Of a DNA stretch of 64,000 nucleotides, positions 1-64,000 are shown in pieces. The notes below the pieces were generated by a model that did not search any database, had not been told where the DNA came from, and saw only the letters and a program-made list of their open reading frames with translations. The stretch spans positions 14,621 through 78,620 of the forward strand of contig NZ_KB890619.1 of assembly GCF_000373145.1 (NCBI RefSeq), written 5' to 3'. This stretch comes from Thermus oshimai DSM 12092 (GTDB lineage Bacteria; Deinococcota; Deinococci; Deinococcales; Thermaceae). A program made the translations under genes and the position numbers. Within the stretch, counting starts at the first letter, position 1. Each line of letters starts with the position of its first letter.

Positions 1-1251
1 CGGGGAAGCATCTCGTGCAACATGATTGTGGTGGGAACTAAGAGGGCACGGGAACTCGGGTCGCAATCCCCTGACGGGGAAGCATCTCGTGCAACCTTTC
101 CACGGCCCCGGTGGAGGAGGTCGTGCGGGCCATAGATAGTCGCAATCCCCTGACGGGGAAGCATCTCGTGCAACCTTCCTGGACAGGAGCGGGTACTGGC
201 TTGTGGGGGCCATCACCAGTCGCAATCCCCTGACGGGGAAGCATCTCGTGCAACTCAACGTGCACGGCGTGTGGGAGTGTACCCTGGTGTGAAGTCGCAA
301 TCCCCTGACGGGGAAGCATCTCGTGCAACCTAAGGGTCCACGGGGTACCCTGGCGCGCGGTTCAAGAACTCGTCGCAATCCCCTGACGGGGAAGCATCTC
401 GTGCAACAAGGGCAAGCGGGCCACCAAGGGCAAGGCCCAGACCCAGACGTCGCAATCCCCTGACGGGGAAGCATCTCGTGCAACTCGTAAGATGCTCAAT
501 GAGATGGTGGCTGAAGGGACGATCAGAAAGAGTCGCAATCCCCTGACGGGGAAGCATCTCGTGCAACAGTCCCGCCCCGAGGCTGCCAGGGCTCTGGCCA
601 TGCGGTCGCAATCCCCTGACGGGGAAGCATCTCGTGCAACCGTTCCCACGCGCGGGGTATACTACGAGCTCGGATACGCCCGGTCGCAATCCCCTGACGG
701 GGAAGCATCTCGTGCAACTCCGACTACGCCATGGAGCGCATTCTGCTGGATAGGTTTGAGGGTCGCAATCCCCTGACGGGGAAGCATCTCGTGCAACCGG
801 AACCTCACCACGCGCCCCGTGTCGGGCGCCCTCAGGTCGCAATCCCCTGACGGGGAAGCATCTCGTGCAACGGAGTAAGTAGACCATTGCAATAAGGCTA
901 GCGGGGGCTTATGTCGCAATCCCCTGACGGGGAAGCATCTCGTGCAACCGGTCCAAGCCGCTTCACCTTGGCGATGACACTGAGTAGTCGCAATCCCCTG
1001 ACGGGGAAGCATCTCGTGCAACCTGCCCAATTCGGGGGGGGTGAGAATAAGGCATAACCCATAAGTCGCAATCCCCTGACGGGGAAGCATCTCGTGCAAC
1101 ATGCCCCTAGCCCACCCCGGCCCCCAGGCCGCCTATAAGCGTCGCAATCCCCTGACGGGGAAGCATCTCGTGCAACTCCATTGCGGAAGAAACGCATGTG
1201 TGCGCAATCACACATGTCGCAATCCCCTGACGGGGAAGCATCTCGTGCAAC
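1..1251 (-). CRISPR. CRISPR array, type III-like 36-nt repeat, 16 full repeats plus one cut by the window edge
   Basis: Sixteen identical 36-nt repeats start at 60, 139, 219, 294, 372, 449, 532, 605, 683, 762, 836, 913, 987, 1065, 1141 and 1216. A partial repeat occupies 1-21, so the array continues to the left. The 16 spacers are 37-47 nt long, within the range usual for type III arrays. Each repeat has an internal CCCC-TGAC-GGGG stem. On the minus strand the repeat begins GTTGCACG and ends ATTGCGAC; that ending is the 8-nt 5' handle known on Thermus type III (Csm/Cmr) crRNAs, so transcription should run leftwards from a leader near 1252-1588. All repeats seen are identical, consistent with this being the leader-proximal part. 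The spacer at 485-531 reads as a plausible protein fragment, as expected of phage-gene spacers. Protospacers cannot be assigned without a search. Confidence 0.97.
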
Positions 1252-1588
1252 TCTACCCCCTAAAGAACCCCGTCCTGGACGGGCGTGCTGAAGGGGGGTT
1301 TGTGAGAAAGATGAAGCTTGGAATATACATAAGGCGAATAGAGGGCTTTTTGCGAGGTTTGGGTCCATGCTTAAGCCACAGAGAAAGGTGCGATGAGAAT
1401 TCGAATGCGCATACTTGCGTGCTGGACGAGATTGAGTTGTCAAGATCCCCCGCCGGAACCCCGGCTTTGGGGACATGCTATCAGCGTTGGACTTGGTATG
1501 TCAAGGGTTGCTGGATGGGCTTCGTTGCTGTGCTCCTGAGTTTTTTGGAAAAAGCATTTTTGCAGCATGACTTCTGGAGCTAAGTCTT
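1252..1588 (-). promoter_or_regulatory. CRISPR leader with candidate promoter
   Basis: This gene-free stretch between cas1 and the first repeat is visibly richer in A and T than its surroundings, as CRISPR leaders are. On the minus strand a TTGACA (1504-1499) is followed after 18 nt by TAGCAT (1480-1475), a good promoter pointing into the array. It would give a leader RNA of about 215 nt before the first repeat. A second TTGACA lies at 1443-1438 without a clear -10 box. Open frames crossing this region are shorter than or unlike Cas2 and run into repeats, so I call no gene here. Confidence 0.7.
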
Positions 1589-2533
1589 TCATCTTTTCAA
1601 GTAAAAAGGGCTGTACTCCCCCCTCCCCAGCAGGGCCCCCTTCAGGCGGTCGGCCTGGACCTGGATGAGCTCGGCGTAGGGCTTGCGGAAGCCCAAGGGA
1701 TGGGTGGCCTCGCTGGCCAGGCGCTCTTCAAAGAGGGCGATGAGGCGCCTCCTTCCTTCCTCGTTGAGGTAAACCCCGCCTTCCCGGGCCTCCGCGTGGG
1801 CCGGGCTGAGCTGGCCCCGCCGAAAGGCGGAAAGAACCACCTGGTCCACCACGGGCACCCGGAACTCCTCCATGAGGTCCAGGGCCAGGGCGGGTTGCCT
1901 GCGGGCCACGGCGTGGAGGAAGCCCAGCTCGGGGTGGAGCCCCGCCACCCGCACGGCCACCAGGACCCGGCTGAGGAGGAGGGCGTAGCCGTAGGAGAGG
2001 GCGGCGTTCACGGGGTCCCTGGGGGGGCGGCGGGTGCGGCCCCTAAGGCCGTAGGGGCCGAGCACCCCCTCCAGGGCGGCAAAGTAAGCCCGGCTGGCCA
2101 GGCCTTCCAGCCCTCTCAGGCGTTCCAGATCAAGGGCGGCTTCCAGCCCTTCCAAAGCCTCCAGAACGCCCCCCGTTGGGAGGCTCTGGCGGTAGAGGAG
2201 GGCTTCCATAGAGAGGAGCTTCCCCCGCACGAAGGCCCGCGCCAAGGGTAGGGGAGGGGCCTGGAGCTGGGCCTTCAGGACCTCGGGGGCGGGGTCGGGG
2301 TGGGCCCCGGCGGAGCCGTGAAGGGCCCCTTCCAGGGAGAAGAAGTGCAGGGCGGCCCCCTGGCGGAGGAGGAAGACCAAGGCGGGGGTGGAGAGGCGCA
2401 CGTTGCCGAAAAGGGCCACCCCCCGCACCTGGCGGGCGGGGAAGCTGGCGATGGGGCCCTCCTCCCCTTCTAAGAGGAGCCGCCCTTGGCGGAGCCGCAG
2501 GGTCCCCCCCTGGTGGGCCAGGTAGAGGTGCAT
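1589..2533 (-). CDS. cas1: CRISPR-associated endonuclease Cas1
   Basis: Cas1 is the integrase that, normally with Cas2, inserts new spacers at the leader end of CRISPR arrays. The 314-residue product has the normal length and the family's catalytic positions: Glu143 in the GLEGLASRAYF motif, His207 in GFLH, and Asp219/Glu222 in LALDLMEEF. The start codon overlaps the stop of the upstream CARF gene (TGATG), so the two are one operon. The gene ends about 340 nt before the first repeat and is read in the same direction as the array. No cas2 follows or precedes it; Cas2 must be encoded elsewhere or be shared with another CRISPR locus. The strand bias and leader position suggest that this Cas1 serves the adjacent array. 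Confidence 0.95.
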   Translation of the reverse strand: MHLYLAHQGGTLRLRQGRLLLEGEEGPIASFPARQVRGVALFGNVRLSTPALVFLLRQGAALHFFSLEGALHGSAGAHPDPAPEVLKAQLQAPPLPLARAFVRGKLLSMEALLYRQSLPTGGVLEALEGLEAALDLERLRGLEGLASRAYFAALEGVLGPYGLRGRTRRPPRDPVNAALSYGYALLLSRVLVAVRVAGLHPELGFLHAVARRQPALALDLMEEFRVPVVDQVVLSAFRRGQLSPAHAEAREGGVYLNEEGRRRLIALFEERLASEATHPLGFRKPYAELIQVQADRLKGALLGRGEYSPFYLKR

Positions 2534-3735
2534 CAGAAGGCGGGCCAGGTGGGGTGGGGCCTCAGGCGCTCGTCCAAGCCCTGGAGGAAGCCCAGGAGCT
2601 TCCGGTAGTCCTCCTCCTCCACGGGCCGGGTGCCGTGGGCCAGGATGCTCTCGTGCCGCTTCTGGAGGAGGCCCTGGAGGCGGGCCTTCTCCCCGAAAAG
2701 CCTTTGGGCCAGGGTGCCCCTTTCCCCAAAGCTCAGGTCCAGCTCAAAGGCGGCCTCCAGAAGCTCCATGAGCCCCCGGGGGCGGAGGATCCGGTCCTTG
2801 AGGCCTTGGGGAAAGCCCTCGGGCCAGGTCTTGGGGTCTTTCAGCTGGAAGCCCAGGCGGGCGAAGACATCGGCCTCCACCGCCAGCTCCAGGGCCCGGT
2901 AGAGGCGGGCCAGGGCGTCGTCAAACCGGCCCAGGCGGGCCCGGCGCTCGGCGTTGGCCAGGAGGTCCTGGAGGAGGGGGAAGGTGGGGCCGGGGGCCTC
3001 GGCGATGGCCTGGAGGTGGGGTAGGGCCTCCTCCAGGGCCCTCAGCACCCGCACCTTGGCCCCGTGCCCCCAGGCCTCGGCCACCGCCAGGGCCACGGGG
3101 AGGTGGGCCCGGAGCTTTTCCAGGGCCTCCTTGTGCCGGAAGCGATCCCAGAGGAGAAGCCCTTCCGTAACCCCCTCCAGGGCGGTGTAGAAGCGCCTTT
3201 CCGAGGGGGAGAGTTCCCGGGAAAGGAGGGCCTTCAGGTGTTCCAGGGCCCCCGGCAGGTTCAAGGCGTTGAAGCTCCGCACAAAGCCCTCCCACTCCCG
3301 CACCCCGAAGCGGGCCGTGGGGTCCTCCAGGAGGCGCACCGCCTCCTTCCCGGGAAGGACCCGGCCCGTCTTTGGGTCCCGGGCGCTTCCCCCCACGTAG
3401 CTGAAGACCACCCCCCGGCCCGTGAGGGCCAGGACCAGCCCCGCGGCCATGGGCTTGGTGCCCCCGGTGAGGTCGGCCACGATGGCCTGGGCCTCCCACT
3501 CCAGGGCCTTCCTTAGGGCCTCCTGAGCCTTGCGGTAGGCCTCGAGGAGGCTCTCCTCGTCCTCCAGGAGGAGGGTGTGGTGGCGGAAGGCCTCCCCATA
3601 GTCCCGCACCAGCTCCGCGGCCACGGGGTGGCTCCTTTGGCTTGCCAGGAAGATCACCCCGCCAGGGGTGTGGTGGGCCAGGGCGGCCTCGAGGGGGTCT
3701 TTGGTGGTGCCCACGGTGAGGATGAGGACCTTCAT
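2533..3735 (-). CDS. CARF-HEPN CRISPR ancillary ribonuclease (TIGR02710/Csm6-Csx1-like)
   Basis: The 400-residue protein starts with a Rossmann-type CARF domain: the [13 protein letters not shown] loop at residues 7-19 and the [11 protein letters not shown] loop at 89-99 are the usual nucleotide-binding segments. The C-terminal half is helical and carries an R-X6-H HEPN motif (Arg360-His367 in RHESILAHG), the RNase active site of Csm6/Csx1 enzymes. In type III systems such proteins are activated by cyclic oligoadenylates made by Cas10 and then cut RNA unspecifically. Its layout best fits the TIGR02710 (Cas02710) group, from memory. It is the first gene of a CARF-cas1 operon. A CATAAT box lies 6 nt before the ATG, suggesting a leaderless mRNA. 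The Cas10 that would feed it is not in the window. Confidence 0.85.
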
Positions 3736-3741
3736 GGCCCC

Positions 3742-3747
3742 ATTATG
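3742..3747 (-). promoter_or_regulatory. -10 box of the CARF-cas1 operon
   Basis: CATAAT on the minus strand ends 6 nt before the ATG at 3735, the spacing expected if transcription starts at the start codon. No Shine-Dalgarno sequence is present. No clear -35 box was found. Confidence 0.55.
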
Positions 3748-3772
3748 GCCTGGCCCCGGCGGGGGAAAGGAT

Positions 3773-3796
3773 TAGACTCTTCTCCAGAAAGGAGGC
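3773..3796 (+). promoter_or_regulatory. Probable -10 box and ribosome binding site of glpK
   Basis: TAGACT at 3773-3778 is a plausible -10 box. AAAGGAGG ending at 3795 is a strong Shine-Dalgarno sequence 5 nt before the glpK ATG, so glpK, unlike many genes here, has a normal 5' leader. Confidence 0.5.
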
Positions 3797-3800
3797 CCAC

Positions 3801-5297
3801 ATGTACATCGGCGCCTTGGACCAGGGCACCACCAGCACCCGCTTCATGGTCTTTGACCGCCAGGGGCGGGAGATCGCCCGGCACCAGCTGGAGCACCGGC
3901 AGGTCTACCCCAGGCCCGGCTGGGTGGAGCACGACCCCTTGGAGATCTGGGCCCGGACCCAGGAGGCCATCCAGGGGGCTTTGGCGAAGGCGGGGGTGCG
4001 CCCGGGGGAGCTTTTGGCCATCGGCATTACCAACCAGCGGGAGACCACCCTCGTCTGGAACAAGAACACGGGGGAGCCCTACCACAACGCCATCGTCTGG
4101 CAGGACACCCGCACGGACGCCATCTGCGAGGCCCTGAAGGCGGAAGGGCTGGAGGAGGTCTTCCGCAAGAAGACGGGCCTTCCCCTTTCCACCTACTTCT
4201 CCGGCCCCAAGCTCAAGTGGATCCTGGACCACGTCCCCGGGGTGCGGGAGGCGGCGGAGCGGGGGGATGCCCTCTTCGGCACGGTGGACACCTGGCTCAT
4301 CTGGTGGCTCACCGGGGGGCGGCACGTGACGGACGTGACCAACGCCAGCCGCACCCTGCTCATGAACCTCAAGACCCTGGACTGGGACGAGGAGCTCCTG
4401 GCCCACCTCGGCATCCCCCGGGCCATGCTCCCGGAGATCCGCCCCTCCTCGGACCCCAACCTCTACGGGACGACCGACCCGGATGGCCCCCTGGGGCGGG
4501 CGGTGCCGGTGGCGGGGGCCCTTGGGGACCAGCAGGCGGCCCTGGTGGGGCAGGCCTGCTTCCTTCCGGGAGAGGCCAAGAACACCTACGGCACGGGGTG
4601 CTTCCTCCTCCTGAACACCGGGGAGACCCCGGTGGAGAGCACGCGGGGCCTCCTCACCACCGTGGCCTACCGGTTTGGGGAGGCCCCCGCGGTCTACGCC
4701 CTGGAGGGGTCCATCGCCATCGCGGGGGCCTTGGTGCAGTGGCTTAGGGACAACCTGGACTTCTTTGACTTCTCCCACCACATCGAGGACTACGCCCGCA
4801 CCGTGGAGGATAGCGGCGGGGTGTACATCGTACCCGCTTTCTCCGGCCTCTTCGCCCCCTACTGGGACCCCTACGCCCGGGGGACCATCGTGGGCCTCAC
4901 CCGCTACGCCACCAAGGGCCACCTCTGCCGGGCGGCCTTGGAGAGCGTGGCCTACCAGACGAAGGACGTGCTCCTGGCCATGGAGGAGGACGCGGGGCTT
5001 CCCCTTAGCCTCCTCAAGGTGGACGGGGGGATGGTGAAAAACGAGCTCCTCATGCAGTTCCAGGCGGACCTCCTGGGGGTGCCGGTGGTGCGCCCCCAGG
5101 TGACGGAGACCACCGCCCTGGGGGCGGCCTACGCCGCGGGGCTCGCCGTGGGGTACTGGAAGGACCTGGAGGAGCTGAAGGGGAACTGGCGGGCGGAACG
5201 CACCTTCACCCCCGGGATGGCGGAGGAGGAGCGGGCCAGGCTCTACGCGGGCTGGAAGCGGGCGGTGGAGCGGAGCCTGGGGTGGGCCAGGGGGTAG
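3801..5297 (+). CDS. glpK: Glycerol kinase
   Basis: Converts glycerol and ATP to sn-glycerol-3-phosphate in the cytoplasm, the entry step of glycerol catabolism. The 498-residue product is full length for the FGGY kinase family. It opens with the phosphate-binding loop LDQGTTSTR, has the substrate motif TNQRETT near residue 80, the WQDTRTD motif near 100, the YGTGCF motif near 265 and the C-terminal signature [23 protein letters not shown] near 410-435. A strong ribosome binding site supports the start. It is followed after 3 nt by glpD, so kinase and dehydrogenase are co-made. No glycerol facilitator gene (glpF) is seen nearby; glycerol may enter by diffusion or another channel. Confidence 0.97.
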
Positions 5298-5300
5298 GGG

Positions 5301-6821
5301 ATGCCTTTTGAGCGCGAGGCCCTTTGGGAACGGCTAAAGGAGCCCCTGGACCTCCTCGTCGTGGGCGGGGGGGCCACGGGGGCGGGGCTTCTCTGGGCGG
5401 CCACCTTAAGGGGGCTTCGGGCCGCCCTGGTGGAGCGGGGGGACTTCGCCTCGGGGACGAGCTCCCGGAGCACCAAGCTCCTCCACGGGGGGGTGAGGTA
5501 CCTGGAGCTCGCCTTCAGGAGGCTGGACCGGCGCCAGTTCCGGCTGGTGGTGGACGCCCTCCACGAGCGCCAGGTGGTCTTGGGCCTGGCCCCCCATCTG
5601 GCCCGGCCCCTCACCCTCCTCACCCCCCTCTTCCGCCCCCTGGAGATCCCCTACTACTGGACGGGCCTCCAGCTCTACGACCTCCTGGCGGGGAAAAGGC
5701 GCCTTGGGGGAAGCCGCTACGCCCCGCCGGGCGAGGTGGCCCGCCTCTTCCCGGACCTTCCCCCCACCTTGGGCGGGGTCCTCTACCGGGACGGGCAGTT
5801 TGAGGACTTCCGGCTGAACCTGGCCCTGGTGCGCTCGGCCCTCCAGCGGGGGGCCATCGCCCTCAACTACGCCGAGGCCACGGGGTTTCTCCTGAAGGGG
5901 GGCCTTGTACGGGGGGCGGTGGTGCGGGACCGGCTCACGGGGCGGGAGCGGGAGGTGGAGGCGAGGGCGGTGGTGAACGCCGCGGGGCCCCTGGCGGACG
6001 GGGTGCGCCGCCTCCTGGACCCCCATCTTCCCCCCCTCCTCACCCCCTCCAGCGGGGCCCACCTGGTCCTGGACTATCCCCTCACCGTGGGCCTCCTCCT
6101 CCCCAGGACCCGGGACGGCCGGGTCCTCTTCCTCCTCCCCTGGCGGGGGAAGGCCCTCCTCGGCACCACCGACCTCCCCGCCTCCCCCGAGGCCTGCCCG
6201 AGGCCCCGGGCGGAGGAGGAGGCCTACCTCCTGGAGGAGGTCCGGCCCCTCCTTGGGGACCTCTCGGGGCGGGTCCTGGCGCGGTGGGCGGGGCTTAGGC
6301 CGCTGGTGGGGAAGGGAGAAACCCGGCTCCTGGTGCGGGACCACCTCATCCTGGAGGAGCGGGGCCTTTACACCCTGGTGGGGGGGAAGTGGACCACCTT
6401 CCGCCTCATGGCGGAAGACCTCCTGGAGAGGCTCCGGCGGGACCTGGGCCTCCTCATGGGGCCTCCCGCTTCCGCCCACACCCCCTTGGTGGGGGCGGGG
6501 CCTAGGCGGGAGATCCCCGAGGCCCTCTGGCGGAACTACGGCCTGGAGGCGGAAGGGGTGTTAGCCCTGGGGGAAAGGCCCCTCCTTCCCGGCCTCCCCC
6601 ACGCGGAGGGGGAGGTCCTTTGGGCGGTGCGGGAGGAGCTTGCGGTAAAGCCCCTGGACGTCCTCGCCCGAAGGATCGGCCTCGCCCTTTTAGACCAGAA
6701 GGCGGCGCTAGAGGCCCTGCCCCGGGTGGTGGCCCTCATGGCCCCCGTTTTGGGGTGGGACGAGGGGCGGGCCAAGAGGGAAGAGGAGGAGGCCAGGGCG
6801 GGGCTTCCTGGGCTTTGCTAA
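5301..6821 (+). CDS. glpD: Aerobic glycerol-3-phosphate dehydrogenase (FAD)
   Basis: Oxidises glycerol-3-phosphate to dihydroxyacetone phosphate and passes electrons to the quinone pool at the membrane. The 506-residue protein has the N-terminal FAD-binding motif VVGGGATGAG (about residues 18-28), the family signature FASGTSSRSTKLLHGGVRYLE (about 50-70) and the C-terminal GlpD helical region. It follows glpK after 3 nt. The stop lies 3 nt from the end of the convergent DeoR-family gene, with no obvious terminator between them. Together glpK-glpD feed glycerol into glycolysis/gluconeogenesis. Confidence 0.96.
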   Translation: MPFEREALWERLKEPLDLLVVGGGATGAGLLWAATLRGLRAALVERGDFASGTSSRSTKLLHGGVRYLELAFRRLDRRQFRLVVDALHERQVVLGLAPHLARPLTLLTPLFRPLEIPYYWTGLQLYDLLAGKRRLGGSRYAPPGEVARLFPDLPPTLGGVLYRDGQFEDFRLNLALVRSALQRGAIALNYAEATGFLLKGGLVRGAVVRDRLTGREREVEARAVVNAAGPLADGVRRLLDPHLPPLLTPSSGAHLVLDYPLTVGLLLPRTRDGRVLFLLPWRGKALLGTTDLPASPEACPRPRAEEEAYLLEEVRPLLGDLSGRVLARWAGLRPLVGKGETRLLVRDHLILEERGLYTLVGGKWTTFRLMAEDLLERLRRDLGLLMGPPASAHTPLVGAGPRREIPEALWRNYGLEAEGVLALGERPLLPGLPHAEGEVLWAVREELAVKPLDVLARRIGLALLDQKAALEALPRVVALMAPVLGWDEGRAKREEEEARAGLPGLC

Positions 6822-6824
6822 GGC

Positions 6825-7598
6825 TTAGGCCAGCTCCACGGTGAGTCCGGCTTGCCGGAGGGCCTCGAGATCCTCCGGCCGGGCCTTGCGGTCGGTGATG
6901 AGGGCTTTTGCCGCCTGGAGAGGGGCGATCTTGGCCGGGGCCACCTGGAGGAGCTTGGAGTGGTCTGCCAGGAAGTACACCTCCCGGGCCGCTCGGACCA
7001 TGGCCTTCTTGATCTCCGCCTCTTCCAGGTTGGTGTTGGTGAACCCCCGGTCGGGGTGGACCCCATTGCACCCCAGGAAAGCTTTGTCGGCGTTCAGCTC
7101 CTCTAGGAGAAGGGTGCCGAAGGGGTTGACTAGAGAGTGCTGGAGAGGTCTGAGGCGCCCGCCGGTGACGATCACCGTGATCCCGGGGTGGCTTTCCAGA
7201 AGGAGGGCGATGTTGAGGGCGCTGGTAATGACCACCACATCCCTGAGTTCGGGCGAAAGGGCCTTGGCCACTTCGGTGGTGGTGCTACCCACATCCAGGA
7301 TGACCACGTCCTTGTCCTGAATAAGAGTGGCGGCCTTCTTGCCGATGGCCTCCTTTTCCCGGGCGTGCACCGTTCGAGTGACTTCAAGGGGCAGTTCCAG
7401 GCGGCGGGTGTGCCATAGGACCGCACCCCCCCTTAGGCGCTTAAGGAGCCCTTTCCGCTCCATCTGCTCCAGGTCTGAGCGGACTGTAACCTCCGAAACC
7501 CCCAAGAGATGGGCCAGCTCCCGCACCCTCACTTCGCCGTTTTGCCGCAGGAGCTCCAGGATTTTTTCCTGCCGGAGTTGGGCCTCGAGGGTGGCCAT
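6825..7598 (-). CDS. DeoR-family transcriptional regulator
   Basis: The 257-residue protein has an N-terminal DeoR winged helix-turn-helix (RVRELAHLLGVSEVTVRSDLEQMERKGLLKRLRGGAVL, about residues 20-58). It continues with a C-terminal sugar-phosphate-sensing DeoR_C domain containing ILDVGSTTTEVAKAL. I choose the ATG at 7598 because a CATAAT box lies 6 nt before it; an ORF extension to 7616 has no such support. The gene is tail-to-tail with glpD and head-to-head with the galactoside uptake operon. It could be a GlpR-type or a LacR/GatR-type repressor. The divergent arrangement and the repeated TTCGT(A/G)AG half-sites between the two starts make control of the galactoside operon and of itself the better guess. 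Confidence 0.88.
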   Translation of the reverse strand: MATLEAQLRQEKILELLRQNGEVRVRELAHLLGVSEVTVRSDLEQMERKGLLKRLRGGAVLWHTRRLELPLEVTRTVHAREKEAIGKKAATLIQDKDVVILDVGSTTTEVAKALSPELRDVVVITSALNIALLLESHPGITVIVTGGRLRPLQHSLVNPFGTLLLEELNADKAFLGCNGVHPDRGFTNTNLEEAEIKKAMVRAAREVYFLADHSKLLQVAPAKIAPLQAAKALITDRKARPEDLEALRQAGLTVELA

Positions 7599-7604
7599 GG
7601 GTCC

Positions 7605-7610
7605 ATTATG
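7605..7610 (-). promoter_or_regulatory. -10 box of the DeoR-family gene
   Basis: CATAAT on the minus strand, 6 nt upstream of the ATG at 7598, fits a leaderless transcript. It decides the start-codon choice for this gene. Confidence 0.5.
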
Positions 7611-7615
7611 GAGCA

Positions 7616-7678
7616 TTCGTGAGCTTTTTTTCTCTTACGAAATACCCCCTCTTGACAGAAAAAGAAACACTTCGTAAG
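7616..7678. promoter_or_regulatory. Candidate DeoR operator cluster and galactoside operon promoter
   Basis: Three 8-nt half-sites lie between the divergent genes: TTCGTGAG (7616-7623), CTTACGAA (7634-7641) and TTCGTAAG (7671-7678). The second and third are exact inverted copies of each other; the first matches with one change. TTGACA at 7652-7657 is a -35 box for the rightward operon, with a weak TAAGCT -10 box at 7675-7680 overlapping the third half-site. Binding would therefore block both promoters. The match to the adjacent regulator is inferred from position. Confidence 0.55.
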
Positions 7679-7708
7679 CTTACCTTGATCCCAAGCGGGA
7701 GGTGGCCA

Positions 7709-8980
7709 ATGAAAAAAGCTCTTTGGACGAGGCGGCGGGTTTTTAAGCTGGGGCTCCTTCCTTTGGCGGCCGGGTCCTTGAGGGCATGGGCCCAGGGTTC
7801 AGGAGAACTGGTCTACAACTCCTACATGGGGGACCCTGTCCCCCGGGCCTTTGACCAGAAGATGGTGGCCCGTTTCAAGGAGAAGTACCCCGGGATCCGC
7901 GTGCAGCACACCATCGTGGCCCATGAGGACTTCAAGCAGGCCATCCGCACCTACCTCATCGCCTCGAGGCCCCCAGATGTCCTCACTTGGTTTGCCGGAA
8001 ACCGCATGCGCTTCTTTGCCAGCCGCGACCTGCTGGCGGACATCACTGATGTGTGGCAGCAAAACGGCCTGGAGAGGGTCATCAACCCGGCCTTGCATGA
8101 GGCCTGCAAGTACAACGGCCGCTACTACTTCCTCCCCACGGGTTACTACTGGTGGGCGGTCTACTACCGCAAGGATATCTTTGAGCGTTTGAACCTGAAG
8201 CCCCCTACCACCTGGGACGAGTTCCTGGGGGTGTGCGAACGCCTGAAGGAAGCGGGGATAGCCCCCATCACCACGGGCACCCGGTTCCGCTGGCCCGCGG
8301 CCGCTTGGTTTGACTACCTTAACATGCGCCTGAATGGGCCCAAGTTCCACATAGACCTCACCGACGGGAAGGTGCCCTACACCGACGAACGGGTCCGGCG
8401 GGTCTTTGAGTACTGGAAGGTTCTCCTGGACCGGGGGTACTTCATCCCCAACCCCGCGGCCTACGATTGGCACGAGGGGGTGGCCCTTATGGCCCAGGGG
8501 AAGGCAGCCATGTACCTCATGGGGGCTTTTATTCGGGAGTCCTACCCCCGGGAGCGGTGGAGCGAGCTGGATTTCTTCCGTTTCCCTATCATAGACCCTA
8601 AGGTGCCTGTGGGAGAAGATGCACCCACAGATGGCTACTTTGTCCCAGCCCGGGCTAGGAACCCGCAGAACGCCAAGCTCTTCCTGGGCTTTGTGGCCTC
8701 GCGGGAGTTTGCGGAGATGATGATCAAGGACCTGAACAGCATCTCTGCGCGCACGGACATCCCCCTTTCCCTGTACTCCGACTACTTCCAGAAGGGCATC
8801 CGTGAGGTTCTGAGCCGGGCCAACTACACCGCCCAGTTCTACGACCGGGACACCCACCCCGAGATGGCCGAGCGGGGGATGAACGGCTTCGTCCAGTTCA
8901 TGGCCAATCCCAACCAGATCGGGAACATCCTTCAGAGCCTCGAGGCCGACCGGAAGCGGATCTTCGCTCAAGACAACTAG
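7709..8980 (+). CDS. Sugar ABC transporter substrate-binding protein
   Basis: Periplasmic/extracytoplasmic receptor of a CUT1-type sugar importer (binding-protein family 1). The ORF could be extended upstream, but the ATG at 7709 follows a GGGAGGTGG ribosome binding site and begins the signal peptide. The signal has a twin-arginine look (TRRRVFKLGLLPLAAGS, ending AWA-Q near residue 30), so export by Tat as a folded protein is possible. There is no lipobox cysteine. The mature part shows the usual family features such as VAHEDFKQAIRTYLIASRPPDVL and GYYWWAVYYRKDIFE. It is first in an operon with two permeases and two galactosidases, which points to alpha- and beta-galactosides as cargo. A stem-loop follows the gene. 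Confidence 0.93.
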   Translation: MKKALWTRRRVFKLGLLPLAAGSLRAWAQGSGELVYNSYMGDPVPRAFDQKMVARFKEKYPGIRVQHTIVAHEDFKQAIRTYLIASRPPDVLTWFAGNRMRFFASRDLLADITDVWQQNGLERVINPALHEACKYNGRYYFLPTGYYWWAVYYRKDIFERLNLKPPTTWDEFLGVCERLKEAGIAPITTGTRFRWPAAAWFDYLNMRLNGPKFHIDLTDGKVPYTDERVRRVFEYWKVLLDRGYFIPNPAAYDWHEGVALMAQGKAAMYLMGAFIRESYPRERWSELDFFRFPIIDPKVPVGEDAPTDGYFVPARARNPQNAKLFLGFVASREFAEMMIKDLNSISARTDIPLSLYSDYFQKGIREVLSRANYTAQFYDRDTHPEMAERGMNGFVQFMANPNQIGNILQSLEADRKRIFAQDN

Positions 8981-8992
8981 CCTCTTAAGGCA

Positions 8993-9017
8993 GGGGGCTG
9001 GGCCGATCCCGGCCCCC
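8993..9017 (+). terminator. Intra-operon stem-loop after the binding-protein gene
   Basis: A 10-bp GC stem (8993-9002 with 9008-9017, one G-T pair) followed by TTT lies between the binding-protein and permease genes. Such structures often protect or terminate part of the mRNA so that the binding protein is made in excess over the permeases. Confidence 0.6.
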
Positions 9018-9031
9018 TTTGTAGGAGGGTT

Positions 9032-9946
9032 ATGCGTCGTACCCCCTGGCTCCAAAGTCCAGCAGCCTTTCTTTGGCTACCGCTTCTGCTCTACACCGTC
9101 TGGGTAATCTACCCCACATTTTCTACCATCCTCCTTGCGTTCAGCGACTGGGATGGGGTTTCCCCCCAGTGGGGCTGGGTGGGATTGGGGAACTTCCGCC
9201 GCTTGTTCCAGGACCCAGCGTTTTACCAGGCCTTAAAGAACAACCTGATCTGGCTAGTAGTTTTCTTAGCCATCCCCACCTCAGGTGGCCTTTTCCTTGC
9301 CTACTTGCTCAATCACCCTCTTCCCCTGGACCGCTTTCTTAAGGTGAGTTTCTACCTGCCTTTGGTTCTTTCCCCCACCGTTATCGCCTTGGTTTGGGCT
9401 TGGATCTACCATCCGCAGCAGGGCCTTCTAAACAGCGCCCTAGCCACTCTCCTGGCCTTTTTACGGTCCTTGGGGTTGCCGGTGGATCCAGAGGCCGCGC
9501 GGTCCTTGGGCTGGCTTGGCGATCCCAAGCTGGCTCTGGGAGCCATTCTGGCCGCGGCTTGTTGGCGTCAGGTGGGGTACGTGATGATTCTCTATCTGGC
9601 GGGGCTCAAAACCCTGGACCCTGAGGTGGTGGAGGCGGCCCAGGTGGATGGGGCCACCGGCTGGATCCTCTTCTGGAGGGTGATCTTTCCCCTTCTCATG
9701 CCCATCACCACCCTAATCGTGGTCATTAGCACCGTGGATTCCTTCCGCTCCTTTGATCTCGTATACATCCTAACCCGGGGGGGTCCCTTCCACAGTACGG
9801 AGGTCTTGGCCAACTACATGTACTTAGCGGCCTTCCACGACTACCAGATGGGCTACGCGGCGGCCATCGCGGTGGTCCTCATGGCGATCACCATTGTCCC
9901 CATCGCCTTTTTCTTGCGCTACACCGTCCGGAGGGAGGAAGGATGA
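9032..9946 (+). CDS. Sugar ABC transporter permease (MalF/UgpA type)
   Basis: Inner-membrane subunit of the CUT1 sugar importer, 304 residues with about six hydrophobic segments. The first spans about residues 10-35. The cytoplasmic EAA loop that contacts the ATPase reads EVVEAAQVDGATGWILFWRVIFPLLMP (about residues 200-226). GTAGGAGGG precedes the ATG. The gene overlaps the next permease by 4 nt. No ATPase subunit gene is in this operon; a shared MalK/MsgK-like ATPase from elsewhere must power it. Confidence 0.94.
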   Translation: MRRTPWLQSPAAFLWLPLLLYTVWVIYPTFSTILLAFSDWDGVSPQWGWVGLGNFRRLFQDPAFYQALKNNLIWLVVFLAIPTSGGLFLAYLLNHPLPLDRFLKVSFYLPLVLSPTVIALVWAWIYHPQQGLLNSALATLLAFLRSLGLPVDPEAARSLGWLGDPKLALGAILAAACWRQVGYVMILYLAGLKTLDPEVVEAAQVDGATGWILFWRVIFPLLMPITTLIVVISTVDSFRSFDLVYILTRGGPFHSTEVLANYMYLAAFHDYQMGYAAAIAVVLMAITIVPIAFFLRYTVRREEG

Positions 9947-10767
9947 AGGGTAGACTGCACCCTTTCCTGGTGGCTTCCCTCTGGCTCTTGGCCCTGCTTT
10001 GGCTTCTTCCCATGGCTGGAGCCCTATTGGTGAGCTTTCGTACTTTGGACGACCTCACTCTTAGGGGGTTTTGGAGCTGGCCGGAGGAGATCACTCTGGC
10101 CAACTATGTCCGGGCCTGGGAGGAGGCAGGGGTGCGGCGGTACCTACTCAATAGCTTCATCATCACCCTGCCTTCCTTGGTGGGGGTTTTGCTCCTCTCA
10201 TCCATGGCCGCCTATGCCCTGGTGCGCTTCCGTTTCCGTTGGGCCTTCCCCCTCTACCTGCTCTTTTTGGCCTTCAACATGGTACCCTTCCAGATGTTGA
10301 TGCTTCCCGTTTTCCGCCTTTCCAACCAGCTGGGGGTGTACGACACCTACTGGGCCCCCATCCTTTTCCATACAGCCTTCCAACTGGGGTTCGCTACATT
10401 TGTCCTCCGTAACTTCGCCCGGACCATCCCTCCTTCCCTCTTTGAGTCGGCGGTGATTGACGGGGCGGGGGAGTGGACCCTTTTCCGTCGCATCGCCTGG
10501 CCTCTGATGCTGCCGGGCATCGCTGCGGTGGCCACATTGGAGTTCACCTGGATTTTCAACGATTTCCTGTGGGCCTTAGTACTTTTGGGCCGGGATGAGC
10601 TCAAGCCCATCACCACAGGCTTGGCCAACCTGAGGGGGCAGTACATCACGGACTGGCCCCTTATTGTGGCGGCCAGCCTTATGGCCACTGTGCCCACCCT
10701 TTTGGTCTTTTTCGGGTTGCAGAGGTACTTCATCCAGGGGCTTACCCTGGGGGCGACGAAAGGATGA
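9943..10767 (+). CDS. Sugar ABC transporter permease (MalG type)
   Basis: Second membrane subunit of the same importer, 274 residues with about six membrane segments. Its EAA loop reads [26 protein letters not shown] (about residues 167-192), typical of MalG/LacG proteins. The start overlaps the stop of the preceding permease (ATGA), and its own stop overlaps the beta-galactosidase start, so translation of transporter and enzyme is coupled. Confidence 0.94.
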
Positions 10768-12710
10768 GTCGTATGTTGGGCGTTTGTTACTACCCGGAGC
10801 ATTGGCCTGAAGAACGTTGGGAAGAGGACTTTAAGGCCATGCGGGCTCTGGGGCTCCGCTATGTGCGCCTGGGGGAGTTTGCCTGGAGCGCCCTCGAGCC
10901 CACCCCAGGTGCTCTCCGCTGGGGTTGGCTGGATCGGGTTCTGGATCTGGCGCAGAAGGAGGGCCTAGCCGTAGTCCTCGGTACCCCCACCGCTACCCCC
11001 CCCAAGTGGTTGGTGGACCGGTACCCGGAGATCCTCCCTGTGGACCGGGAGGGGCGGAGGCGGAACTTTGGTGGGCGGCGGCACTACTGCTTCTCCAGCC
11101 CCGCCTACCGGGAAGAGACTGCCCGCATCGTGGCCCTTCTAGCGGAGCGTTACGGCCGCCACCCCGCGGTGGTAGGGTTCCAGGTGGACAACGAGTTTGG
11201 CTGTCACGGCACCGTGCGCTGCTACTGTCCCAACTGTCGTGAGGCCTTCCGGGGCTGGTTGAGGGCTAAGTACGGGACGATTGACGCGCTGAACGCCGCC
11301 TGGGGAACGGTCTTTTGGAGCCAAACGTACCGGGATTTCGGTGAGGTGGAGCTTCCTCACCTCACCGTGGCCGAGGCCAACCCCAGCCACCTTCTGGACT
11401 ACTACCGTTTCGCATCAGACCAGGTGCGGGCCTACAATCGTTTCCAAGTGGACCTCCTTCGGGATAATGCTCCTGGCCGGTTCATTACCCATAACTTCAT
11501 GGGGTTTTTCACCGATCTGGACCCCTTTGCCTTGGCCGAGGACCTGGATTTTGCCGCCTGGGACAGCTACCCCTTGGGCTTCACCGACCTGATGCCCCTT
11601 CCCCAGGAGGAGAAGGTTCAGTGGGCCCGCACGGGCCACCCCGATGTGGCCGCCTTCCACCACGACCTCTACCGGGGGGTAGGGCGGGGGCGGTTCTGGG
11701 TCATGGAGCAGCAGCCGGGTCCCGTGAACTGGGCCCCCCACAATCCAAGCCCGGCGCCCGGGATGGTACGCCTTTGGACTTGGGAGGCCATAGCCCATGG
11801 GGCAGAGGTGGTCTCCTACTTCCGCTGGCGCCAAGCGCCCTTTGCCCAAGAGCAGATGCACGCGGGGCTCAACCGTCCAGATTTCCAGCCGGACGTGGCC
11901 TTCTTTGAAGTGCAGCGCGTAGCAGAGGAGCTTTCCGCCCTCCCCCTTCCTCCCGCAGGGTGTGCCCCCGTGGCTCTGGTCTATGATTCCGAGGCGGCTT
12001 GGGTGTTTGAGATCCAGCCCCAAGGGGCCGAGTGGAACTACCTGACCCTGGTGTTTTCCTTCTATAGCGTTCTCCGGCGCCTAGGGTTGGACGTGGACAT
12101 TCTCAAGCCCGGGGCAGACTTGGGCGGGTATGGCCTGGTGGTGGTTCCCAGCCTGCCCATTGTGCGTAAGGAGGCCCTCGAGGCCCTCTCCCAGGCGGAC
12201 GGCCTGGTACTCGTCGGACCCCGTTCGGGGAGCAAAACGGAGAACTTCCAGATCCCCCCCGAACTCCCTCCGGGCGCGCTCCAAGCCCTCCTTCCCCTTA
12301 AGGTAGTGCGGGTGGAGAGCCTGCCCCCGGGGCTTTTGGAGGAGGCCGAAGGACCCTGGGGCCGCTTTGCCCTCGGGGTTTGGCGGGAGTGGGTGGAGAC
12401 CGATCTTCCCCCCTTGCTCCGTTTTACGGATGGTGGGGGAATCCTTTTCCGCAGGGGTCGCTACCTGTACCTGGCGGCTTGGCCCAGCCCAGAACTTCTC
12501 TTTGCCCTTTGCCAGTCCTTGGCCGAGGAGGCGGGCTTGCATCCCCGCTTCCTCCCTGAGGGCCTGCGTTTACGGAGACGGGGCCCGTTGGTGTTTGCCT
12601 TTAACTATGGCCCCGAGGTGGTGGAGGCACCTGCCCCTCCAGGGGTGCGGTTTCTCTTGGGGGATAGGCGTATTCCCCCCCATGACCTTGCCGTGTGGGA
12701 GGAGACATGA
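10764..12710 (+). CDS. Beta-galactosidase, GH42 (Thermus A4 type)
   Basis: Hydrolyses terminal beta-galactosides in the cytoplasm after uptake. The protein closely resembles the characterised Thermus A4 GH42 enzyme as I remember it. The acid/base Glu lies in QVDNEFG (residue 144 from this ATG), the nucleophile Glu in [12 protein letters not shown], and the zinc-site cysteines in HYCFSS and VRCYCPNC. A second ATG at 10773 would give 645 residues and place the acid/base at 141, the A4 numbering; AAAGG is also better spaced from it, so 10773 may be the true start. The alpha-galactosidase gene begins inside the stop codon. Base composition is less GC-rich than galT and glpD on either side of the block. 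Confidence 0.95.
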
Positions 12711-14131
12711 GGCTTGTACTGGGCGGCTTGGAGGTGCCCCTGAAGGCCCAAGGGGTGGAGGTCTTGGAAGACGGGGCCCTCCTATGGGGCTCAGAGGTAC
12801 GGGTCCACGCTCCTTTTCGGGCAGAGGCCTTTTTCCGCCACGGCTGGCAAAGCTGGAGCTTGGCGGCCTGGGTAGGGTTTGGGTCCAAGAGGCCCCTACT
12901 TCCTCCAGAACGGAGGCCCCAAGCAGATGACCCTTTTCTCCTGGAAAGTGAGGAGCTTTGGGGGAGTGGCCTAGGGGCCCTGAGGCAGAGGGAACGGGTC
13001 CTCCTCCTCGGGGCCTTAGACCCTGGGGCCCGGGTCCTGGGGCGGGAAGGCCTCCTCCTCGGGCGGTACGCGGGGGAAGGGGGACGCTGGTTTTTGGCGG
13101 TGGGACAGGAGGAGGAGGTTTTTGCTGCCTACGCTGAGCGGCTCCCCGGGAGGACCCAGAACCCCTCTCCTCGGGTTTGGTGCAGTTGGTATAGCTTCTA
13201 TACCCGGATTAGCCAGGACCTTTTTCTTGAGATCCTGGAGAGTCTAAAGGGTTTTCCCTTTGAGGTCTTTCAGGTGGACGACGGCTGGCAACGGGCCTTG
13301 GGGGATTGGGAACCCAACGCCCGTTTCCCCCAGGGGATGGCCTACCTAGCTGGTCAGATTCGAGCGCGAGGTTTCCGGCCGGGGCTTTGGCTCGCCCCCT
13401 TTCTGGTTACCGAGGATAGTTCCCTCTTCCAAGAGCGCCCCGAGTGGCTCCTAAGAGATGGAGAGGGCCGGCTTATCCCCGCGGGCTTCAACTGGGGAAA
13501 GCCCCTCTTCGCCCTGGATAGCGGTCAGGAGGAGGTGCTGGACTGGTTGGAAATGCTCATTCGGAAGGTAGTGGCCTGGGGCTATGACTACCTAAAGCTG
13601 GACTTCCTCTATGCGGGAGCCCTCCCGGGAGCAGAAGGGGAGGCCCGCTACCGCCGCGCCTTGGAACGCATCCGAAGGGCGGCGGGAGGTACCTACCTCC
13701 TCTTTTCCGGGGCCCCTATCCTAGCCTCCTTGGGCCTAGCCGACGGGCTTCGGGTTGGCCCCGACGTGGCCCCCTACTGGGACAACGAAGACCGTTCTGT
13801 CCACCTCGGAGACCCCACGGGACCCGGGCTTAGGAACGCTCTCCGTTCCACTCTTCACCGGCTGTGGCTTAAAAGGAAAGTACATGTGGACCCCGATGTG
13901 GTCTACTTTCGTCAGCGCTTTAACCTCCTTTCTCCCTCTGAGATGCGCCTACAACAAGCCATGGCGGAAATCACCGGCTTTAAGGCCACCTCCGACCCAC
14001 CGGCCTGGCTTGCTCCGGAAGAGAAGGAGGCTCTGATCCGCTTTCTCGGCCAGGACCTTCCCGTGGTCCCTTTGGCACCCTACCGCTTCCGTGTAGGGGA
14101 GGAGGAGGTGGACTATGCCCCCTTTCCATAA
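12707..14131 (+). CDS. agaT: Alpha-galactosidase, GH36
   Basis: Releases galactose from alpha-galactosides such as melibiose and raffinose-type sugars. The ATG at 12707 overlaps the beta-galactosidase stop and gives 474 residues, the length of the known Thermus AgaT enzyme. The GH36 nucleophile is Asp299 in [10 protein letters not shown] and the likely acid/base is Asp353 in [12 protein letters not shown]. The substrate motif FQVDDGWQ is near residue 190 and [11 protein letters not shown] near 160. The 3' end overlaps galT by 17 nt. Third-position GC is lower than in the following gene, so the composition changes at this junction. Confidence 0.95.
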
Positions 14132-15155
14132 ACACACCCACCGCAAACGGGACGGTCGGGAGCTCCTCCTCTACAGCTGGGCCCCCCTCGAGGACCCCCC
14201 CCTCCCCGAGCCGGAGGAGGCCCCAGCGCCCTCCTCCCACCTGCGCTACCACCCCTTGCGGCGGGCCTGGGCGGTCTACACCCCCCACCGCCAGGGGCGG
14301 ACCTTCCTCCCGCCGGAGGAGCACTGCCCCCTTTGCCCCAGCCGGCCCGGGGGCTTCCCCACGGAGATCCCCTTTCCCCGCTTCCAGGTGGCCGTCTTCC
14401 AGAACCGCTTTCCCGCCTTTGTGGAAACCCCTCCGGCCCCCCCAAGCCTCCCCGTGCCCACCGCCCCCGCCTGGGGCCGGTGCGAGGTGGTGGTCTACAC
14501 CCCAAGGCACACCGGAAGCCTGGCCACCCTTTCCCAGGAGGAGAGGCTCCTCCTGCTTTGGGCCTTAAGGGACCGCTACCAGGTCCTTTACGCCCTGGAG
14601 GGGGTTCGGTTCGTCATGCCCTTTGAGAACCGAGGGGAGGCCATCGGGGTCACCCTCCACCACCCCCACGGGCAGATCTACGCCTACCCCTTCGTGCCTC
14701 CCCTTCTGGAAAGGGAGGCGGAGGCCTTCCGGGAGCGGCCGGTCCTCCTCGAGCTCCTTCCCCACCTGGGGCCTTACAGCGTGGACCGGGAGGGGGGCTT
14801 CCTGGCCTTCGTCCCCCCCTTCGCCCACTTCCCCTACGAGGTCTGGGTGGTCCCCGAGGCCTTCCACCCCGGGCTTTGGACCCTTTCGGAAGGGGAGATG
14901 GAGGCTCTGGCCCGCCTTTTGGGCCGGACCGTGGCCCGGCTGGATGCGCTTTTTGGCGAACCCATGCCCTACGTGATGCTCTTCCACGCGGCCCCCAAGG
15001 GGGAGGAGGCCCACTTCCACTTCCACGTGGAGTTCCTCCCCGTCCTCCGGGACAAGGGCCGGCGGAAGTACCTGGCGGGGACGGAGCTCGGGGCCGGGGC
15101 CTTCACGGTGGACGTCCTCCCGGAGGAGGCGGCAAGGCGGCTTAGGGAGGTATAG
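14115..15155 (+). CDS. galT: Galactose-1-phosphate uridylyltransferase
   Basis: Leloir-pathway enzyme exchanging UMP between UDP-glucose and galactose-1-phosphate. The 346-residue HIT-superfamily protein has the active-site HPHGQIYAYP motif (about residues 181-190), N-terminal CPLCPSRPGG typical of the zinc-containing GalT type, and the C-terminal HFHFHVEF motif. It processes galactose released by the two galactosidases encoded just upstream. galK and galE are not in the window. The start lies inside agaT (17-nt overlap). Its very GC-rich codon use contrasts with agaT. Confidence 0.95.
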   Translation: MPPFHKHTHRKRDGRELLLYSWAPLEDPPLPEPEEAPAPSSHLRYHPLRRAWAVYTPHRQGRTFLPPEEHCPLCPSRPGGFPTEIPFPRFQVAVFQNRFPAFVETPPAPPSLPVPTAPAWGRCEVVVYTPRHTGSLATLSQEERLLLLWALRDRYQVLYALEGVRFVMPFENRGEAIGVTLHHPHGQIYAYPFVPPLLEREAEAFRERPVLLELLPHLGPYSVDREGGFLAFVPPFAHFPYEVWVVPEAFHPGLWTLSEGEMEALARLLGRTVARLDALFGEPMPYVMLFHAAPKGEEAHFHFHVEFLPVLRDKGRRKYLAGTELGAGAFTVDVLPEEAARRLREV

Positions 15156-15157
15156 GG

Positions 15158-16156
15158 ATGGATGGGGAAGCGCTCGCCCGCTTAAGGGCCTGGATGGAGG
15201 ATCGGGGTTTCCTTCGCTTTTATGTGGTCCGGCCAGAAAACTTCGCCTGGCTGACCGGGGGGGTGAACACCTTGGCCCCCTTGGGGGAAGGGGTGGGCTA
15301 CCTGGAGATGGGGGAGAAGGTTCGGCTCCACACCACCCCGCCCGAGCACCCCCGGCTGGTGGAGGAGGAAGCCTTGGGGGTGGAGGCGGTCCTCCACCCC
15401 TGGTACGCTTTCCCCCCGCCTCCGAGCCCGAGCGACCTCGAGCACGACCTCACCCCCCTGCGCCTCGCCCTCACCCAAAGGGCCCAGGCCGCCTTCCGGG
15501 CCCTGGGGGCCCGCGCGGCCCGGGCGGTAGGGGAGGTGGTGCGCACGGCCCAGCCTGGCTGGCGGGAATGGACCTTGGCAGGGGCCTTAGCCGAGGCCCT
15601 CTGGGGGGAAGGGGTCCGGCCCCTGCTCCTCCTGGTGGCCGGTGAGGAGCGGCTTTTCCGCCACCGCCACCCCCTGCCCAAGGACCGGCCCCTAGGGCGG
15701 GCCTTCATGGCGGTGGTGTGCGCCGAGGCGGGGGGATTGGTGGCCAGCCTGACCCGGATGGCCGCTTTCGGCCAGGAGGAGGTGGAGGCCCTCTACAAGA
15801 AGGTGCTCCGGGTGGAGGCGGAGGCCCTTTCCGCAAGCCGCCCCGGGGCCAGCCTGGGGGCAGTATTGGAGGCCATCCAGAAAGGCTACGAGGCGGTGGG
15901 CCACCCGGGGGCCTTCCTGGAGCACCACCAGGGGGGCGTGGCGGGTTTACGCCCCCGGGAGGTCTTCGCCACCCCGGGGCATCCCCTCCGCCTGGGGCCG
16001 GGCATGGCCCTGGCCTGGAACCCGAGCCTTTCCGGGGCCAAGGTGGAGGACACCTTCCTCCTTCGGGAGGGGGGCCTGGAAAACCTCACGGAAGACCCCT
16101 TCTGGCCCATGGTGGAGGTGGAGGAGCGGAAGCGGCCGGACCTCTGGCGGGGTTAG
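15158..16156 (+). CDS. Degenerate M24 (aminopeptidase P-like) family protein
   Basis: The 332-residue protein has the pita-bread fold signature of M24 peptidases/creatinases, but most metal ligands are gone. The usual Asp pair region reads CAEAGGLVASLTRM, and the first C-terminal Glu (normally in EPG) reads WNPSL. Only the last Glu (KVEDTFLL) and a His-rich EHHQGGV loop remain. It is therefore unlikely to be an active metallopeptidase and may bind a ligand instead. It follows galT after 2 nt and looks co-transcribed with the galactoside operon. Its stop overlaps the end of the convergent R2lox gene. Function unknown. Confidence 0.75.
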   Translation: MDGEALARLRAWMEDRGFLRFYVVRPENFAWLTGGVNTLAPLGEGVGYLEMGEKVRLHTTPPEHPRLVEEEALGVEAVLHPWYAFPPPPSPSDLEHDLTPLRLALTQRAQAAFRALGARAARAVGEVVRTAQPGWREWTLAGALAEALWGEGVRPLLLLVAGEERLFRHRHPLPKDRPLGRAFMAVVCAEAGGLVASLTRMAAFGQEEVEALYKKVLRVEAEALSASRPGASLGAVLEAIQKGYEAVGHPGAFLEHHQGGVAGLRPREVFATPGHPLRLGPGMALAWNPSLSGAKVEDTFLLREGGLENLTEDPFWPMVEVEERKRPDLWRG

Positions 16157-17049
16157 GCTTCCTCCTCCAGGGCCAGGCGCTCCACCTCCTCTAGGCTCTG
16201 GCGGCGGGCGACCTCCAGCCTGCGGTGGCGTTTCTGGAACTGCCCCATGGCGTATTGAAAAAACTCCTCCGGGCTTAGGGGCAGGGGAAAGCCCCCGGGG
16301 TACTGGGCGAAGACCTCCCCCACCACCCCCAGGGCGTGGGGGAGGAGTTCGTCCATCCGCCGTTCCACCACATTCCAGAGCTGGGGGTTCTGGGCCAGGA
16401 GCCGGGAGAGGAGGTAAAGCCCGTAGGCGATGTGCCGGGACTCGTCCCGCGCCACGTACCCGATGCCCTCTAAGGTGGCGGGGAGGGGAAAACCCTGTCC
16501 GCCCAAGACCTTCGCCGCCCGCCGGTAGGCGTAGTACCCCGTTTCCGCCAGGACCCCTTCCACCACCATGGTGTAGGTCACCACCGCCTCCACCTGGGCC
16601 TCGGGAGAGGGGTCGTCCACAAGCCGACCCATGGCTTGGGGCAGGGCCTGGTAGAAGATGGCCCGGTAGCTCGGCCCGTGGAAGCGCTCCAGGTCCTGGC
16701 CCGTGCTACCCATGGCTTCCAGCAGGCGGTGGAAGAACTCCACGTGCTTGGCCTCGTCCAAGAGAAAGGTGGTGAGGTACATCTCCTCCTCCAGGCGGCC
16801 TTCTCGGGCCACCACCCCCAGGAGGGGCAGGAGGTCCAGAGTTACGGCCTCCTCCCCAGCGATGAACAAGGAGGCCAGGTGGGTGAGGGCGGTGCGCGCC
16901 TCCGGGGCCAGGCGGGTATAGGAGGCCCGGTCCTGGCTGAAGTCCAAGCCCGCGGGGTCCCAGAAGAACCGCTTGGCCTTTCCGTAGAGCGTCAGGGGGA
17001 AGGAGGGCCTTAGGCCTTCCGTGGTGGTCTTGAACCGGTTCCGGATCAT
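16153..17049 (-). CDS. R2-like ligand-binding oxidase (R2lox)
   Basis: A ferritin-fold Mn/Fe oxidase related to ribonucleotide reductase R2. The 298-residue protein keeps every feature that marks R2lox proteins: metal ligands Glu66, Glu99, His102, Glu164, Glu203 and His206, and the pair Val69/Tyr159 that forms the tyrosine-valine ether crosslink in characterised members. The tyrosine radical site of true R2 proteins is not used in this group, which binds a long-chain fatty acid. Natural substrate unknown. The start overlaps the stop of the upstream PLP-enzyme gene (ATGA), so the two are co-translated; whether they share a pathway is unclear. It ends against the convergent M24-like gene. Confidence 0.9.
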   Translation of the reverse strand: MIRNRFKTTTEGLRPSFPLTLYGKAKRFFWDPAGLDFSQDRASYTRLAPEARTALTHLASLFIAGEEAVTLDLLPLLGVVAREGRLEEEMYLTTFLLDEAKHVEFFHRLLEAMGSTGQDLERFHGPSYRAIFYQALPQAMGRLVDDPSPEAQVEAVVTYTMVVEGVLAETGYYAYRRAAKVLGGQGFPLPATLEGIGYVARDESRHIAYGLYLLSRLLAQNPQLWNVVERRMDELLPHALGVVGEVFAQYPGGFPLPLSPEEFFQYAMGQFQKRHRRLEVARRQSLEEVERLALEEEA

Positions 17050-18122
17050 GATACCCCCTCCAAGGCCCCCTTCAGGTCCCCCCAGAGGTCCTCGGGGTCC
17101 TCGAGGCCCACGCTGAGGCGGAGGAGGCCCGGGGGGAGGTGGCCCTGGCCTGGGAGGGCCGAGCGGCGCTCCATGGTGGACTCCACGCCCCCGAGGCTCG
17201 TGGCGTGGCGGATGAGCCGGACCCGCCCCAAGACCCCATCCGCCCCTTCCGCCCCGCCCTTCACCACGAAGGAGACCACCGCCCCAAAGCCCCGAAGGAG
17301 CTCCCGGGCCCGTTTGTGGCCGGGGTGGGTGGGAAGGCCGGGGTAGAGGACCCGTTCCACCTTTGGGTGCGCCTGAAGGCGTTCCGCCAGGAGCTGGGCC
17401 GTCTTTTGCATCCTCTCCAGGCGCACCGCCAGGGTGCGGAGGCCCCGTAGGGCCAAGAAGGCCTCCAGGGCCCCCGGGGTGGCCCCCTGGAGGGTCCGCG
17501 CCCTTCGGAGCCTTTCCAGGAGGGTTTCTTCCTTGGCCACCGCCACCCCCAAAAGGAGGTCCGAGTGCCCCCCGAGGAGCTTGGTGGCGCTGTGGACCAC
17601 CAGGTCCGCCCCCAGGTCCAAAGGCCGGAGGTTGAGGGGGGTGGGGAAGGTGTTGTCCACCGCGAGGAGCCCCTTCCTTGGGGCCCCGGCGATGGCCCTA
17701 AGGTCCGGCACCTCCAGGAGGGGGTTGGAGATGGGCTCCAGCCAGAGGAGGTCCGCCTCCTTGGCGGCCTCCACCCAGGCCTCCGTGTCCCCTAGGGGCA
17801 GGCGGAGAAGGCGCCAAGGCCCCCCTTCCGCCAGGCCCACCACCCCCTGGTAGCAGTCCGTGGGGAGGACCACCAGGGCGTTTGGGGGGAGGAGGCTAAA
17901 GACTGCGGCCGCGGCGGCCATCCCCGAGGCGAAGGCCAGGGCCTGCCCCCCTTCCAGGCCCCCCACCACCTCCTCCAGGGCGGCCCAGGTGGGGGTCCCG
18001 TCCTCCCGGGCGTAGGCCCCCAGGAGGAAGTTGGAGGCGGGCACGATGGGGGTGTTGAGGGGGCTTCCCGGCGCCTTGGGCCGCCCCGCCTGCACCAGCC
18101 AGGTTTCCGGCTTCATTTCCAT
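17046..18122 (-). CDS. Cys/Met-metabolism PLP-dependent enzyme (cystathionine gamma-synthase/lyase family)
   Basis: The 358-residue, fold-type I PLP enzyme has the family signature around the cofactor lysine (DLVVHSATKLLGGHSD, about residues 178-193) and the phosphate-binding FASGMAAAAAV segment (about 63-73). The C-terminal substrate region reads RLIRHATSLGGVESTMERRS. Possible reactions are cystathionine gamma-synthase, gamma-lyase or methionine gamma-lyase; sequence alone does not decide. It is somewhat shorter than the typical 380-400 residues. A TACAAT box 6 nt before the ATG at 18122 indicates a leaderless transcript (a second ATG lies two codons in). It heads an operon with R2lox. Confidence 0.88.
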   Translation of the reverse strand: MEMKPETWLVQAGRPKAPGSPLNTPIVPASNFLLGAYAREDGTPTWAALEEVVGGLEGGQALAFASGMAAAAAVFSLLPPNALVVLPTDCYQGVVGLAEGGPWRLLRLPLGDTEAWVEAAKEADLLWLEPISNPLLEVPDLRAIAGAPRKGLLAVDNTFPTPLNLRPLDLGADLVVHSATKLLGGHSDLLLGVAVAKEETLLERLRRARTLQGATPGALEAFLALRGLRTLAVRLERMQKTAQLLAERLQAHPKVERVLYPGLPTHPGHKRARELLRGFGAVVSFVVKGGAEGADGVLGRVRLIRHATSLGGVESTMERRSALPGQGHLPPGLLRLSVGLEDPEDLWGDLKGALEGVS

Positions 18123-18128
18123 GGGTCC

Positions 18129-18138
18129 ATTGTAGGCT
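18129..18138. promoter_or_regulatory. Bidirectional promoter core between PLP-enzyme and M28 peptidase genes
   Basis: ATTGTAGGCT contains TACAAT on the minus strand (18134-18129, 6 nt before the ATG at 18122). It also contains TAGGCT on the plus strand (18133-18138, 7 nt before the ATG at 18146). The two -10 boxes share the TA at 18133-18134. Both genes would be leaderless. Confidence 0.5.
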
Positions 18139-18145
18139 GAAGGCC

Positions 18146-19231
18146 ATGAACCCCACCCTGGCCCGGGTCCTGGAGCTCCTAAGGCTCCCCCACCGGGGGA
18201 GCGCCACCCCCCTCGAGGCCGAGACCTTCCGCCGCCTGAGGGCCTTTTTGGAAGGGGAGGGGTACCCGGTGCAGACCCTCCCCTTCAAAGGGGTGCGGAG
18301 CTACGGCCCGGAACTCATGGGCATCAGCCTCCTCCTGGCCCTGGCGCCCCTTTCCCCCTTCTTTCCCCTCCTGGGGGCCTTGGCCTTCTTCCTCTACTTC
18401 AGCGGCCACCGGCCCTGGGGCTTCCTCCTGGACCGCTTTCCCTCGCAAAACCTCCTCCTCTGGAAAGGGGAAGGCCCCCGTGCCCTCCTCCTCCTGGCCC
18501 ACGTGGACACCGCCAAGACCTTCTTCCTCTACCACCCCAAGCGGGTTTCGGGCTTCCGGCGGCAGTTCCTCCTGAACGCGCTCCTGGCGGCCCTGGCCCC
18601 TTTCCTCGCCCTTACCCCTTGGGCCTGGGCGGTGGGGGCCTACTTCCTGGTGCAGGCGGGGCTTCTTCTCCACCGGGAGCGCACCGCCCCTTACGTGGAA
18701 GGGGGCAACGACAACGGGAGCGGGGTGGCGGTGGCCACGGCCCTCTTCCTGGAGGCCACCCCCCCGCCCGGCTTCCGCCTGGGCCTGGCCCTCACGGGGT
18801 GCGAGGAGGTGGGGGCCCTGGGGGCCAAGGCCCTCCTCCCCCACCTCCCCCCGGGGACCCTGGTCCTGAACCTGGACAACGTGGGCCGGGGGGCGCTTTT
18901 CTATGCCGAAGGGGAGGGGATGCTCCTCTACCACCCCTACCGGGGCCCCCTCCTGGAGGCGGCCCGCACCCTGGAGGGCGCCCGGCCCCTCCGCTACCGC
19001 CTGGCCTACTTTGATGCCCTGCCCCTGGCCCAGAAGGGCTTTCCCTGCCTCACCCTGATCCGCCTGGAAGGGGGCGTCCCCCCCGACTGGCACTGGCCCA
19101 CGGACACCTTCGCCCGCCTGGACCCGGGGGCCCTCGAGGCCACCCTGGCCTACGCCCGGGCCCTTTTGGCGCGGGTCTTTGCTAGTGGTGGAGGACCCTT
19201 TGCAGGAAGGCCCGGGTCCTCTCCTCCTTAG
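18146..19231 (+). CDS. Membrane-anchored M28-family zinc peptidase
   Basis: The 361-residue protein combines an M28 (aminopeptidase Y/S-like) catalytic domain with inserted hydrophobic segments, at about residues 66-93 and 131-172, so it is probably a membrane protein. The metal-site residues are in place: His in [11 protein letters not shown], Asp in [10 protein letters not shown], the Glu pair in [10 protein letters not shown], Asp in LNLDNVG and His in DWHWPTDTF. Substrate unknown. It is read divergently from the PLP-enzyme gene from a shared promoter core, and its 3' end overlaps the convergent ABC ATPase gene by 50 nt. Confidence 0.85.
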
Positions 19232-19925
19232 GCCGGGTGAAGATGGCCTCGGGAGGGGCCTCCTCCACGATCTCCCCCCGGTCCATGAACACCACCCGGT
19301 CCGCCACCTCCCGGGCAAACCCCATCTCGTGGGTCACCACCACCATGGTCATCCCCCCCCGGGCCAGGTCCCGCATCACGTCCAACACCTCCCCCACCAT
19401 CTCCGGGTCCAGGGCCGAGGTGGGCTCGTCAAAGAGCATCAGCTTGGGCTCCATGGCCAGGGCCCGGGCGATGGCCACCCGCTGCTGCTGCCCCCCGGAA
19501 AGCTGCCCCGGGTACTTTTTGGCCTGGTCGGCGATCCCCACCCGTTCCAGGAGCTCCATGGCCTTCCGCTCCGCCTCGGCCCGGCTCAGGCGCCGCACCC
19601 GGATGGGGCCTAGGGTGACGTTGTCCAGGACGGTCATGTGGGGGAAGAGGTTGAACTGCTGGAAGACCATGCCCACCTCCCGGCGGATTTTGGGGAGGAG
19701 GCGGTCGTCCTTCACGTCCATGCCGTCCACGGTCACCGTGCCTTCTTGGAAGTCTTCCAGGCGGTTGATGCAGCGGATGAGGGTGCTCTTCCCCGAGCCC
19801 GAGGGGCCGATGATGACCAGCCTTTCCCCGGGGGCCACCTCCAGGGTGATCCCTTTCAGCACGTGGAGGGGGCCGAAGTACTTGTGCAGGTTCTGGATGC
19901 GCACCAGGGGTTCCACAGGGCTCAT
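19182..19925 (-). CDS. ABC transporter ATPase, polar amino-acid type (GlnQ-like)
   Basis: The 247-residue ATPase has Walker [10 protein letters not shown] (about residues 36-44), the Q-loop [12 protein letters not shown], signature [15 protein letters not shown], Walker [15 protein letters not shown] and the H-loop THEMGFA, all characteristic of GlnQ/ArtP/HisP importers. The ATG at 19925 overlaps the stop of the fused TRAP permease (ATGA). That is odd because TRAP transporters are driven by ion gradients and need no ATPase, and no ABC permease is adjacent. It may serve an amino-acid ABC permease encoded elsewhere. I reject a longer upstream frame because it runs into the TRAP gene. Confidence 0.9.
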
Positions 19926-21904
19926 TTTCGCACCCGTTGCGCCAGGTAGACGAGGAGGAGGAGCCCAAGGCCGATGGCGTCCGTGAGGAGGCCCGGCACC
20001 ACCAGGGTGAGGGCCGCGGCCATGAGGAGGGCCCGCTCCAGGAGGTTCGTCCGCTTGTGGAGGAAGCCCACCAGGCTGGCGCTGAAGGCGGTCATGCCCA
20101 GGAGGGCGGTGAGGAAGATCCAAACCCCCTCCCCAAGGCTTTCCACCCCGATGAGGAGGAGCTTGGGGTTGAAGAAGAACATGTAGGCGAGGAGGGCGGT
20201 GCGGAGCTCGTAGACGAAGCCCTGGACCGCGGTCTTCCAGAAGTCCGAGCGGGCGATGGCGCTGGCGGCGTAGGCGGCCAGGGCCACGGGGGGCGTGGAG
20301 TCCGCCATGATGCCGAAGTAGAAGACGAACATGTGGGCGGCCACCGCGGGCACGGCGTAGCCCGCCTTTTCCGCAAGCCCGAGCACCACCGGCACCACCA
20401 GGCTGGCCATGACGATGTAGTTGGCGGTGGTGGGGAGGCCCATGCCGAGGAGGAGGCTGGTGAGCTGGGCCAGAATCAGGACCAGGATGAGGTTCCCCCC
20501 GGAGAGCCTCTCCACGATGTCCACCAGCCCGAAGCCGATGCCGGTCATGGTCACGATGCCCACGATGACCCCCGCGCTGGCGGTGGCCAGGGCGATGCCC
20601 ACCATGCCCCGTCCCCCCGCCTCGAGGCCCTCCAGGGCCAGCCTAAACCCCGAGCCGAGGCCCCTTAGGAGCCCCCTCCCCCCCCGCCAGGCCCGGTAGC
20701 CCTCCTGGAGGAAGAGGAGGAGGAGCATGAGGAGGATGGTGTTCAAGGCCGCCCGCTCCGGGGTGAGCCTCAGGCCCACCAGGGCGTAGATGAGGTAGAG
20801 GAGGGGGAGGAGGTAGTGGGCCCCCCCGCGGAGGATGGGCGCTAGGGGGGGAAGCTCCGCGCGGGGCACCCCTTTTAGGCCCAGGAGGAGGGCCTCGAGG
20901 TGCACGGTGATGAACAGGGTGGCGTAGGCCAGGACCGCGGGGATGGCGGCCATGAGGATGAGGGTGCTGTAGGGGATCTGCAAAAACTCCGCCATGATGA
21001 AGGCCGCGGCCCCCATGACAGGGGGCATGAGCTGGCCGTTGGAGGAGCTCGCCACCTCCACCGCCCCCGCCTTCTCCGGGGGGTAGCCCACCCGCTTCAT
21101 GAGGGGGATGGTGAAGGTGCCGGTGGTGACCACGTTGGACACGGAGCTCCCCGAGACCACCCCCGTGAGGGCGCTGGCCACCACCGCGGCCTTGGCGGGC
21201 CCGCCCCGGAAGTGCCCGAGGAGGGCGTAGGCCACCTGGATGAAGAACCGGCCTGCCCCCGCCTTTTCCAAAAGGGCCCCGAAGAGGACGAAGAGGAAGA
21301 CGAAGGTGGCGGAAACCCCCAAGGGCACCCCCCAGATCCCCTCCGCGGTGGTGTAGAGCTGGCCCATGAGCTGGCCCCAGCTGCTCCCCGCGTGGAGCTG
21401 GAGCCAGGGGGGAAGGGTGAAGGGGAGGAGGCCTTTGGGGCCGGTGAGGGCGTAGAGGACGAAGGCCGAGGCGATGATGGGCAGGGCGGGCCCCACCACC
21501 CGCCAGGCGGCGAGGAAGAGGGCGAGGAGGGTGAGGGTGCCCATGACCACGTCCCTCCCGCTGGGGATCCCCCCCCGGAGCTGGGTGATGCCGTAGTAGT
21601 CCAAGACCACGTAGAGGGCCCCCGCCACCCCTAGGAGGGCCAAAGCCCAGTCCAGGAGGGGAATCCTGTCCCTGGGGCCTCGCCTCCCCGGGTAGGCCAA
21701 AAAGGCCAGGGCCAGGGCGAAGGCCAGGTGCACCGCCCTGAGGCGCAAGGGGTCCAGGGTGCCCAGCTCCGTGGCCCAGAGCTGGAAGAGGCTCCAGAGG
21801 ACCCCAAGCCCAAAGAGGGCCCCTCGAGCCCAGGGGCTTTTGGGCCTCCGGCCCCCAAGCTCGCTTTCCTCCACCGCCAAGAGGTCGGGCGCGGCTTCCT
21901 TCAT
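19922..21904 (-). CDS. TRAP transporter fused permease (DctQM, TAXI type)
   Basis: Sodium- or proton-driven secondary importer. The 660-residue protein is a fusion of the small DctQ-like part (four segments, about residues 25-150) and the large DctM-like channel part with about a dozen segments. Conserved DctM features include [36 protein letters not shown] near residue 250 and [17 protein letters not shown] near 490. TAXI-type TRAP systems characteristically use such fusions. Its binding protein is encoded immediately upstream and a GlnQ-like ATPase gene overlaps its stop. Confidence 0.94.
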
Positions 21905-21920
21905 CTGGGCCTCCTTAAGA

Positions 21921-21945
21921 AAGCCCCCCCAGGCCGGGGGGGCTT
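21921..21945 (-). terminator. Intra-operon stem-loop between TAXI binding protein and permease genes
   Basis: AAGCCCCCCC and its complement form a 10-bp stem with a short loop in the 57-nt gap. It lies just before the permease ribosome binding site (GGAGG). It probably lets the binding protein be made in excess, as in the sugar operon above. Confidence 0.6.
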
Positions 21946-21961
21946 GGAGGAGGGGGGCACC

Positions 21962-22903
21962 CTACTTCAGGACCCCCGCCTCCTTGTAGAAGCGCTCCGC
22001 CCCGGGGTGGAGGGGGATGGGAAGCCCCTTCACCGCCTTCTGCAAGGAGAAGAACCGCTCCAGGTTGGGGTGGATCTTCTTGAAGGCCTCCTGGTTGCCG
22101 AAGACCGCCTTCATGAACTTGTAGACCGTGTCCGCGGAGAGCTTCTCGCTGGCGATGAGCATGGCCTGGACGGCCACCGTGGGGGTGGTTACGTCCACGC
22201 CCTTGTAGGTGCCCCCGGGGATGTTGAAGCCCACGTAGAAGGGGTACTTCTTGGCGATGGTCTGCACCCGGCCAAGGTCCACGGCCACCAGGGCGATGGG
22301 GGTGGTGAGGGCCAGCTGCTGGATGGCCCCCGCCCCCAGGCCCACGGTGTAGAAGAGGGCGTCCGCCCGCTTGTCCTGCATGAGCTGGATGCCCTGGGTG
22401 GCGCTCACGCGGATGGCCTGGCCCAGGTCGTCAAAGGTGAGGCCATAGGCCTCGAGGATCTGCCGGGCGTTCTGCTCCGTGCCGGAGCCCACGTCCCCCA
22501 CCACCACCCGCTTGCCCTTGAGGTCGGCCACGGTGCGGATGCCCGCGTCCTTCCGGGCCACGATGTGGACCACCTCGGGGTAAAGGGCGGCCAGGGCGCG
22601 GATGCCCTTCACCGCCTTGCCCTCAAAGGCGGGGATGCAGCAGCCCTGGTAGGCGTAGTAGGCGATGTCGTTCTGGGCCAGGGCCATCTCAAACTCTCCC
22701 GCGGCGATGGCGTTGATGTTGGCCACGCTCCCGCCGGTGGAGCGGGCGTTGGCCCGGAGGCCCACGTTGGCGTCGTTCACCAGCTTGGCCATGCCCGTGG
22801 CCACGGGGAAGTACACCCCTGTGGTGGCGCCGGAGCCGATGGTGATGAACTCCTGGGCGAAACCCAGGCCAAGGAGCGCAAGTAGCGATAGAACCTTACG
22901 CAT
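21962..22903 (-). CDS. TAXI-family TRAP solute-binding protein
   Basis: Secreted receptor for the fused TRAP permease. The 313-residue protein has a signal peptide (MRKVLSLLALLGLGFA-Q). The TAXI family hallmark follows directly: ITIGSGATTGVYFPVATGMAKLVND, then RSTGGSVANINAIAAGEFEMALAQND. A Thermus thermophilus member of this family has been structurally studied and linked to glutamate/glutamine-like ligands, so an amino acid such as glutamate is a reasonable cargo, which would also fit the neighbouring GlnQ-like ATPase. AAGGAGGTG precedes the ATG. Confidence 0.94.
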   Translation of the reverse strand: MRKVLSLLALLGLGFAQEFITIGSGATTGVYFPVATGMAKLVNDANVGLRANARSTGGSVANINAIAAGEFEMALAQNDIAYYAYQGCCIPAFEGKAVKGIRALAALYPEVVHIVARKDAGIRTVADLKGKRVVVGDVGSGTEQNARQILEAYGLTFDDLGQAIRVSATQGIQLMQDKRADALFYTVGLGAGAIQQLALTTPIALVAVDLGRVQTIAKKYPFYVGFNIPGGTYKGVDVTTPTVAVQAMLIASEKLSADTVYKFMKAVFGNQEAFKKIHPNLERFFSLQKAVKGLPIPLHPGAERFYKEAGVLK

Positions 22904-22928
22904 GCTTCACCTCCTTAAACCGAGGGGC

Positions 22929-22957
22929 AGTATACCCGCCCCTAGGCCCTGGGGCAA
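22929..22957 (-). promoter_or_regulatory. Promoter of the TAXI-TRAP operon
   Basis: TATACT (22934-22929) with TTGCCC 17 nt upstream (22957-22952) faces the TAXI gene and leaves a short leader containing AAGGAGGTG. It lies back-to-back with the tRNA-Val promoter. Confidence 0.55.
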
Positions 22958-22959
22958 GC

Positions 22960-22988
22960 TTGACACCCTTTGGCCCCCATGCTAGCCT
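22960..22988 (+). promoter_or_regulatory. Promoter of tRNA-Val
   Basis: Consensus TTGACA (22960-22965), a 17-nt spacer and TAGCCT (22983-22988) end 11 nt before the mature tRNA, a typical strong stable-RNA promoter. Confidence 0.65.
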
Positions 22989-22999
22989 ATAGCTCGCGT

Positions 23000-23074
23000 G
23001 GGCGGCTAGCTCAGCGGAAGAGCGCTCGCCTCACACGCGAGAGGTCGTAGGTTCAAGTCCTACGCCGCCCACCA
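23000..23074 (+). tRNA. tRNA-Val (anticodon CAC)
   Basis: A complete 75-nt cloverleaf can be folded by eye. The acceptor stem pairs GGGCGGC with GCCGCCC, the D stem pairs GCTC with GAGC, and the anticodon stem CTCGC/GCGAG holds the loop CTCACAC with CAC at 23032-23034. The T stem GTAGG/CCTAC holds TTCAAGT. CCA is encoded (23072-23074). CAC reads the GTG valine codon, heavily used in this genome. It has its own promoter and terminator. Confidence 0.97.
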
Positions 23075-23109
23075 AAAGCCCCAGGCCCTAGGGCCTGGGG
23101 CTTTTTTTA
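23075..23109. terminator. Bidirectional terminator between tRNA-Val and the DUF11 operon
   Basis: A perfect 15-bp stem AAAAGCCCCAGGCCC/GGGCCTGGGGCTTTT with a 2-nt centre is followed by a run of T on the plus strand (23102-23108). It ends the tRNA transcript. Read the other way it overlaps the end of the 1129-residue secreted protein gene and can also end that operon. Confidence 0.85.
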
Positions 23110-26100
23110 CCGTACCTGCACCCGGTAGCACAGGCCACCGCTTTCCCCTGGGTTCACGGTTCCCACCAGGAGGTAGACCACCCCTCCGGCCACGTGGCCT
23201 GCGTCGCCGTCTTGGGCGGCGGTGAGGTCCTGGACCGTGCTCCCGTGGGTCCACCTCAGCTCCTTACCTCCGTAGGCCCCAAGGACGAGATCGCTGAAGA
23301 AGGGGATGGGGTCGGCCAGGGTTAGGTTCGTCACCGGGGCGGTGCCTAGATTGCGATAGGTGATGCAGTATTCCAGGACCTCTCCCGGCTTGGCTTGGGC
23401 CGTACCGCCGAAGGGTCCTCCTTGGGTTGCGTTCCGCACCTCCTTGGTGAGGCGCACCTCCCCCCCGATCACGGTGAGGAGGTCGGTAAGGGCCAGGGGC
23501 TCGGCCACACCGCTCCCCGCCCAGGCCAGGCTCCCCTGAAGAAGGGCCACATCCGTGCGCCCCGCGGGCTCACCGGGGGGAACAAGGGCCCGCACCTCTA
23601 GAGCGCAGGCCTTAAGGCTCCCGTCAGCCTCCCTAGGCCAGGCGCTTCCCACGGTGAGGGTAAGGGGGAAGGGGGAAAAGCCCTCGCCCGCGTCGTCAAA
23701 GTCTCCGTCGCAGTTCCGGTCGGCCCGCACCTGGTAGGCGTAGGCTCCGCTCCCCAGGTCCAGGGTGAAGGTGCCTAAGGTGCCGGGGCGGAAGGTGTGG
23801 GCGAAGGTGTGGACCCCGGGGCTTGTGGTCTGGCCGGACTGCGGGGGCCTCAGGAGGCTCGTCCGCACCACTCCGAAGTGCCGCACCAGGACGGGGGGAA
23901 GGCTGGAGGCCGCCCCCAGGTTCACCACCGCGCCGGGGGAAGTGGGGGCGTTGGCGTCGGAAAAGCTCCCTACAGGGTGGGCGGTGCTCCCGTCGTTCCA
24001 ACCGGTGGCTGGGCGGGTGGGGTGGGAGAGGGTGACCGTGCCCCAGCCATAGGGGATCCAGAGGAGGTAGTTCCCGTTCCCGTCCGTGAGGGCGGTGCGG
24101 GTGTGGGTGCCGTCCGTGGCCGTGACCGTCACCCCGGCCACGCCCCTTTCCGCCCCCTCCTTTACGGCGTTGTTGGCCGTGTTCCCGCCCTCCCCGTCGT
24201 CGTAGAAGACCGTGCCCGTGAGGCGGGTACCATGGAAGAGGCCGAAGTCCAGCCCCGAAAGGTCCCCATTAACCGTTACGCTTAGGGCTCCGCTTCCAGG
24301 GTTGATGAAGTGCCAGCCGGGAGGGGGGGTGGGGGTGGCGTCCGAAGTGTTGCCGTTGTCGTCCAAGACCAGGGTGTAGGTCCCCGGCACCACGGCGGAG
24401 AAAGCGTAGGTGCCCGCGCTGGGGCTTACAGCCTGCACCGCCACCACCGCGCTTCCCTGAACCAGCTTCACGTAGACCGTGACCCCACTGGACCAATCCT
24501 CCCCGTTCTTGGCCCCGTTGGGCTCCCGGTCGTGGTAGACGGAGCCCAAGAGGGTGTAGCCCAGGGCTACGGCGGTGGAAGCGCTTGAGCTGTTGTCGTC
24601 GGGATTAACCTCCGTTACACCGGCAGGGGGGAAGGCGCTGGCGGTGTTGGCGAGGGTCTGTCCGGCGGCGCTAGGGCTCACGGTGCCCGAGATGGCGATG
24701 GTTACCGAGCCGCCCACGGGCAGGTTCAGGGTGAGGCTGATGGCGTTTCCGGTTCCGGAAGGGGCGCTGCAGCTAGCCCCGCCTGAAGGGGTACAGGACC
24801 AGGCCACCCCCGTGATCTCTGGGGGGACGTTGTCCGTGAAGGAAGCCCCCGTAACCGGGGAAGGCCCCAGGTTTTCCACGGTAACCGTGTAGCTGATGGG
24901 GCCGCCCGGTAGAGCGGAGGCAGGCCCGGTTTTGGTCACCTTTAGGTCCGCGGCGGGCTGGACGGAAACGGTGATGCTGGAAGAGGCCGTCTGGCTAAAC
25001 TCAGTGCCCAAGGTCTGGCTGTTGTAGGTCACCTGGGCGGTGTTGGTGAGGGCCTGCCCAGCGGCGGAGGGGAGGACCCGAACCCGGAACTTCACCGTGG
25101 CACCCTGGCTGGGCAGAATAAGCCCCCCTTGGCTCGCGTTGGCCCCGGTGCCCAGCCGGAAGACCACGCGGCCACCCGTGCTGTCGTACTCGGCGATGTC
25201 GTCCCCCGGGGCGTCGGTGAAGGTGCCGGTGGGGGCCCCGGTGGCGTTTTGCAACACCTGGAGGCTTCCCGGCACGTACTGGGTGCCAGGGGGAATGGGG
25301 TCCCTTACCACCACGTTGGTGGCCCCATCCAGTCCGGTATTGGTGAAGCTGATGGTGTACTCCAGGATGTCCCCCACCTCCAGGTTGCCCCCGTTTAGGT
25401 CCTGCCCGGTTTTGGTGAAGGTGGTGGTGAGGTCTGGGAGGAAGACCTGGGTGGCGAAGGCAAGAACGGTGGGGAAGTAAGTGTCTCCGCTAGAGGTGAA
25501 CTGGATGGTGGCCGAGGTGGCCCCGTTGGGGATGCGGCCCGTGACGTCCACCAGGTCCACGTCCACCGCCATTTGGTTGATGTAGTCCGGGTTTTTAGCC
25601 GTGAAGCGGGTGCCCAGCTGGGAAACGGAGCTATTGAAGAAGTTGTTCACCGGGTTTTGGGCATCGCTTACGGGTGAGCCGTTCAGTACAACCTGGTCTC
25701 CCGTAATCCCCCCGTCTCCTTCAAAGGCCACTGCACCCAAGTACGCGGTAAAAGGACCGGTAAGGGGCGTTAGGAATCCGCTTGGGGTGACCGTTACCGG
25801 GTTGCCGCTACTAACCGAGGCCAGCCCATCGTAGACCACCAGGTTCCGAAGGGGTTCGCTGGGGAGCCGGTAGACCACCACCAAGGCCCACCCAGCGTAG
25901 AATCCCAACCCATCGTTGCCCGTGCTGGCCAGGATACCGCCCACCCAGTACTGGCCGTTTCCCCGGTTTTGAACCAAAGAGGTCACATCGGCGAAGGCTG
26001 TGTAAGGCCGGGTGGTGTCTGTGCCCCAGTCGGTAATCGTGCCGATGAGAGTGCCGGAGAGGGATTGGTAGGAGCTTTGACCGGGGCCCTTTATGTAGAT

Positions 26101-26496
26101 CTGGTTTCGCCCGCTGGCCGAAGGGTTAGCCCTAGCCCCCCAGTAGAGCCCCGCCCAAAGGACCTGGGCCCCAGAGGGCAGGGAGAGGGTGGCGGCGGTG
26201 CTCCCGCCCCGGCCGGAGGGCCAGGAGGGGTTAGCGGGGTCGGCGTTAATGAAGATCATCCTTCGGCTAGAGTCCAGCTGGTTATCGGACGTAAGCGCGG
26301 TGTTGTTTTGGGTGGGATCGTTCATCCGGGTGGTGCTGCATTGCGTTAGGGAGAAAGCGACGCTCATGCACATCAGGGTGTTGCCAATCAGGACGATGTT
26401 CCCGTTGGTGGTGGTCTGGTAGCGGATGTTGAAGGGGGTCACCACCTGGGCGTGCGCTAAGGCCAGGAGGAACGCCAGGCTTAGGAGACGCTTCAT
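23107..26496 (-). CDS. Secreted DUF11/SdrD-B-like repeat protein, 1129 aa
   Basis: Signal peptide MKRLLSLAFLLALAHA-Q, then an N-terminal region of about 330 residues with NGNIVLIGNTLMCMS, LPSGAQVLWAGLYWGA and GLGFYAGWALVVVY, a pattern I recall from other bacterial surface proteins with DUF11 repeats. Then come DUF11 (CARDB-like) Ig domains: FTKTGQDLNGGNLEVGDILEYTISFTNTG near 360 and LKVTKTGPASALPGGPISYTVTVENLG near 505. Two SdrD-B/CNA-B-like domains follow (LLGSVYHDREPNG..., LTGTVFYDDGEGG...), and the protein ends with a final DUF11 domain at the C terminus. No transmembrane anchor, sortase motif or S-layer (SLH) domain is apparent. It is the last gene of a five-gene envelope operon; its start overlaps the preceding stop. 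Likely surface or outer-membrane-associated fibre/adhesin; function unknown. Confidence 0.85.
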   Translation of the reverse strand: MKRLLSLAFLLALAHAQVVTPFNIRYQTTTNGNIVLIGNTLMCMSVAFSLTQCSTTRMNDPTQNNTALTSDNQLDSSRRMIFINADPANPSWPSGRGGSTAATLSLPSGAQVLWAGLYWGARANPSASGRNQIYIKGPGQSSYQSLSGTLIGTITDWGTDTTRPYTAFADVTSLVQNRGNGQYWVGGILASTGNDGLGFYAGWALVVVYRLPSEPLRNLVVYDGLASVSSGNPVTVTPSGFLTPLTGPFTAYLGAVAFEGDGGITGDQVVLNGSPVSDAQNPVNNFFNSSVSQLGTRFTAKNPDYINQMAVDVDLVDVTGRIPNGATSATIQFTSSGDTYFPTVLAFATQVFLPDLTTTFTKTGQDLNGGNLEVGDILEYTISFTNTGLDGATNVVVRDPIPPGTQYVPGSLQVLQNATGAPTGTFTDAPGDDIAEYDSTGGRVVFRLGTGANASQGGLILPSQGATVKFRVRVLPSAAGQALTNTAQVTYNSQTLGTEFSQTASSSITVSVQPAADLKVTKTGPASALPGGPISYTVTVENLGPSPVTGASFTDNVPPEITGVAWSCTPSGGASCSAPSGTGNAISLTLNLPVGGSVTIAISGTVSPSAAGQTLANTASAFPPAGVTEVNPDDNSSSASTAVALGYTLLGSVYHDREPNGAKNGEDWSSGVTVYVKLVQGSAVVAVQAVSPSAGTYAFSAVVPGTYTLVLDDNGNTSDATPTPPPGWHFINPGSGALSVTVNGDLSGLDFGLFHGTRLTGTVFYDDGEGGNTANNAVKEGAERGVAGVTVTATDGTHTRTALTDGNGNYLLWIPYGWGTVTLSHPTRPATGWNDGSTAHPVGSFSDANAPTSPGAVVNLGAASSLPPVLVRHFGVVRTSLLRPPQSGQTTSPGVHTFAHTFRPGTLGTFTLDLGSGAYAYQVRADRNCDGDFDDAGEGFSPFPLTLTVGSAWPREADGSLKACALEVRALVPPGEPAGRTDVALLQGSLAWAGSGVAEPLALTDLLTVIGGEVRLTKEVRNATQGGPFGGTAQAKPGEVLEYCITYRNLGTAPVTNLTLADPIPFFSDLVLGAYGGKELRWTHGSTVQDLTAAQDGDAGHVAGGVVYLLVGTVNPGESGGLCYRVQVR

Positions 26497-29400
26497 CGGC
26501 CACCTCCGAACAGGTCCAGCCTCAGGTAAGGCCCCGGGCGGCGGAAGGCGGTCTCGCCGAAGGTGTAGCCCAGGCTAAGCCAAAAGCCCTCCAGGGCCCG
26601 CCAGGTGCCCTCTAGGCTGAAAGCCCCCGAGCCTTCTCCCAGGAGGGGCAGGAAGCCGTAGTAAAGGTTCCCCCCAAATCCAAAGGCCCCAAAGAGGTAG
26701 GTGCCCCCAAGGCCCACCTCCAGGGCGGAGCCCTCGAGGTCTCCGAAGGGGTAGCGGTAGAGGAGGCTTGGGCGAACGCTGAAGTCCCGGCCGTGGAGGT
26801 TCGCCAGGGTCTGGCCCTCTAGGGTGCCCTCCTTGTAGAGGTGGTGGGTGAGGAGGGTGAAGCCCTCCGCCCAGAGGGCATAGGAGACGCTGAAGCCGAG
26901 CTTGGTCTCCGGGAGGGCTTCCAGGGTGAGGTCCAGCGCCAAGGCCTGGTCCTCCGCCGGGGTGCCTGCGGCCCCGGCGCGGAAAAGGAGGCGGCCCGAG
27001 GCCCACTCCCCGGCCAGGGTGGCCACGAAGTCCTCCGTGCGGTAGCGGAGGCCAAGGCCCAGGGCGGACTGGCCTTCCTCCGTGTCCAGCTTGTAGGCCA
27101 GGCCGGCGGTGAGGTTCAGGCTCCAGCGCTCGTCCAGGGGCAGGGGGGCTTCCAGGCCGAAGCGGGCCCGGTTGCCCTCGCCGCTTGCCGTGGGGAGCTC
27201 GTAGGAAAGGGCCAGGTTGGCCCCGCCCAGGGTGCTCTTCAGGCCGAGGCTGCCCGCAAGCTCCTCCCGGTAGCGCAGGCCCCCCTCCAGGAAGAGGCCC
27301 GGGGCCAGGCCGAAGCGGGCGGAGAGCTCCCCTTCGCCCGGGGTGTAGTAGGAGAGGGCCAGGCGGTCCTCCCCTTCCTGGTAGGCCAGCCGGGCCAGGA
27401 GGAAGGTACTCTTCAGGCCCCAGTCGTACCCCACCCCAGCCCCGGCCCGGAAAGGCCCCCCAAGCTTGGCCTCCGCGGCTAGGGCGGTCTTGGGCCCGCT
27501 TTGCTCCAGGGCCAGGGCCAAGGGCCCAAGGTCGTAGGCCAGCCGGGCCTGCCCTTCCGGGGCGTTTCCGAAGGCGTAGCGGAGGTCGCCCCGGGCCTCC
27601 AAGGGCCCTTCCCGGTAGGCCAGGGTGAGGCCGAAGGTGGGGGGCTTCCCCTCCTCCTGCCGGTAGGTGAGGAGGGCCCGGTTCCCCCCGGCCTCGTACC
27701 CCACTTCCCCTCCGAACCGCCATCCCTCGTAGTAGGCGGCCCCTAGGCGGGCCCGGAAGGCCCCTTCCTTGTAGCCCGCAGAGAGGCCATAGGCCAAGGC
27801 TTCTCGGGGCGCGCTTTCGGGGGCGTAGACCGCGAGGAGGCGCACCGGGGCGAAGTCCGGCGTGAAGGGGAGGAGGGGCCGGGCCAGGTGGAGGTGGCCG
27901 GTGGCGCGGTCCAGGATGTAGTCCTTTCCCTCCTGGAGGAGGGTTTCCCGCGCCCCTTCACGGAGGTAAAGGGCCAGGCTTCCCGGCTTAGGGAGGAAGC
28001 GGAGGCGGTAGCTGGACCCCCCATCGGGGACGATCTCCTCCTCCACCCGGCCCATGGGGAGGAGGCCCAGAAAGGCTTCCGCCTCTAGAGGCCCCAGGGC
28101 CCTTAGCCGGAGGGCGGTGGCCTCGGGGAGGTTCGGCCCCAGGGGGGCCCGTTCGTAGGAAAGGGCAAGACCCCCTTCCATGTAGCGGAAGGCCACGGGG
28201 TCGTCGGAGGCGAGGGGGCGCTTGGCCTCGGTCCCGCTCCCGGTGAGGGGCAGGAAGCGGGGGTCGGGGGTGCGGGCCAGGTCGCCCGTGGTGTCCAGGG
28301 CCCCTTGGAAGGAGCCCCGGAGGAGAGGGCCTTCCCCATAGGCCCGGCCCAGGCCTTGGAGGTAGGGCTGGCCCTGGGCCAGGTCGTAGCCCAGGGTGAG
28401 GCTGGCCTGGGCCAGCCAGAGGGTGCTGGTGGGCCCTTTGGGCTGGAGGGTGAGGCTTCCTTCCAGGCGGCCGAAGCGGTAGCGGAGGGCCACCTCCCGG
28501 GGAGTGGGGAGGGGCTTTAGGAGCACCTGGGCTACGCCGTCTTTCAGGAGGACCTGGTAACCGGGCTCCAGGGGGCTGGCGTCCGCGGCGATGGGCTCGG
28601 GGTCGGCCTCGAGGGTCACAAAGCCGAAGCCCGAGGGGAGGCCCAAGGCGTCCACCGCCTTAAGCCGGAACTCCAGGGGGGTGCGCCCGTCCGCCACCGC
28701 CCGCACGGGCTCGGCCACCAACTTCACCGGGCTTCCGGGGCGGAAGACCTCCACCCGGTCGTAGGCCCCGGGGGTCACCACCTCCAGGATGTTCCTCCCC
28801 TCCTCTAGGGGCAGGCCGTAGTAGGCGAGGCGTTGGACCCCTGCCCTTTCGTCGTACTGGGCTTCTCCCAGAAGTTCCTTGGGCACGGGCTTGCCGTTGA
28901 GGAGGACCTCTATGGGGCCCATGGGGGCCTGGACCACAAGCCTCGCCCGCTCCCCCAGGATGGCCCCCTCCTTGGGCTCGCGGATGAGGCCGGGGCGCTC
29001 CCCTTCCAGGGGCCTGCCCCTTTCGTAGTCCTTAAGGGTAAGGGTGCCCTTCAGGGGGATTTCCCGGTCCAGGGCCACCAGGGTGAGCTGGGGTTCGGAA
29101 AGGGGCGGGAGGGCCCTTTGGTGGCGCACCTGGTAGGTGACCTCTCCCTGGGCCTTGCCGCCGGGGAAGGGGAGGCGCCAGGCCAGGCGGCCGTCCTCGA
29201 GGCGGCGGGGGTCCTCCAGGGGAAGGCCATTCAGCCGGGCCGAACCCGGGATGTAAGCGCTCCCTTCGGGGGGGGTGTGGGCCAGGAGGAGGCTCCCTCC
29301 GGGGCCTTCCACCTGGTAGCGGAGGCTTAGGGTGGAGATGCGCTCGGGAACGAGAAGGGGCAGGCTCTCCACCACCGCCTCCGCCGGGAAGGTGGCCAGG

Positions 29401-31787
29401 GCTTCCCCAATCTGGGCCTGGAGGGTGTTGCGGTAGCGGCCAGGGGCTGGGGCGCGGAAGGGCACCTCGCCCTTCCAGACCTCTCCGGGGGCGAGCCGGA
29501 GGATCTTCTCCTCCAGAAGGAGGCCCAGGGCGGGGTCGGGCACATCGCGGAGCTTGACCTCCACCTCGTGGTCTGCGGGGTTTTCCACCCAGAGGAGGAA
29601 GCGGCCCTCCCCGCCTTCCAGGATGCGGGCGGGTTCGGCCACTTTGGAGAGCTTTAAGAGCCTGCGGGCGATGGGGGTTTGGGCCTGGCGGCGTTCGGCG
29701 TTCCCCGTGAGCTCTGCCTGGCAGACCCCTTCCACCTCGGGGCCGAACTCCACCCGGAGACGGTAGGTGTGGACCCGCTCTTCCCCGGGGGAGAGGAGCC
29801 CTTCAAAGGTGGGCTGGGAGAGGGGCGTGAAGCCGTCGGGGCAGCGGTCGGTGAGCCGGTAGTGGAGAGGAGCTTCCCCAGGGTTCTTCACCCGGAGGCG
29901 CACCTCCACCACCTCCCCGGGAAGGTAGACCCGGTGGGCCTGCTCCCGGGCCAGGCGGGCCTCGGGACGGAGGACCCGCACGCTGGCTTCGGCCTTCAGC
30001 TGGCCCAGTTGGGCTTGGTTGACCAGGGTGCCTTGGGCGGACTCGGGTAGGGGGAAGGCGAGGGTGTAGGTTCGGCCTTCCCTGGGGCCCAGGGCCACTT
30101 CAATCCGCACTTCCTTGTCCAGGAAGCGGTCTATGAGGGTGGCTTGGGCGGGTTCATCCCCTTCGTTGGCCACGGTGAGCCCGAACCGGGCCTCACCCCC
30201 TGCGGGCACCTCGGGGGTGAGGGCTTCTTTTTTGAGGGTGAGGGCGGCGGGGAGGAAGACCCGGACCTCTGCGGTGCGTTCCAAGCCGTAGGGCAGGAGG
30301 CTTCCCCGGGCGAGGAGGCTTCCCCCGTTTTCGGCGCGGAAGGGGACTTCCAGGGTGAGGGGGCGGCCTGCGCCCAGGGGTCCGGAGAGGCGGGTGGGGC
30401 CAAGGGGGGTAAGTTCAGGGGGGAGGTCCAGGGCGAGCTCGGCTGGGAGGAGGCCTGGGTAGGGGGTGGTGGCCTGGAGGGTGAGGCGGCCCCTTTCGCC
30501 CCGGCGCACTTCCTGGTGCTTGGGCTCCAGGGTCAGGTCCACTTGGGGGCGGAAGCGCACCTGGAGGCGTTGGGTTTCCCTTGGGGCCAGGGAAACTTCT
30601 TGGGGCAAGGGGTCCAAGGGGATGAGGCCTGGGGTTTCCCAGCGGAGGGTATGGCGGCCGGGTTGGAGGTCCAGGCGGGCCTGGCCTTCCAGCCTTTGGG
30701 GGGTTCCGTTCACGTGGAGGGTGAGGCGGGCGGGGAGGGTGCGGTCTTGGAGGAGGAGGGCTTCCACCTCCAGGGTGGCCTTGGGGGGTTCCACCACGAA
30801 GCGCACCTTCCCCCCGGGGCAGCCCACTTCCGCCCAGCCCTCCCCTATGCGCACCGCCCCTTCCCCTTCCACTTGGAGGAGGCGGTGGCCCGGGGGAAGC
30901 TCGGGGCGGAAGCGCCGGCCCTCGGCCTTTATGGGGAGGGGGAGAGGGTTGCCCTGGGGGTCCACCACGGAGGTTTCCACCCTTCCCGGCGGTACGGCCT
31001 TGAAGCGGCCTGGAAGGGCCTCGAGGCAGGCTTCGGCTCGGAAGGCCAGGGTGTTGGAGTACTGCTTGGCGGTGGGGGGCTGGCGGAAGAGAAAGCGTAC
31101 CACCCCCGCCTGGCGCAGAGTGTAGGGGATCCATTCCAAGTCGCCGGAGACGGGCCGGGTTTCCTCAAACCCCGGGTAGACCGCCTTGGACTCCAGCTCT
31201 TGGGGGCCGTCCTCGTCGTAGAAGTGGACCGTAAAGGGCCTTTCGGCCTCCAGGGCGAGGAGTTCCACCCACCCCCCCCGCTCGGGAGGGAGCTGGCGGA
31301 GGGTGAGGCCGATGCTGTACACGTCCAGGAGCTGAGGCGCATCGTCCAGGACAAGCCTGGCCCCGGAGATCCGGTAGACGAAGGCGTTTTTTCCAAGCCC
31401 CTTAAAGGCGCTGGAGAGAAGGTGGGGTTCCTGGGGTAAGGGTCCTTCCCAGAGGGTGACCCAGCGGTGGGGCTCCACCCCAAAGCGCGCCTCCCGGAGA
31501 ACCTCTCCCCGCCTTTCCAGGCGGAAGAGGGCTTCCACCTCTCCCTGCCCCCCGTCGTAACGCTCGTCCCCCAGCTCCTCCTGTCCCTTTAGGGCGCTCC
31601 GGTAATCGGTGGGGTCAAAGCCGGGGGAGTAGACTTCCACCTTAACAGGCCCTCCCTCGGGCAAGAGCCAGGCCTCAAGGCCCGTAACGGCCCAGCCCAG
31701 CTCCGCCCCCGGAACCGTGGCCTTGAGGGTGAGGGACTGGCCTAGAGCCCAAGCGGAAAGGAGGAGGAGAGCCAGGCCTTTTCTCAT
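26493..31787 (-). CDS. Giant secreted protein with Ig-like repeats and C-terminal beta-barrel, 1764 aa
   Basis: Signal peptide MRKGLALLLLSAWALG-Q. Residues about 20-1100 hold Ig-like/DUF11 segments, for example LTLKKEALTPEVPAGGEARFGLTVANEGDEPAQ, LAREQAHRVYLPGEVVEVRLRVKNPGEAP and KVAEPARILEGGEGRFLLWVENPADHEVE. An invasin-like domain follows near 1020 (VKLVAEPVRAVADGRTPLEFRLKAVDALGLPSGF). From about 1130 the pattern changes to many alternating hydrophobic/polar strands with Gly-Tyr turns (for example LSLGYTFGETAF near the end), strongly suggesting an outer-membrane barrel. This fits Thermus, which has an outer membrane. It overlaps both neighbours by 4 nt. Roughly intimin/invasin-like in reverse order; could be an anchor or export pore for the other four proteins. 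Confidence 0.8.
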   Translation of the reverse strand: MRKGLALLLLSAWALGQSLTLKATVPGAELGWAVTGLEAWLLPEGGPVKVEVYSPGFDPTDYRSALKGQEELGDERYDGGQGEVEALFRLERRGEVLREARFGVEPHRWVTLWEGPLPQEPHLLSSAFKGLGKNAFVYRISGARLVLDDAPQLLDVYSIGLTLRQLPPERGGWVELLALEAERPFTVHFYDEDGPQELESKAVYPGFEETRPVSGDLEWIPYTLRQAGVVRFLFRQPPTAKQYSNTLAFRAEACLEALPGRFKAVPPGRVETSVVDPQGNPLPLPIKAEGRRFRPELPPGHRLLQVEGEGAVRIGEGWAEVGCPGGKVRFVVEPPKATLEVEALLLQDRTLPARLTLHVNGTPQRLEGQARLDLQPGRHTLRWETPGLIPLDPLPQEVSLAPRETQRLQVRFRPQVDLTLEPKHQEVRRGERGRLTLQATTPYPGLLPAELALDLPPELTPLGPTRLSGPLGAGRPLTLEVPFRAENGGSLLARGSLLPYGLERTAEVRVFLPAALTLKKEALTPEVPAGGEARFGLTVANEGDEPAQATLIDRFLDKEVRIEVALGPREGRTYTLAFPLPESAQGTLVNQAQLGQLKAEASVRVLRPEARLAREQAHRVYLPGEVVEVRLRVKNPGEAPLHYRLTDRCPDGFTPLSQPTFEGLLSPGEERVHTYRLRVEFGPEVEGVCQAELTGNAERRQAQTPIARRLLKLSKVAEPARILEGGEGRFLLWVENPADHEVEVKLRDVPDPALGLLLEEKILRLAPGEVWKGEVPFRAPAPGRYRNTLQAQIGEALATFPAEAVVESLPLLVPERISTLSLRYQVEGPGGSLLLAHTPPEGSAYIPGSARLNGLPLEDPRRLEDGRLAWRLPFPGGKAQGEVTYQVRHQRALPPLSEPQLTLVALDREIPLKGTLTLKDYERGRPLEGERPGLIREPKEGAILGERARLVVQAPMGPIEVLLNGKPVPKELLGEAQYDERAGVQRLAYYGLPLEEGRNILEVVTPGAYDRVEVFRPGSPVKLVAEPVRAVADGRTPLEFRLKAVDALGLPSGFGFVTLEADPEPIAADASPLEPGYQVLLKDGVAQVLLKPLPTPREVALRYRFGRLEGSLTLQPKGPTSTLWLAQASLTLGYDLAQGQPYLQGLGRAYGEGPLLRGSFQGALDTTGDLARTPDPRFLPLTGSGTEAKRPLASDDPVAFRYMEGGLALSYERAPLGPNLPEATALRLRALGPLEAEAFLGLLPMGRVEEEIVPDGGSSYRLRFLPKPGSLALYLREGARETLLQEGKDYILDRATGHLHLARPLLPFTPDFAPVRLLAVYAPESAPREALAYGLSAGYKEGAFRARLGAAYYEGWRFGGEVGYEAGGNRALLTYRQEEGKPPTFGLTLAYREGPLEARGDLRYAFGNAPEGQARLAYDLGPLALALEQSGPKTALAAEAKLGGPFRAGAGVGYDWGLKSTFLLARLAYQEGEDRLALSYYTPGEGELSARFGLAPGLFLEGGLRYREELAGSLGLKSTLGGANLALSYELPTASGEGNRARFGLEAPLPLDERWSLNLTAGLAYKLDTEEGQSALGLGLRYRTEDFVATLAGEWASGRLLFRAGAAGTPAEDQALALDLTLEALPETKLGFSVSYALWAEGFTLLTHHLYKEGTLEGQTLANLHGRDFSVRPSLLYRYPFGDLEGSALEVGLGGTYLFGAFGFGGNLYYGFLPLLGEGSGAFSLEGTWRALEGFWLSLGYTFGETAFRRPGPYLRLDLFGGGR

Positions 31788-34411
31788 GGGTACCTCCAGC
31801 GCACCTCGGGGTCGGTGAACTCCCCCCGGTAGGGGAGGGTGAGCTCCCGCTCGCCTTCCAGAACCTCCACGCTAAACACCTCCTCGCCGTCCCGAAGGCT
31901 GAACTCGGGGAGGGGGGTTTGCGCTTTGAGGAGAATATGAACCCAGGCTTCGTTCCCCACCTGCACCAGGCGCTTTTCCAGGTACAGGGGCCCGAAGCGG
32001 AGCTCGGTGCTCCTTTCCACCTTCACCGTTCCCTTGGGGGCCTTAAGGGGGAAGTCCGCCTGGGTGAGGCCGAAGACCTGGACCCCCCGCCGGTACCCCT
32101 CCCCTAGGGCCTCGAGGTGGGGCAGGGGCGGGAAGGGGGCGGAGGCGGGGTCCAGCATCACCTGGTAGGGGCCGGGCCGGAGGTCCCGGAAGGCGTAGCG
32201 CCCGCCCTCATCCGTAAGGGCCTGCCAGCCGTTGGCCAGGAGGAGCCGGGCCCCCTTCAGGGGCAGGTCCCGCCCCGGGGTGTAGCGGCCGTCCTCGTCC
32301 AGGTCCAGGTAGACCCGGCCCACCAGGAGGGCCTTTTCCTCCAAGGGTTGGAGGGCGCGCACCAGGGCCTGGACCTGAGCGCTGGCCACCGCGGCCCCCT
32401 GGGCGGAGAGCCCGAAGGCCTGGGCTATGTTCCGGAGCTCAGCCCTAGACACCCTTTCCACCCGCATCTTGTAGACCACGCAGAGCCGGCCTCCGCCCCG
32501 CAAGCTCAGCCCTTCCCAAACAAAGCTCCCCCCCTCCTCCCGGGGCTCCAGGGCCACCCCCTCCCCTTGGCAGTCCGCCTGGATCCGGGCCGAGCCCGGG
32601 AGGTAGCGGAGGGCGGGGTCGGGGGTGTCCACCAGCCGCACCGTAAGGGGGGCCTGGGAGGGGTTGACCACCTCCAGGCGGTAGGTGAGGACCTCGCCCA
32701 GGCGGGCCACCTCCGGCGCCACGCCCTTCCTGAGGAGCAGGTTGACCCCAAACACGGGGTGCTCCACGGGGTTGGAGGGTAGGGGGTTGGGGGTTTCCCG
32801 GCTCCTCAGGGTGAAGCGGTTCAGGAGGAGGGTGTCGTCGGGGACGTTCTTCACCCGTACCCGCACCGTGAGGACGGTTTCCCCAAGGGGTAGGGGGTCC
32901 AGGAGGAAGCGCACGGTGTGGGTGGCGGGGTCGTAGGTGCCGCCCGGGGCCTCCAGGAACTCCACCCCTTCCGGCAAGGGGTCCTCCACCACCGCGCCCG
33001 TGAGGGGCGCGTAGCGGTTTTGGATGCGGAGGGTGTAGGTGATCTCGTCCCCCGGTTTCAGGGTGGTCCCCGGGGGAGGGGTGGCCTCCTTGGTGAGGCT
33101 TAGGGCATCTGCAGGCACCGCCTCCAGGATGTCCCAGGTGCGGTTCAGGGTGCCGCTCCCCAGGCTCCGGGCGACCAGTTCCACTTTAAAGGTGCCCGCA
33201 TCCTGAGCCATCACGCAGGCCTCAAAGTCCAGCGCCTCCCCCGGTCTTAGGAGGATGGGCTGGTCCAGGGGGAGCCCGTTCCGCCCCAAGGCCAGGCTTA
33301 CCCCTGGGGGCAGGATGGCCTCTATCCGGTAGCGGTCTTCCACCGTGCCCTCGTTCAGGAGGGTGTGGGGGAAGCAGGAGGGCTGGCCCTGGAGGGTGCG
33401 GGCCCTTTGCTCGTCGTCGGGGCTTCCTTCCCCTCCGGGGAGGGCCTTGGGGTTCCCCCCAGGGCCCAGGTGGTGGCGGGGGAGGGGAAGGACCTCCACG
33501 GGGGCTTCCCCTTCCGCCTGGGCTCCCCCTCCCCTGGCCGTGGCCCGGTTGGTGCGTACCCCAGGAGGGGCATCCGCCAAAGCCCTTACGCGGAAGGTGA
33601 GCCGGGCGCTTCCCCCTGGGGGGAGGTCCGCCACCAGGGCCAGGCCCGAAACGGTGGGCGGCTCCGTGGGGCGCCAAGCGGCCCCGTCGTAGTACTCCAC
33701 GGTGCCCCGGGTGGCCGAGGCGGAGCCGGGGACGTAGGCCAGCCCCGAAAGCCCCCCGAGGGGGTCTTCCACCCTCACCGGGACGGTTACGGGGCTTAGG
33801 TTTCTCACCTCCAGGCTGAAGGTGGCCTCCTCGCCGGGAAGGACCCGGCCCGGGACCACGCTCTTAAGAAGGGAGAGGGCGGCTTGGGCCACCTCCACCG
33901 CCGCCCAGTTCTCTCGGTCCTCCCCCCCGGGGCAGGTGGCTACGGGGGAAAGGAGGAGGGTCCCCGAGGCATCAGGGGGGGCTTGGACCTCGAGGACCAG
34001 GCCCGCCCCTTCCCCGGGGGCGAGGGTGACCGAGGCCACCTCGCCTTCCCCGGGGTCGGGCAGGCCGTTGCCGTTCCTGTCCAAAACAAGGCGCACCCCG
34101 GCGGGGGCGAAGTCCCCCGCCAGGGCCACGTTTAGGTTGAAGGTGAAGGGGTCGTTCCCGGCGTTCTGCAACCTGTAGACCAGGTAGCTGAACCCCCCGG
34201 GGAGGACCGTGGCCCGCTGGCCTGGGGCCGCTTGGGTGCCGCTTGGGGAAAGGAGGGGCACGCACAGGGCCTGGACCACGGTCTCCACAGGGTTGGAAAG
34301 GTAGACCTCGCCCCCCACCCACCCCTGGGCCTGGTTGCGGATGACCGTGCCCGCAGGGGTCATGGCCATGGCCAGGCTCAGGAGGATGGGGAGGAGGGCG
34401 AGGGTCCGCAT
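31784..34411 (-). CDS. Secreted DUF11 repeat protein, 875 aa
   Basis: Signal peptide MRTLALLPILLSLAMA followed directly by MTPAGTVIRNQAQGW, the same N-terminal module found in the next protein upstream (MTPAGTSITNQASASY). The module continues with APGQRATVLPGGFSYLVYRLQNAGNDPFTF. DUF11 Ig domains follow: LSLLKSVVPGRVLPGEEATFSLEVRNLSP near 180, LSLTKEATPPPGTTLKPGDEITYTLRIQN near 430 and LLLRKGVAPEVARLGEVLTYRLEVVNPSQAP near 555. Near 695 a SdrD-B/carboxypeptidase-regulatory-like fold appears (LLVGRVYLDLDEDGRYTPGRDLPL). It is 3 nt from the 885-residue gene and its stop overlaps the start of the giant barrel protein. Probably a surface protein; partner interactions unknown. Confidence 0.83.
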   Translation of the reverse strand: MRTLALLPILLSLAMAMTPAGTVIRNQAQGWVGGEVYLSNPVETVVQALCVPLLSPSGTQAAPGQRATVLPGGFSYLVYRLQNAGNDPFTFNLNVALAGDFAPAGVRLVLDRNGNGLPDPGEGEVASVTLAPGEGAGLVLEVQAPPDASGTLLLSPVATCPGGEDRENWAAVEVAQAALSLLKSVVPGRVLPGEEATFSLEVRNLSPVTVPVRVEDPLGGLSGLAYVPGSASATRGTVEYYDGAAWRPTEPPTVSGLALVADLPPGGSARLTFRVRALADAPPGVRTNRATARGGGAQAEGEAPVEVLPLPRHHLGPGGNPKALPGGEGSPDDEQRARTLQGQPSCFPHTLLNEGTVEDRYRIEAILPPGVSLALGRNGLPLDQPILLRPGEALDFEACVMAQDAGTFKVELVARSLGSGTLNRTWDILEAVPADALSLTKEATPPPGTTLKPGDEITYTLRIQNRYAPLTGAVVEDPLPEGVEFLEAPGGTYDPATHTVRFLLDPLPLGETVLTVRVRVKNVPDDTLLLNRFTLRSRETPNPLPSNPVEHPVFGVNLLLRKGVAPEVARLGEVLTYRLEVVNPSQAPLTVRLVDTPDPALRYLPGSARIQADCQGEGVALEPREEGGSFVWEGLSLRGGGRLCVVYKMRVERVSRAELRNIAQAFGLSAQGAAVASAQVQALVRALQPLEEKALLVGRVYLDLDEDGRYTPGRDLPLKGARLLLANGWQALTDEGGRYAFRDLRPGPYQVMLDPASAPFPPLPHLEALGEGYRRGVQVFGLTQADFPLKAPKGTVKVERSTELRFGPLYLEKRLVQVGNEAWVHILLKAQTPLPEFSLRDGEEVFSVEVLEGERELTLPYRGEFTDPEVRWRYP

Positions 34412-34414
34412 GGC

Positions 34415-37072
34415 TTACTGCACCTGCACCCGGAGGACGAGGGTGATCCTGGCCGCCGGGGGCATCACGTCGTTCGCGTCAATGGTCCCGTCCCCGTTGG
34501 TGTCCACGCCCACGTACACGGACTGACCGGTGGCCACGCTGGGAGGCGGCGTGGGGCTCCAGGCGTTGCCGTCCGTGGAGTAAAGGACCGTGGCCCCGCT
34601 GGGGAAGCCCGTGGTGGTAGCGGCCATGCTCACGAAGGTGGTGTAAGCGGGGATGGGGTCGGCGATCTTCACGTTCGTCAGGTTCCCGGTGCCGATGTTC
34701 TCCGCCACGATGACGTAGTCAATGTAGTCCCCGGGGTAGGCCTGGCTACCGTCGGAGGAGCGGACGGCGGAGGTCGTCCCCACGTAGCTCACCGCGCTCT
34801 TCTGGAGCCTGAGCTCCCCGCCCACGATGGTGGTGGTCTCCGTGGCGGTGTCGCTGGCGTTCCCCGTGCCCACGGTGCAGTTTGCGGTCACGGTGTTCAC
34901 GTCCACCTGGCCGATGGGTTCTCCGGCGGGAACCAAGACGCGGACGTGGATCGTCTGGGTACCGCCGAAGGCGGGCACGCTCACCCCGCTCAGGCTGTTC
35001 TGCCAGGTGGTGCCGTCTAGGGAGTACTGGTAGGTCCAGCCGGAGCTACCACCCGTGCCGGTGATGGAGCAGAGCGCGCCGGTATTGGAATTGTTCACCA
35101 AGGTGTGGGTGTACTGGATGGTCCCGGGGCTCGTGACGGTGCCCGCCCGGTCGGGGTCCAGGAGCACCTGGGCCACCAGGTTCACGTTGACCTGGGTGTT
35201 AACGGTGTCGGAAACGGTGCCCAGGGTGGCGCTGGTGGCGGTGAAGCTCACCGGGTTGCTCCCGGGGGCGGTCCCCGCGGGCACGGTGACGGCGGCGATG
35301 TAGCACTTGGTCCCGCCGGGGTTGATGGGCCCGGTGTTGGTCACCGGGGCAGGGGTTGGCGTGTCCATCAACCCATCGCAGTTCGCATCGGGGTAGAAGA
35401 GGACGCTCCAGCCGGTGGGGACGCTCGCGGTGAGGTTGTAGCTATCCGTGTTGGCCCCCGCGTTGTAGGTGTCCAGCGGGAAGTACACCGTCTGGCCGGG
35501 GTTGGCGGTCTGGGCGGCGGGGTTGTCGTTGGTGGCGTTGCCATCCCCCGCGTACCCGCGGGCCGCCAGGTCCACCGCGTAGCCCGGGAGGATGTCCGTG
35601 AGCTGGTCGGTGGTGAGGTCGGACTTGGAGGAGTCGTTCACGCTGGTGGCCTTGAGCTCCACCTTGTAGGTGGTCGTGGTGCCGTCGGCCGGGTTTTCAA
35701 AGTAGCCCGCGGGCAGGAGGCACTTCACCACCACGGTCTGCGTGCTGCCGGGGTTCAGGGGGCCGATGGCGCCGGAGATAGGCGTGATGCCGTCCGCGGC
35801 GTAGATTTGGCAGACGGTCCCCGCGGGGAAGGTGGGGTTCTGGAGCGTGAGGGTGAAGCTGTCGGGGGCGTTCCCGTCGTTCCGCACCACGTTGGTGAAG
35901 CTCACCGTCTGGCCGGAGTAGGCGCTGGCCACCACCTGGGTTTCGTTGCCCAGGGTGATGTTGCCGGGGTAGCCCACCACGGGCTGGTACGTGGCGGTCA
36001 CGGTGTTGGTGGTGGTGTTGGAGGAAACGGTTTCGCCGGGGTCGTTGCTGTCCCCATCCCCGTTGGCGTCAAACCGCACCACCGCGGTGTTGGCGTAGGT
36101 GGCGCCGGCGGGGGCGTTCGCAGGCACCGTGGCCTGGAAGCTGAAGGTGTACTGCGCCCCTTGCGGGAAGAAGGCCCCGCTGCCGGAGATGAACATGCCG
36201 ATGGCGATGGTGCCGTTTCCGGTGAGGGGGAGGGTAGTGAGGGTTTGCCAGGTGCTGCCGTCGTAGTAGACGAAGCTCACCGTGCCCGATCCCGCGGTGC
36301 CCGTGGGCATGGTGCTCACGGTGAGGCCGGTGGGAATGACGTCCGAGATGAGGATGCCGGTGCCGAGGCCGGGGATGGTAACGCCGTAGGCCGCGCTCCC
36401 GCCCACGTTGGCCCCCGAGATGGTGAAGGTGACCGTACCGCCCGGGGCCACACTGCTCGGCGTGGCGGACTTGGTGGCGGTGAGGGCGGCCTGGGTGGTG
36501 GCCACCGCGCGGGCCCAGTTGTCGGCATCGGTAACGCTCGGGTTACCCTGGCTGGTGCCGGTGAGGTTCAGGTTGCCGTACTGGCCGCTCGTGGCCGTGG
36601 CGGGGATGGTGGCCACCACCGCCACGCAGGCCTGCTGGCCCATCCCCAGGGTGACGGAGGTCACCTGGGGTTCCCCCGCGTCCACGGCGCCGTTGCAGTT
36701 GTCGTCGCGGTAGATCCGAACGCTCAGCAGGTCAAAGTCGTCCGAGGTGCCCTGGACCGTGGCCAGGTTGATGGTGTCCGTGCCGTTTCCGGTGTTCTCC
36801 ACCACGTAGTTGAAGAGCACCTGGCCACCGGGCAGGCCGGACTTGGTCTGTCCGGGGGCGCTTTCGGTACCGTTTGGGGTGATGGTGAAGCTGTAGACCT
36901 GCTGGACCACGGTCACCACCTGGTTGGAGGTGGTGGTCCGGGGTTGGCCGGCGGAGTCAATGTAGCTGGCCGAAGCCTGGTTGGTGATGCTGGTGCCTGC
37001 GGGGGTCATAGCCAAGGCCACCCCCAGCAGGAGGGTCATGAGGCCCAAACCTAAAAACTTTAGTCTTTTCAT
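34415..37072 (-). CDS. Secreted DUF11 repeat protein, 885 aa
   Basis: Signal peptide MKRLKFLGLGLMTLLLGVALA, then the MTPAGTSITNQASASY module, which I associate with Deinococcus-Thermus surface proteins. Repeated DUF11-type modules follow: LTATKSATPSSVAPGGTVTFTISGANVGG near 195 and LRLQKSAVSYVGTTSAVRSSDGSQAYPGDYIDYVIVAENIGTG near 755. Calcium-loop-like Asp/Asn stretches occur (DANGDGDSNDPGE, DTNGDGTIDANDV, DDNCNGAVDAGE), so Ca2+ binding is possible. Composition is rich in Thr, Gly, Ala and Asn, unlike cytoplasmic Thermus proteins. AGGGAGGT precedes the ATG, 17 nt after the small first gene of the operon. Likely an abundant envelope component. Confidence 0.85.
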   Translation of the reverse strand: MKRLKFLGLGLMTLLLGVALAMTPAGTSITNQASASYIDSAGQPRTTTSNQVVTVVQQVYSFTITPNGTESAPGQTKSGLPGGQVLFNYVVENTGNGTDTINLATVQGTSDDFDLLSVRIYRDDNCNGAVDAGEPQVTSVTLGMGQQACVAVVATIPATATSGQYGNLNLTGTSQGNPSVTDADNWARAVATTQAALTATKSATPSSVAPGGTVTFTISGANVGGSAAYGVTIPGLGTGILISDVIPTGLTVSTMPTGTAGSGTVSFVYYDGSTWQTLTTLPLTGNGTIAIGMFISGSGAFFPQGAQYTFSFQATVPANAPAGATYANTAVVRFDANGDGDSNDPGETVSSNTTTNTVTATYQPVVGYPGNITLGNETQVVASAYSGQTVSFTNVVRNDGNAPDSFTLTLQNPTFPAGTVCQIYAADGITPISGAIGPLNPGSTQTVVVKCLLPAGYFENPADGTTTTYKVELKATSVNDSSKSDLTTDQLTDILPGYAVDLAARGYAGDGNATNDNPAAQTANPGQTVYFPLDTYNAGANTDSYNLTASVPTGWSVLFYPDANCDGLMDTPTPAPVTNTGPINPGGTKCYIAAVTVPAGTAPGSNPVSFTATSATLGTVSDTVNTQVNVNLVAQVLLDPDRAGTVTSPGTIQYTHTLVNNSNTGALCSITGTGGSSGWTYQYSLDGTTWQNSLSGVSVPAFGGTQTIHVRVLVPAGEPIGQVDVNTVTANCTVGTGNASDTATETTTIVGGELRLQKSAVSYVGTTSAVRSSDGSQAYPGDYIDYVIVAENIGTGNLTNVKIADPIPAYTTFVSMAATTTGFPSGATVLYSTDGNAWSPTPPPSVATGQSVYVGVDTNGDGTIDANDVMPPAARITLVLRVQVQ

Positions 37073-37089
37073 TCCTTACCTCCCTTCTG

Positions 37090-37575
37090 CTAGCGGACCT
37101 TGGTCCTGACCAGAACCTCCACCCTTTCGCCGGGCTTGAGCTCCGGAATGGTGTAGCGCACGTGGGTGTACTCCTCGGGCTTGACCTCTACCTCCTTTTC
37201 CACCTCCTTTCCCCCTTCCATCACCCGGACCCGCTTTTTGAGGGGCGGAAAGCCGAAGGTTTTGCCCCCGTCAAAGCTGAACTCCGGGCGGATTTGGGCC
37301 TCCCTAAAGCGGAGCAGGGGCGCCTCGAGGAACACCGTCTCTTTGGGGATGGGGATCACCAGGGCCACCTGGCGGAGGGGATCTTTCCCCTTGTTCTCCG
37401 CCAGAAGGCGCCAGACCACCACATCCCCCGGGGCCACCTCGAGGGCCTCCACCAGGACCTCCTTGCCGTCCTTCACCTGGACCTTAAAGCCCTTAAGGTC
37501 TAGGCTGAGCTGGGCTAGGGCCGTGGCGAGGAGAAACACCATAAGAGCCCAAAGCCGCGTGGCACTTTTCGGCAT
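37090..37575 (-). CDS. Small secreted DUF11-like protein, first gene of the envelope operon
   Basis: The ATG at 37575 gives 161 residues with signal peptide MPKSATRLWALMVFLLATALA-Q and a single Ig-like domain: DVVVWRLLAENKGKDPLRQVALVIPIPKETVFLEAP, then YTHVRYTIPELKPGERVEVLVRTKVR. That is the core layout of one DUF11 unit. A longer frame to 37671 lacks a ribosome binding site and a signal peptide, so I reject it. The ribosome binding site GGGAGG lies inside a perfect 6-bp hairpin. It may be a chaperone-like or capping subunit for the larger repeat proteins; that is a guess. Confidence 0.8.
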   Translation of the reverse strand: MPKSATRLWALMVFLLATALAQLSLDLKGFKVQVKDGKEVLVEALEVAPGDVVVWRLLAENKGKDPLRQVALVIPIPKETVFLEAPLLRFREAQIRPEFSFDGGKTFGFPPLKKRVRVMEGGKEVEKEVEVKPEEYTHVRYTIPELKPGERVEVLVRTKVR

Positions 37576-37579
37576 ACCA

Positions 37580-37595
37580 CCTCCCAAAAGGGAGG
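37580..37595 (-). promoter_or_regulatory. Hairpin masking the ribosome binding site of the envelope operon
   Basis: CCTCCC-TTTT-GGGAGG on the minus strand forms a perfect 6-bp stem in which GGGAGG is the Shine-Dalgarno sequence of the first gene (ATG at 37575). Masking could make translation depend on temperature or on a factor. No convincing promoter was found further upstream. Confidence 0.5.
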
Positions 37596-37705
37596 CTAGG
37601 GGACCCTTGTGAAAAACCTGTGAAAGGTGGGGGTTACCCCTACCCCCTATCCCGGGGCTTCCCCTCCTCATGGGGCGTGGTATCCTTCAGGGCGGTTGGG
37701 GCCTT

Positions 37706-39181
37706 ATGCTGAGGCTTGAAGGCATCACCAAGCGCTTCGGGCCGGTCCTGGCCTGCGATGGGGTGAGCCTCGAGGTGGGGCGGGGCGAGGTCCTGGCCCT
37801 GCTCGGGGAGAACGGGGCGGGGAAGACCACCCTGGTGAGCCTCCTCTACGGCCTCTACGCCCCCGATGCGGGGCGGATCCTTCTGGAAGGCCGGGAGGTG
37901 CGGATCCCTTCCCCCCAGGCGGCCCAGCGCCTGGGGATCGCCCTGGTGCCCCAGCACCCCGAGCTCCTCGAGGCCCACACCGTGGCGGAGAACCTGGCCC
38001 TGGGCCTCCGCCTTCCCCCTTTCTTCACCCAAGAAGTCCTCCTCCGCCGCCTCCAGGGCCACTTGGAACGGAGCGCCTTAGGCCTGGACCCTGGTTTCCT
38101 CCGCCTCCCCGTGGCCGCCCTCTCCGCGGGGGAGAAGCAGCGCCTGGAGATCCTAAAGGCCCTCCTTTCCCACCCCAAGGTCCTCATCCTGGACGAGCCC
38201 ACCAGCGTCCTCACCCCCAGGGAGGCGGAGGGCCTTTTCGGGGAGATCCGCCGCCTCAAGGAGGAGGGTCTTGCGGTGATCTTCATCAGCCACAAGCTGG
38301 ACGAGGTCTTGGAGGTGGCGGACCGCATCGCCGTGCTCCGCGCCGGGCGCAAGGTGGGGGAGGTTTCCCGAAAGGAAGCCACAAAAGAGGAGCTCATCCG
38401 CCTCATGGTGGGGCGGCGTCTTTCGCCCCTCCCCCGGGCCCTGCCCCCTAAGGAGGAGGTGGTCTTGGAGGTGGAGGGCCTTCACGTGCCCCGGCGGGGC
38501 GTGCCCCTCCAGGGGGTTTCCTTTGCCTTGCGGGCGGGGGAGATCCTGGGGGTGGCGGGGGTGGCGGGAAGCGGCCAGAGCGAACTGGTGGAGGCCCTAG
38601 CCGGGCTTAGGCCCTATGGGGGAGAGGTGCGCCTTTTGGGAAAACCCCTCCCCAGGGATCCGGCCCGGGTCTTCGCCTTGGGGGTGGGGCATGTTCCCGA
38701 AGAGCGGAGCACGGGCCTCGCCCCAGGCCTGCCCGTGGCGGAGAACCTCTCCTTGCGCACCCACCGGAGGCTTGCCCGACGGGGGGTTCTTTTCCGGAAG
38801 GACCTGGAGGCGCGGGCCAAGGACCTCATGGCCCGCTTCCGCATCCAGGCCCCTTCCCCCTGGGCCCCCGTGCGCTTCCTCTCGGGGGGGAACGCCCAGA
38901 AGGTCATCCTGGCGCGGGAGCTTTCCGAAGGCCCTAGGCTCCTCCTCGCCATGCACCCCACCTACGGGGTGGACGTGGGGGCCCAGGAGGAGGTCCACCG
39001 CCTCCTTTTGGACCTCGCGGCCTCGGGCACGGCCATCCTGTTGGTGAGCGAGGACCTGGACGAGATCCTGGCCCTGAGCCACCGGGTGGCCGCCCTCCAC
39101 CGGGGGCGGTTTGTGGGGCCCATCCCCCGGGAGGAGGCCACCCTGGAGCGCCTGGGGCGGATGATGGCGGAGGGACGATGA
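37706..39181 (+). CDS. BMP/nucleoside-type ABC importer, ATPase with two nucleotide-binding domains
   Basis: The 491-residue protein (ATG at 37706) has two ABC domains as in RbsA/YufO proteins. The first has Walker A GENGAGKTT near residue 36, signature LSAGEKQRLEI and Walker B LILDEPTSVLTPRE. The second has the Walker A-like GVAGSGQSELVEALAG, signature LSGGNAQKVILAREL and the degenerate Walker B LLLAMHPTYGVDVGA. The second domain lacks a normal Walker A lysine, as is usual in this family. It starts an operon with two permeases and a BMP-family receptor, probably for nucleosides. Confidence 0.93.
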   Translation: MLRLEGITKRFGPVLACDGVSLEVGRGEVLALLGENGAGKTTLVSLLYGLYAPDAGRILLEGREVRIPSPQAAQRLGIALVPQHPELLEAHTVAENLALGLRLPPFFTQEVLLRRLQGHLERSALGLDPGFLRLPVAALSAGEKQRLEILKALLSHPKVLILDEPTSVLTPREAEGLFGEIRRLKEEGLAVIFISHKLDEVLEVADRIAVLRAGRKVGEVSRKEATKEELIRLMVGRRLSPLPRALPPKEEVVLEVEGLHVPRRGVPLQGVSFALRAGEILGVAGVAGSGQSELVEALAGLRPYGGEVRLLGKPLPRDPARVFALGVGHVPEERSTGLAPGLPVAENLSLRTHRRLARRGVLFRKDLEARAKDLMARFRIQAPSPWAPVRFLSGGNAQKVILARELSEGPRLLLAMHPTYGVDVGAQEEVHRLLLDLAASGTAILLVSEDLDEILALSHRVAALHRGRFVGPIPREEATLERLGRMMAEGR

Positions 39182-40227
39182 GGCTGGAGCTGGACCCAAG
39201 CCCCACCCCGGCCAAGGTGGCCTGGAGCTACGGGGCGTTTTTCCTCCTAACCTTCCTCCTTTTGGCCCTTCTCTTCGCCCTCTACGGGGTTTCCCCCCTT
39301 CGGGCCTTTGGCCTCCTCTTTTCCGTGGTGCTGGACCCCTTGGGCCTCTTTGAGGTCTTAAGGCGCGCCGTTCCCCTCCTCCTCATCGGGGCGGGGCTAT
39401 CTCTGGCCTTCCGGGTGGGGTTTTTCAACATCGGGGCCGAGGGGCAGCTCCTCCTGGGGGCGGTGGGGGCGGCCTACGCCGCCCTTTTTCTCCCCACGGG
39501 CCCCTGGACCCTTCCCCTCATGTTCCTCCTGGGTGGGGGCCTTTCGGCCCTTTGGGCCCTTCTCGCCGCCTGGCTTCGCGTGCGCTTTGGCGCCAGCGAG
39601 ATCCTCACCACCCTCATGCAGAACTACCTGGCCTACTACCTGGTGGTCTACCTGGTGGCGGGGCCCTGGAAAGGGGAGCGGGTTTTCGGCTTCCTCTACA
39701 CCGACACCTTCCCCCAGGCCGCCTGGCTTCCCCGCCTAGGGGAAAGCCTCGTCCCCTGGCCCACCCTCCTCCTGGGGGTGCTGGCCGCGCTCTTCCTCCA
39801 TTTCCTCCTCTTCCGCACCCCCCTGGGCCTGGAGTGGCGGGTCCTGGGGGATAACCCCAAGGCCGCCCGGTACCTGGGCCTACGGGAGGGGCGGCTTCTC
39901 CTCCTGGTGGCCCTCCTCTCCGGCCTCCTTGCGGGGGTGGCCGGGGTGGGGGAGGTGGCGGGGATCCACCACAAGCTCTTGGAGCCCGCCCAGATCTCCT
40001 TGGGCTACGGCTTCACCGCCATCCTGGTGGCCTGGCTGGCCCGGGGGGGGCCCCTCTTCACCCTCCTCACCGCGCCCCTCATGGGGGTGGTGTTGGCGGG
40101 GGGGGATCTTTTGAAGCTGGAGCTTTCCATGCCCTTTAGGGTGGTGGACGTCTTCGCCGGCCTCATGCTCCTCGCCCTCATCGGGGCCGAGGCCCTGGCC
40201 CGCCACCGCGTGGTCTGGAGGCGCTGA
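39178..40227 (+). CDS. BMP/nucleoside-type ABC importer, permease 1
   Basis: The 349-residue inner-membrane permease of the BPD_transp_2 family (YufP-like) has eight to ten hydrophobic segments. Family motifs include LSLAFRVGFFNIGAEGQLLLGAVGAAYAAL (about residues 74-103), ASEILTTLMQNYLAYYLVVYL (about 139-159) and LEWRVLGDNPKAARYLG (about 218-234). The start overlaps the ATPase stop (ATGA) and the last base is shared with the next start. Confidence 0.93.
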   Translation: MRLELDPSPTPAKVAWSYGAFFLLTFLLLALLFALYGVSPLRAFGLLFSVVLDPLGLFEVLRRAVPLLLIGAGLSLAFRVGFFNIGAEGQLLLGAVGAAYAALFLPTGPWTLPLMFLLGGGLSALWALLAAWLRVRFGASEILTTLMQNYLAYYLVVYLVAGPWKGERVFGFLYTDTFPQAAWLPRLGESLVPWPTLLLGVLAALFLHFLLFRTPLGLEWRVLGDNPKAARYLGLREGRLLLLVALLSGLLAGVAGVGEVAGIHHKLLEPAQISLGYGFTAILVAWLARGGPLFTLLTAPLMGVVLAGGDLLKLELSMPFRVVDVFAGLMLLALIGAEALARHRVVWRR

Positions 40228-41060
40228 TGGAAGAGGCTCTTTTGCGCGCGGTCCTCTTTGGCACCCCCATCCTCCTCGCCACCTTGGGGGCCCTCCTTGC
40301 GGAGCGGAGCGGGGTGGTGCAGCTTGGGGTGGAGGGGATGATGGCCCTTTCCGCCCTGGCGGCCTTCGCCGCGGCCCTGGCCTTCGGGCCTTCCATGGGG
40401 ATCCTGGCAGGGGTCCTGGTGGGGGCTTTCCTGGGCCTTTTCCACGGGATCTTCACCGTGACCTTAAGGGCCAACCAGTTCGTGGCGGGGCTCGCCCTGT
40501 CCGCCTTGGGGCTTGGGGCCTCGGGGCTTTTGGGGAAGCGCTACGAGGGGCTCCCCCTCCCCGCCCCCTTGCCCGAGGGGGGGTTTGCCCTTTTGGCCTT
40601 CCTCCTGGCCTTCCTCCTCCACGCCTTCCTCTTCTATACCCGCACCGGGCTTTACCTGAGGAGCGTGGGGGAGAACCCCAAGGCGGCGGACCTCTTCGGG
40701 GTGAGCGTGGACGGGGTGCGCTACCTGGCCTTGGGGATGGGCGGGGGGCTGATTGGCCTCTCGGGGGCCTACCTCTCCTTGGCCTACCGCCCCGCCTGGA
40801 CGGACGGCATGACCGCAGGGCTTGGCTGGGTAGCGGTGGCCCTGGTGATCCTGGCCGCCTGGCGGCCCTTGAGGGCCCTTTTCGGGGCCTACTTCTTCGG
40901 CCTCCTCTTCTTCCTCCAGTTCCGGCTCCAGGGCAGTGTACCTATACCGAGCGAGGCCTTTGCCGCCATGCCCTACCTTCTGGTTATCCTGGTCCTGGCC
41001 CTTTCGGGCCGCGCCCAGGCCCCTAAGGCCCTGGGCCTGCCCTTTGAGAGGGGGAGGTGA
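40227..41060 (+). CDS. BMP/nucleoside-type ABC importer, permease 2
   Basis: The 277-residue second permease (YufQ-like) shows the family sequence AERSGVVQLGVEGMMALSALAAF near residue 25, LRANQFVAGLALSALGLGASGLLG near 80, and the coupling segment LRSVGENPKAADLFGVSVDGVRYLALGMGGGLIGLSGAYLSL near 145. It overlaps the first permease by one base (TGATG) and precedes the receptor gene by 3 nt. Confidence 0.93.
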   Translation: MEEALLRAVLFGTPILLATLGALLAERSGVVQLGVEGMMALSALAAFAAALAFGPSMGILAGVLVGAFLGLFHGIFTVTLRANQFVAGLALSALGLGASGLLGKRYEGLPLPAPLPEGGFALLAFLLAFLLHAFLFYTRTGLYLRSVGENPKAADLFGVSVDGVRYLALGMGGGLIGLSGAYLSLAYRPAWTDGMTAGLGWVAVALVILAAWRPLRALFGAYFFGLLFFLQFRLQGSVPIPSEAFAAMPYLLVILVLALSGRAQAPKALGLPFERGR

Positions 41061-41063
41061 GGG

Positions 41064-42203
41064 ATGAAACGGTGGATCTTCCTACTGGCCCTGGCCCTGG
41101 GGCTTGCCCTGGGGCAGGAGGCGAAGCTCAAGGCCTGCTTCATCTACGTGGGGCCCATCGGGGACGCGGGCTGGACCTACGCCCACGACGTGGGGCGCAA
41201 GAAGGCCGAGGCCGCTTTGCCTTGGCTTGAAACCAAGTACGTGGAGAGCGTCCCCGAGGCCCAGGTGGTGCCGGTGATTGACCGGCTGGTGCGGGAGGGG
41301 TGCCGGGTGGTCTTCGCCACCAGCTTCGGGTACATGGACGGGGTCCTCGAGGCCGCCCGGAAGTACCCGGACGTGATCTTCGCCCACGCCACCGGCATCA
41401 AGCGGGCCCCCAACGTGGCCACCTACATGGCGGACTTCTACCAGGTCTATTACCTAAACGGCCTCGCCGCCGGGGCCCTCACCAAGACGGGCAAGGTGGG
41501 GTACGTGGCCGCCTTCCCCATCCCCGAGGTGAAGCGGCACATCAACGCCTTCGCCCTGGGGGTGCGGGCGGTGAACCCTAAGGCCCAGGTCCTGGTGCGC
41601 TGGATCAACGCCTGGTACGACCCCGCCAAGGCCCGGGAGGCCACGGAGGCCCTCCTCGCCCAGGGGGCGGACGTCTTCGCCTTCACCGAGGACACCCCCA
41701 CGGTGATCCAGACCGCGGCCCGCAAGGGGGCCTACAGCTTCGGCCACTACACCCCCATGCTGAAGTTCGCCCCCGACCACGTGGTCTCGGGCCAGATCGT
41801 CCACTGGGACGTGATCTACATAGATTTCCTCAAGAAGGTGCGGGAAGGGGTGTACACCCCCAAGAACCTGGAGGGGGTGGACTACTTCTGGCTCCTCCAG
41901 CACAAGGCGGTGGAGATGGGGGCGGACTACGGCGTGCCCATCAACCCCAAGCACGTGCCCCTCTTGAAGGCGGCCTCCATGACCGTGGGGGGGAAGAAGG
42001 TGGCGGTCTACGACCGGATCATGGCCCTCCTCAAGGACATGTCCTCCCCCAAGCCCACCTTTGACCCCTTCACCGGGCCCATCCGGGACCGCAAGGGGGT
42101 GGTGCGCGTCCCCGCGGGGCGGAAGGCCACCCTCGAGGAGCTCCTCACCCTGGAGTGGGCGGCCCCTGGGGTGGTGGGGGACTGGCCGGGCGAGCCCAAG
42201 TAA
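41064..42203 (+). CDS. BMP family ABC transporter substrate-binding protein
   Basis: The 379-residue secreted receptor has signal peptide [18 protein letters not shown] but no lipobox cysteine, unlike PnrA lipoproteins of Gram-positives. Family features are [26 protein letters not shown] (about 25-50), [28 protein letters not shown] near 90 and [24 protein letters not shown] near 155. BMP proteins usually bind purine nucleosides. It ends the four-gene importer operon and is followed by a strong hairpin. Confidence 0.92.
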
Positions 42204-42207
42204 ACAC

Positions 42208-42235
42208 CCCGCCGAAGCTTTCGCTTTGGCGGGGG
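42208..42235 (+). terminator. Terminator hairpin after the BMP importer operon
   Basis: CCCCGCCGAAGC and GCTTTGGCGGGG form a 12-bp stem (one G-T pair) around TTTC just after the stop codon. There is no immediate T run. Confidence 0.6.
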
Positions 42236-42269
42236 CCCCGGAAGAAGGTTTTTGTACGCTTTGGGGTCC

Positions 42270-42303
42270 CCACCGCGGCCTTGGCCGCGGTGGGGTTTAT
42301 AAT
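42270..42303 (+). promoter_or_regulatory. Perfect hairpin abutting the -10 box of bcp
   Basis: CCCCACCGCGGCC and GGCCGCGGTGGGG form a perfect 13-bp stem followed by TTT. The TATAAT -10 box (42298-42303) starts within this T run, 6 nt before the bcp ATG. The hairpin can end readthrough transcripts while bcp starts its own leaderless mRNA from the same place. Confidence 0.65.
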
Positions 42304-42309
42304 GCCCCC

Positions 42310-42777
42310 ATGGAAGTCGGCGACCTTGCGCCCGAGTTCGCCCTCCCGGACCAGGAGGGCAAGGTGCACCGCCTTTCGGACTACCGGGGGCGGTGGGTGG
42401 TCCTCTACTTCTACCCCAAGGACGACACCCCGGGGTGCACCAAGGAGGCCTGCGGCTTCCGGGACGAGAAGGGGCGCCTGGAGAGCCTGGGGGCGGTGGT
42501 GCTCGGGGTCTCCGCGGACGATGTGGAAAGCCACAAGCGCTTCGCGGAGAAGTACCGCCTGAACTTCCCCCTCCTGGCGGACCCGGGCCGCGAGGCCATC
42601 CTGGCCTACGGGGCCTGGGGGAAGAAGAACCTGTACGGGAAGGCGTACGAAGGGGTTCTCCGGCAAACCTTCCTCATAGACCCCGAGGGGCGCATCGCCA
42701 AGATCTGGCGGAAGGTCTCCCCCGAGGGGCATGCGGAGGAAGTGGCGGAGGCCCTTCTCGCCCTAAAGGGGGCTTAG
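42310..42777 (+). CDS. bcp: Thioredoxin-dependent peroxiredoxin, Bcp/PrxQ type
   Basis: Reduces hydrogen peroxide and organic hydroperoxides using thioredoxin. The 155-residue protein has the peroxidatic Cys in [16 protein letters not shown], with the resolving Cys five residues later, the PrxQ arrangement, and the conserved downstream [33 protein letters not shown] lies 6 nt before the ATG, so the mRNA is probably leaderless; a longer upstream frame is rejected for that reason. rpiA follows after 3 nt. Confidence 0.95.
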
Positions 42778-43464
<687 letters not shown>

Positions 43465-43469
43465 GGGTG

Positions 43470-43475
43470 TAGAAT
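43470..43475 (+). promoter_or_regulatory. -10 box of the metG leader
   Basis: TAGAAT begins 6 nt after the rpiA stop and lies 7 nt before the ATG of a seven-codon ORF, so the metG transcript should start at or next to that ATG. Confidence 0.55.
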
Positions 43476-43482
43476 GTTCCCC

Positions 43483-45427
<1,945 letters not shown>

Positions 45428-45430
45428 AAG

Positions 45431-45493
45431 CCCCGCCGCAGCCCAAGCTGCGGCGGGGGCCTCGGAAAGGGAGGGGCTGGACCCCTCCCTTTT
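45431..45493. terminator. Paired terminators between metG and ctpA
   Basis: A perfect 12-bp stem (45431-45442 with 45447-45458) follows metG. A second perfect 11-bp stem (AAAGGGAGGGG/CCCCTCCCTTT, 45466-45492) touches the ctpA stop codon and has short T runs on both sides. Together they separate the convergent genes. Confidence 0.75.
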
Positions 45494-46814
45494 ACTTTCC
45501 GTTCAGCTCCTCCAGGGCCCGCTTCAGGATGGCGTCCCCCTCGAGGTCCAAGACCGCCTGCCCCCGCTCCTCGGGGAGGGGGCGCTGGCGCTGGGGCTCG
45601 GCGTAGGTGAACTTGCCCTCGCTGTCGGCCTTCACCCGCACCGTCTTGCCGTTTAGGGTGACGGCGATCTCCGCCCCCGGGGGCGCCCCCGCGCCCTGGA
45701 GGGAGAAGGGGGTGGGGAAGCGGGTGTCCTTCACCTCGATGTCCGGCTTCAGGCCCTCCTGGTTGATGGCCCGGCGCTTGGGGGTGAGCCACTCAAAGGT
45801 CACCAGGGTGAGCTCCCCGCCGTTGGCTAGGGTGAAGGGGGTCTGGCCCACGCCCTTGCCGAAGGTCTTCTCCCCGATGACCTTGGCCCGGCCGTAGTCC
45901 TGGAGGGCCCCGGCCACGATCTCGCTGGCGGAGGCGGAGTTGCCGTTCACCAGGACCACCATGGGTCCCTCCCACAGGGGCCGCCCCGAGGCCTCGCACC
46001 AGACCCGGGTGAGGTTCTTGGTGCGGGTGTAGACGATGGGGCCTTCCTTGAGGAAGGCGCTCGCCACCGCGCAGCCCTGGTCCAGGAGGCCGCCCCCGTT
46101 GTCCCTCAGGTCAAAGATGAGCTTCCTCACCCCCTGGGCCTTGAGCTCGTCCAGGGCCTTCTTGAGCTGGTCCTCCACCTTGAAGTTGGCGAAGGTTTCC
46201 AAGGCCACATAGCCCACGTCCCCGATGCGTCCGGTGGAAACGGAGACGATCTCCACCCGTTCCCGGATGAGCTCAAAGACCAGGGGGGCGGGCACCCCTT
46301 CCCGCCTGATCTTCAGGGTGACCTTGGTCCCCTCGCGGCCGCGGATTTTGGCCACCACCTCCTGCAGGGGGAGCTTGGTCACGTCCTGGCCGTCCACCTC
46401 GAGGATGACGTCCCCCGCGCGGATCCCGGCCCGCTGGGCGGGGAGGCCCTTCATGACCCCCTCCACCTTGGCCCCGGTGCCGTCGGGGTTGGCGGGGGAG
46501 AGGGTGGCCCCGATGCCGAAGAACTCGCCCCTTAAGTCCTCCTGGCGGAGGCTTGCCCGCTGGGGCGGGGAGTAGCTGGTGAAGGGGTCTTCCAGGGCCT
46601 CTATCATCCCCCCGATGGCCCCCTCCAGGATCTTGTTGAGCTTTTCCCGGGGTAAGGGTTCCAGGTAGTCCTGCTGGATGCGCTGGTAGACCTCCAGGAG
46701 GGCCTGCCCGTTGGGGTTCTGCAGGAGGGTTTCCGCCTGGGGCCTCTGGAGCTGGGCGTAGACCAGGGCCAGGAGGACCCCAAGGCCGACGAGGAACCAC
46801 GCGCGCTTTTTCAT
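45492..46814 (-). CDS. ctpA: C-terminal processing peptidase, S41 family
   Basis: Periplasmic serine protease that trims or degrades envelope proteins. From the ATG at 46814 the 440-residue product has one N-terminal membrane/signal segment, a PDZ domain (about 85-175: GIGATLSPA..., AGIRAGDVILEVDGQDV), and the S41 core. The nucleophile Ser is in VNGNSASASEIVAGAL and the general-base Lys in GEKTFGKGVGQTPF. A GTG at 46826 would add four residues. I prefer the ATG because GGTGAG lies 8 nt upstream of it, though TATAGT (46841-46836) sits close to the GTG. Head-to-head with ftsE. Confidence 0.93.
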   Translation of the reverse strand: MKKRAWFLVGLGVLLALVYAQLQRPQAETLLQNPNGQALLEVYQRIQQDYLEPLPREKLNKILEGAIGGMIEALEDPFTSYSPPQRASLRQEDLRGEFFGIGATLSPANPDGTGAKVEGVMKGLPAQRAGIRAGDVILEVDGQDVTKLPLQEVVAKIRGREGTKVTLKIRREGVPAPLVFELIRERVEIVSVSTGRIGDVGYVALETFANFKVEDQLKKALDELKAQGVRKLIFDLRDNGGGLLDQGCAVASAFLKEGPIVYTRTKNLTRVWCEASGRPLWEGPMVVLVNGNSASASEIVAGALQDYGRAKVIGEKTFGKGVGQTPFTLANGGELTLVTFEWLTPKRRAINQEGLKPDIEVKDTRFPTPFSLQGAGAPPGAEIAVTLNGKTVRVKADSEGKFTYAEPQRQRPLPEERGQAVLDLEGDAILKRALEELNGK

Positions 46815-46864
46815 CTTCGCACTCACCTAGGCCCCACTATAGCGCGCCTGGGTGAGAAGGAAAG

Positions 46865-46870
46865 TAGGAT
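46865..46870 (+). promoter_or_regulatory. -10 box of ftsE-hpf
   Basis: TAGGAT lies 6 nt before the ftsE ATG, consistent with a leaderless mRNA. A further CTATAG at 46837-46842 could hold -10 boxes for either direction. Confidence 0.45.
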
Positions 46871-46876
46871 GGGGGC

Positions 46877-47602
46877 ATGATCGCCTTCCACCGGGTGAGC
46901 CTGGAATACCCCAGGACCGGGACCAAGGCCCTCTACAACGTGAGCCTCGAGGTCAAGAAGGGCGAGTTCGTCTACATCGTGGGGCATTCCGGGGCGGGAA
47001 AGTCCACCCTCTTAAGCCTCATCCTGCGCCGCCTCCTCCCCACCCAGGGGGCGGTGTACTTCGCCGGGCAGAACCTGAAGGCCCTAAAGGGGGACGGGGT
47101 GGCCCTCCACCGGCGCCGCATCGGCATGGTCTTCCAGGACCACCGCCTCCTCAAGGACCTGACCGTGGAGGAGAACCTGGCCTTCGTCCTCCAGGTCCAG
47201 GGGGTGCCCCGGCGGGAGTGGGAGGGGCGGATCTACACCGCGCTTCGCCGGGTGGGCCTGGCCCACAAGAAGCGGGCCTTCCCCGAGGAGCTTTCCGTGG
47301 GGGAGGCCCAGCGGGTGGCCATCGCCCGGGCCCTGCTCCTGGACCCGCCCGTCATCCTGGCGGACGAGCCCACGGGGAACCTGGACCCGGAGAACGCCCT
47401 TTCCGTCCTGGAGATCCTCAAAGCGGCCCACGCCCGGGGGGCCACGGTCCTTCTCGCCACCCACAGCCGGGAGCTCCTGGAGGCCTACCCCGCGCGGGTG
47501 GTGGTGCTGAAGGCGGGGCAGGTGGTCCGGGACGAGCGTCCCGGGGAGGGTGGTAGCATAAGGGTAAGGGAAGGCCCTCTTGGGGGCGGAAAGGAGGATT
47601 AA
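46877..47602 (+). CDS. ftsE: Cell division ATP-binding protein FtsE
   Basis: ATPase of the FtsEX complex that couples septation to activation of peptidoglycan hydrolases. The 241-residue ABC protein has Walker [10 protein letters not shown] near residue 36, the FtsE-typical [22 protein letters not shown], signature [15 protein letters not shown], Walker [15 protein letters not shown] and H-loop ATHSRELL. Its partner ftsX is not adjacent, as it usually is, but lies 2 kb away on the other strand. The stop overlaps the start of hpf by one base, linking cell division and ribosome hibernation genes in one transcript. Confidence 0.93.
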
Positions 47603-48162
47603 TGAACGTCTACAAGCTCATCGGCCGCAACCTGGAGATCACCGACGCCATCCGGGAGTATGTGGAAAAGAAGCTCGCCCGCCTGGACCGCTACCAGAAC
47701 GGCGAGCTCATGGCCAAGGTGGTGCTTTCCCTGGCGAATAGCCCCCACGTGGAGCGGAAGGCCAAGGCCGAGGTCCAGGTGGACCTCCCCGGGGGGCTGG
47801 TGCGGGTGGAGGAGGAGGACCAAGACCTCTACGCGGCCATTGACCGCATGGTGGACCGCCTGGAAACCCAGCTCAAGCGCTTCAAGGAGCGCCGCTACGT
47901 GGGCAAGCGCCACTCCTACCAGGGCCCTCCCCCTGAGGAGGTGCGGGCCCTTTCTGCCCTGCGCAAGCCCGAGGAGGAGGAAGGCCCCAGGATCGTCCGG
48001 GTCAAGCGCTTTGAGATGAAGCCCATGGACCCCGAGGAGGCGGCCTTCCAGATGGAGGCCCTGGGGCACGATTTCTTCGTCTTCCGCAACCGGGAAACGG
48101 AGGAGATCAACGTCATCTACCGCCGCAAGGACGGGAACTACGGGCTCATTGAGCCCGCGTAA
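47602..48162 (+). CDS. hpf: Ribosome hibernation promoting factor, long form
   Basis: Binds the 30S decoding region in stationary phase and dimerises ribosomes into inactive 100S particles. The 186-residue protein has the N-terminal S30AE domain ([53 protein letters not shown]) and the C-terminal dimerisation domain of long HPFs (RVKRFEMKPMDPEEAAFQMEALGHDFFVFRNRETEEINVIYRRKDGNYGLI). The ATG overlaps the ftsE stop. A bidirectional terminator follows. Confidence 0.96.
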   Translation: MNVYKLIGRNLEITDAIREYVEKKLARLDRYQNGELMAKVVLSLANSPHVERKAKAEVQVDLPGGLVRVEEEDQDLYAAIDRMVDRLETQLKRFKERRYVGKRHSYQGPPPEEVRALSALRKPEEEEGPRIVRVKRFEMKPMDPEEAAFQMEALGHDFFVFRNRETEEINVIYRRKDGNYGLIEPA

Positions 48163-48188
48163 CCCCCCCTTTGGCCTCGGCGGGGGGC
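48163..48188. terminator. Bidirectional terminator between hpf and the envC-like gene
   Basis: C7 at 48163-48169 pairs with G6 at 48182-48187 around TTTGGCCTCGGC, flanked by TTAAAA on the plus side. It separates the convergent hpf and envC-like genes. Confidence 0.6.
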
Positions 48189-49406
48189 TTAAAAGTAGGC
48201 CGCGGGGTCCACGAAGCGGGTTTCCTCCCCCAGGCGTACCGCCACCCGGAACTCCAGCTCCTCCGGGCGGATGAGGAGGCCCCCGCCGGTGTAGCCCAGA
48301 AGCTGGCCCCGTTCCACCCGCTCCCCTTCCCGCACCAGGGGTTCTTGGAGGTTGGTGTAGACGGTGGAGAGGGTTTCCGTGTGGACCAGCATCACCGTGT
48401 AGCCCAGGTTGGGGAGGTAGAGGATGCCCCCCACGTACCCCTCCGCGGCCGCCTGCACGGGGCTGCCGGGGGCCGGGCCCTGGATGACCATGAACGAGCC
48501 CTCCGCTCCGTAGGGGACGGCGATCCGCCCCCCGGGCACGGGGAAGGCCAGGCGGCCCACGGCGCTGGGCAGGGGCGGGGGAGGGACCACCACCCGGGCG
48601 GGCTGGGCCGCGGCTCTCCTGCGGGCCTCCTCCTGGCGCCGCCGTTCCTCCTCCTGCCTCCTGAGCTCTTCCAGGCGCCGCCTTTCCGCCAGGATCCGGG
48701 CCTGGAGCTTTTCCAGCTCGGCCTGCAGGCGCTGGCGCTCCTTTAGGGCCTCCCGGAGGAGGGCCCGCTTCCCCTGGGCCTCCCGTTCCAGGCCCGCCAG
48801 GGTGGCCTCCAGGGCCTTCTTTTCCCCCTCCAGGGCCTTCTGGGTTTCCGCTAGGCGCGCCTCCTTGGCGGAAAGGTCTTTCAGGAGGAGTTCCAGCCGG
48901 ACCTTTTCCTCCCGTAGGGCCTTCAGCACCCCCTGGACCTGGCGCACCAGGGCGGTGTCCCGCTCCGAGATGTAGCCCACCAGGCGGGCCCGCACCATGA
49001 GGTCGGTGAAGCCCTCCGCCCGGAGGAGGGGGAGGTAGCGGGCGGCCTTTTCCTTATGGAGGCTCAGCATGAGGGCCCGAAGCCGCCCCTTTAGGGCTTC
49101 CAGCTCCGCTTCCCGCTTGGCGATGCGGGCTTCGGTCCCGCGCACCTCTGCCCTTAGGCGGGCGATCTCCCGCCTGAGGGCGGTCCTCTCCCCCTCCAGC
49201 CGGGCGATCTCCCCCTCGAGGCGGGCCTTTTCCCCAAGGAGCGCCTCCACCCGCTGGGAGAGGCGCTGGAGCTCGCGGTTTAGGAGGGCGATGCGCTGGG
49301 CCGCCCGCTCCTCCAGGGCCCGGGCCCTTTGGGCCTGGGCCTCGAGGGTGTTTAGGTCCTGGGCCAGGGCAAGGCCTAGGAGGCAGAGGAGGAGGAGCGC
49401 GCGCAC
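48189..49406 (-). CDS. EnvC-like murein hydrolase activator, degenerate LytM domain
   Basis: Signal peptide MRALLLLCLLGLALA-Q, then a long coiled coil (about residues 18-260, rich in Glu, Leu, Arg heptads) and a C-terminal M23/LytM fold (about 290-405). The domain lacks the HxH (NLQEP in place of YGHL) and the other zinc ligands of active LytM peptidases, just like EnvC, which activates amidases under control of FtsEX. The start is GTG, 1 nt after the ftsX stop, with GGGAGG upstream. Adjacent ftsX supports the role: FtsX would bind the coiled coil in the periplasm. Confidence 0.88.
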   Translation of the reverse strand: MRALLLLCLLGLALAQDLNTLEAQAQRARALEERAAQRIALLNRELQRLSQRVEALLGEKARLEGEIARLEGERTALRREIARLRAEVRGTEARIAKREAELEALKGRLRALMLSLHKEKAARYLPLLRAEGFTDLMVRARLVGYISERDTALVRQVQGVLKALREEKVRLELLLKDLSAKEARLAETQKALEGEKKALEATLAGLEREAQGKRALLREALKERQRLQAELEKLQARILAERRRLEELRRQEEERRRQEEARRRAAAQPARVVVPPPPLPSAVGRLAFPVPGGRIAVPYGAEGSFMVIQGPAPGSPVQAAAEGYVGGILYLPNLGYTVMLVHTETLSTVYTNLQEPLVREGERVERGQLLGYTGGGLLIRPEELEFRVAVRLGEETRFVDPAAYF

Positions 49407-49407
49407 C

Positions 49408-50286
49408 CTAAACCTCCCTCAGGTGGGCCCGGCTGGCGAGGTACGCCCCTCCTAGGCCCAGGAAGAGGGCCAGGAGCAAGACGGCCATCCCGGTCTGGAT
49501 AAGGTCCTCGAGGCTGAGCACGGGGATGAAGGGGAGAAGCCCCTGCAGGGCCCCGGAAAGGCCCCGGTAAAGGACCCCCCCGAAGAGGACCGCGAGGAGC
49601 CCAGCCCCCAGGGTGAGGAAGGCCCCTTCCGCCAGGAAGGGCCCCTGGATGAACCGGCGGGTGGCCCCCACCAGGAGCATGATGCCCAGGGCCTCCTTGC
49701 GGCTTTCCACCGAGAGGCGGATGGAGCCCATCACGCTGAAGAGGGTGTTGAGGAGGAGGAGGGCCACCAAAAGGACCATGGCCGCCCGGCTTCCCGAGAG
49801 CACCCCCACGAGCCTTTCCGTGAGCTCCCCCCCGTACTCCACCCCCTCCACCCCCGGGAGGCCCCGGAGGCGCTCCGCCACCTGGCGCACGGCCTCGGGG
49901 GTCCTCAGGCGCAGGCGCAGGGTGTCGGGCAGGGGGTTTTCCACCAGGTCCTTGGCCTCCGCCAGGTAGGGGTAGTCCAGGACCAGCTGGGCCAGGGCCT
50001 CCTCCTTGGTCTGGAGGCGCACCTCCCCCACCTCGGGCCAGGCCTGGATCTCCGTGAGGAGGGCCTCCACGTCCGCCCCCCTTCCTAGAAAAGCGGCCAC
50101 CTCCAGCTCCCGCTCCAGGCCCTGGACCACCCGCTCCAGGTTCCACAGGAGAAGCCCCAGGAAGTAGAGCAGGGTGAAGGAGACCAGGGCGGTGAAGAAG
50201 GTGGCCAGGCTGGCGGTGGGGTGGCGGAGGATCTGGCGGAACCCTTCGCGGACGGCGTACACGCCCCCTATCTTAGGGCTTTCCAC
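49408..50286 (-). CDS. ftsX: Cell division permease-like protein FtsX
   Basis: The 292-residue inner-membrane partner of FtsE. One N-terminal transmembrane segment (about 26-48) is followed by a periplasmic domain (about 50-165, with LRTPEAVRQVAERLRGLPGVEGVEYGGE). Three C-terminal segments belong to the FtsX/MacB family (LLLLNTLFSVMGSIRLSVESRKEALGIMLLVGATRRFI). The ORF start at 50286 is GTG. A second GTG at 50262 has TAAGAT 7 nt upstream and could be a leaderless start, removing eight residues. It forms a pair with the envC-like gene; ftsE is encoded separately. Confidence 0.92.
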   Translation of the reverse strand: MESPKIGGVYAVREGFRQILRHPTASLATFFTALVSFTLLYFLGLLLWNLERVVQGLERELEVAAFLGRGADVEALLTEIQAWPEVGEVRLQTKEEALAQLVLDYPYLAEAKDLVENPLPDTLRLRLRTPEAVRQVAERLRGLPGVEGVEYGGELTERLVGVLSGSRAAMVLLVALLLLNTLFSVMGSIRLSVESRKEALGIMLLVGATRRFIQGPFLAEGAFLTLGAGLLAVLFGGVLYRGLSGALQGLLPFIPVLSLEDLIQTGMAVLLLALFLGLGGAYLASRAHLREV

Positions 50287-50303
50287 CCAAAGCTTTATGA
50301 AAG

Positions 50304-50338
50304 CCTAGGGGAAGGCCCCTCGGGAACCTTCCCCTAGG
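50304..50338 (-). terminator. Terminator of the TauE/rhodanese operon
   Basis: A perfect 12-bp inverted repeat CCTAGGGGAAGG/CCTTCCCCTAGG encloses an 11-nt loop between the end of the TauE-like gene and ftsX. On the minus strand it is followed by CTTTC. Confidence 0.7.
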
Positions 50339-50354
50339 TACGGCCCGGGCGGGT

Positions 50355-51098
50355 TTAGAGGTTCTGAACCACGATGAAAACCCCCATGACCACCAGGAAG
50401 AGGGCGAAGCCCCGCTTCAGGGCCTCGTGGGGGAGGCGCACCGCAAGCCGCCCCCCGACCAGACTCCCCAAGGTCCCCACGGCGATGAAGAGGAGGGCCA
50501 GGCCCCAGTTCACGGAGAGGCCGTAGGCGGGCAGGAGGTGGAGGTACTTGTAGAAGCCGGCGAAGGACTTGAGCGCGATGATGAAAAGGCTCGTGCCCAC
50601 CGCCAGGTGCATGGGAAGCCCCCCCAGGAGGACCAAAGCGGGGACGATGAGGAACCCGCCCCCCACCCCCACGAAGCCCGTGAGGGCCCCCACGAAAAGC
50701 CCTTCCAGGACCACCTTCCAGGCCTTCCGCTCCCCCTTGGGGGTGAGGGGGACGGGCCGGGCCATGAAGTAGGCGGCGAGGAGCATCACCAGGGCGAAGG
50801 TGAGGAGCTGCACCTCCCCGGAGGTGAACCGGGAAAGCCAGGCCCCCAGGTAGGTGCCCGCCATGCCGGGGAGGCCGAAGAGGAGGAGGCTCCGGTAGTG
50901 GACCAGGCCCCTAAGGGCGTAGGGGAGACCCCCCAGGAGGGCGATCCCCCCCACGATGAGGAGGCTTTCCGCGATGGCCTGCTTGGGTGCTTCCCCCACC
51001 AGGTACACCAGGACGGGCACGGTGAGGATGGACCCCCCGGAGCCCAGAAGGCCCAGGGAGAGCCCGATGAGGAGGGCGCCGAAGAGGGCGAGGCTCAT
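50355..51098 (-). CDS. TauE/SafE-family sulfite/organosulfur exporter
   Basis: The 247-residue membrane protein has about eight hydrophobic segments. The twice-repeated TauE signature appears as [23 protein letters not shown] (about 13-35) and [43 protein letters not shown] (about 135-178). In operons with persulfide dioxygenases and rhodaneses, such proteins are thought to export sulfite or thiosulfate. The ATG overlaps the upstream rhodanese stop. It is last in the three-gene operon. Confidence 0.92.
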
Positions 51099-51754
51099 CG
51101 CTCCACGGGAAGGCCGTGGCTCATCCAGGCGTAGGTGCCGCCCTCGAGGTTATAGACCTTCTCCCCCGCGAACCCCTGCTGCACCAGGAAGTCCGCGGCC
51201 ACCCCCGAGCGGTTCCCGGAGTTGCACACGAGGAGGATGGGCCGGTCCTTGGGCAGTTCGGAGAGGCGCGTGGGCAGGGTGGAGAGGGGGATGTTCACCG
51301 CCCCCGGCACATGCCCCTCCCGGTACTCCCAAGGCTCGCGCACGTCCACCACGAAGGCCTCCTCCAGGAGGGCCTTGGCCTCCTCCGGCCCCACCTCCTG
51401 GAAGGGCACCCCCTGGTAGCCCACCTCCACCGGGGTGGTGTCCACGGGGAGGCCCGTGCGGTACCAGCGCACGATGCCCCCCTCGAGGTTGTAGAGGTTC
51501 TTCCAGCCCTGGGCGGAAAGCCAGGCCACCGCCTGCCAGGAGCGGTTCCCCGTACGGCAGTAGAGGACCACGGGCCCCTCCTTGGGCACCTCGGCGTAGC
51601 GGGCCATGAACTCGGAAAGGGGCAGGAGCCTGGCCCCGGGGATGCGGGCCTGGGCGAACTCCTCCACCTCCCGCACGTCCAGGAAAAGGGCCCCTTCCTC
51701 GTAAAGGGCCTTGGCCTCCTCGGGGGTTAGGTTCTTCACCTCGGTCTCGTACAT
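51095..51754 (-). CDS. Tandem-domain rhodanese sulfurtransferase
   Basis: The 219-residue protein has two rhodanese domains. Domain 1 (about 1-100) has active-site Cys in [13 protein letters not shown]. Domain 2 (about 115-219) has Cys in [13 protein letters not shown]. Both loops are six to seven residues, as in enzymes using thiosulfate or persulfide, so both appear active. I choose the ATG at 51754, behind a GGAGG at 5-nt spacing; the ORF extension upstream begins with TTG. No signal peptide, so it is cytoplasmic. Translationally coupled to the TauE-like exporter. Confidence 0.9.
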
Positions 51755-51772
51755 CGCTTCCTCCAAAACCCC

Positions 51773-51801
51773 CGCCGCAAGGGCACCCCCTTGCGGCGGG
51801 A
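51773..51801 (-). terminator. Intra-operon stem-loop between sulfur genes
   Basis: CCCGCCGCAAGGG and CCTTGCGGCGGG form a long GC-rich stem with a small loop between the persulfide dioxygenase-like and rhodanese genes, just before the latter's ribosome binding site. It may reduce expression of the two downstream genes relative to the first. Confidence 0.6.
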
Positions 51802-51806
51802 TGGGA

Positions 51807-53243
51807 TCAGGCGTTCACCAGGGCCTCGCCCTTCTCCACCGGGAAGCCCAGGGCCTGCCAGGCCCGGATGCCCCCGGTGAGGTTCAGGGCGTTCCTAAAG
51901 CCATGGGCCAGAAGGGCGCTGATGGCGGTGCTGGAGCGGTCGCCCCCCACGCAGTGGACGATGAGGGGCCGGTCCTTGGGAAGCCGGTCCAGATGGGCCA
52001 AAACCCGCCCCGCGTGGAGGTTTAGGGCCCCGGGGATGTGGCCCGAGAGGTACTCGTCCCGGCCGCGCACGTCCAGGACCAGGGCCTGGCCCTTCTCCCA
52101 AAGGGCCTTGGCCTCCTCCGCGGTGATCTGGGGCACGGTCTCCAGCTCCCCTTCCGCGTAGCCCTCGAGGCCCGGGATGTACCCCACCACATGGTCCAGC
52201 CCGATGCGGATGAGGGCCCGCACCAGCCCCTCCACCTCCTCCGGCCGGGCCATGAGGACCAGGGGGCGGTCGTAGGGGAGGAGCCAGCCCGCCCAGGTGG
52301 AGAAGTTCTTGCCCGCGGGGATGTTGATGGCCCCCTTCAGGTGCCCCCCGGCGAAGGCGAACTTGTCCCGGGTGTCCACCAGGATGGCCCCTTCGGCCAG
52401 GGCCTTAGTGAACTGGCTCTTGGTGAGCCGGGCCGGGTGGGGGATACCCCCCAGGATGGGCATCCCGTCCCGGTTCAGGCGCTTCATCTCCTTGAAGTAG
52501 GTGGGGGCCTCGGGCTGGCCCAGGAGGAGGGCCTTCACGAAGCCCTCCTCGTCGTTCCGCTCCAGGTACTCCGCCCACCAGGCGTGCCGCCTCTCGTAGC
52601 CCACGGTGGTGGCGGGAAGGGCCCCGAGGGCCTTCCCGCAGGCCGAGCCCGCCCCGTGGCCGGGCCAGACCTGCACGTGGTCGGGGAGGGTCAGGAACTT
52701 CGCCTTGAGGCTTTGGAACATCCGCCTGGCCCCGGGCTCCGCGGTGCCCTTGAGCCCCGCAGCCTCCTCCAGGAGGTCCGGGCGGCCCACATCCCCCACG
52801 AAGACGAAGTCCCCGGTGAGGAGGAGAAGGGGCTCCTCCGAAACCGCCCCGTCCGCCACCAGGAAGGCGATGTGCTCGGGGGTGTGGCCGGGGGTGTGGA
52901 GGACCTTCACCCGGATGTTCCCCACCTTGAACTCATCCCCGTCCTTCACCAGGACATGGGGGAAACCCTCCAGGCCCCGGTACTTCCAGTTCTCGTCCCC
53001 CTCGTCGGAGAGGTAAAGGGTGGCCCCGGTGGCCCTCGCGAGCTCCCGGGCCCCCGAGAGGTAGTCCGCGTGGATGTGGGTTTCCGCCACCGCGGTGATG
53101 GTGAGGCCCAGGCTCTGGGCCAGGTCCAGGTAGGTGTCGATGTCCCGCTTGGGGTCCACCACCAGGGCCTCCCCGGTGGCGGGGCAGCCCAGGAAGTAGC
53201 TCATCTGGGCGAGGCCTTCCTCGTAGATTTGGCGAAAGATCAT
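51807..53243 (-). CDS. Persulfide dioxygenase-rhodanese fusion (CstB/Blh-like MBL protein)
   Basis: Predicted to oxidise glutathione-like or other low-molecular-weight persulfides to sulfite/thiosulfate. The 478-residue protein starts with an ETHE1-like metallo-beta-lactamase domain (about 1-250) with iron ligands in ETHIHADYLSG, VLHTPGHTPEH, TGDFVFVGDVGRPDL and WPGHGAGSACG. A rhodanese-like domain without catalytic Cys follows (about 270-365, LVLMARPEEVE). A second rhodanese domain has Cys in IVHCVGGDRSSTA (about 425). This MBL-pseudorhodanese-rhodanese order is that of CstB. CGGAGGTG precedes the ATG. Promoter and dyad operator lie upstream. Confidence 0.92.
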   Translation of the reverse strand: MIFRQIYEEGLAQMSYFLGCPATGEALVVDPKRDIDTYLDLAQSLGLTITAVAETHIHADYLSGARELARATGATLYLSDEGDENWKYRGLEGFPHVLVKDGDEFKVGNIRVKVLHTPGHTPEHIAFLVADGAVSEEPLLLLTGDFVFVGDVGRPDLLEEAAGLKGTAEPGARRMFQSLKAKFLTLPDHVQVWPGHGAGSACGKALGALPATTVGYERRHAWWAEYLERNDEEGFVKALLLGQPEAPTYFKEMKRLNRDGMPILGGIPHPARLTKSQFTKALAEGAILVDTRDKFAFAGGHLKGAINIPAGKNFSTWAGWLLPYDRPLVLMARPEEVEGLVRALIRIGLDHVVGYIPGLEGYAEGELETVPQITAEEAKALWEKGQALVLDVRGRDEYLSGHIPGALNLHAGRVLAHLDRLPKDRPLIVHCVGGDRSSTAISALLAHGFRNALNLTGGIRAWQALGFPVEKGEALVNA

Positions 53244-53260
53244 GGCTTCACCTCCGGAAT

Positions 53261-53274
53261 GGGACCTTTGTCCC
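53261..53274 (-). repeat. Short inverted repeat in the 5' leader of the persulfide dioxygenase gene
   Basis: GGGAC-CTTT-GTCCC lies between the predicted transcription start and the Shine-Dalgarno sequence and could form a small hairpin. Its role is unknown. Confidence 0.35.
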
Positions 53275-53281
53275 GGCCTCT

Positions 53282-53311
53282 AAGATACCCTACCGGGGTA
53301 ATGGATGTCAA
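53282..53311 (-). promoter_or_regulatory. Promoter with CsoR/CstR-like operator, persulfide dioxygenase operon
   Basis: Minus-strand TTGACA (53311-53306) and TATCTT (53287-53282) with an 18-nt spacer form the promoter. The dyad TACCC-N5-GGGTA (53286-53300) sits across the spacer and -10 box. Such G/C-tract dyads flanked by TA are typical of CsoR-family repressors, including the persulfide sensor CstR. A bound repressor would block polymerase. Confidence 0.6.
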
Positions 53312-53339
53312 GCCGGAAGGGAAAGTTCATGCCCTCCCA

Positions 53340-53397
53340 TTCCCAATCCCAAGGCCCCATGCTATACTCCATAAAGGATTAGCCCCTACGGGGGTAT
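53340..53397 (+). promoter_or_regulatory. Promoter with CsoR/CstR-like operator, PDO operon
   Basis: TTCCCA (53340-53345) and TATACT (53363-53368) with a 17-nt spacer face the disulfide oxidoreductase gene. Just downstream of the predicted start lies TAGCCCC-TAC-GGGGGTA (53380-53396), a dyad with one mismatch that resembles the site in the divergent promoter 80 nt away. This supports joint control by one CsoR/CstR-like repressor, whose gene is not in the window. Confidence 0.6.
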
Positions 53398-53410
53398 CCG
53401 GGAGGAAAAG

Positions 53411-54100
53411 ATGCCGCTTTTAGGACCCAAAGAGCAGGAGATCGTACGGGAAAGGCTTTCCACCCTGAACCGGGACGTGGAGATGATCCTCTTCACCGAC
53501 ACCTCCACCCTCGTGGCCCCGGGGAAGGAGCCCTGCATGTACTGCCGGGAAACGGAGCAGCTTCTGAGGGAGCTTCAGGCCCTTTCCGATAAGCTCCACC
53601 TGGAGGTCTACGACCTCGCCACCCCTGAAGGGAAGGAAAAGGCCGAGGCCTACAAGGTGGAGGCGGCCCCCACCCTGATCCTCCGGGAGAAGGGCTCGGA
53701 GGCCACCAACCTCCGGTACCGGGGTATCCCCGCGGGCTACGAGTTCGCAAGCCTCCTGGAGGACCTGGAGATGCTGGGCCGGGACGGGCACGGCCTGCCC
53801 GAGAACGTGGTGCAAGAGCTCAACAACCTCCCCGAGGAGGTGGTCCTGCAGGTCTTCGTCACCCCCACCTGCCCCTACTGCCCGCAGGCGGTGCGCACCG
53901 CCCACCGCATGGCCTATGCCTCGCCCAAGGTCTTCGGGGAGATGATCGAGGCCAACGAGTTCCCCGAGCTTTCCAATCGTTACCACATCCACGGGGTGCC
54001 GGACACCATCATCAACCACGGCAAGGCGCGGGTGCTCGGGGCCCAGCCCCTCTCCCAGTTCCTCCAGGCCATCCGCCAGGCCGTGGGGGTGAAGGCCTAG
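53411..54100 (+). CDS. Protein disulfide oxidoreductase (PDO, double glutaredoxin/thioredoxin fold)
   Basis: The 229-residue protein has two thioredoxin-fold units, each with a CxxC centre: CMYC (about residues 38-41) in unit 1 and CPYC (about 154-157) in unit 2. Each has the cis-Pro region downstream (EAAPTLIL; HGVPDTI). This is the PDO arrangement of thermophiles, which handle cytoplasmic disulfides. No signal peptide. GGGAGG precedes the ATG. Co-transcribed with a rhodanese lipoprotein and a TlpA-like protein, under an operator shared with the persulfide genes, so it may reduce protein persulfides or polysulfides. Confidence 0.92.
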   Translation: MPLLGPKEQEIVRERLSTLNRDVEMILFTDTSTLVAPGKEPCMYCRETEQLLRELQALSDKLHLEVYDLATPEGKEKAEAYKVEAAPTLILREKGSEATNLRYRGIPAGYEFASLLEDLEMLGRDGHGLPENVVQELNNLPEEVVLQVFVTPTCPYCPQAVRTAHRMAYASPKVFGEMIEANEFPELSNRYHIHGVPDTIINHGKARVLGAQPLSQFLQAIRQAVGVKA

Positions 54101-54101
54101 C

Positions 54102-54479
54102 ATGACCCGGCGCGCCCTCCTGGGCCTCTTGGCCCTGCCCCTGCTCCTCGCCGCCTGCGGCCCCAAGGGGAGCTACCGGAACATTGGTCCCGAGGAGCTC
54201 TACCAGGCCGCAGCCCAGGGGGCCCTCATCGTGGACGTGCGCACCCCCATGGAGTTCGCCCAGGGGCACGTGCCGGGGGCGGTGAACCTGCCGGTGGAGG
54301 AGGTCGCCCGCTGGGCCAAGGACCTCCCCAAGGACCGGCCCGTCTACCTCTACTGCCGTAGCGGCAACCGGAGCCGGCAGGCGGCGGAGTACCTGGCCCG
54401 GCAGGGGTACGCCAACCTGTACAACCTCGAGGGGGGCGTCCTGGCCATAGAGCGGGCCGGATACCCCCTGGTCCGCTGA
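54102..54479 (+). CDS. Rhodanese-domain lipoprotein
   Basis: The 125-residue protein has a lipoprotein signal (MTRRALLGLLALPLLLAAC, Cys19) and a single rhodanese domain with active-site Cys in VYLYCRSGNRSRQAAEYLARQGY (about residue 80). It would sit on the outer face of the membrane and carry or transfer sulfane sulfur there. It starts 1 nt after the PDO stop, and its own stop TGA overlaps the next ATG. Confidence 0.92.
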   Translation: MTRRALLGLLALPLLLAACGPKGSYRNIGPEELYQAAAQGALIVDVRTPMEFAQGHVPGAVNLPVEEVARWAKDLPKDRPVYLYCRSGNRSRQAAEYLARQGYANLYNLEGGVLAIERAGYPLVR

Positions 54480-55282
54480 TGGACGCCCTCACCCTCGGCC
54501 CCTTGGCCCTCCCCTGGACCCGGGTCCAGGTGGCCTTGGGGCTTCTCGCCTTCCTCCTGGCCGCAGGGGTTTTGGCCAGGCGGGTGGACCCCAGGCTGAA
54601 CGCTTGGGCCTCCAACGCGGTCTTTTGGGGGTTGGTGGGGGCCCGGCTGGGCTTCGTGCTGGAGAACCTTTCCATATACGCCAAGGACCCCCTCTCCGTC
54701 CTCTACGTCTGGCAGGGGGGGTTTGACCCCTGGTGGGGTATCCTGGTGGGAGGAGGGTATACGCTCATGACCCTACCCAAAGCCCTCTTGCGCCCCGCCC
54801 TCCTTTCGGCCCTGGCGGGCGGGGTGGTCTTCCTTTTGGTCCTGGCCCTAAGCCCGGGAAAGCGCGCTTCCGCTGGCACCCTTCCCGACCTAACCCTGGC
54901 CACCCTGGGGGGCACGCCGGTGGACCTCCAGGACTTTCGGGGAAAGCCCCTGGTCCTGAACGCCTGGGCCACCTGGTGCCCCCCCTGCCGCCGGGAGCTC
55001 CCCATGATGCTACGGGTGTCGGAGGAAACCCCTGGGGTGCGCTTCGCCTTCGTGAGCCAGGGGGAGGGCCCGGCGGTGGTGCGGGCCTTTTTGGAGAAGG
55101 AGGGATTGGCGGGGGACTGGTTCCTCCTGGACCCCGAGACCCGGCTTTCCGAGGCCCTCAAGGTGCAGGGCCTGCCCACCACCTTCTTCTTTGACCGGGA
55201 GGGGCGGCTTGTGGCCCGGCACATGGGGGAGCTCTCCGAGGCCCTCCTCAGGGGGTATCTCCGGGTCATCAGCCCGCCTTGA
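54479..55282 (+). CDS. Lgt-like membrane domain fused to TlpA-type thioredoxin
   Basis: The 267-residue protein has an N-terminal membrane part (about 1-125) that resembles the first third of prolipoprotein diacylglyceryl transferase (LGPLALPWTRVQVALG; VFWGLVGARLGFVLENLSIYAKDPLSVLYVWQGGFDPWWG). It lacks the histidine of Lgt's MSFHGG motif and all the C-terminal catalytic regions. The C-terminal domain (about 135-267) is TlpA/ResA-like with WATWCPPCRRELPMM (CxxC near 163-166) and cis-Pro QGLPTTFF. The thioredoxin domain is expected outside the cytoplasm. It probably reduces disulfides or persulfides, perhaps on the rhodanese lipoprotein encoded just upstream. Its 3' end overlaps spoVR by 14 nt. 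Confidence 0.85.
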   Translation: MDALTLGPLALPWTRVQVALGLLAFLLAAGVLARRVDPRLNAWASNAVFWGLVGARLGFVLENLSIYAKDPLSVLYVWQGGFDPWWGILVGGGYTLMTLPKALLRPALLSALAGGVVFLLVLALSPGKRASAGTLPDLTLATLGGTPVDLQDFRGKPLVLNAWATWCPPCRRELPMMLRVSEETPGVRFAFVSQGEGPAVVRAFLEKEGLAGDWFLLDPETRLSEALKVQGLPTTFFFDREGRLVARHMGELSEALLRGYLRVISPP

Positions 55283-56639
55283 GCCAGGTCTCCTTCCCCC
55301 CCACCACCGTTTTCAGGTGGACGGGGCGGCCCCAGAGGCGGTGCAGGTTCTCCAGCACCGCCTGGGTCTTTTTCAGGTCCAGCTCCATCCCCTCGTAGAG
55401 GTGCTCCAGGAGGAGCTCCCCCCGGTTGCCGTAGTTGGCGTCCAAAAGCTCCACCACCGGGTAGCCCAGGTTGGTGAGGCGGAAGAGGAGGGCCCGCTTG
55501 GCCTCCTCAAAGCGGGGGAGGTCCTCGGGGAGGAGGAGGCGGTGCCGTAGGGCGAACTCCGGGGTGAGGAACTCCTCCAGGAAGGGGAGGTCGGTGTAGA
55601 CCGTGCGCACCTGGAAGAGCTTCTTCCGGCCCTCCCCAAAGGGCTTCTCGTAGCGGAGCCTTTCCCCTAAGGGCAGGGCCTCGTACTCCGGACCGAAGCG
55701 CCCCTTGTCCCAGCGCTCCTCCACCTCCTTAAGGAGGAGGTAGCCCAAGCGGTAGGGGTTGAACCCCCGGGCCGCGAGAAGCCCCGCCTGGAGCTCGGCG
55801 AACTCCACCGCCTCCTCCGGGGTGAGGAGGGGGAGGAGGAGCCTTGTGTGCCAGTAGGTGGCCCAGCCCTCGTTCAGGATCTTGGTGGCCCCCTGGGGGG
55901 CGAAGTAGAGGCTCTCCTCCCGGACGATCTCCAGGATGCCCTTCTGCCAGGGGGCGAGAGGGGCGTGCCGGGCCAGGAAGCCCAGGAGGTCCCGGGTGGG
56001 CCTGGGGGGGAGGGGCTTGGGGCTCGCCCCCTCCTCCGCCTCCTTGGGGGGTTCGGGGGACGGGTTCACGAAGGGCTCCAGGTAGGGGCGCACCCGCAGG
56101 CGGGCCGGCCCGGGGGTTTCCTCGGGCTCCTCGGGCCTTTGGATGTAGGGGGCGTGGGGGTCGATGAGGGTTTCCAGGGAAAGGGCCATGTCCAGGAACT
56201 CCTCCACGCTCCTGGCCCCGTGGCGCTCCATGGCCCGTTCCACGTAGGCCGCGTGGTGGGCCATCTCGTCCAGCATGTCCTTGGGGGTGGGGCGGAAGGC
56301 CAGGTTGTTCTGGAAGAAGTCCGCGTGGGCGTAGACGTGGGCCATCACCAGCTTCTGGGCCAGGGGGGTGTTTCCCTTGAGGAGGTAGGCCTGGACGGGC
56401 ACGGTGTTCACCACCAGCTCGTAGATGCGCCCGAGGCCGTACCGGTAGACCTCCCGCTGCCTTAAGTACTCGCTCCCAAAGCGCCAGTGGGGGTAGCGGC
56501 GGGGAAAGCCCCCGTAGGCGGCCAGCATGGCCATCTCCTCCGGCTCCACCTCCTGGAAGAGCACCGGGGGAAAGGAAAGCCCATGGGCTTCCGCCCGCGC
56601 CCTTAGGGTTTCCGCCCACGCCCTAAGCTCGGCCCTCAC
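55269..56639 (-). CDS. spoVR: SpoVR family protein
   Basis: The 456-residue protein matches the SpoVR/YcgB family: FPPVLFQEVEPEEMAMLAAYGGFPRRYPHWRFGSEY near the N terminus, AYLLKGNTPLAQKLVMAHVYAHADFFQNN (about 105-135) and APQGATKILNEGWATYWHTRLL (about 255-275). Biochemical role unknown; in Bacillus it affects spore cortex, in enterobacteria it is a stationary-phase gene. Thermus does not sporulate. The start is GTG. It overlaps the upstream yhbH gene by 17 nt and belongs to the conserved prkA-yhbH-spoVR operon. Confidence 0.94.
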   Translation of the reverse strand: MRAELRAWAETLRARAEAHGLSFPPVLFQEVEPEEMAMLAAYGGFPRRYPHWRFGSEYLRQREVYRYGLGRIYELVVNTVPVQAYLLKGNTPLAQKLVMAHVYAHADFFQNNLAFRPTPKDMLDEMAHHAAYVERAMERHGARSVEEFLDMALSLETLIDPHAPYIQRPEEPEETPGPARLRVRPYLEPFVNPSPEPPKEAEEGASPKPLPPRPTRDLLGFLARHAPLAPWQKGILEIVREESLYFAPQGATKILNEGWATYWHTRLLLPLLTPEEAVEFAELQAGLLAARGFNPYRLGYLLLKEVEERWDKGRFGPEYEALPLGERLRYEKPFGEGRKKLFQVRTVYTDLPFLEEFLTPEFALRHRLLLPEDLPRFEEAKRALLFRLTNLGYPVVELLDANYGNRGELLLEHLYEGMELDLKKTQAVLENLHRLWGRPVHLKTVVGGKETWLKAG

Positions 56640-57680
56640 CCTTCCCTCCCAAAAGGGCCCTAAGGGCCCGGGGCAGGTCCTCCCGGCCCCGCACCTCCGC
56701 CAGGGCCACCTCCTCCCGATCCCCCAGGCCGTCTTGGACCTCCTCCAGGAAGTGCCCCTGCCCGTAGGGCCCCTGCACCTGGGCGAAGCCGTAAAGGGCC
56801 AGGGAGGGGAGGAGCCGCCTTAAGACCTCCAGGGCCTTGGGGGTGTCCCCGTGCCAGTTCTCCCCGTCGGAGAAGTGGTAGAGGTAGCGGTTGTAGAAGG
56901 CCTCGGGGTAGCCTTTCAGGATCTCCTCCGCCAGAAGGAGGGCGCTGGAAAGCCGGGTCCCCCCGCCCTCCCGGGCGCGGAAGAACTCCTCCTCCGAGAC
57001 CTCCCAGGCCTCGGCGTCGTGGAGGAGGTAGCGCCTTTCCAGCCTGGGGAAGTGGCGGCGGATCCAGAGGGTGATCCAGAAGGAGAGGGTCTTGACGAGC
57101 TTAAGCTCTTCCTCCCGCATGCTCCCCGAGACGTCTAAGGCGAAGAGGACCACCGCCTGGGCGTGGGGCCGGGGGCGCTTCTTGGGGGCCCGGTAGCGGA
57201 AGTCCTCGGGCTCGAGGCTGAGCCTGGGGCTTTCCGGGGCGTAGCTTCCGCTCATCAGGGTGCGCTTCAGGGCCTCCTTCAGGGTGCGGCGCACGTGGCG
57301 GAGGCCCCTGGGGCCTTTTCGGGCGATGGTGGTGTAGCGGAAGGCCTCCTCCGTCACCTCCCCCTCCCCTTTGGGCTTGAGCCTGGGGAGCCTCAGGGCC
57401 TCCCCCATGAGGTCCAAAAACTCCTCCAGCTCCAGCTCGGCCACCGGGATGTGCCCCCCCGCGCCCAAGGCCTCCTCCCCCGGGCCTCCCCCCAGGAGGC
57501 CTTCCCCCAAGGGGTCCCGGTAGACGATCTTGGGAAGCTCCAGCTGGGGCAGGGGGATGGAGACGATCCGCCCCTCCACCTCCCCGAAAAGCTCCTCCCG
57601 CGTCAGGAACTCCCGGGCCCGCTTCTTCACCTCCCCGCGGACGATCTCCTTGAAGCGCTCCAGGTCCCGCTCAATGGGCC

Positions 57681-57684
<4 letters not shown>
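56623..57684 (-). CDS. yhbH: YhbH/YeaH family protein (DUF444, VWA-like)
   Basis: The 353-residue protein has the DUF444 layout: an N-terminal [23 protein letters not shown] region, [13 protein letters not shown], and a C-terminal von Willebrand A-like domain with the metal-site motif [13 protein letters not shown] (about 188-200) and [16 protein letters not shown] (about 255-270). Works with the PrkA kinase/AAA protein and SpoVR in stress and stationary phase in other bacteria; exact role unknown. Its ATG overlaps the prkA stop. Confidence 0.93.
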
Positions 57685-59693
<2,009 letters not shown>

Positions 59694-59737
59694 GGATAGC
59701 CCTCCTCCATACCCCCTTTGGGAATAGCTTCCCTCTC

Positions 59738-59746
59738 ATTTTAGCA
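59738..59746 (-). promoter_or_regulatory. Extended -10 promoter of the prkA operon
   Basis: TGCTAAAAT on the minus strand is a TGn-extended -10 box 45 nt before the prkA ATG, giving a normal 5' leader with a Shine-Dalgarno sequence. Confidence 0.5.
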
Positions 59747-59777
59747 GGAGAGGAGGGAGGGAATGTGCCCTGGGGCG

Positions 59778-60329
59778 CTACGCCTGGCGGGCGATCTCGT
59801 AAAATCCGCGGGCGTTGTGGAGAAAGTGGGCCAAAACCCCCGGGAGGAGGCTTCCCGAGAGGGCGTAGGCCAGACCGAACAGGACCCCCGCCACCCCGGT
59901 GTAAAGGGGGTAGGCCCAGGCCGCCCGGGGGGCGGGGTGGAAGAGGGCGAAGAGGAGGGCCTGGAGGAGGACCCCCCACCCCCCCACCCACCCCGAGAGG
60001 AGGCTTTGCAGGAAGCCCCGGAAGAAGACCTCCTCGCTCAAGGCGGAGAGGAGGGCCAGGAAGAGGAGGGCCATGGGCCCAAGCCCTGCCCGCCTTAGGG
60101 CGAGCCCCAGGGCCCGGTGGAGGGCCTCCGCCTCCTTAAAGGAGGCGGGGAAGAGGCGGCCGAAAAGGGCCTCCAGGCCGAAAAGGAGGAGGAAAAGCGC
60201 CCCCGCAAGCCCCAGGTCCACCCACGGGTCCTTGGGCCCCCAGGGGAAGCCCAGGAGGAGCATTCCCCCTCCCCCCAGGAGGAGAAGCCCCCCCTGCAGG
60301 AGGAGGAGGAAGGCCAGGGGCCCCTTCAA
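59778..60329 (-). CDS. CPBP family intramembrane metalloprotease
   Basis: The 183-residue membrane protein with about five hydrophobic segments has the CPBP/Abi motifs: SEEVFFRGFLQSL (EExxxR, about 97-109), LFALFHPAPRAAW (FxxxH) and LAHFLHNARGFY (HxxxN). This makes it a likely CAAX-protease-like enzyme of unknown substrate; in other bacteria some serve bacteriocin immunity. The start codon is TTG and overlaps the stop of the upstream Lrp-type gene (TTGA). Confidence 0.88.
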   Translation of the reverse strand: MKGPLAFLLLLQGGLLLLGGGGMLLLGFPWGPKDPWVDLGLAGALFLLLFGLEALFGRLFPASFKEAEALHRALGLALRRAGLGPMALLFLALLSALSEEVFFRGFLQSLLSGWVGGWGVLLQALLFALFHPAPRAAWAYPLYTGVAGVLFGLAYALSGSLLPGVLAHFLHNARGFYEIARQA

Positions 60330-60604
60330 CCTTCCCCCAGGGCAAAGCCCTGGTCCAGGAGCTTCCTGGGGTAAGCCCGGAAGCCCAGGAGGGTTTCTGT
60401 GCGCTCCACCCCGTCCAGGCCCAGGATGCCCTGGGTGACCACCTGGTCCAGCTCCTCGAGGTCTTTAAGCCGGAGGAGGGCGATGAGGTCGTAGGGCCCG
60501 GTGACGGAGTACACCTCGGCCACCTGAGGGATCTCCGCGATGGCCTCCCCCAGGGCCCCTATCCTCTGGCCCTTAGCCCGGATGAGCACGAAGGCCGTGA
60601 TCAC
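60326..60604 (-). CDS. Stand-alone Lrp/AsnC ligand-binding (RAM) domain protein
   Basis: The 92-residue protein is only the effector-binding domain of Lrp/AsnC regulators (AFVLIRAKGQRIGALGEAIAEIPQVAEVYSVTGPYDLIALLRLKDLEELDQVVTQGILGLDGVERTETLLGF) with no helix-turn-helix. Such proteins form octamers and bind amino acids. I place the start at the GTG (60604) because CATAAT lies 6 nt upstream; the longer frame would run through the phosphoesterase gene. The promoter therefore overlaps the end of that gene. Confidence 0.85.
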   Translation of the reverse strand: MITAFVLIRAKGQRIGALGEAIAEIPQVAEVYSVTGPYDLIALLRLKDLEELDQVVTQGILGLDGVERTETLLGFRAYPRKLLDQGFALGEG

Positions 60605-60610
60605 GCCCCC

Positions 60611-60616
60611 ATTATG
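60611..60616 (-). promoter_or_regulatory. -10 box of the RAM-domain gene
   Basis: CATAAT on the minus strand, overlapping the stop codon of the phosphoesterase gene and 6 nt before the GTG start: a leaderless promoter inside a neighbouring gene's end. Confidence 0.5.
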
Positions 60617-61298
60617 CGTCTTCCAGGATGAGCTTGGGCTGGAAGCCCAGGGCGTCCGCGGCCACCAGGTGGAGGGGGATGCCCCGGTAGGCCTGGGGGA
60701 GCCTCTCGGGGTCGGCCCCGTGCAGGTGGCCGTAGACGATGGCCTGGGGGCCCGCCTCCGCCGCAAGCTCCAAAAGGGGCGAGGCCTCCCCCTTGGGTCC
60801 GAAGGGGGGGAAGTGGAAGGCCACCACCAGCTTCCTGTAGTCCTGCCCCTCCAAAGCCTTCAGGGAGAGCTTGAGCCTTTCCACCTCCCGGGCGAAGACG
60901 CGGGCCTCCTCCTCCGTCTCCGGGGGGTACTGCCAGCCCCGCGTTCCCGCCACCGCCACCCCCTCCAGCACCAGGGCGTCGTTCTGCAGGGCGTACATCC
61001 CCGGGGGGAGGACGGCCCTTAAGCGGCTGATGGAGGGCCACCAGTAGTCGTGGTTTCCTTTCAGGAGAACCTTTTTCCCGGGGAGGGCCGCGAGGTCCAA
61101 AAGGTCGGGGAGGGCCTCCCCTAGGCGCATGGCCCAGGAGATGTCCCCGGGGACGAGGACCAGATCCTCCGGGCCCACCACCCGCCGCCAGCCCCGGAAG
61201 AAGGCCTCGGGGTGCCCCGCCCAGGCCGGCCCAAAGACGGTCATGGGCTTGGGGTGGAGCCGGGAGAGGTGGGGGTCGGCGATGGCGAAGACCCGCAT
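60612..61298 (-). CDS. Calcineurin-like metallophosphoesterase
   Basis: The 228-residue protein has the metal-site motifs of calcineurin-like phosphoesterases in order: FAIADPHLS (DxH, residues 8-10), LVPGDISWAM (GD), LLKGNHDYWW (GNHD, about 80-83), a His in VVAFHFPPF and YGHLHG (GHxH, about 190-193). Substrate unknown. Predicted leaderless; its promoter overlaps that of recX. Confidence 0.92.
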   Translation of the reverse strand: MRVFAIADPHLSRLHPKPMTVFGPAWAGHPEAFFRGWRRVVGPEDLVLVPGDISWAMRLGEALPDLLDLAALPGKKVLLKGNHDYWWPSISRLRAVLPPGMYALQNDALVLEGVAVAGTRGWQYPPETEEEARVFAREVERLKLSLKALEGQDYRKLVVAFHFPPFGPKGEASPLLELAAEAGPQAIVYGHLHGADPERLPQAYRGIPLHLVAADALGFQPKLILEDA

Positions 61299-61305
61299 GG
61301 GCCTT

Positions 61306-61315
61306 AGGTTACCCT
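61306..61315. promoter_or_regulatory. Bidirectional promoter core between phosphoesterase and recX
   Basis: AGGTTACCCT holds TAACCT on the minus strand (61311-61306, 7 nt before the ATG at 61298). It also holds TACCCT on the plus strand (61310-61315, 7 nt before the recX ATG). The TA at 61310-61311 is shared. Confidence 0.45.
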
Positions 61316-61322
61316 AAGGGGG

Positions 61323-61748
61323 ATGGGGGCCTACCAGGAGGCCATGGCCTACGCCTTAAGGCTCCTTGCGGGGCGGGCCTACAGCGAAGGGCGCCTTAGG
61401 GAGAAGCTCTCCGCCCGCTTTCCAGAGGAGGCGGTGGCGGAGGTCCTGGAGCGCCTTAAGGCCATGGGCTACCTGGACGATAGGGCCTTCGCCCGCGCGT
61501 TTGTGGACACCCACCGCAAGTACGGGCCCTTGAAGCTCAAGGCCCTCCTCCTGGCCCGGGGGGTCCCCGAGGAGGTGGCGGAGGAGGCGGTGGGGGAGGC
61601 CTCCCTCGAGGACGCCCTAAAGGTCCTCCTCCGCTACCCCCACCGGAAGGACAAGGCCAAGGCGGTGCGCTTCCTCCTGGGGCGGGGTTTCCCCTTGGGG
61701 GTGGCCCTCGAGGCCTACCGGCTTGCCCAGGAGGAGGAAAAGGGGTAA
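61323..61748 (+). CDS. recX: Regulatory protein RecX
   Basis: Small modulator of RecA filaments. The 141-residue helical protein has the RecX repeats: YALRLLAGRAYSEGRLREKLSARF near residue 10, VLERLKAMGYLDDRAFARAFVDTH near 40 and LLARGVPEEVAEEAVGE near 75. recA is not in the window, so this recX is unlinked from it here. It is read divergently from the phosphoesterase gene. Confidence 0.9.
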   Translation: MGAYQEAMAYALRLLAGRAYSEGRLREKLSARFPEEAVAEVLERLKAMGYLDDRAFARAFVDTHRKYGPLKLKALLLARGVPEEVAEEAVGEASLEDALKVLLRYPHRKDKAKAVRFLLGRGFPLGVALEAYRLAQEEEKG

Positions 61749-61757
61749 AAAGGGCCC

Positions 61758-62195
61758 ATGCCTGAGGTTCGCGCCGAACGCTTCATCCCCGCCCCCCCGG
61801 AGAAGGTCTACGCCCTGGCCAAGGACCTGGAGGGCCTCAAGCCCTACCTCAAGGAGGTGGAGACCCTTCGGGTCCTGGCCCAGGAGGGCCACCGCACCAA
61901 AAGCGAGTGGGTGGCGGTGGCCATGGGCAAGAAGGTGCGCTGGCTGGAGGAGGAGGAGTGGGACGACGCCGGGCTTAAGAACCGGTTCTGGTCCCCCGAG
62001 GGGGACTTTGACCGCTACGAGGGCACCTGGGCCTTCCTCCCCGAGGGGGAGGGCACCCGGGTGGTCCTCACCCTCACCTACGAGCTCACCATCCCCATCT
62101 TTGGGGGCCTGTTGCAGAAGCTGGTGCAGAAGCTCATGCAGGAGAACATAGAAAGCCTGCTGAAGGGCCTGGAGGAGCGGGTTTTGGCCTCCTAA
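61758..62195 (+). CDS. START/SRPBCC-fold protein (COQ10/polyketide cyclase-like)
   Basis: The 145-residue protein has the SRPBCC pattern: RAERFIPAPPEKVYALAKDLEGLKPYLKEVETLRVL at the N terminus, then a beta-rich cup and a C-terminal long helix (GLLQKLVQKLMQENIESLLKGLEERV). A structurally solved Thermus START protein of the same size exists, from memory. It likely binds a hydrophobic ligand, possibly menaquinone. TAAAAA ending 6 nt before the ATG overlaps the recX stop and might be a weak leaderless promoter. Ends 4 nt into the convergent recO gene. Confidence 0.88.
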   Translation: MPEVRAERFIPAPPEKVYALAKDLEGLKPYLKEVETLRVLAQEGHRTKSEWVAVAMGKKVRWLEEEEWDDAGLKNRFWSPEGDFDRYEGTWAFLPEGEGTRVVLTLTYELTIPIFGGLLQKLVQKLMQENIESLLKGLEERVLAS

Positions 62196-62863
62196 CCCAA
62201 AAGGGCCCCCGCCTGCAGGGGGCCTAAAGCGGCCTCCGCGTGGGCCTTGAGGGCCAGGAAGAGCCTCTCCAAAGGGGCCTCCTCCAGGTGGCCCAACGCT
62301 TCCCCCCCGGGCAGGTGGAGGATGGCCCAGAGGGCCTCCACCCCCTTGGGGCCCAGGTAGACCCCTTCCGCCCCCAGCCGCCCCTCCTTCAGGCGCTCCC
62401 CCTCTCCCCGGAGGTCGGGGGCGAGCCCCCCCGCCTTCACCACCCGCCAGCCCGCCCAGACCAGGGGAAGGAGGGGGTTTTCGTGCTTGGCGATGCCCCT
62501 AAGGCCCGAAACGAAGACCGGCCAAACCCGCCCCGCCGCCTCGGGGGAGGCCAGGCGGTAGGCCAGCTCGGCGAGGAAGCCCGCCAGGAGGAAGCGCCGG
62601 GGTTCTTCCAGGCCGAAGAGCTTCCCCAAAAGCTCCGCCTGGGTGAGGAGGGGGAGGGCCTCCTCCTTGGCGTAGAGCTGGAAGCGCACGTGGTGGAAAA
62701 GGGAAAGCCGCCCCGAGCGCCCGGTGGGGCGGCTTCCCTTCTTGGCCAGGGCCTCGAGGCTCCCCCCCGGCGTCACGAAGCGCAGGAGGAGGTCGCCCTG
62801 GGGCAGGACCTTCCGCCCCACCACGATGCCCTCCTCCGTGCGGTAGGGTTGCCGCCGGTCCAC
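62192..62863 (-). CDS. recO: DNA repair protein RecO
   Basis: RecF-pathway mediator that loads RecA and anneals strands. The 223-residue protein has an N-terminal OB fold (RTEEGIVVGRKVLPQGDLLLRFVTPGGSLEALAKKGSR) followed by the helical domain (LFGLEEPRRFLLAGFLAELAYRLAS). The usual C-terminal zinc cysteines are missing, as in some other RecO proteins. The start codon is GTG with TACACT 7 nt upstream, so it is likely leaderless. Confidence 0.9.
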   Translation of the reverse strand: MDRRQPYRTEEGIVVGRKVLPQGDLLLRFVTPGGSLEALAKKGSRPTGRSGRLSLFHHVRFQLYAKEEALPLLTQAELLGKLFGLEEPRRFLLAGFLAELAYRLASPEAAGRVWPVFVSGLRGIAKHENPLLPLVWAGWRVVKAGGLAPDLRGEGERLKEGRLGAEGVYLGPKGVEALWAILHLPGGEALGHLEEAPLERLFLALKAHAEAALGPLQAGALLG

Positions 62864-62870
62864 GGTTTTT

Positions 62871-62880
62871 AGTGTATCCT
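62871..62880. promoter_or_regulatory. Bidirectional promoter core between recO and the small membrane protein gene
   Basis: AGTGTATCCT holds TACACT on the minus strand (62876-62871, 7 nt before the recO GTG). It also holds TATCCT on the plus strand (62875-62880, 6 nt before the ATG at 62887). The TA at 62875-62876 is common to both. Confidence 0.5.
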
Positions 62881-62886
62881 TTCCTT

Positions 62887-63126
62887 ATGGAACGCACCCT
62901 GCGCGACATCCTGGAGTGGGTGGTCCTCGGCCTTCTGGTGGTGGTGGGGGTCCTCCTCTTCCTCTGGGTGGGGGGTTGGGTTTTCACCTTCTTGGGCAAG
63001 CTCCTCCTGGCCATCTCCGGCCTGATCTGGACCCTCCTCACCTACGTTGTGCCGGTTCTCATCATCGCCGCCATCGGCTACGGGGTGGTCTACCTCCTGC
63101 AAAGGCGCTCCTCCTCGGCCCAGTAG
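62887..63126 (+). CDS. Small membrane protein of unknown function
   Basis: The 79-residue protein has two hydrophobic stretches, about residues 10-35 (WVVLGLLVVVGVLLFLWVGG) and 38-68, and a short basic tail (QRRSSSAQ), so it probably crosses the membrane two times. I choose the ATG at 62887 because of the -10 box 6 nt upstream. No known domain recognised. It is read divergently from recO. Confidence 0.75.
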   Translation: MERTLRDILEWVVLGLLVVVGVLLFLWVGGWVFTFLGKLLLAISGLIWTLLTYVVPVLIIAAIGYGVVYLLQRRSSSAQ

Positions 63127-63185
63127 CGTACCCCCCTTGCGCGCTAGGCCCCTTGGCTGTACCCTTGCCTTCTAAGGGGGGAAAA

Positions 63186-63698
63186 GTGAACGGGATCAGC
63201 CGCAGGTGGCTTCTTCGGGTGTCGGCGCTTCTCGGGGCTTCGTCCCTGCTCAGGGCCCAGGCCAACGAGCGGGTGGAGTACGCCCAATTCAAGAAGGAAA
63301 CCCCGGTGGCCGTGGTCTACCACGCGGACTTTGGGGACCCCACCCGCTTCGGCCAGATGCTCACCAACATCGCCAACCACCTTTCCGTCTACGACAACGA
63401 CCCCTTCAAGATCCGCATCGTGGTGGTGGCCCACGGGGCCGGGGTACACCCCTTCTTGAAGGACCTGGAAGGAACCCCCTGGGCCAGCACCCAGTACGAC
63501 CGGGAGGCCCTTTTCGGCCGCATCCGCCAGCTGGCCCAGCTGGGGGTGGAGTTCTACATCTGCGAGATCACCTTCACCCGCAACAACATCCCCAAGGACA
63601 AGCTCCGCCCGGACGATTTCATCAAGTGGGTGCCCTCGGGCGTGGGGGCTTTGGGGGAGTTCCAGAGCAAGGGCTACGCCTACATCAAGGTGGGCTAG
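63186..63698 (+). CDS. Tat-exported DsrE/DsrF-like protein
   Basis: The 170-residue protein starts at GTG after AAGGGGGG and has a twin-arginine signal (GISRRWLLRVSALLGASSLLRAQA). The mature part has a DsrE-like fold pattern: ETPVAVVYHADFGDPTRFGQMLTNIANHL, IRIVVVAHGAGVHPFL, and a Cys in LGVEFYICEITFTRNNI at the position where DsrE-family proteins carry their sulfur-binding Cys. It may bind sulfur compounds outside the cytoplasm. It lies 8 kb from the sulfur operons. No operon partner is obvious. Confidence 0.75.
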   Translation: MNGISRRWLLRVSALLGASSLLRAQANERVEYAQFKKETPVAVVYHADFGDPTRFGQMLTNIANHLSVYDNDPFKIRIVVVAHGAGVHPFLKDLEGTPWASTQYDREALFGRIRQLAQLGVEFYICEITFTRNNIPKDKLRPDDFIKWVPSGVGALGEFQSKGYAYIKVG

Positions 63699-63724
63699 CC
63701 TGAAGGCCCCCCGCGTGGGGTGCG

Positions 63725-63730
63725 TATAAT
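63725..63730 (+). promoter_or_regulatory. -10 box of the YmdB-like gene
   Basis: Consensus TATAAT, 6 nt before the ATG at 63737: a leaderless promoter identical in spacing to that of bcp. Confidence 0.6.
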
Positions 63731-63736
63731 GCCCCC

Positions 63737-64000
63737 ATGCGGGTTCTTTTCATCGGCGACGTGATGGCCGAGCCCGGCCTCAGGGCCGTGGCCCTCCACC
63801 TGCCCGACATCCGGGCCCACTACGACCTGGTCATCGCCAACGGGGAGAACGCCGCCCGGGGAAAGGGCCTGGACAAAAGGGCTTACCGCCGCCTGAGGGA
63901 GGCGGGGGTGGACCTCGTCTCCTTAGGCAACCACGCCTGGGACCACAAGGAGGTCTACGAGCTTCTGGAAACGGAGCCCGTGGTGCGGGCCCTGAACTAC
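63737..64000 (+). CDS. YmdB-like (TIGR00282) metallophosphoesterase, 5' part only
   Basis: The first 88 codons run open to the window end. The translation starts MRVLFIGDVMAEPGLRAVALHLPDIRAHYDLVIANGENAARGKGLDKRAYRRL and continues with VDLVSLGNHAWDHKEVYELL. These are the metal-binding GD, NGEN and GNHxWD motifs of the TIGR00282/YmdB family of 2',3'-cyclic nucleotide phosphodiesterases. The family is about 250-265 residues, so roughly two-thirds lies outside the window. TATAAT 6 nt upstream marks the start. Confidence 0.93.
   Translation, partial: MRVLFIGDVMAEPGLRAVALHLPDIRAHYDLVIANGENAARGKGLDKRAYRRLREAGVDLVSLGNHAWDHKEVYELLETEPVVRALNY

Follow-up and report, generated by a model that had tools for sequence, protein, structure and literature searches.

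Predicted control of a divergent persulfide-enzyme locus in Thermus oshimai by a CstR-like repressor acting in trans

How are two divergent operons whose gene content points to sulfane-sulfur metabolism controlled in Thermus, if the regulator expected for them is not encoded beside them? The locus lies in the window, by which we mean the whole analysed stretch of 64,000 nucleotides on contig C18 of a Thermus oshimai genome (2.26 Mb, 24 contigs). An earlier note, made from the letters of the window, had proposed that two dyads of the CsoR/CstR-like operator kind link the two operons. Both dyads were found again at 53286-53300 (site 1) and 53380-53396 (site 2), within an intergenic region of 167 bp between the ATG at 53243 (minus strand) and the ATG at 53411 (plus strand). 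Two divergent promoters lie inside this region; the promoter scan, which covered positions 53200-53450, found these two where 0.2 were expected.

Features of the divergent locus, in coordinates of the window
Feature	Position	Strand	Details
TauE/SafE-family exporter	50355..51098	-	
Double rhodanese	51095..51766	-	
CstB-like protein, 478 aa	51807..53243	-	metallo-beta-lactamase (persulfide dioxygenase) domain and two rhodanese stretches
Conserved leader element of cstB mRNA, GGGAC-N4-GTCCC	53261..53274	-	26/26 Thermus loci, some with one changed base
CstB-like operon promoter, TTGACA-18-TATCTT	53282..53311	-	10/12; -35 at 53311-53306, -10 at 53287-53282; promoter scan
Site 1, TACCC-N5-GGGTA (TAC-N9-GTA), TACCCTACCGGGGTA	53286..53300		15 bp, type 2 CsoR-family operator form
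Match to TTHA1953 SELEX consensus TACNNTACNNNNGTANNGTA	53286..53305	+	11/12 fixed bases; consensus from the available part of PMC10318464
Disulfide oxidoreductase operon promoter, TTCCCA-17-TATACT	53340..53368	+	extended TG; 9/12; promoter scan
Site 2, TAGCCCCTACGGGGGTA	53380..53396		degenerate copy of conserved 16-bp dyad; also C4/G4 leader hairpin
Protein disulfide oxidoreductase	53411..54100	+	TIGR02187 above cut-off
Rhodanese	54102..54479	+	lipoprotein-like signal (LLAAC, by eye)
TlpA/ResA-like redoxin	54479..55282	+	N-terminal LGT-like membrane part

The gene content agrees with the CstR-type regulons invoked in the earlier note, in that a CstB-like protein, rhodaneses and a TauE exporter are found together. 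In the CstB-like protein the metallo-beta-lactamase domain precedes the rhodanese domains as in CstB, and by this domain order it is a CstB-like persulfide dioxygenase-sulfurtransferase, with predicted activity. The solved relatives 3tp9 and 3r2u match it over nearly the full length, beta-lactamase and rhodanese parts included, which is a match of sequence only. An unexpected pairing was seen in the last gene of the table, where a TlpA/ResA-like redoxin is joined to an LGT-like membrane segment.

In a synteny comparison of nine named Thermus loci (tblastn, at least half of the query covered, flanks of up to 10 kb), the six genes stand in the same divergent order in eight (L103-L106, L108, L109, L130, L132). 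In the ninth, from T. scotoductus (L121), CstB is shortened, and the same search found neither the rhodanese nor TauE. FtsX and M23, whose genes lie past TauE in the window, were not found near the locus in any of the nine (tblastn, flanks of at most 10 kb). The conserved unit thus spans about 4.9 kb (50355-55282), not the nine kilobases first suggested. Among the loci compared from Meiothermus and Calidithermus, the linkage of CstB and the rhodanese persists, mostly with TauE included; a disulfide oxidoreductase was not found near CstB there by tblastn. Shortened versions of cstB were seen in L029 (G010), where residues 1-48 remain and rhodanese pieces follow, and in L121/L027 (T. scotoductus, G017), which keep residues 1-394, and both promoter sites are retained in all of them.

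Site 1 fills the 18-nt spacer between the -35 and -10 boxes of the minus-strand cstB promoter and overlaps the -10 box by two bases; the earlier note had placed it over the -10 region. Its TAC-N9-GTA with G-tracts is the form of a type 2 CsoR-family operator. All 26 Thermus cstB promoters that could be parsed, out of 27 genomes, contain it exactly, with an invariant TACCC/GGGTA core; the genome without a parsed promoter, G020, is 65% complete and also carries site 1 according to model R1. This model was built from 25 of the Thermus cstB promoters and hence finds those by construction. The site alignments A1 and A2 likewise use 25 of the 26, as G012 (L015), identical in its site sequences to G011, was omitted. 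Mean column conservation is 0.91 in site 1, 0.96 in site 2, 0.99 in the minus-strand -35 box, 0.92 in the plus-strand -10 box and 0.81 in the cstB leader, and 0.52 in the middle of the intergenic region. A dyad scan upstream of cstB took in 45 of 80 loci (9 Thermus, 12 Meiothermus/Calidithermus, 1 Truepera, 23 others). The 15-bp dyad with no or one mismatch is present in all 12 Meiothermus/Calidithermus loci, mostly in two copies, and one dyad lies upstream of cstB in the single Truepera locus scanned; among the 23 others, any dyad of 13-18 bp was seen in three (L136, L139, L182).

Taken alone, neither dyad is significant, since matches within the window are near chance expectation: four for the 15-bp dyad with one mismatch (2.6 expected) and one for site 2's own sequence with up to three mismatches (0.97 expected). 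The significance of site 1 comes from its exact conservation and from its match to a motif selected in vitro. Among 243 other Thermus upstream regions, a background that replaces a count of 60/954 whose set included loci picked for the motif, the site-1 dyad occurs nowhere exactly and six times with one mismatch. These six are one site in three species, counted for both divergent genes: the recurrent dyad TACCCTAAAGGGGTG, which has one mismatch and lies between the same two divergent genes (upstream of L103 690-, L105 1356- and L132 1357-), and which is perhaps a further site.

The motif selected in vitro, TACNNTACNNNNGTANNGTA, is that of TTHA1953, a repressor of sox genes in T. thermophilus HB8 (Barrows and Van Dyke 2023, PMC10318464, here and below for the parts available). 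With up to two mismatches the pattern matches the window once, at site 1, against 0.13 expected. Site 1 is also the only place in its own genome with at most one mismatch (reversed control 0), while the six places with at most two mismatches are hardly above the reversed control (5). Across the genus, at most one mismatch is found at 11 places in 9 of 27 Thermus genomes against three in reversed controls, and none of the other ten places lies at a cstB promoter. Site 1 departs from the motif at 2-6 positions in the 25 other Thermus promoters, which, given the fixed TAC-N9-GTA core, is about what chance would yield at the six remaining positions. Hence conservation is limited to the core and does not extend over the whole SELEX motif, and luck has some part in the 11/12 match in the window. 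To judge from the alignment, the element kept in evolution is TAC-N9-GTA with G-tracts, that is, the type 2 CsoR element, described in the available part of PMC3902906 as TAC-X9-GTA and as needed for binding by S. lividans CsoR. As far as the available text of PMC10318464 goes, the motif is without G-tracts, validated sites have none longer than three, a C4-containing site of TTHA0653/4 was unprotected, and a change of one base in the central spacing caused a 10- to 15-fold loss of binding. Site 1 in the window contains GGGG.

Which protein could act at this site? The window is free of csoR or cstR genes, as had been noted before, and the CsoR-family genes on which control in trans would depend do exist in the genome. 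A profile search with PF02583 found two, L001 and L002, both on contig C2. L001, which matches the profile at 83.5 bits (cut-off 22.8), carries the sought pair of cysteines, Cys39 and Cys68, counted from MTRTT as in the published numbering of TTHA1953, and both are present in 26 of 26 L001 orthologues. Four residues before Cys68 it has a Phe where the sensors 4m1p, 5fmn and 4adz have a His. A histidine at that position is a metal ligand in copper and nickel sensors. With two cysteines and no copper-ligand histidine, L001 is a CstR-like member of the CsoR family. A dnaX-like ORF (named by resemblance) runs into its start, so the gene does not stand beside a target, and autoregulation is not indicated, the best dyad at its locus having two mismatches. 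A TTHA1953 orthologue is present in 26 of 27 Thermus genomes, the lone miss being the 65%-complete assembly; in the wider family, 49 of 50 genomes have an L001 match at E<=1e-10, though the best matches in G029, G030 and G032, only 44-53% identical, may be paralogues. TTHA1953 shares with L001 the two cysteines and a gene far from its targets, and the available part of PMC10318464 describes it as an octamer on DNA whose binding is lowered by disulfide and which NaHS does not release from DNA. Taken together, the site, its conservation, the regulator gene and the shared motif, all of which were read from sequence, lead us to predict that site 1 probably serves as the operator of a CstR-like repressor supplied in trans.

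The case of site 2 is different. It does begin just after the plus-strand -10 box, 11 nt downstream, and ends just before the GGGAGG Shine-Dalgarno. The CsoR-family form claimed for both dyads holds for site 1 and not fully for site 2, which measures 16 bp, is degenerate in this window and can also be read as a leader hairpin. In 25 of 26 Thermus genomes it reads TACCCC-N4-GGGGTA, and only in this window is the left TA changed to AG; the TAG-type left arm described earlier turns out to be a look-alike shifted by 1 bp. Where site 1 has the exact form of the type 2 operators of PMC3902906 (available part), site 2 has one more base between its arms (TAC-N10-GTA, 25 of 26 genomes) and has lost its left TA here. 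An inner TAC-N4-GTA, as in the SELEX motif, was counted by eye in 23 of 26. As a SELEX match site 2 was rejected, agreeing by reading at only 7 of 12 fixed bases (six inner, one outer), and the 16-bp pattern with up to two mismatches was useless genome-wide (297 places per strand, 343 in the reversed control). Model R2, made for site 2, gave 106 matches, 29 of which are site 2 itself (two on the opposite strand, one partial in G020). Three of the 77 matches outside the locus were opened (L280, L281, L282), all in coding sequence by ORF calls, and no match outside the locus was better than E 0.01.

Site 2 might instead form a hairpin (C4-UACG-G4) in the 5′ leader of the mRNA and make it more stable or adjust its translation, with only site 1 binding the repressor, and we give this reading a substantial chance, if somewhat below an even one. 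It fits the place of site 2 between the -10 box and the Shine-Dalgarno, the fold of its RNA (-14 kcal/mol, z -1.7, with 13 of 200 shuffles as good), the length of 16 bp, unlike that of the 15-bp sites, and the lack of strong R2 matches elsewhere; stems ahead of the Shine-Dalgarno are also present in the cstB leader and in most peroxiredoxin leaders, and the changed left arm in the window leaves the C4/G4 stem intact. However, among 17 distinct sequences none of the nine pairs is changed on both sides, in contrast to the stems of the peroxiredoxin leaders, which vary widely in sequence, and the TA ends (25 of 26) and the inner TAC-N4-GTA (23 of 26) are largely kept. The missing compensatory change leans towards recognition of the sequence, although invariant pairs cannot decide. 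Site 2 is thus plausible but not secure as an operator, and we would put its putative role as a site of the CstR-like repressor at an even chance or marginally better. The cstB mRNA has a leader element of its own, GGGAC-N4-GTCCC, 30-31 nt upstream of the start codon, which may be a leader hairpin or the site of another regulator.

A less probable owner of the sites, above all of site 2, is the copper sensor CsoR (TTHA1719 type), in which case the operons would answer to copper; we consider this improbable. Such a gene is present, L002, which adjoins a copZ-like gene and shows the Cys-His-His pattern. The promoter of this copZ-csoR operon holds a different, copper operator, CCCCACCCC-AGGG-GGGGTGGGG, whose CCCCACCCC type is published in PMC10318464 (available part), and which shares with site 2 the C4-N4-G4 core and its spacing, at two mismatches from the 16-bp dyad. 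But the outer CCCCA/TGGGG arms of CCCCACCCC-N4-GGGGTGGGG are absent at both sites in the window, and G005, a draft that is 99% complete and in which the L001 orthologue is the only CsoR-family gene found, still keeps both sites. Furthermore, TtCsoR bound the TTHA1953 consensus little or not at all (PMC10318464, available part), and the gene content speaks of sulfur, not copper. That site 1 merely belongs to the core promoter, or is a GC-rich dyad that arose by chance, is very improbable, for although one-mismatch dyads are common and site 1 abuts the -10 box, it is exact in every parsed spacer, the promoter consensus does not demand CCC/GGG, and no exact copy occurs in the background regions.

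We therefore return to the CstR-like repressor and consider it likely that the TTHA1953 orthologue blocks cstB-rhodanese-tauE at site 1, is released by sulfane sulfur or an oxidant, and probably acts also at site 2 and at a peroxiredoxin and a glutaredoxin gene. Binding, repression, the inducer and the role of site 2 are what we infer here, and the enzyme roles follow from the families. The reduced repressor would sit between -35 and -10, covering the spacer of the cstB promoter. Sulfane sulfur or disulfide stress would link Cys39 to Cys68 of the neighbouring subunit and thereby release the repressor, which would turn on the cstB-rhodanese-tauE genes. CstB would then oxidise persulfide, the rhodaneses would pass sulfur on, and products would exit via TauE, while the divergent operon would handle extracytoplasmic thiols. 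The same repressor would probably act at site 2, just past the start of the disulfide oxidoreductase-rhodanese-TlpA operon, and at the peroxiredoxin and glutaredoxin promoters elsewhere in the genome.

Two-Cys repressors of the CsoR family like L001 are known from the cst operon of S. aureus (CstR, PMC5480029) and, as a CstR-like protein, from Bacillus licheniformis (YrkD, PMC9918477), both cited from the parts available. In a cstR mutant, genes for the persulfide dioxygenase-sulfurtransferase CstB, a sulfurtransferase and TauE are up (PMC5480029). Unlike in the cst system so described, the Thermus regulator lies away from the operon, the two operons hold no sqr, and a divergent disulfide oxidoreductase-rhodanese-TlpA operon is attached. 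In the available part of PMC10318464, TTHA1953 is reported to target sox, a cytochrome of sulfite oxidation and a few other genes, with no CstB-type, rhodanese-TauE, peroxiredoxin or glutaredoxin gene among them, and the protein is set apart from CstR on the ground that rhodaneses, sulfite exporters and genes of sulfide oxidation are under CstR, and sox under TTHA1953. Conserved operators in front of such genes, if true, would close this gap, and would suggest that the signal still missing in vivo is persulfide or polysulfide.

Searches with the SELEX motif and with site 1 led to peroxiredoxin, glutaredoxin and aioBA-like promoters; for site 2 no other promoter copy was seen among the matches opened. 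By ORF calls, the six places in the own genome with at most two SELEX mismatches are all intergenic or at start codons, and belong to cstB, a glutaredoxin, a peroxiredoxin, a histidine-kinase-like gene and two others. The two others are a cytochrome c gene beside a molybdopterin oxidoreductase (resembling TTHA1326) and a gene for a protein without Pfam match in a multicopper-oxidase-like cluster. The peroxiredoxin gene is present in 13 of 27 Thermus genomes, and in 12 of these its promoter contains the 15-bp dyad, exact in 5 and with one mismatch in 7, by eye between -35 and -10; the thirteenth (L295, with an internal stop) has it with two mismatches. At the glutaredoxin gene the dyad lies at one place over the start codon in 23 of 27 genomes (11 exact, 12 with one mismatch), the exceptions being L303, L304 and L308, which have 14-bp variants, and L314. 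As its left arm resembles a -10 box by the start codon, the conservation may have two causes. The aioBA-like promoter, which in G009 matches the SELEX motif perfectly and in G008 has a site-1-type dyad at the aligned place, appears to bridge the SELEX and site-1 forms.

Searching the 27 genomes with R1 gave 98 matches at E<=1, of which 27 are the cstB promoters and about 27 would be expected by chance, the E-values being rough. Ten of the 71 matches outside cstB were placed: four at peroxiredoxin, two at glutaredoxin, one at the aioBA-like operon, one at thioredoxin reductase and two at SELEX-type sites of small secreted proteins. Among the best R1 matches outside cstB are those at peroxiredoxin (G013, E 6.6e-4), the aioBA-like operon (G008, E 0.007), thioredoxin reductase (G021, E 0.03) and the glutaredoxin of the own genome (E 0.07). 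The pattern TACCC-N4-GGGGTA with at most one mismatch occurs at 47 places, against 20 and 24 in reversed controls; the loci opened were L054, L056, L058 and L072, plus the cstB and glutaredoxin sites.

These genes would form a predicted, new target set for a known kind of repressor. No paper that treats genes of persulfide enzymes or peroxiredoxins as targets of TTHA1953 came up in a literature search, whose scope did not include glutaredoxin. More tentatively, one CstR-like repressor might govern a Thermaceae-wide sulfane-sulfur and thiol-redox regulon, with site 2 doubling as operator and leader hairpin, a possibility that we regard as doubtful in this full form. Its members would be CstB-rhodanese-TauE, the divergent relay, the peroxiredoxin, the CGPC glutaredoxin and the known sox genes, and in some species also thioredoxin reductase and the aioBA-like operon. 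Through its predicted peroxiredoxin and glutaredoxin targets the repressor would couple the oxidation of sulfur with thiol defence in a thermophile that branches early.

Some further observations were made along the way. The aioBA-like (Rieske plus molybdopterin) operon, named by resemblance, has a TTHA1953-type site in its promoter in two species (L186 and L251), and in L186 an ArsR-like gene is divergent from it. In several Thermus genomes, SELEX-type sites with no or one mismatch (around 1501-1520) directly precede genes for small secreted proteins (L184, L185, L188, L190, L191, L192); these belong to two families, one of which we take to resemble DUF302. Finally, site-like dyads were seen in a multicopper oxidase/DUF302-like cluster (L035 1501-1520, L072 1501-1515), with the copper csoR gene about 4 kb away.
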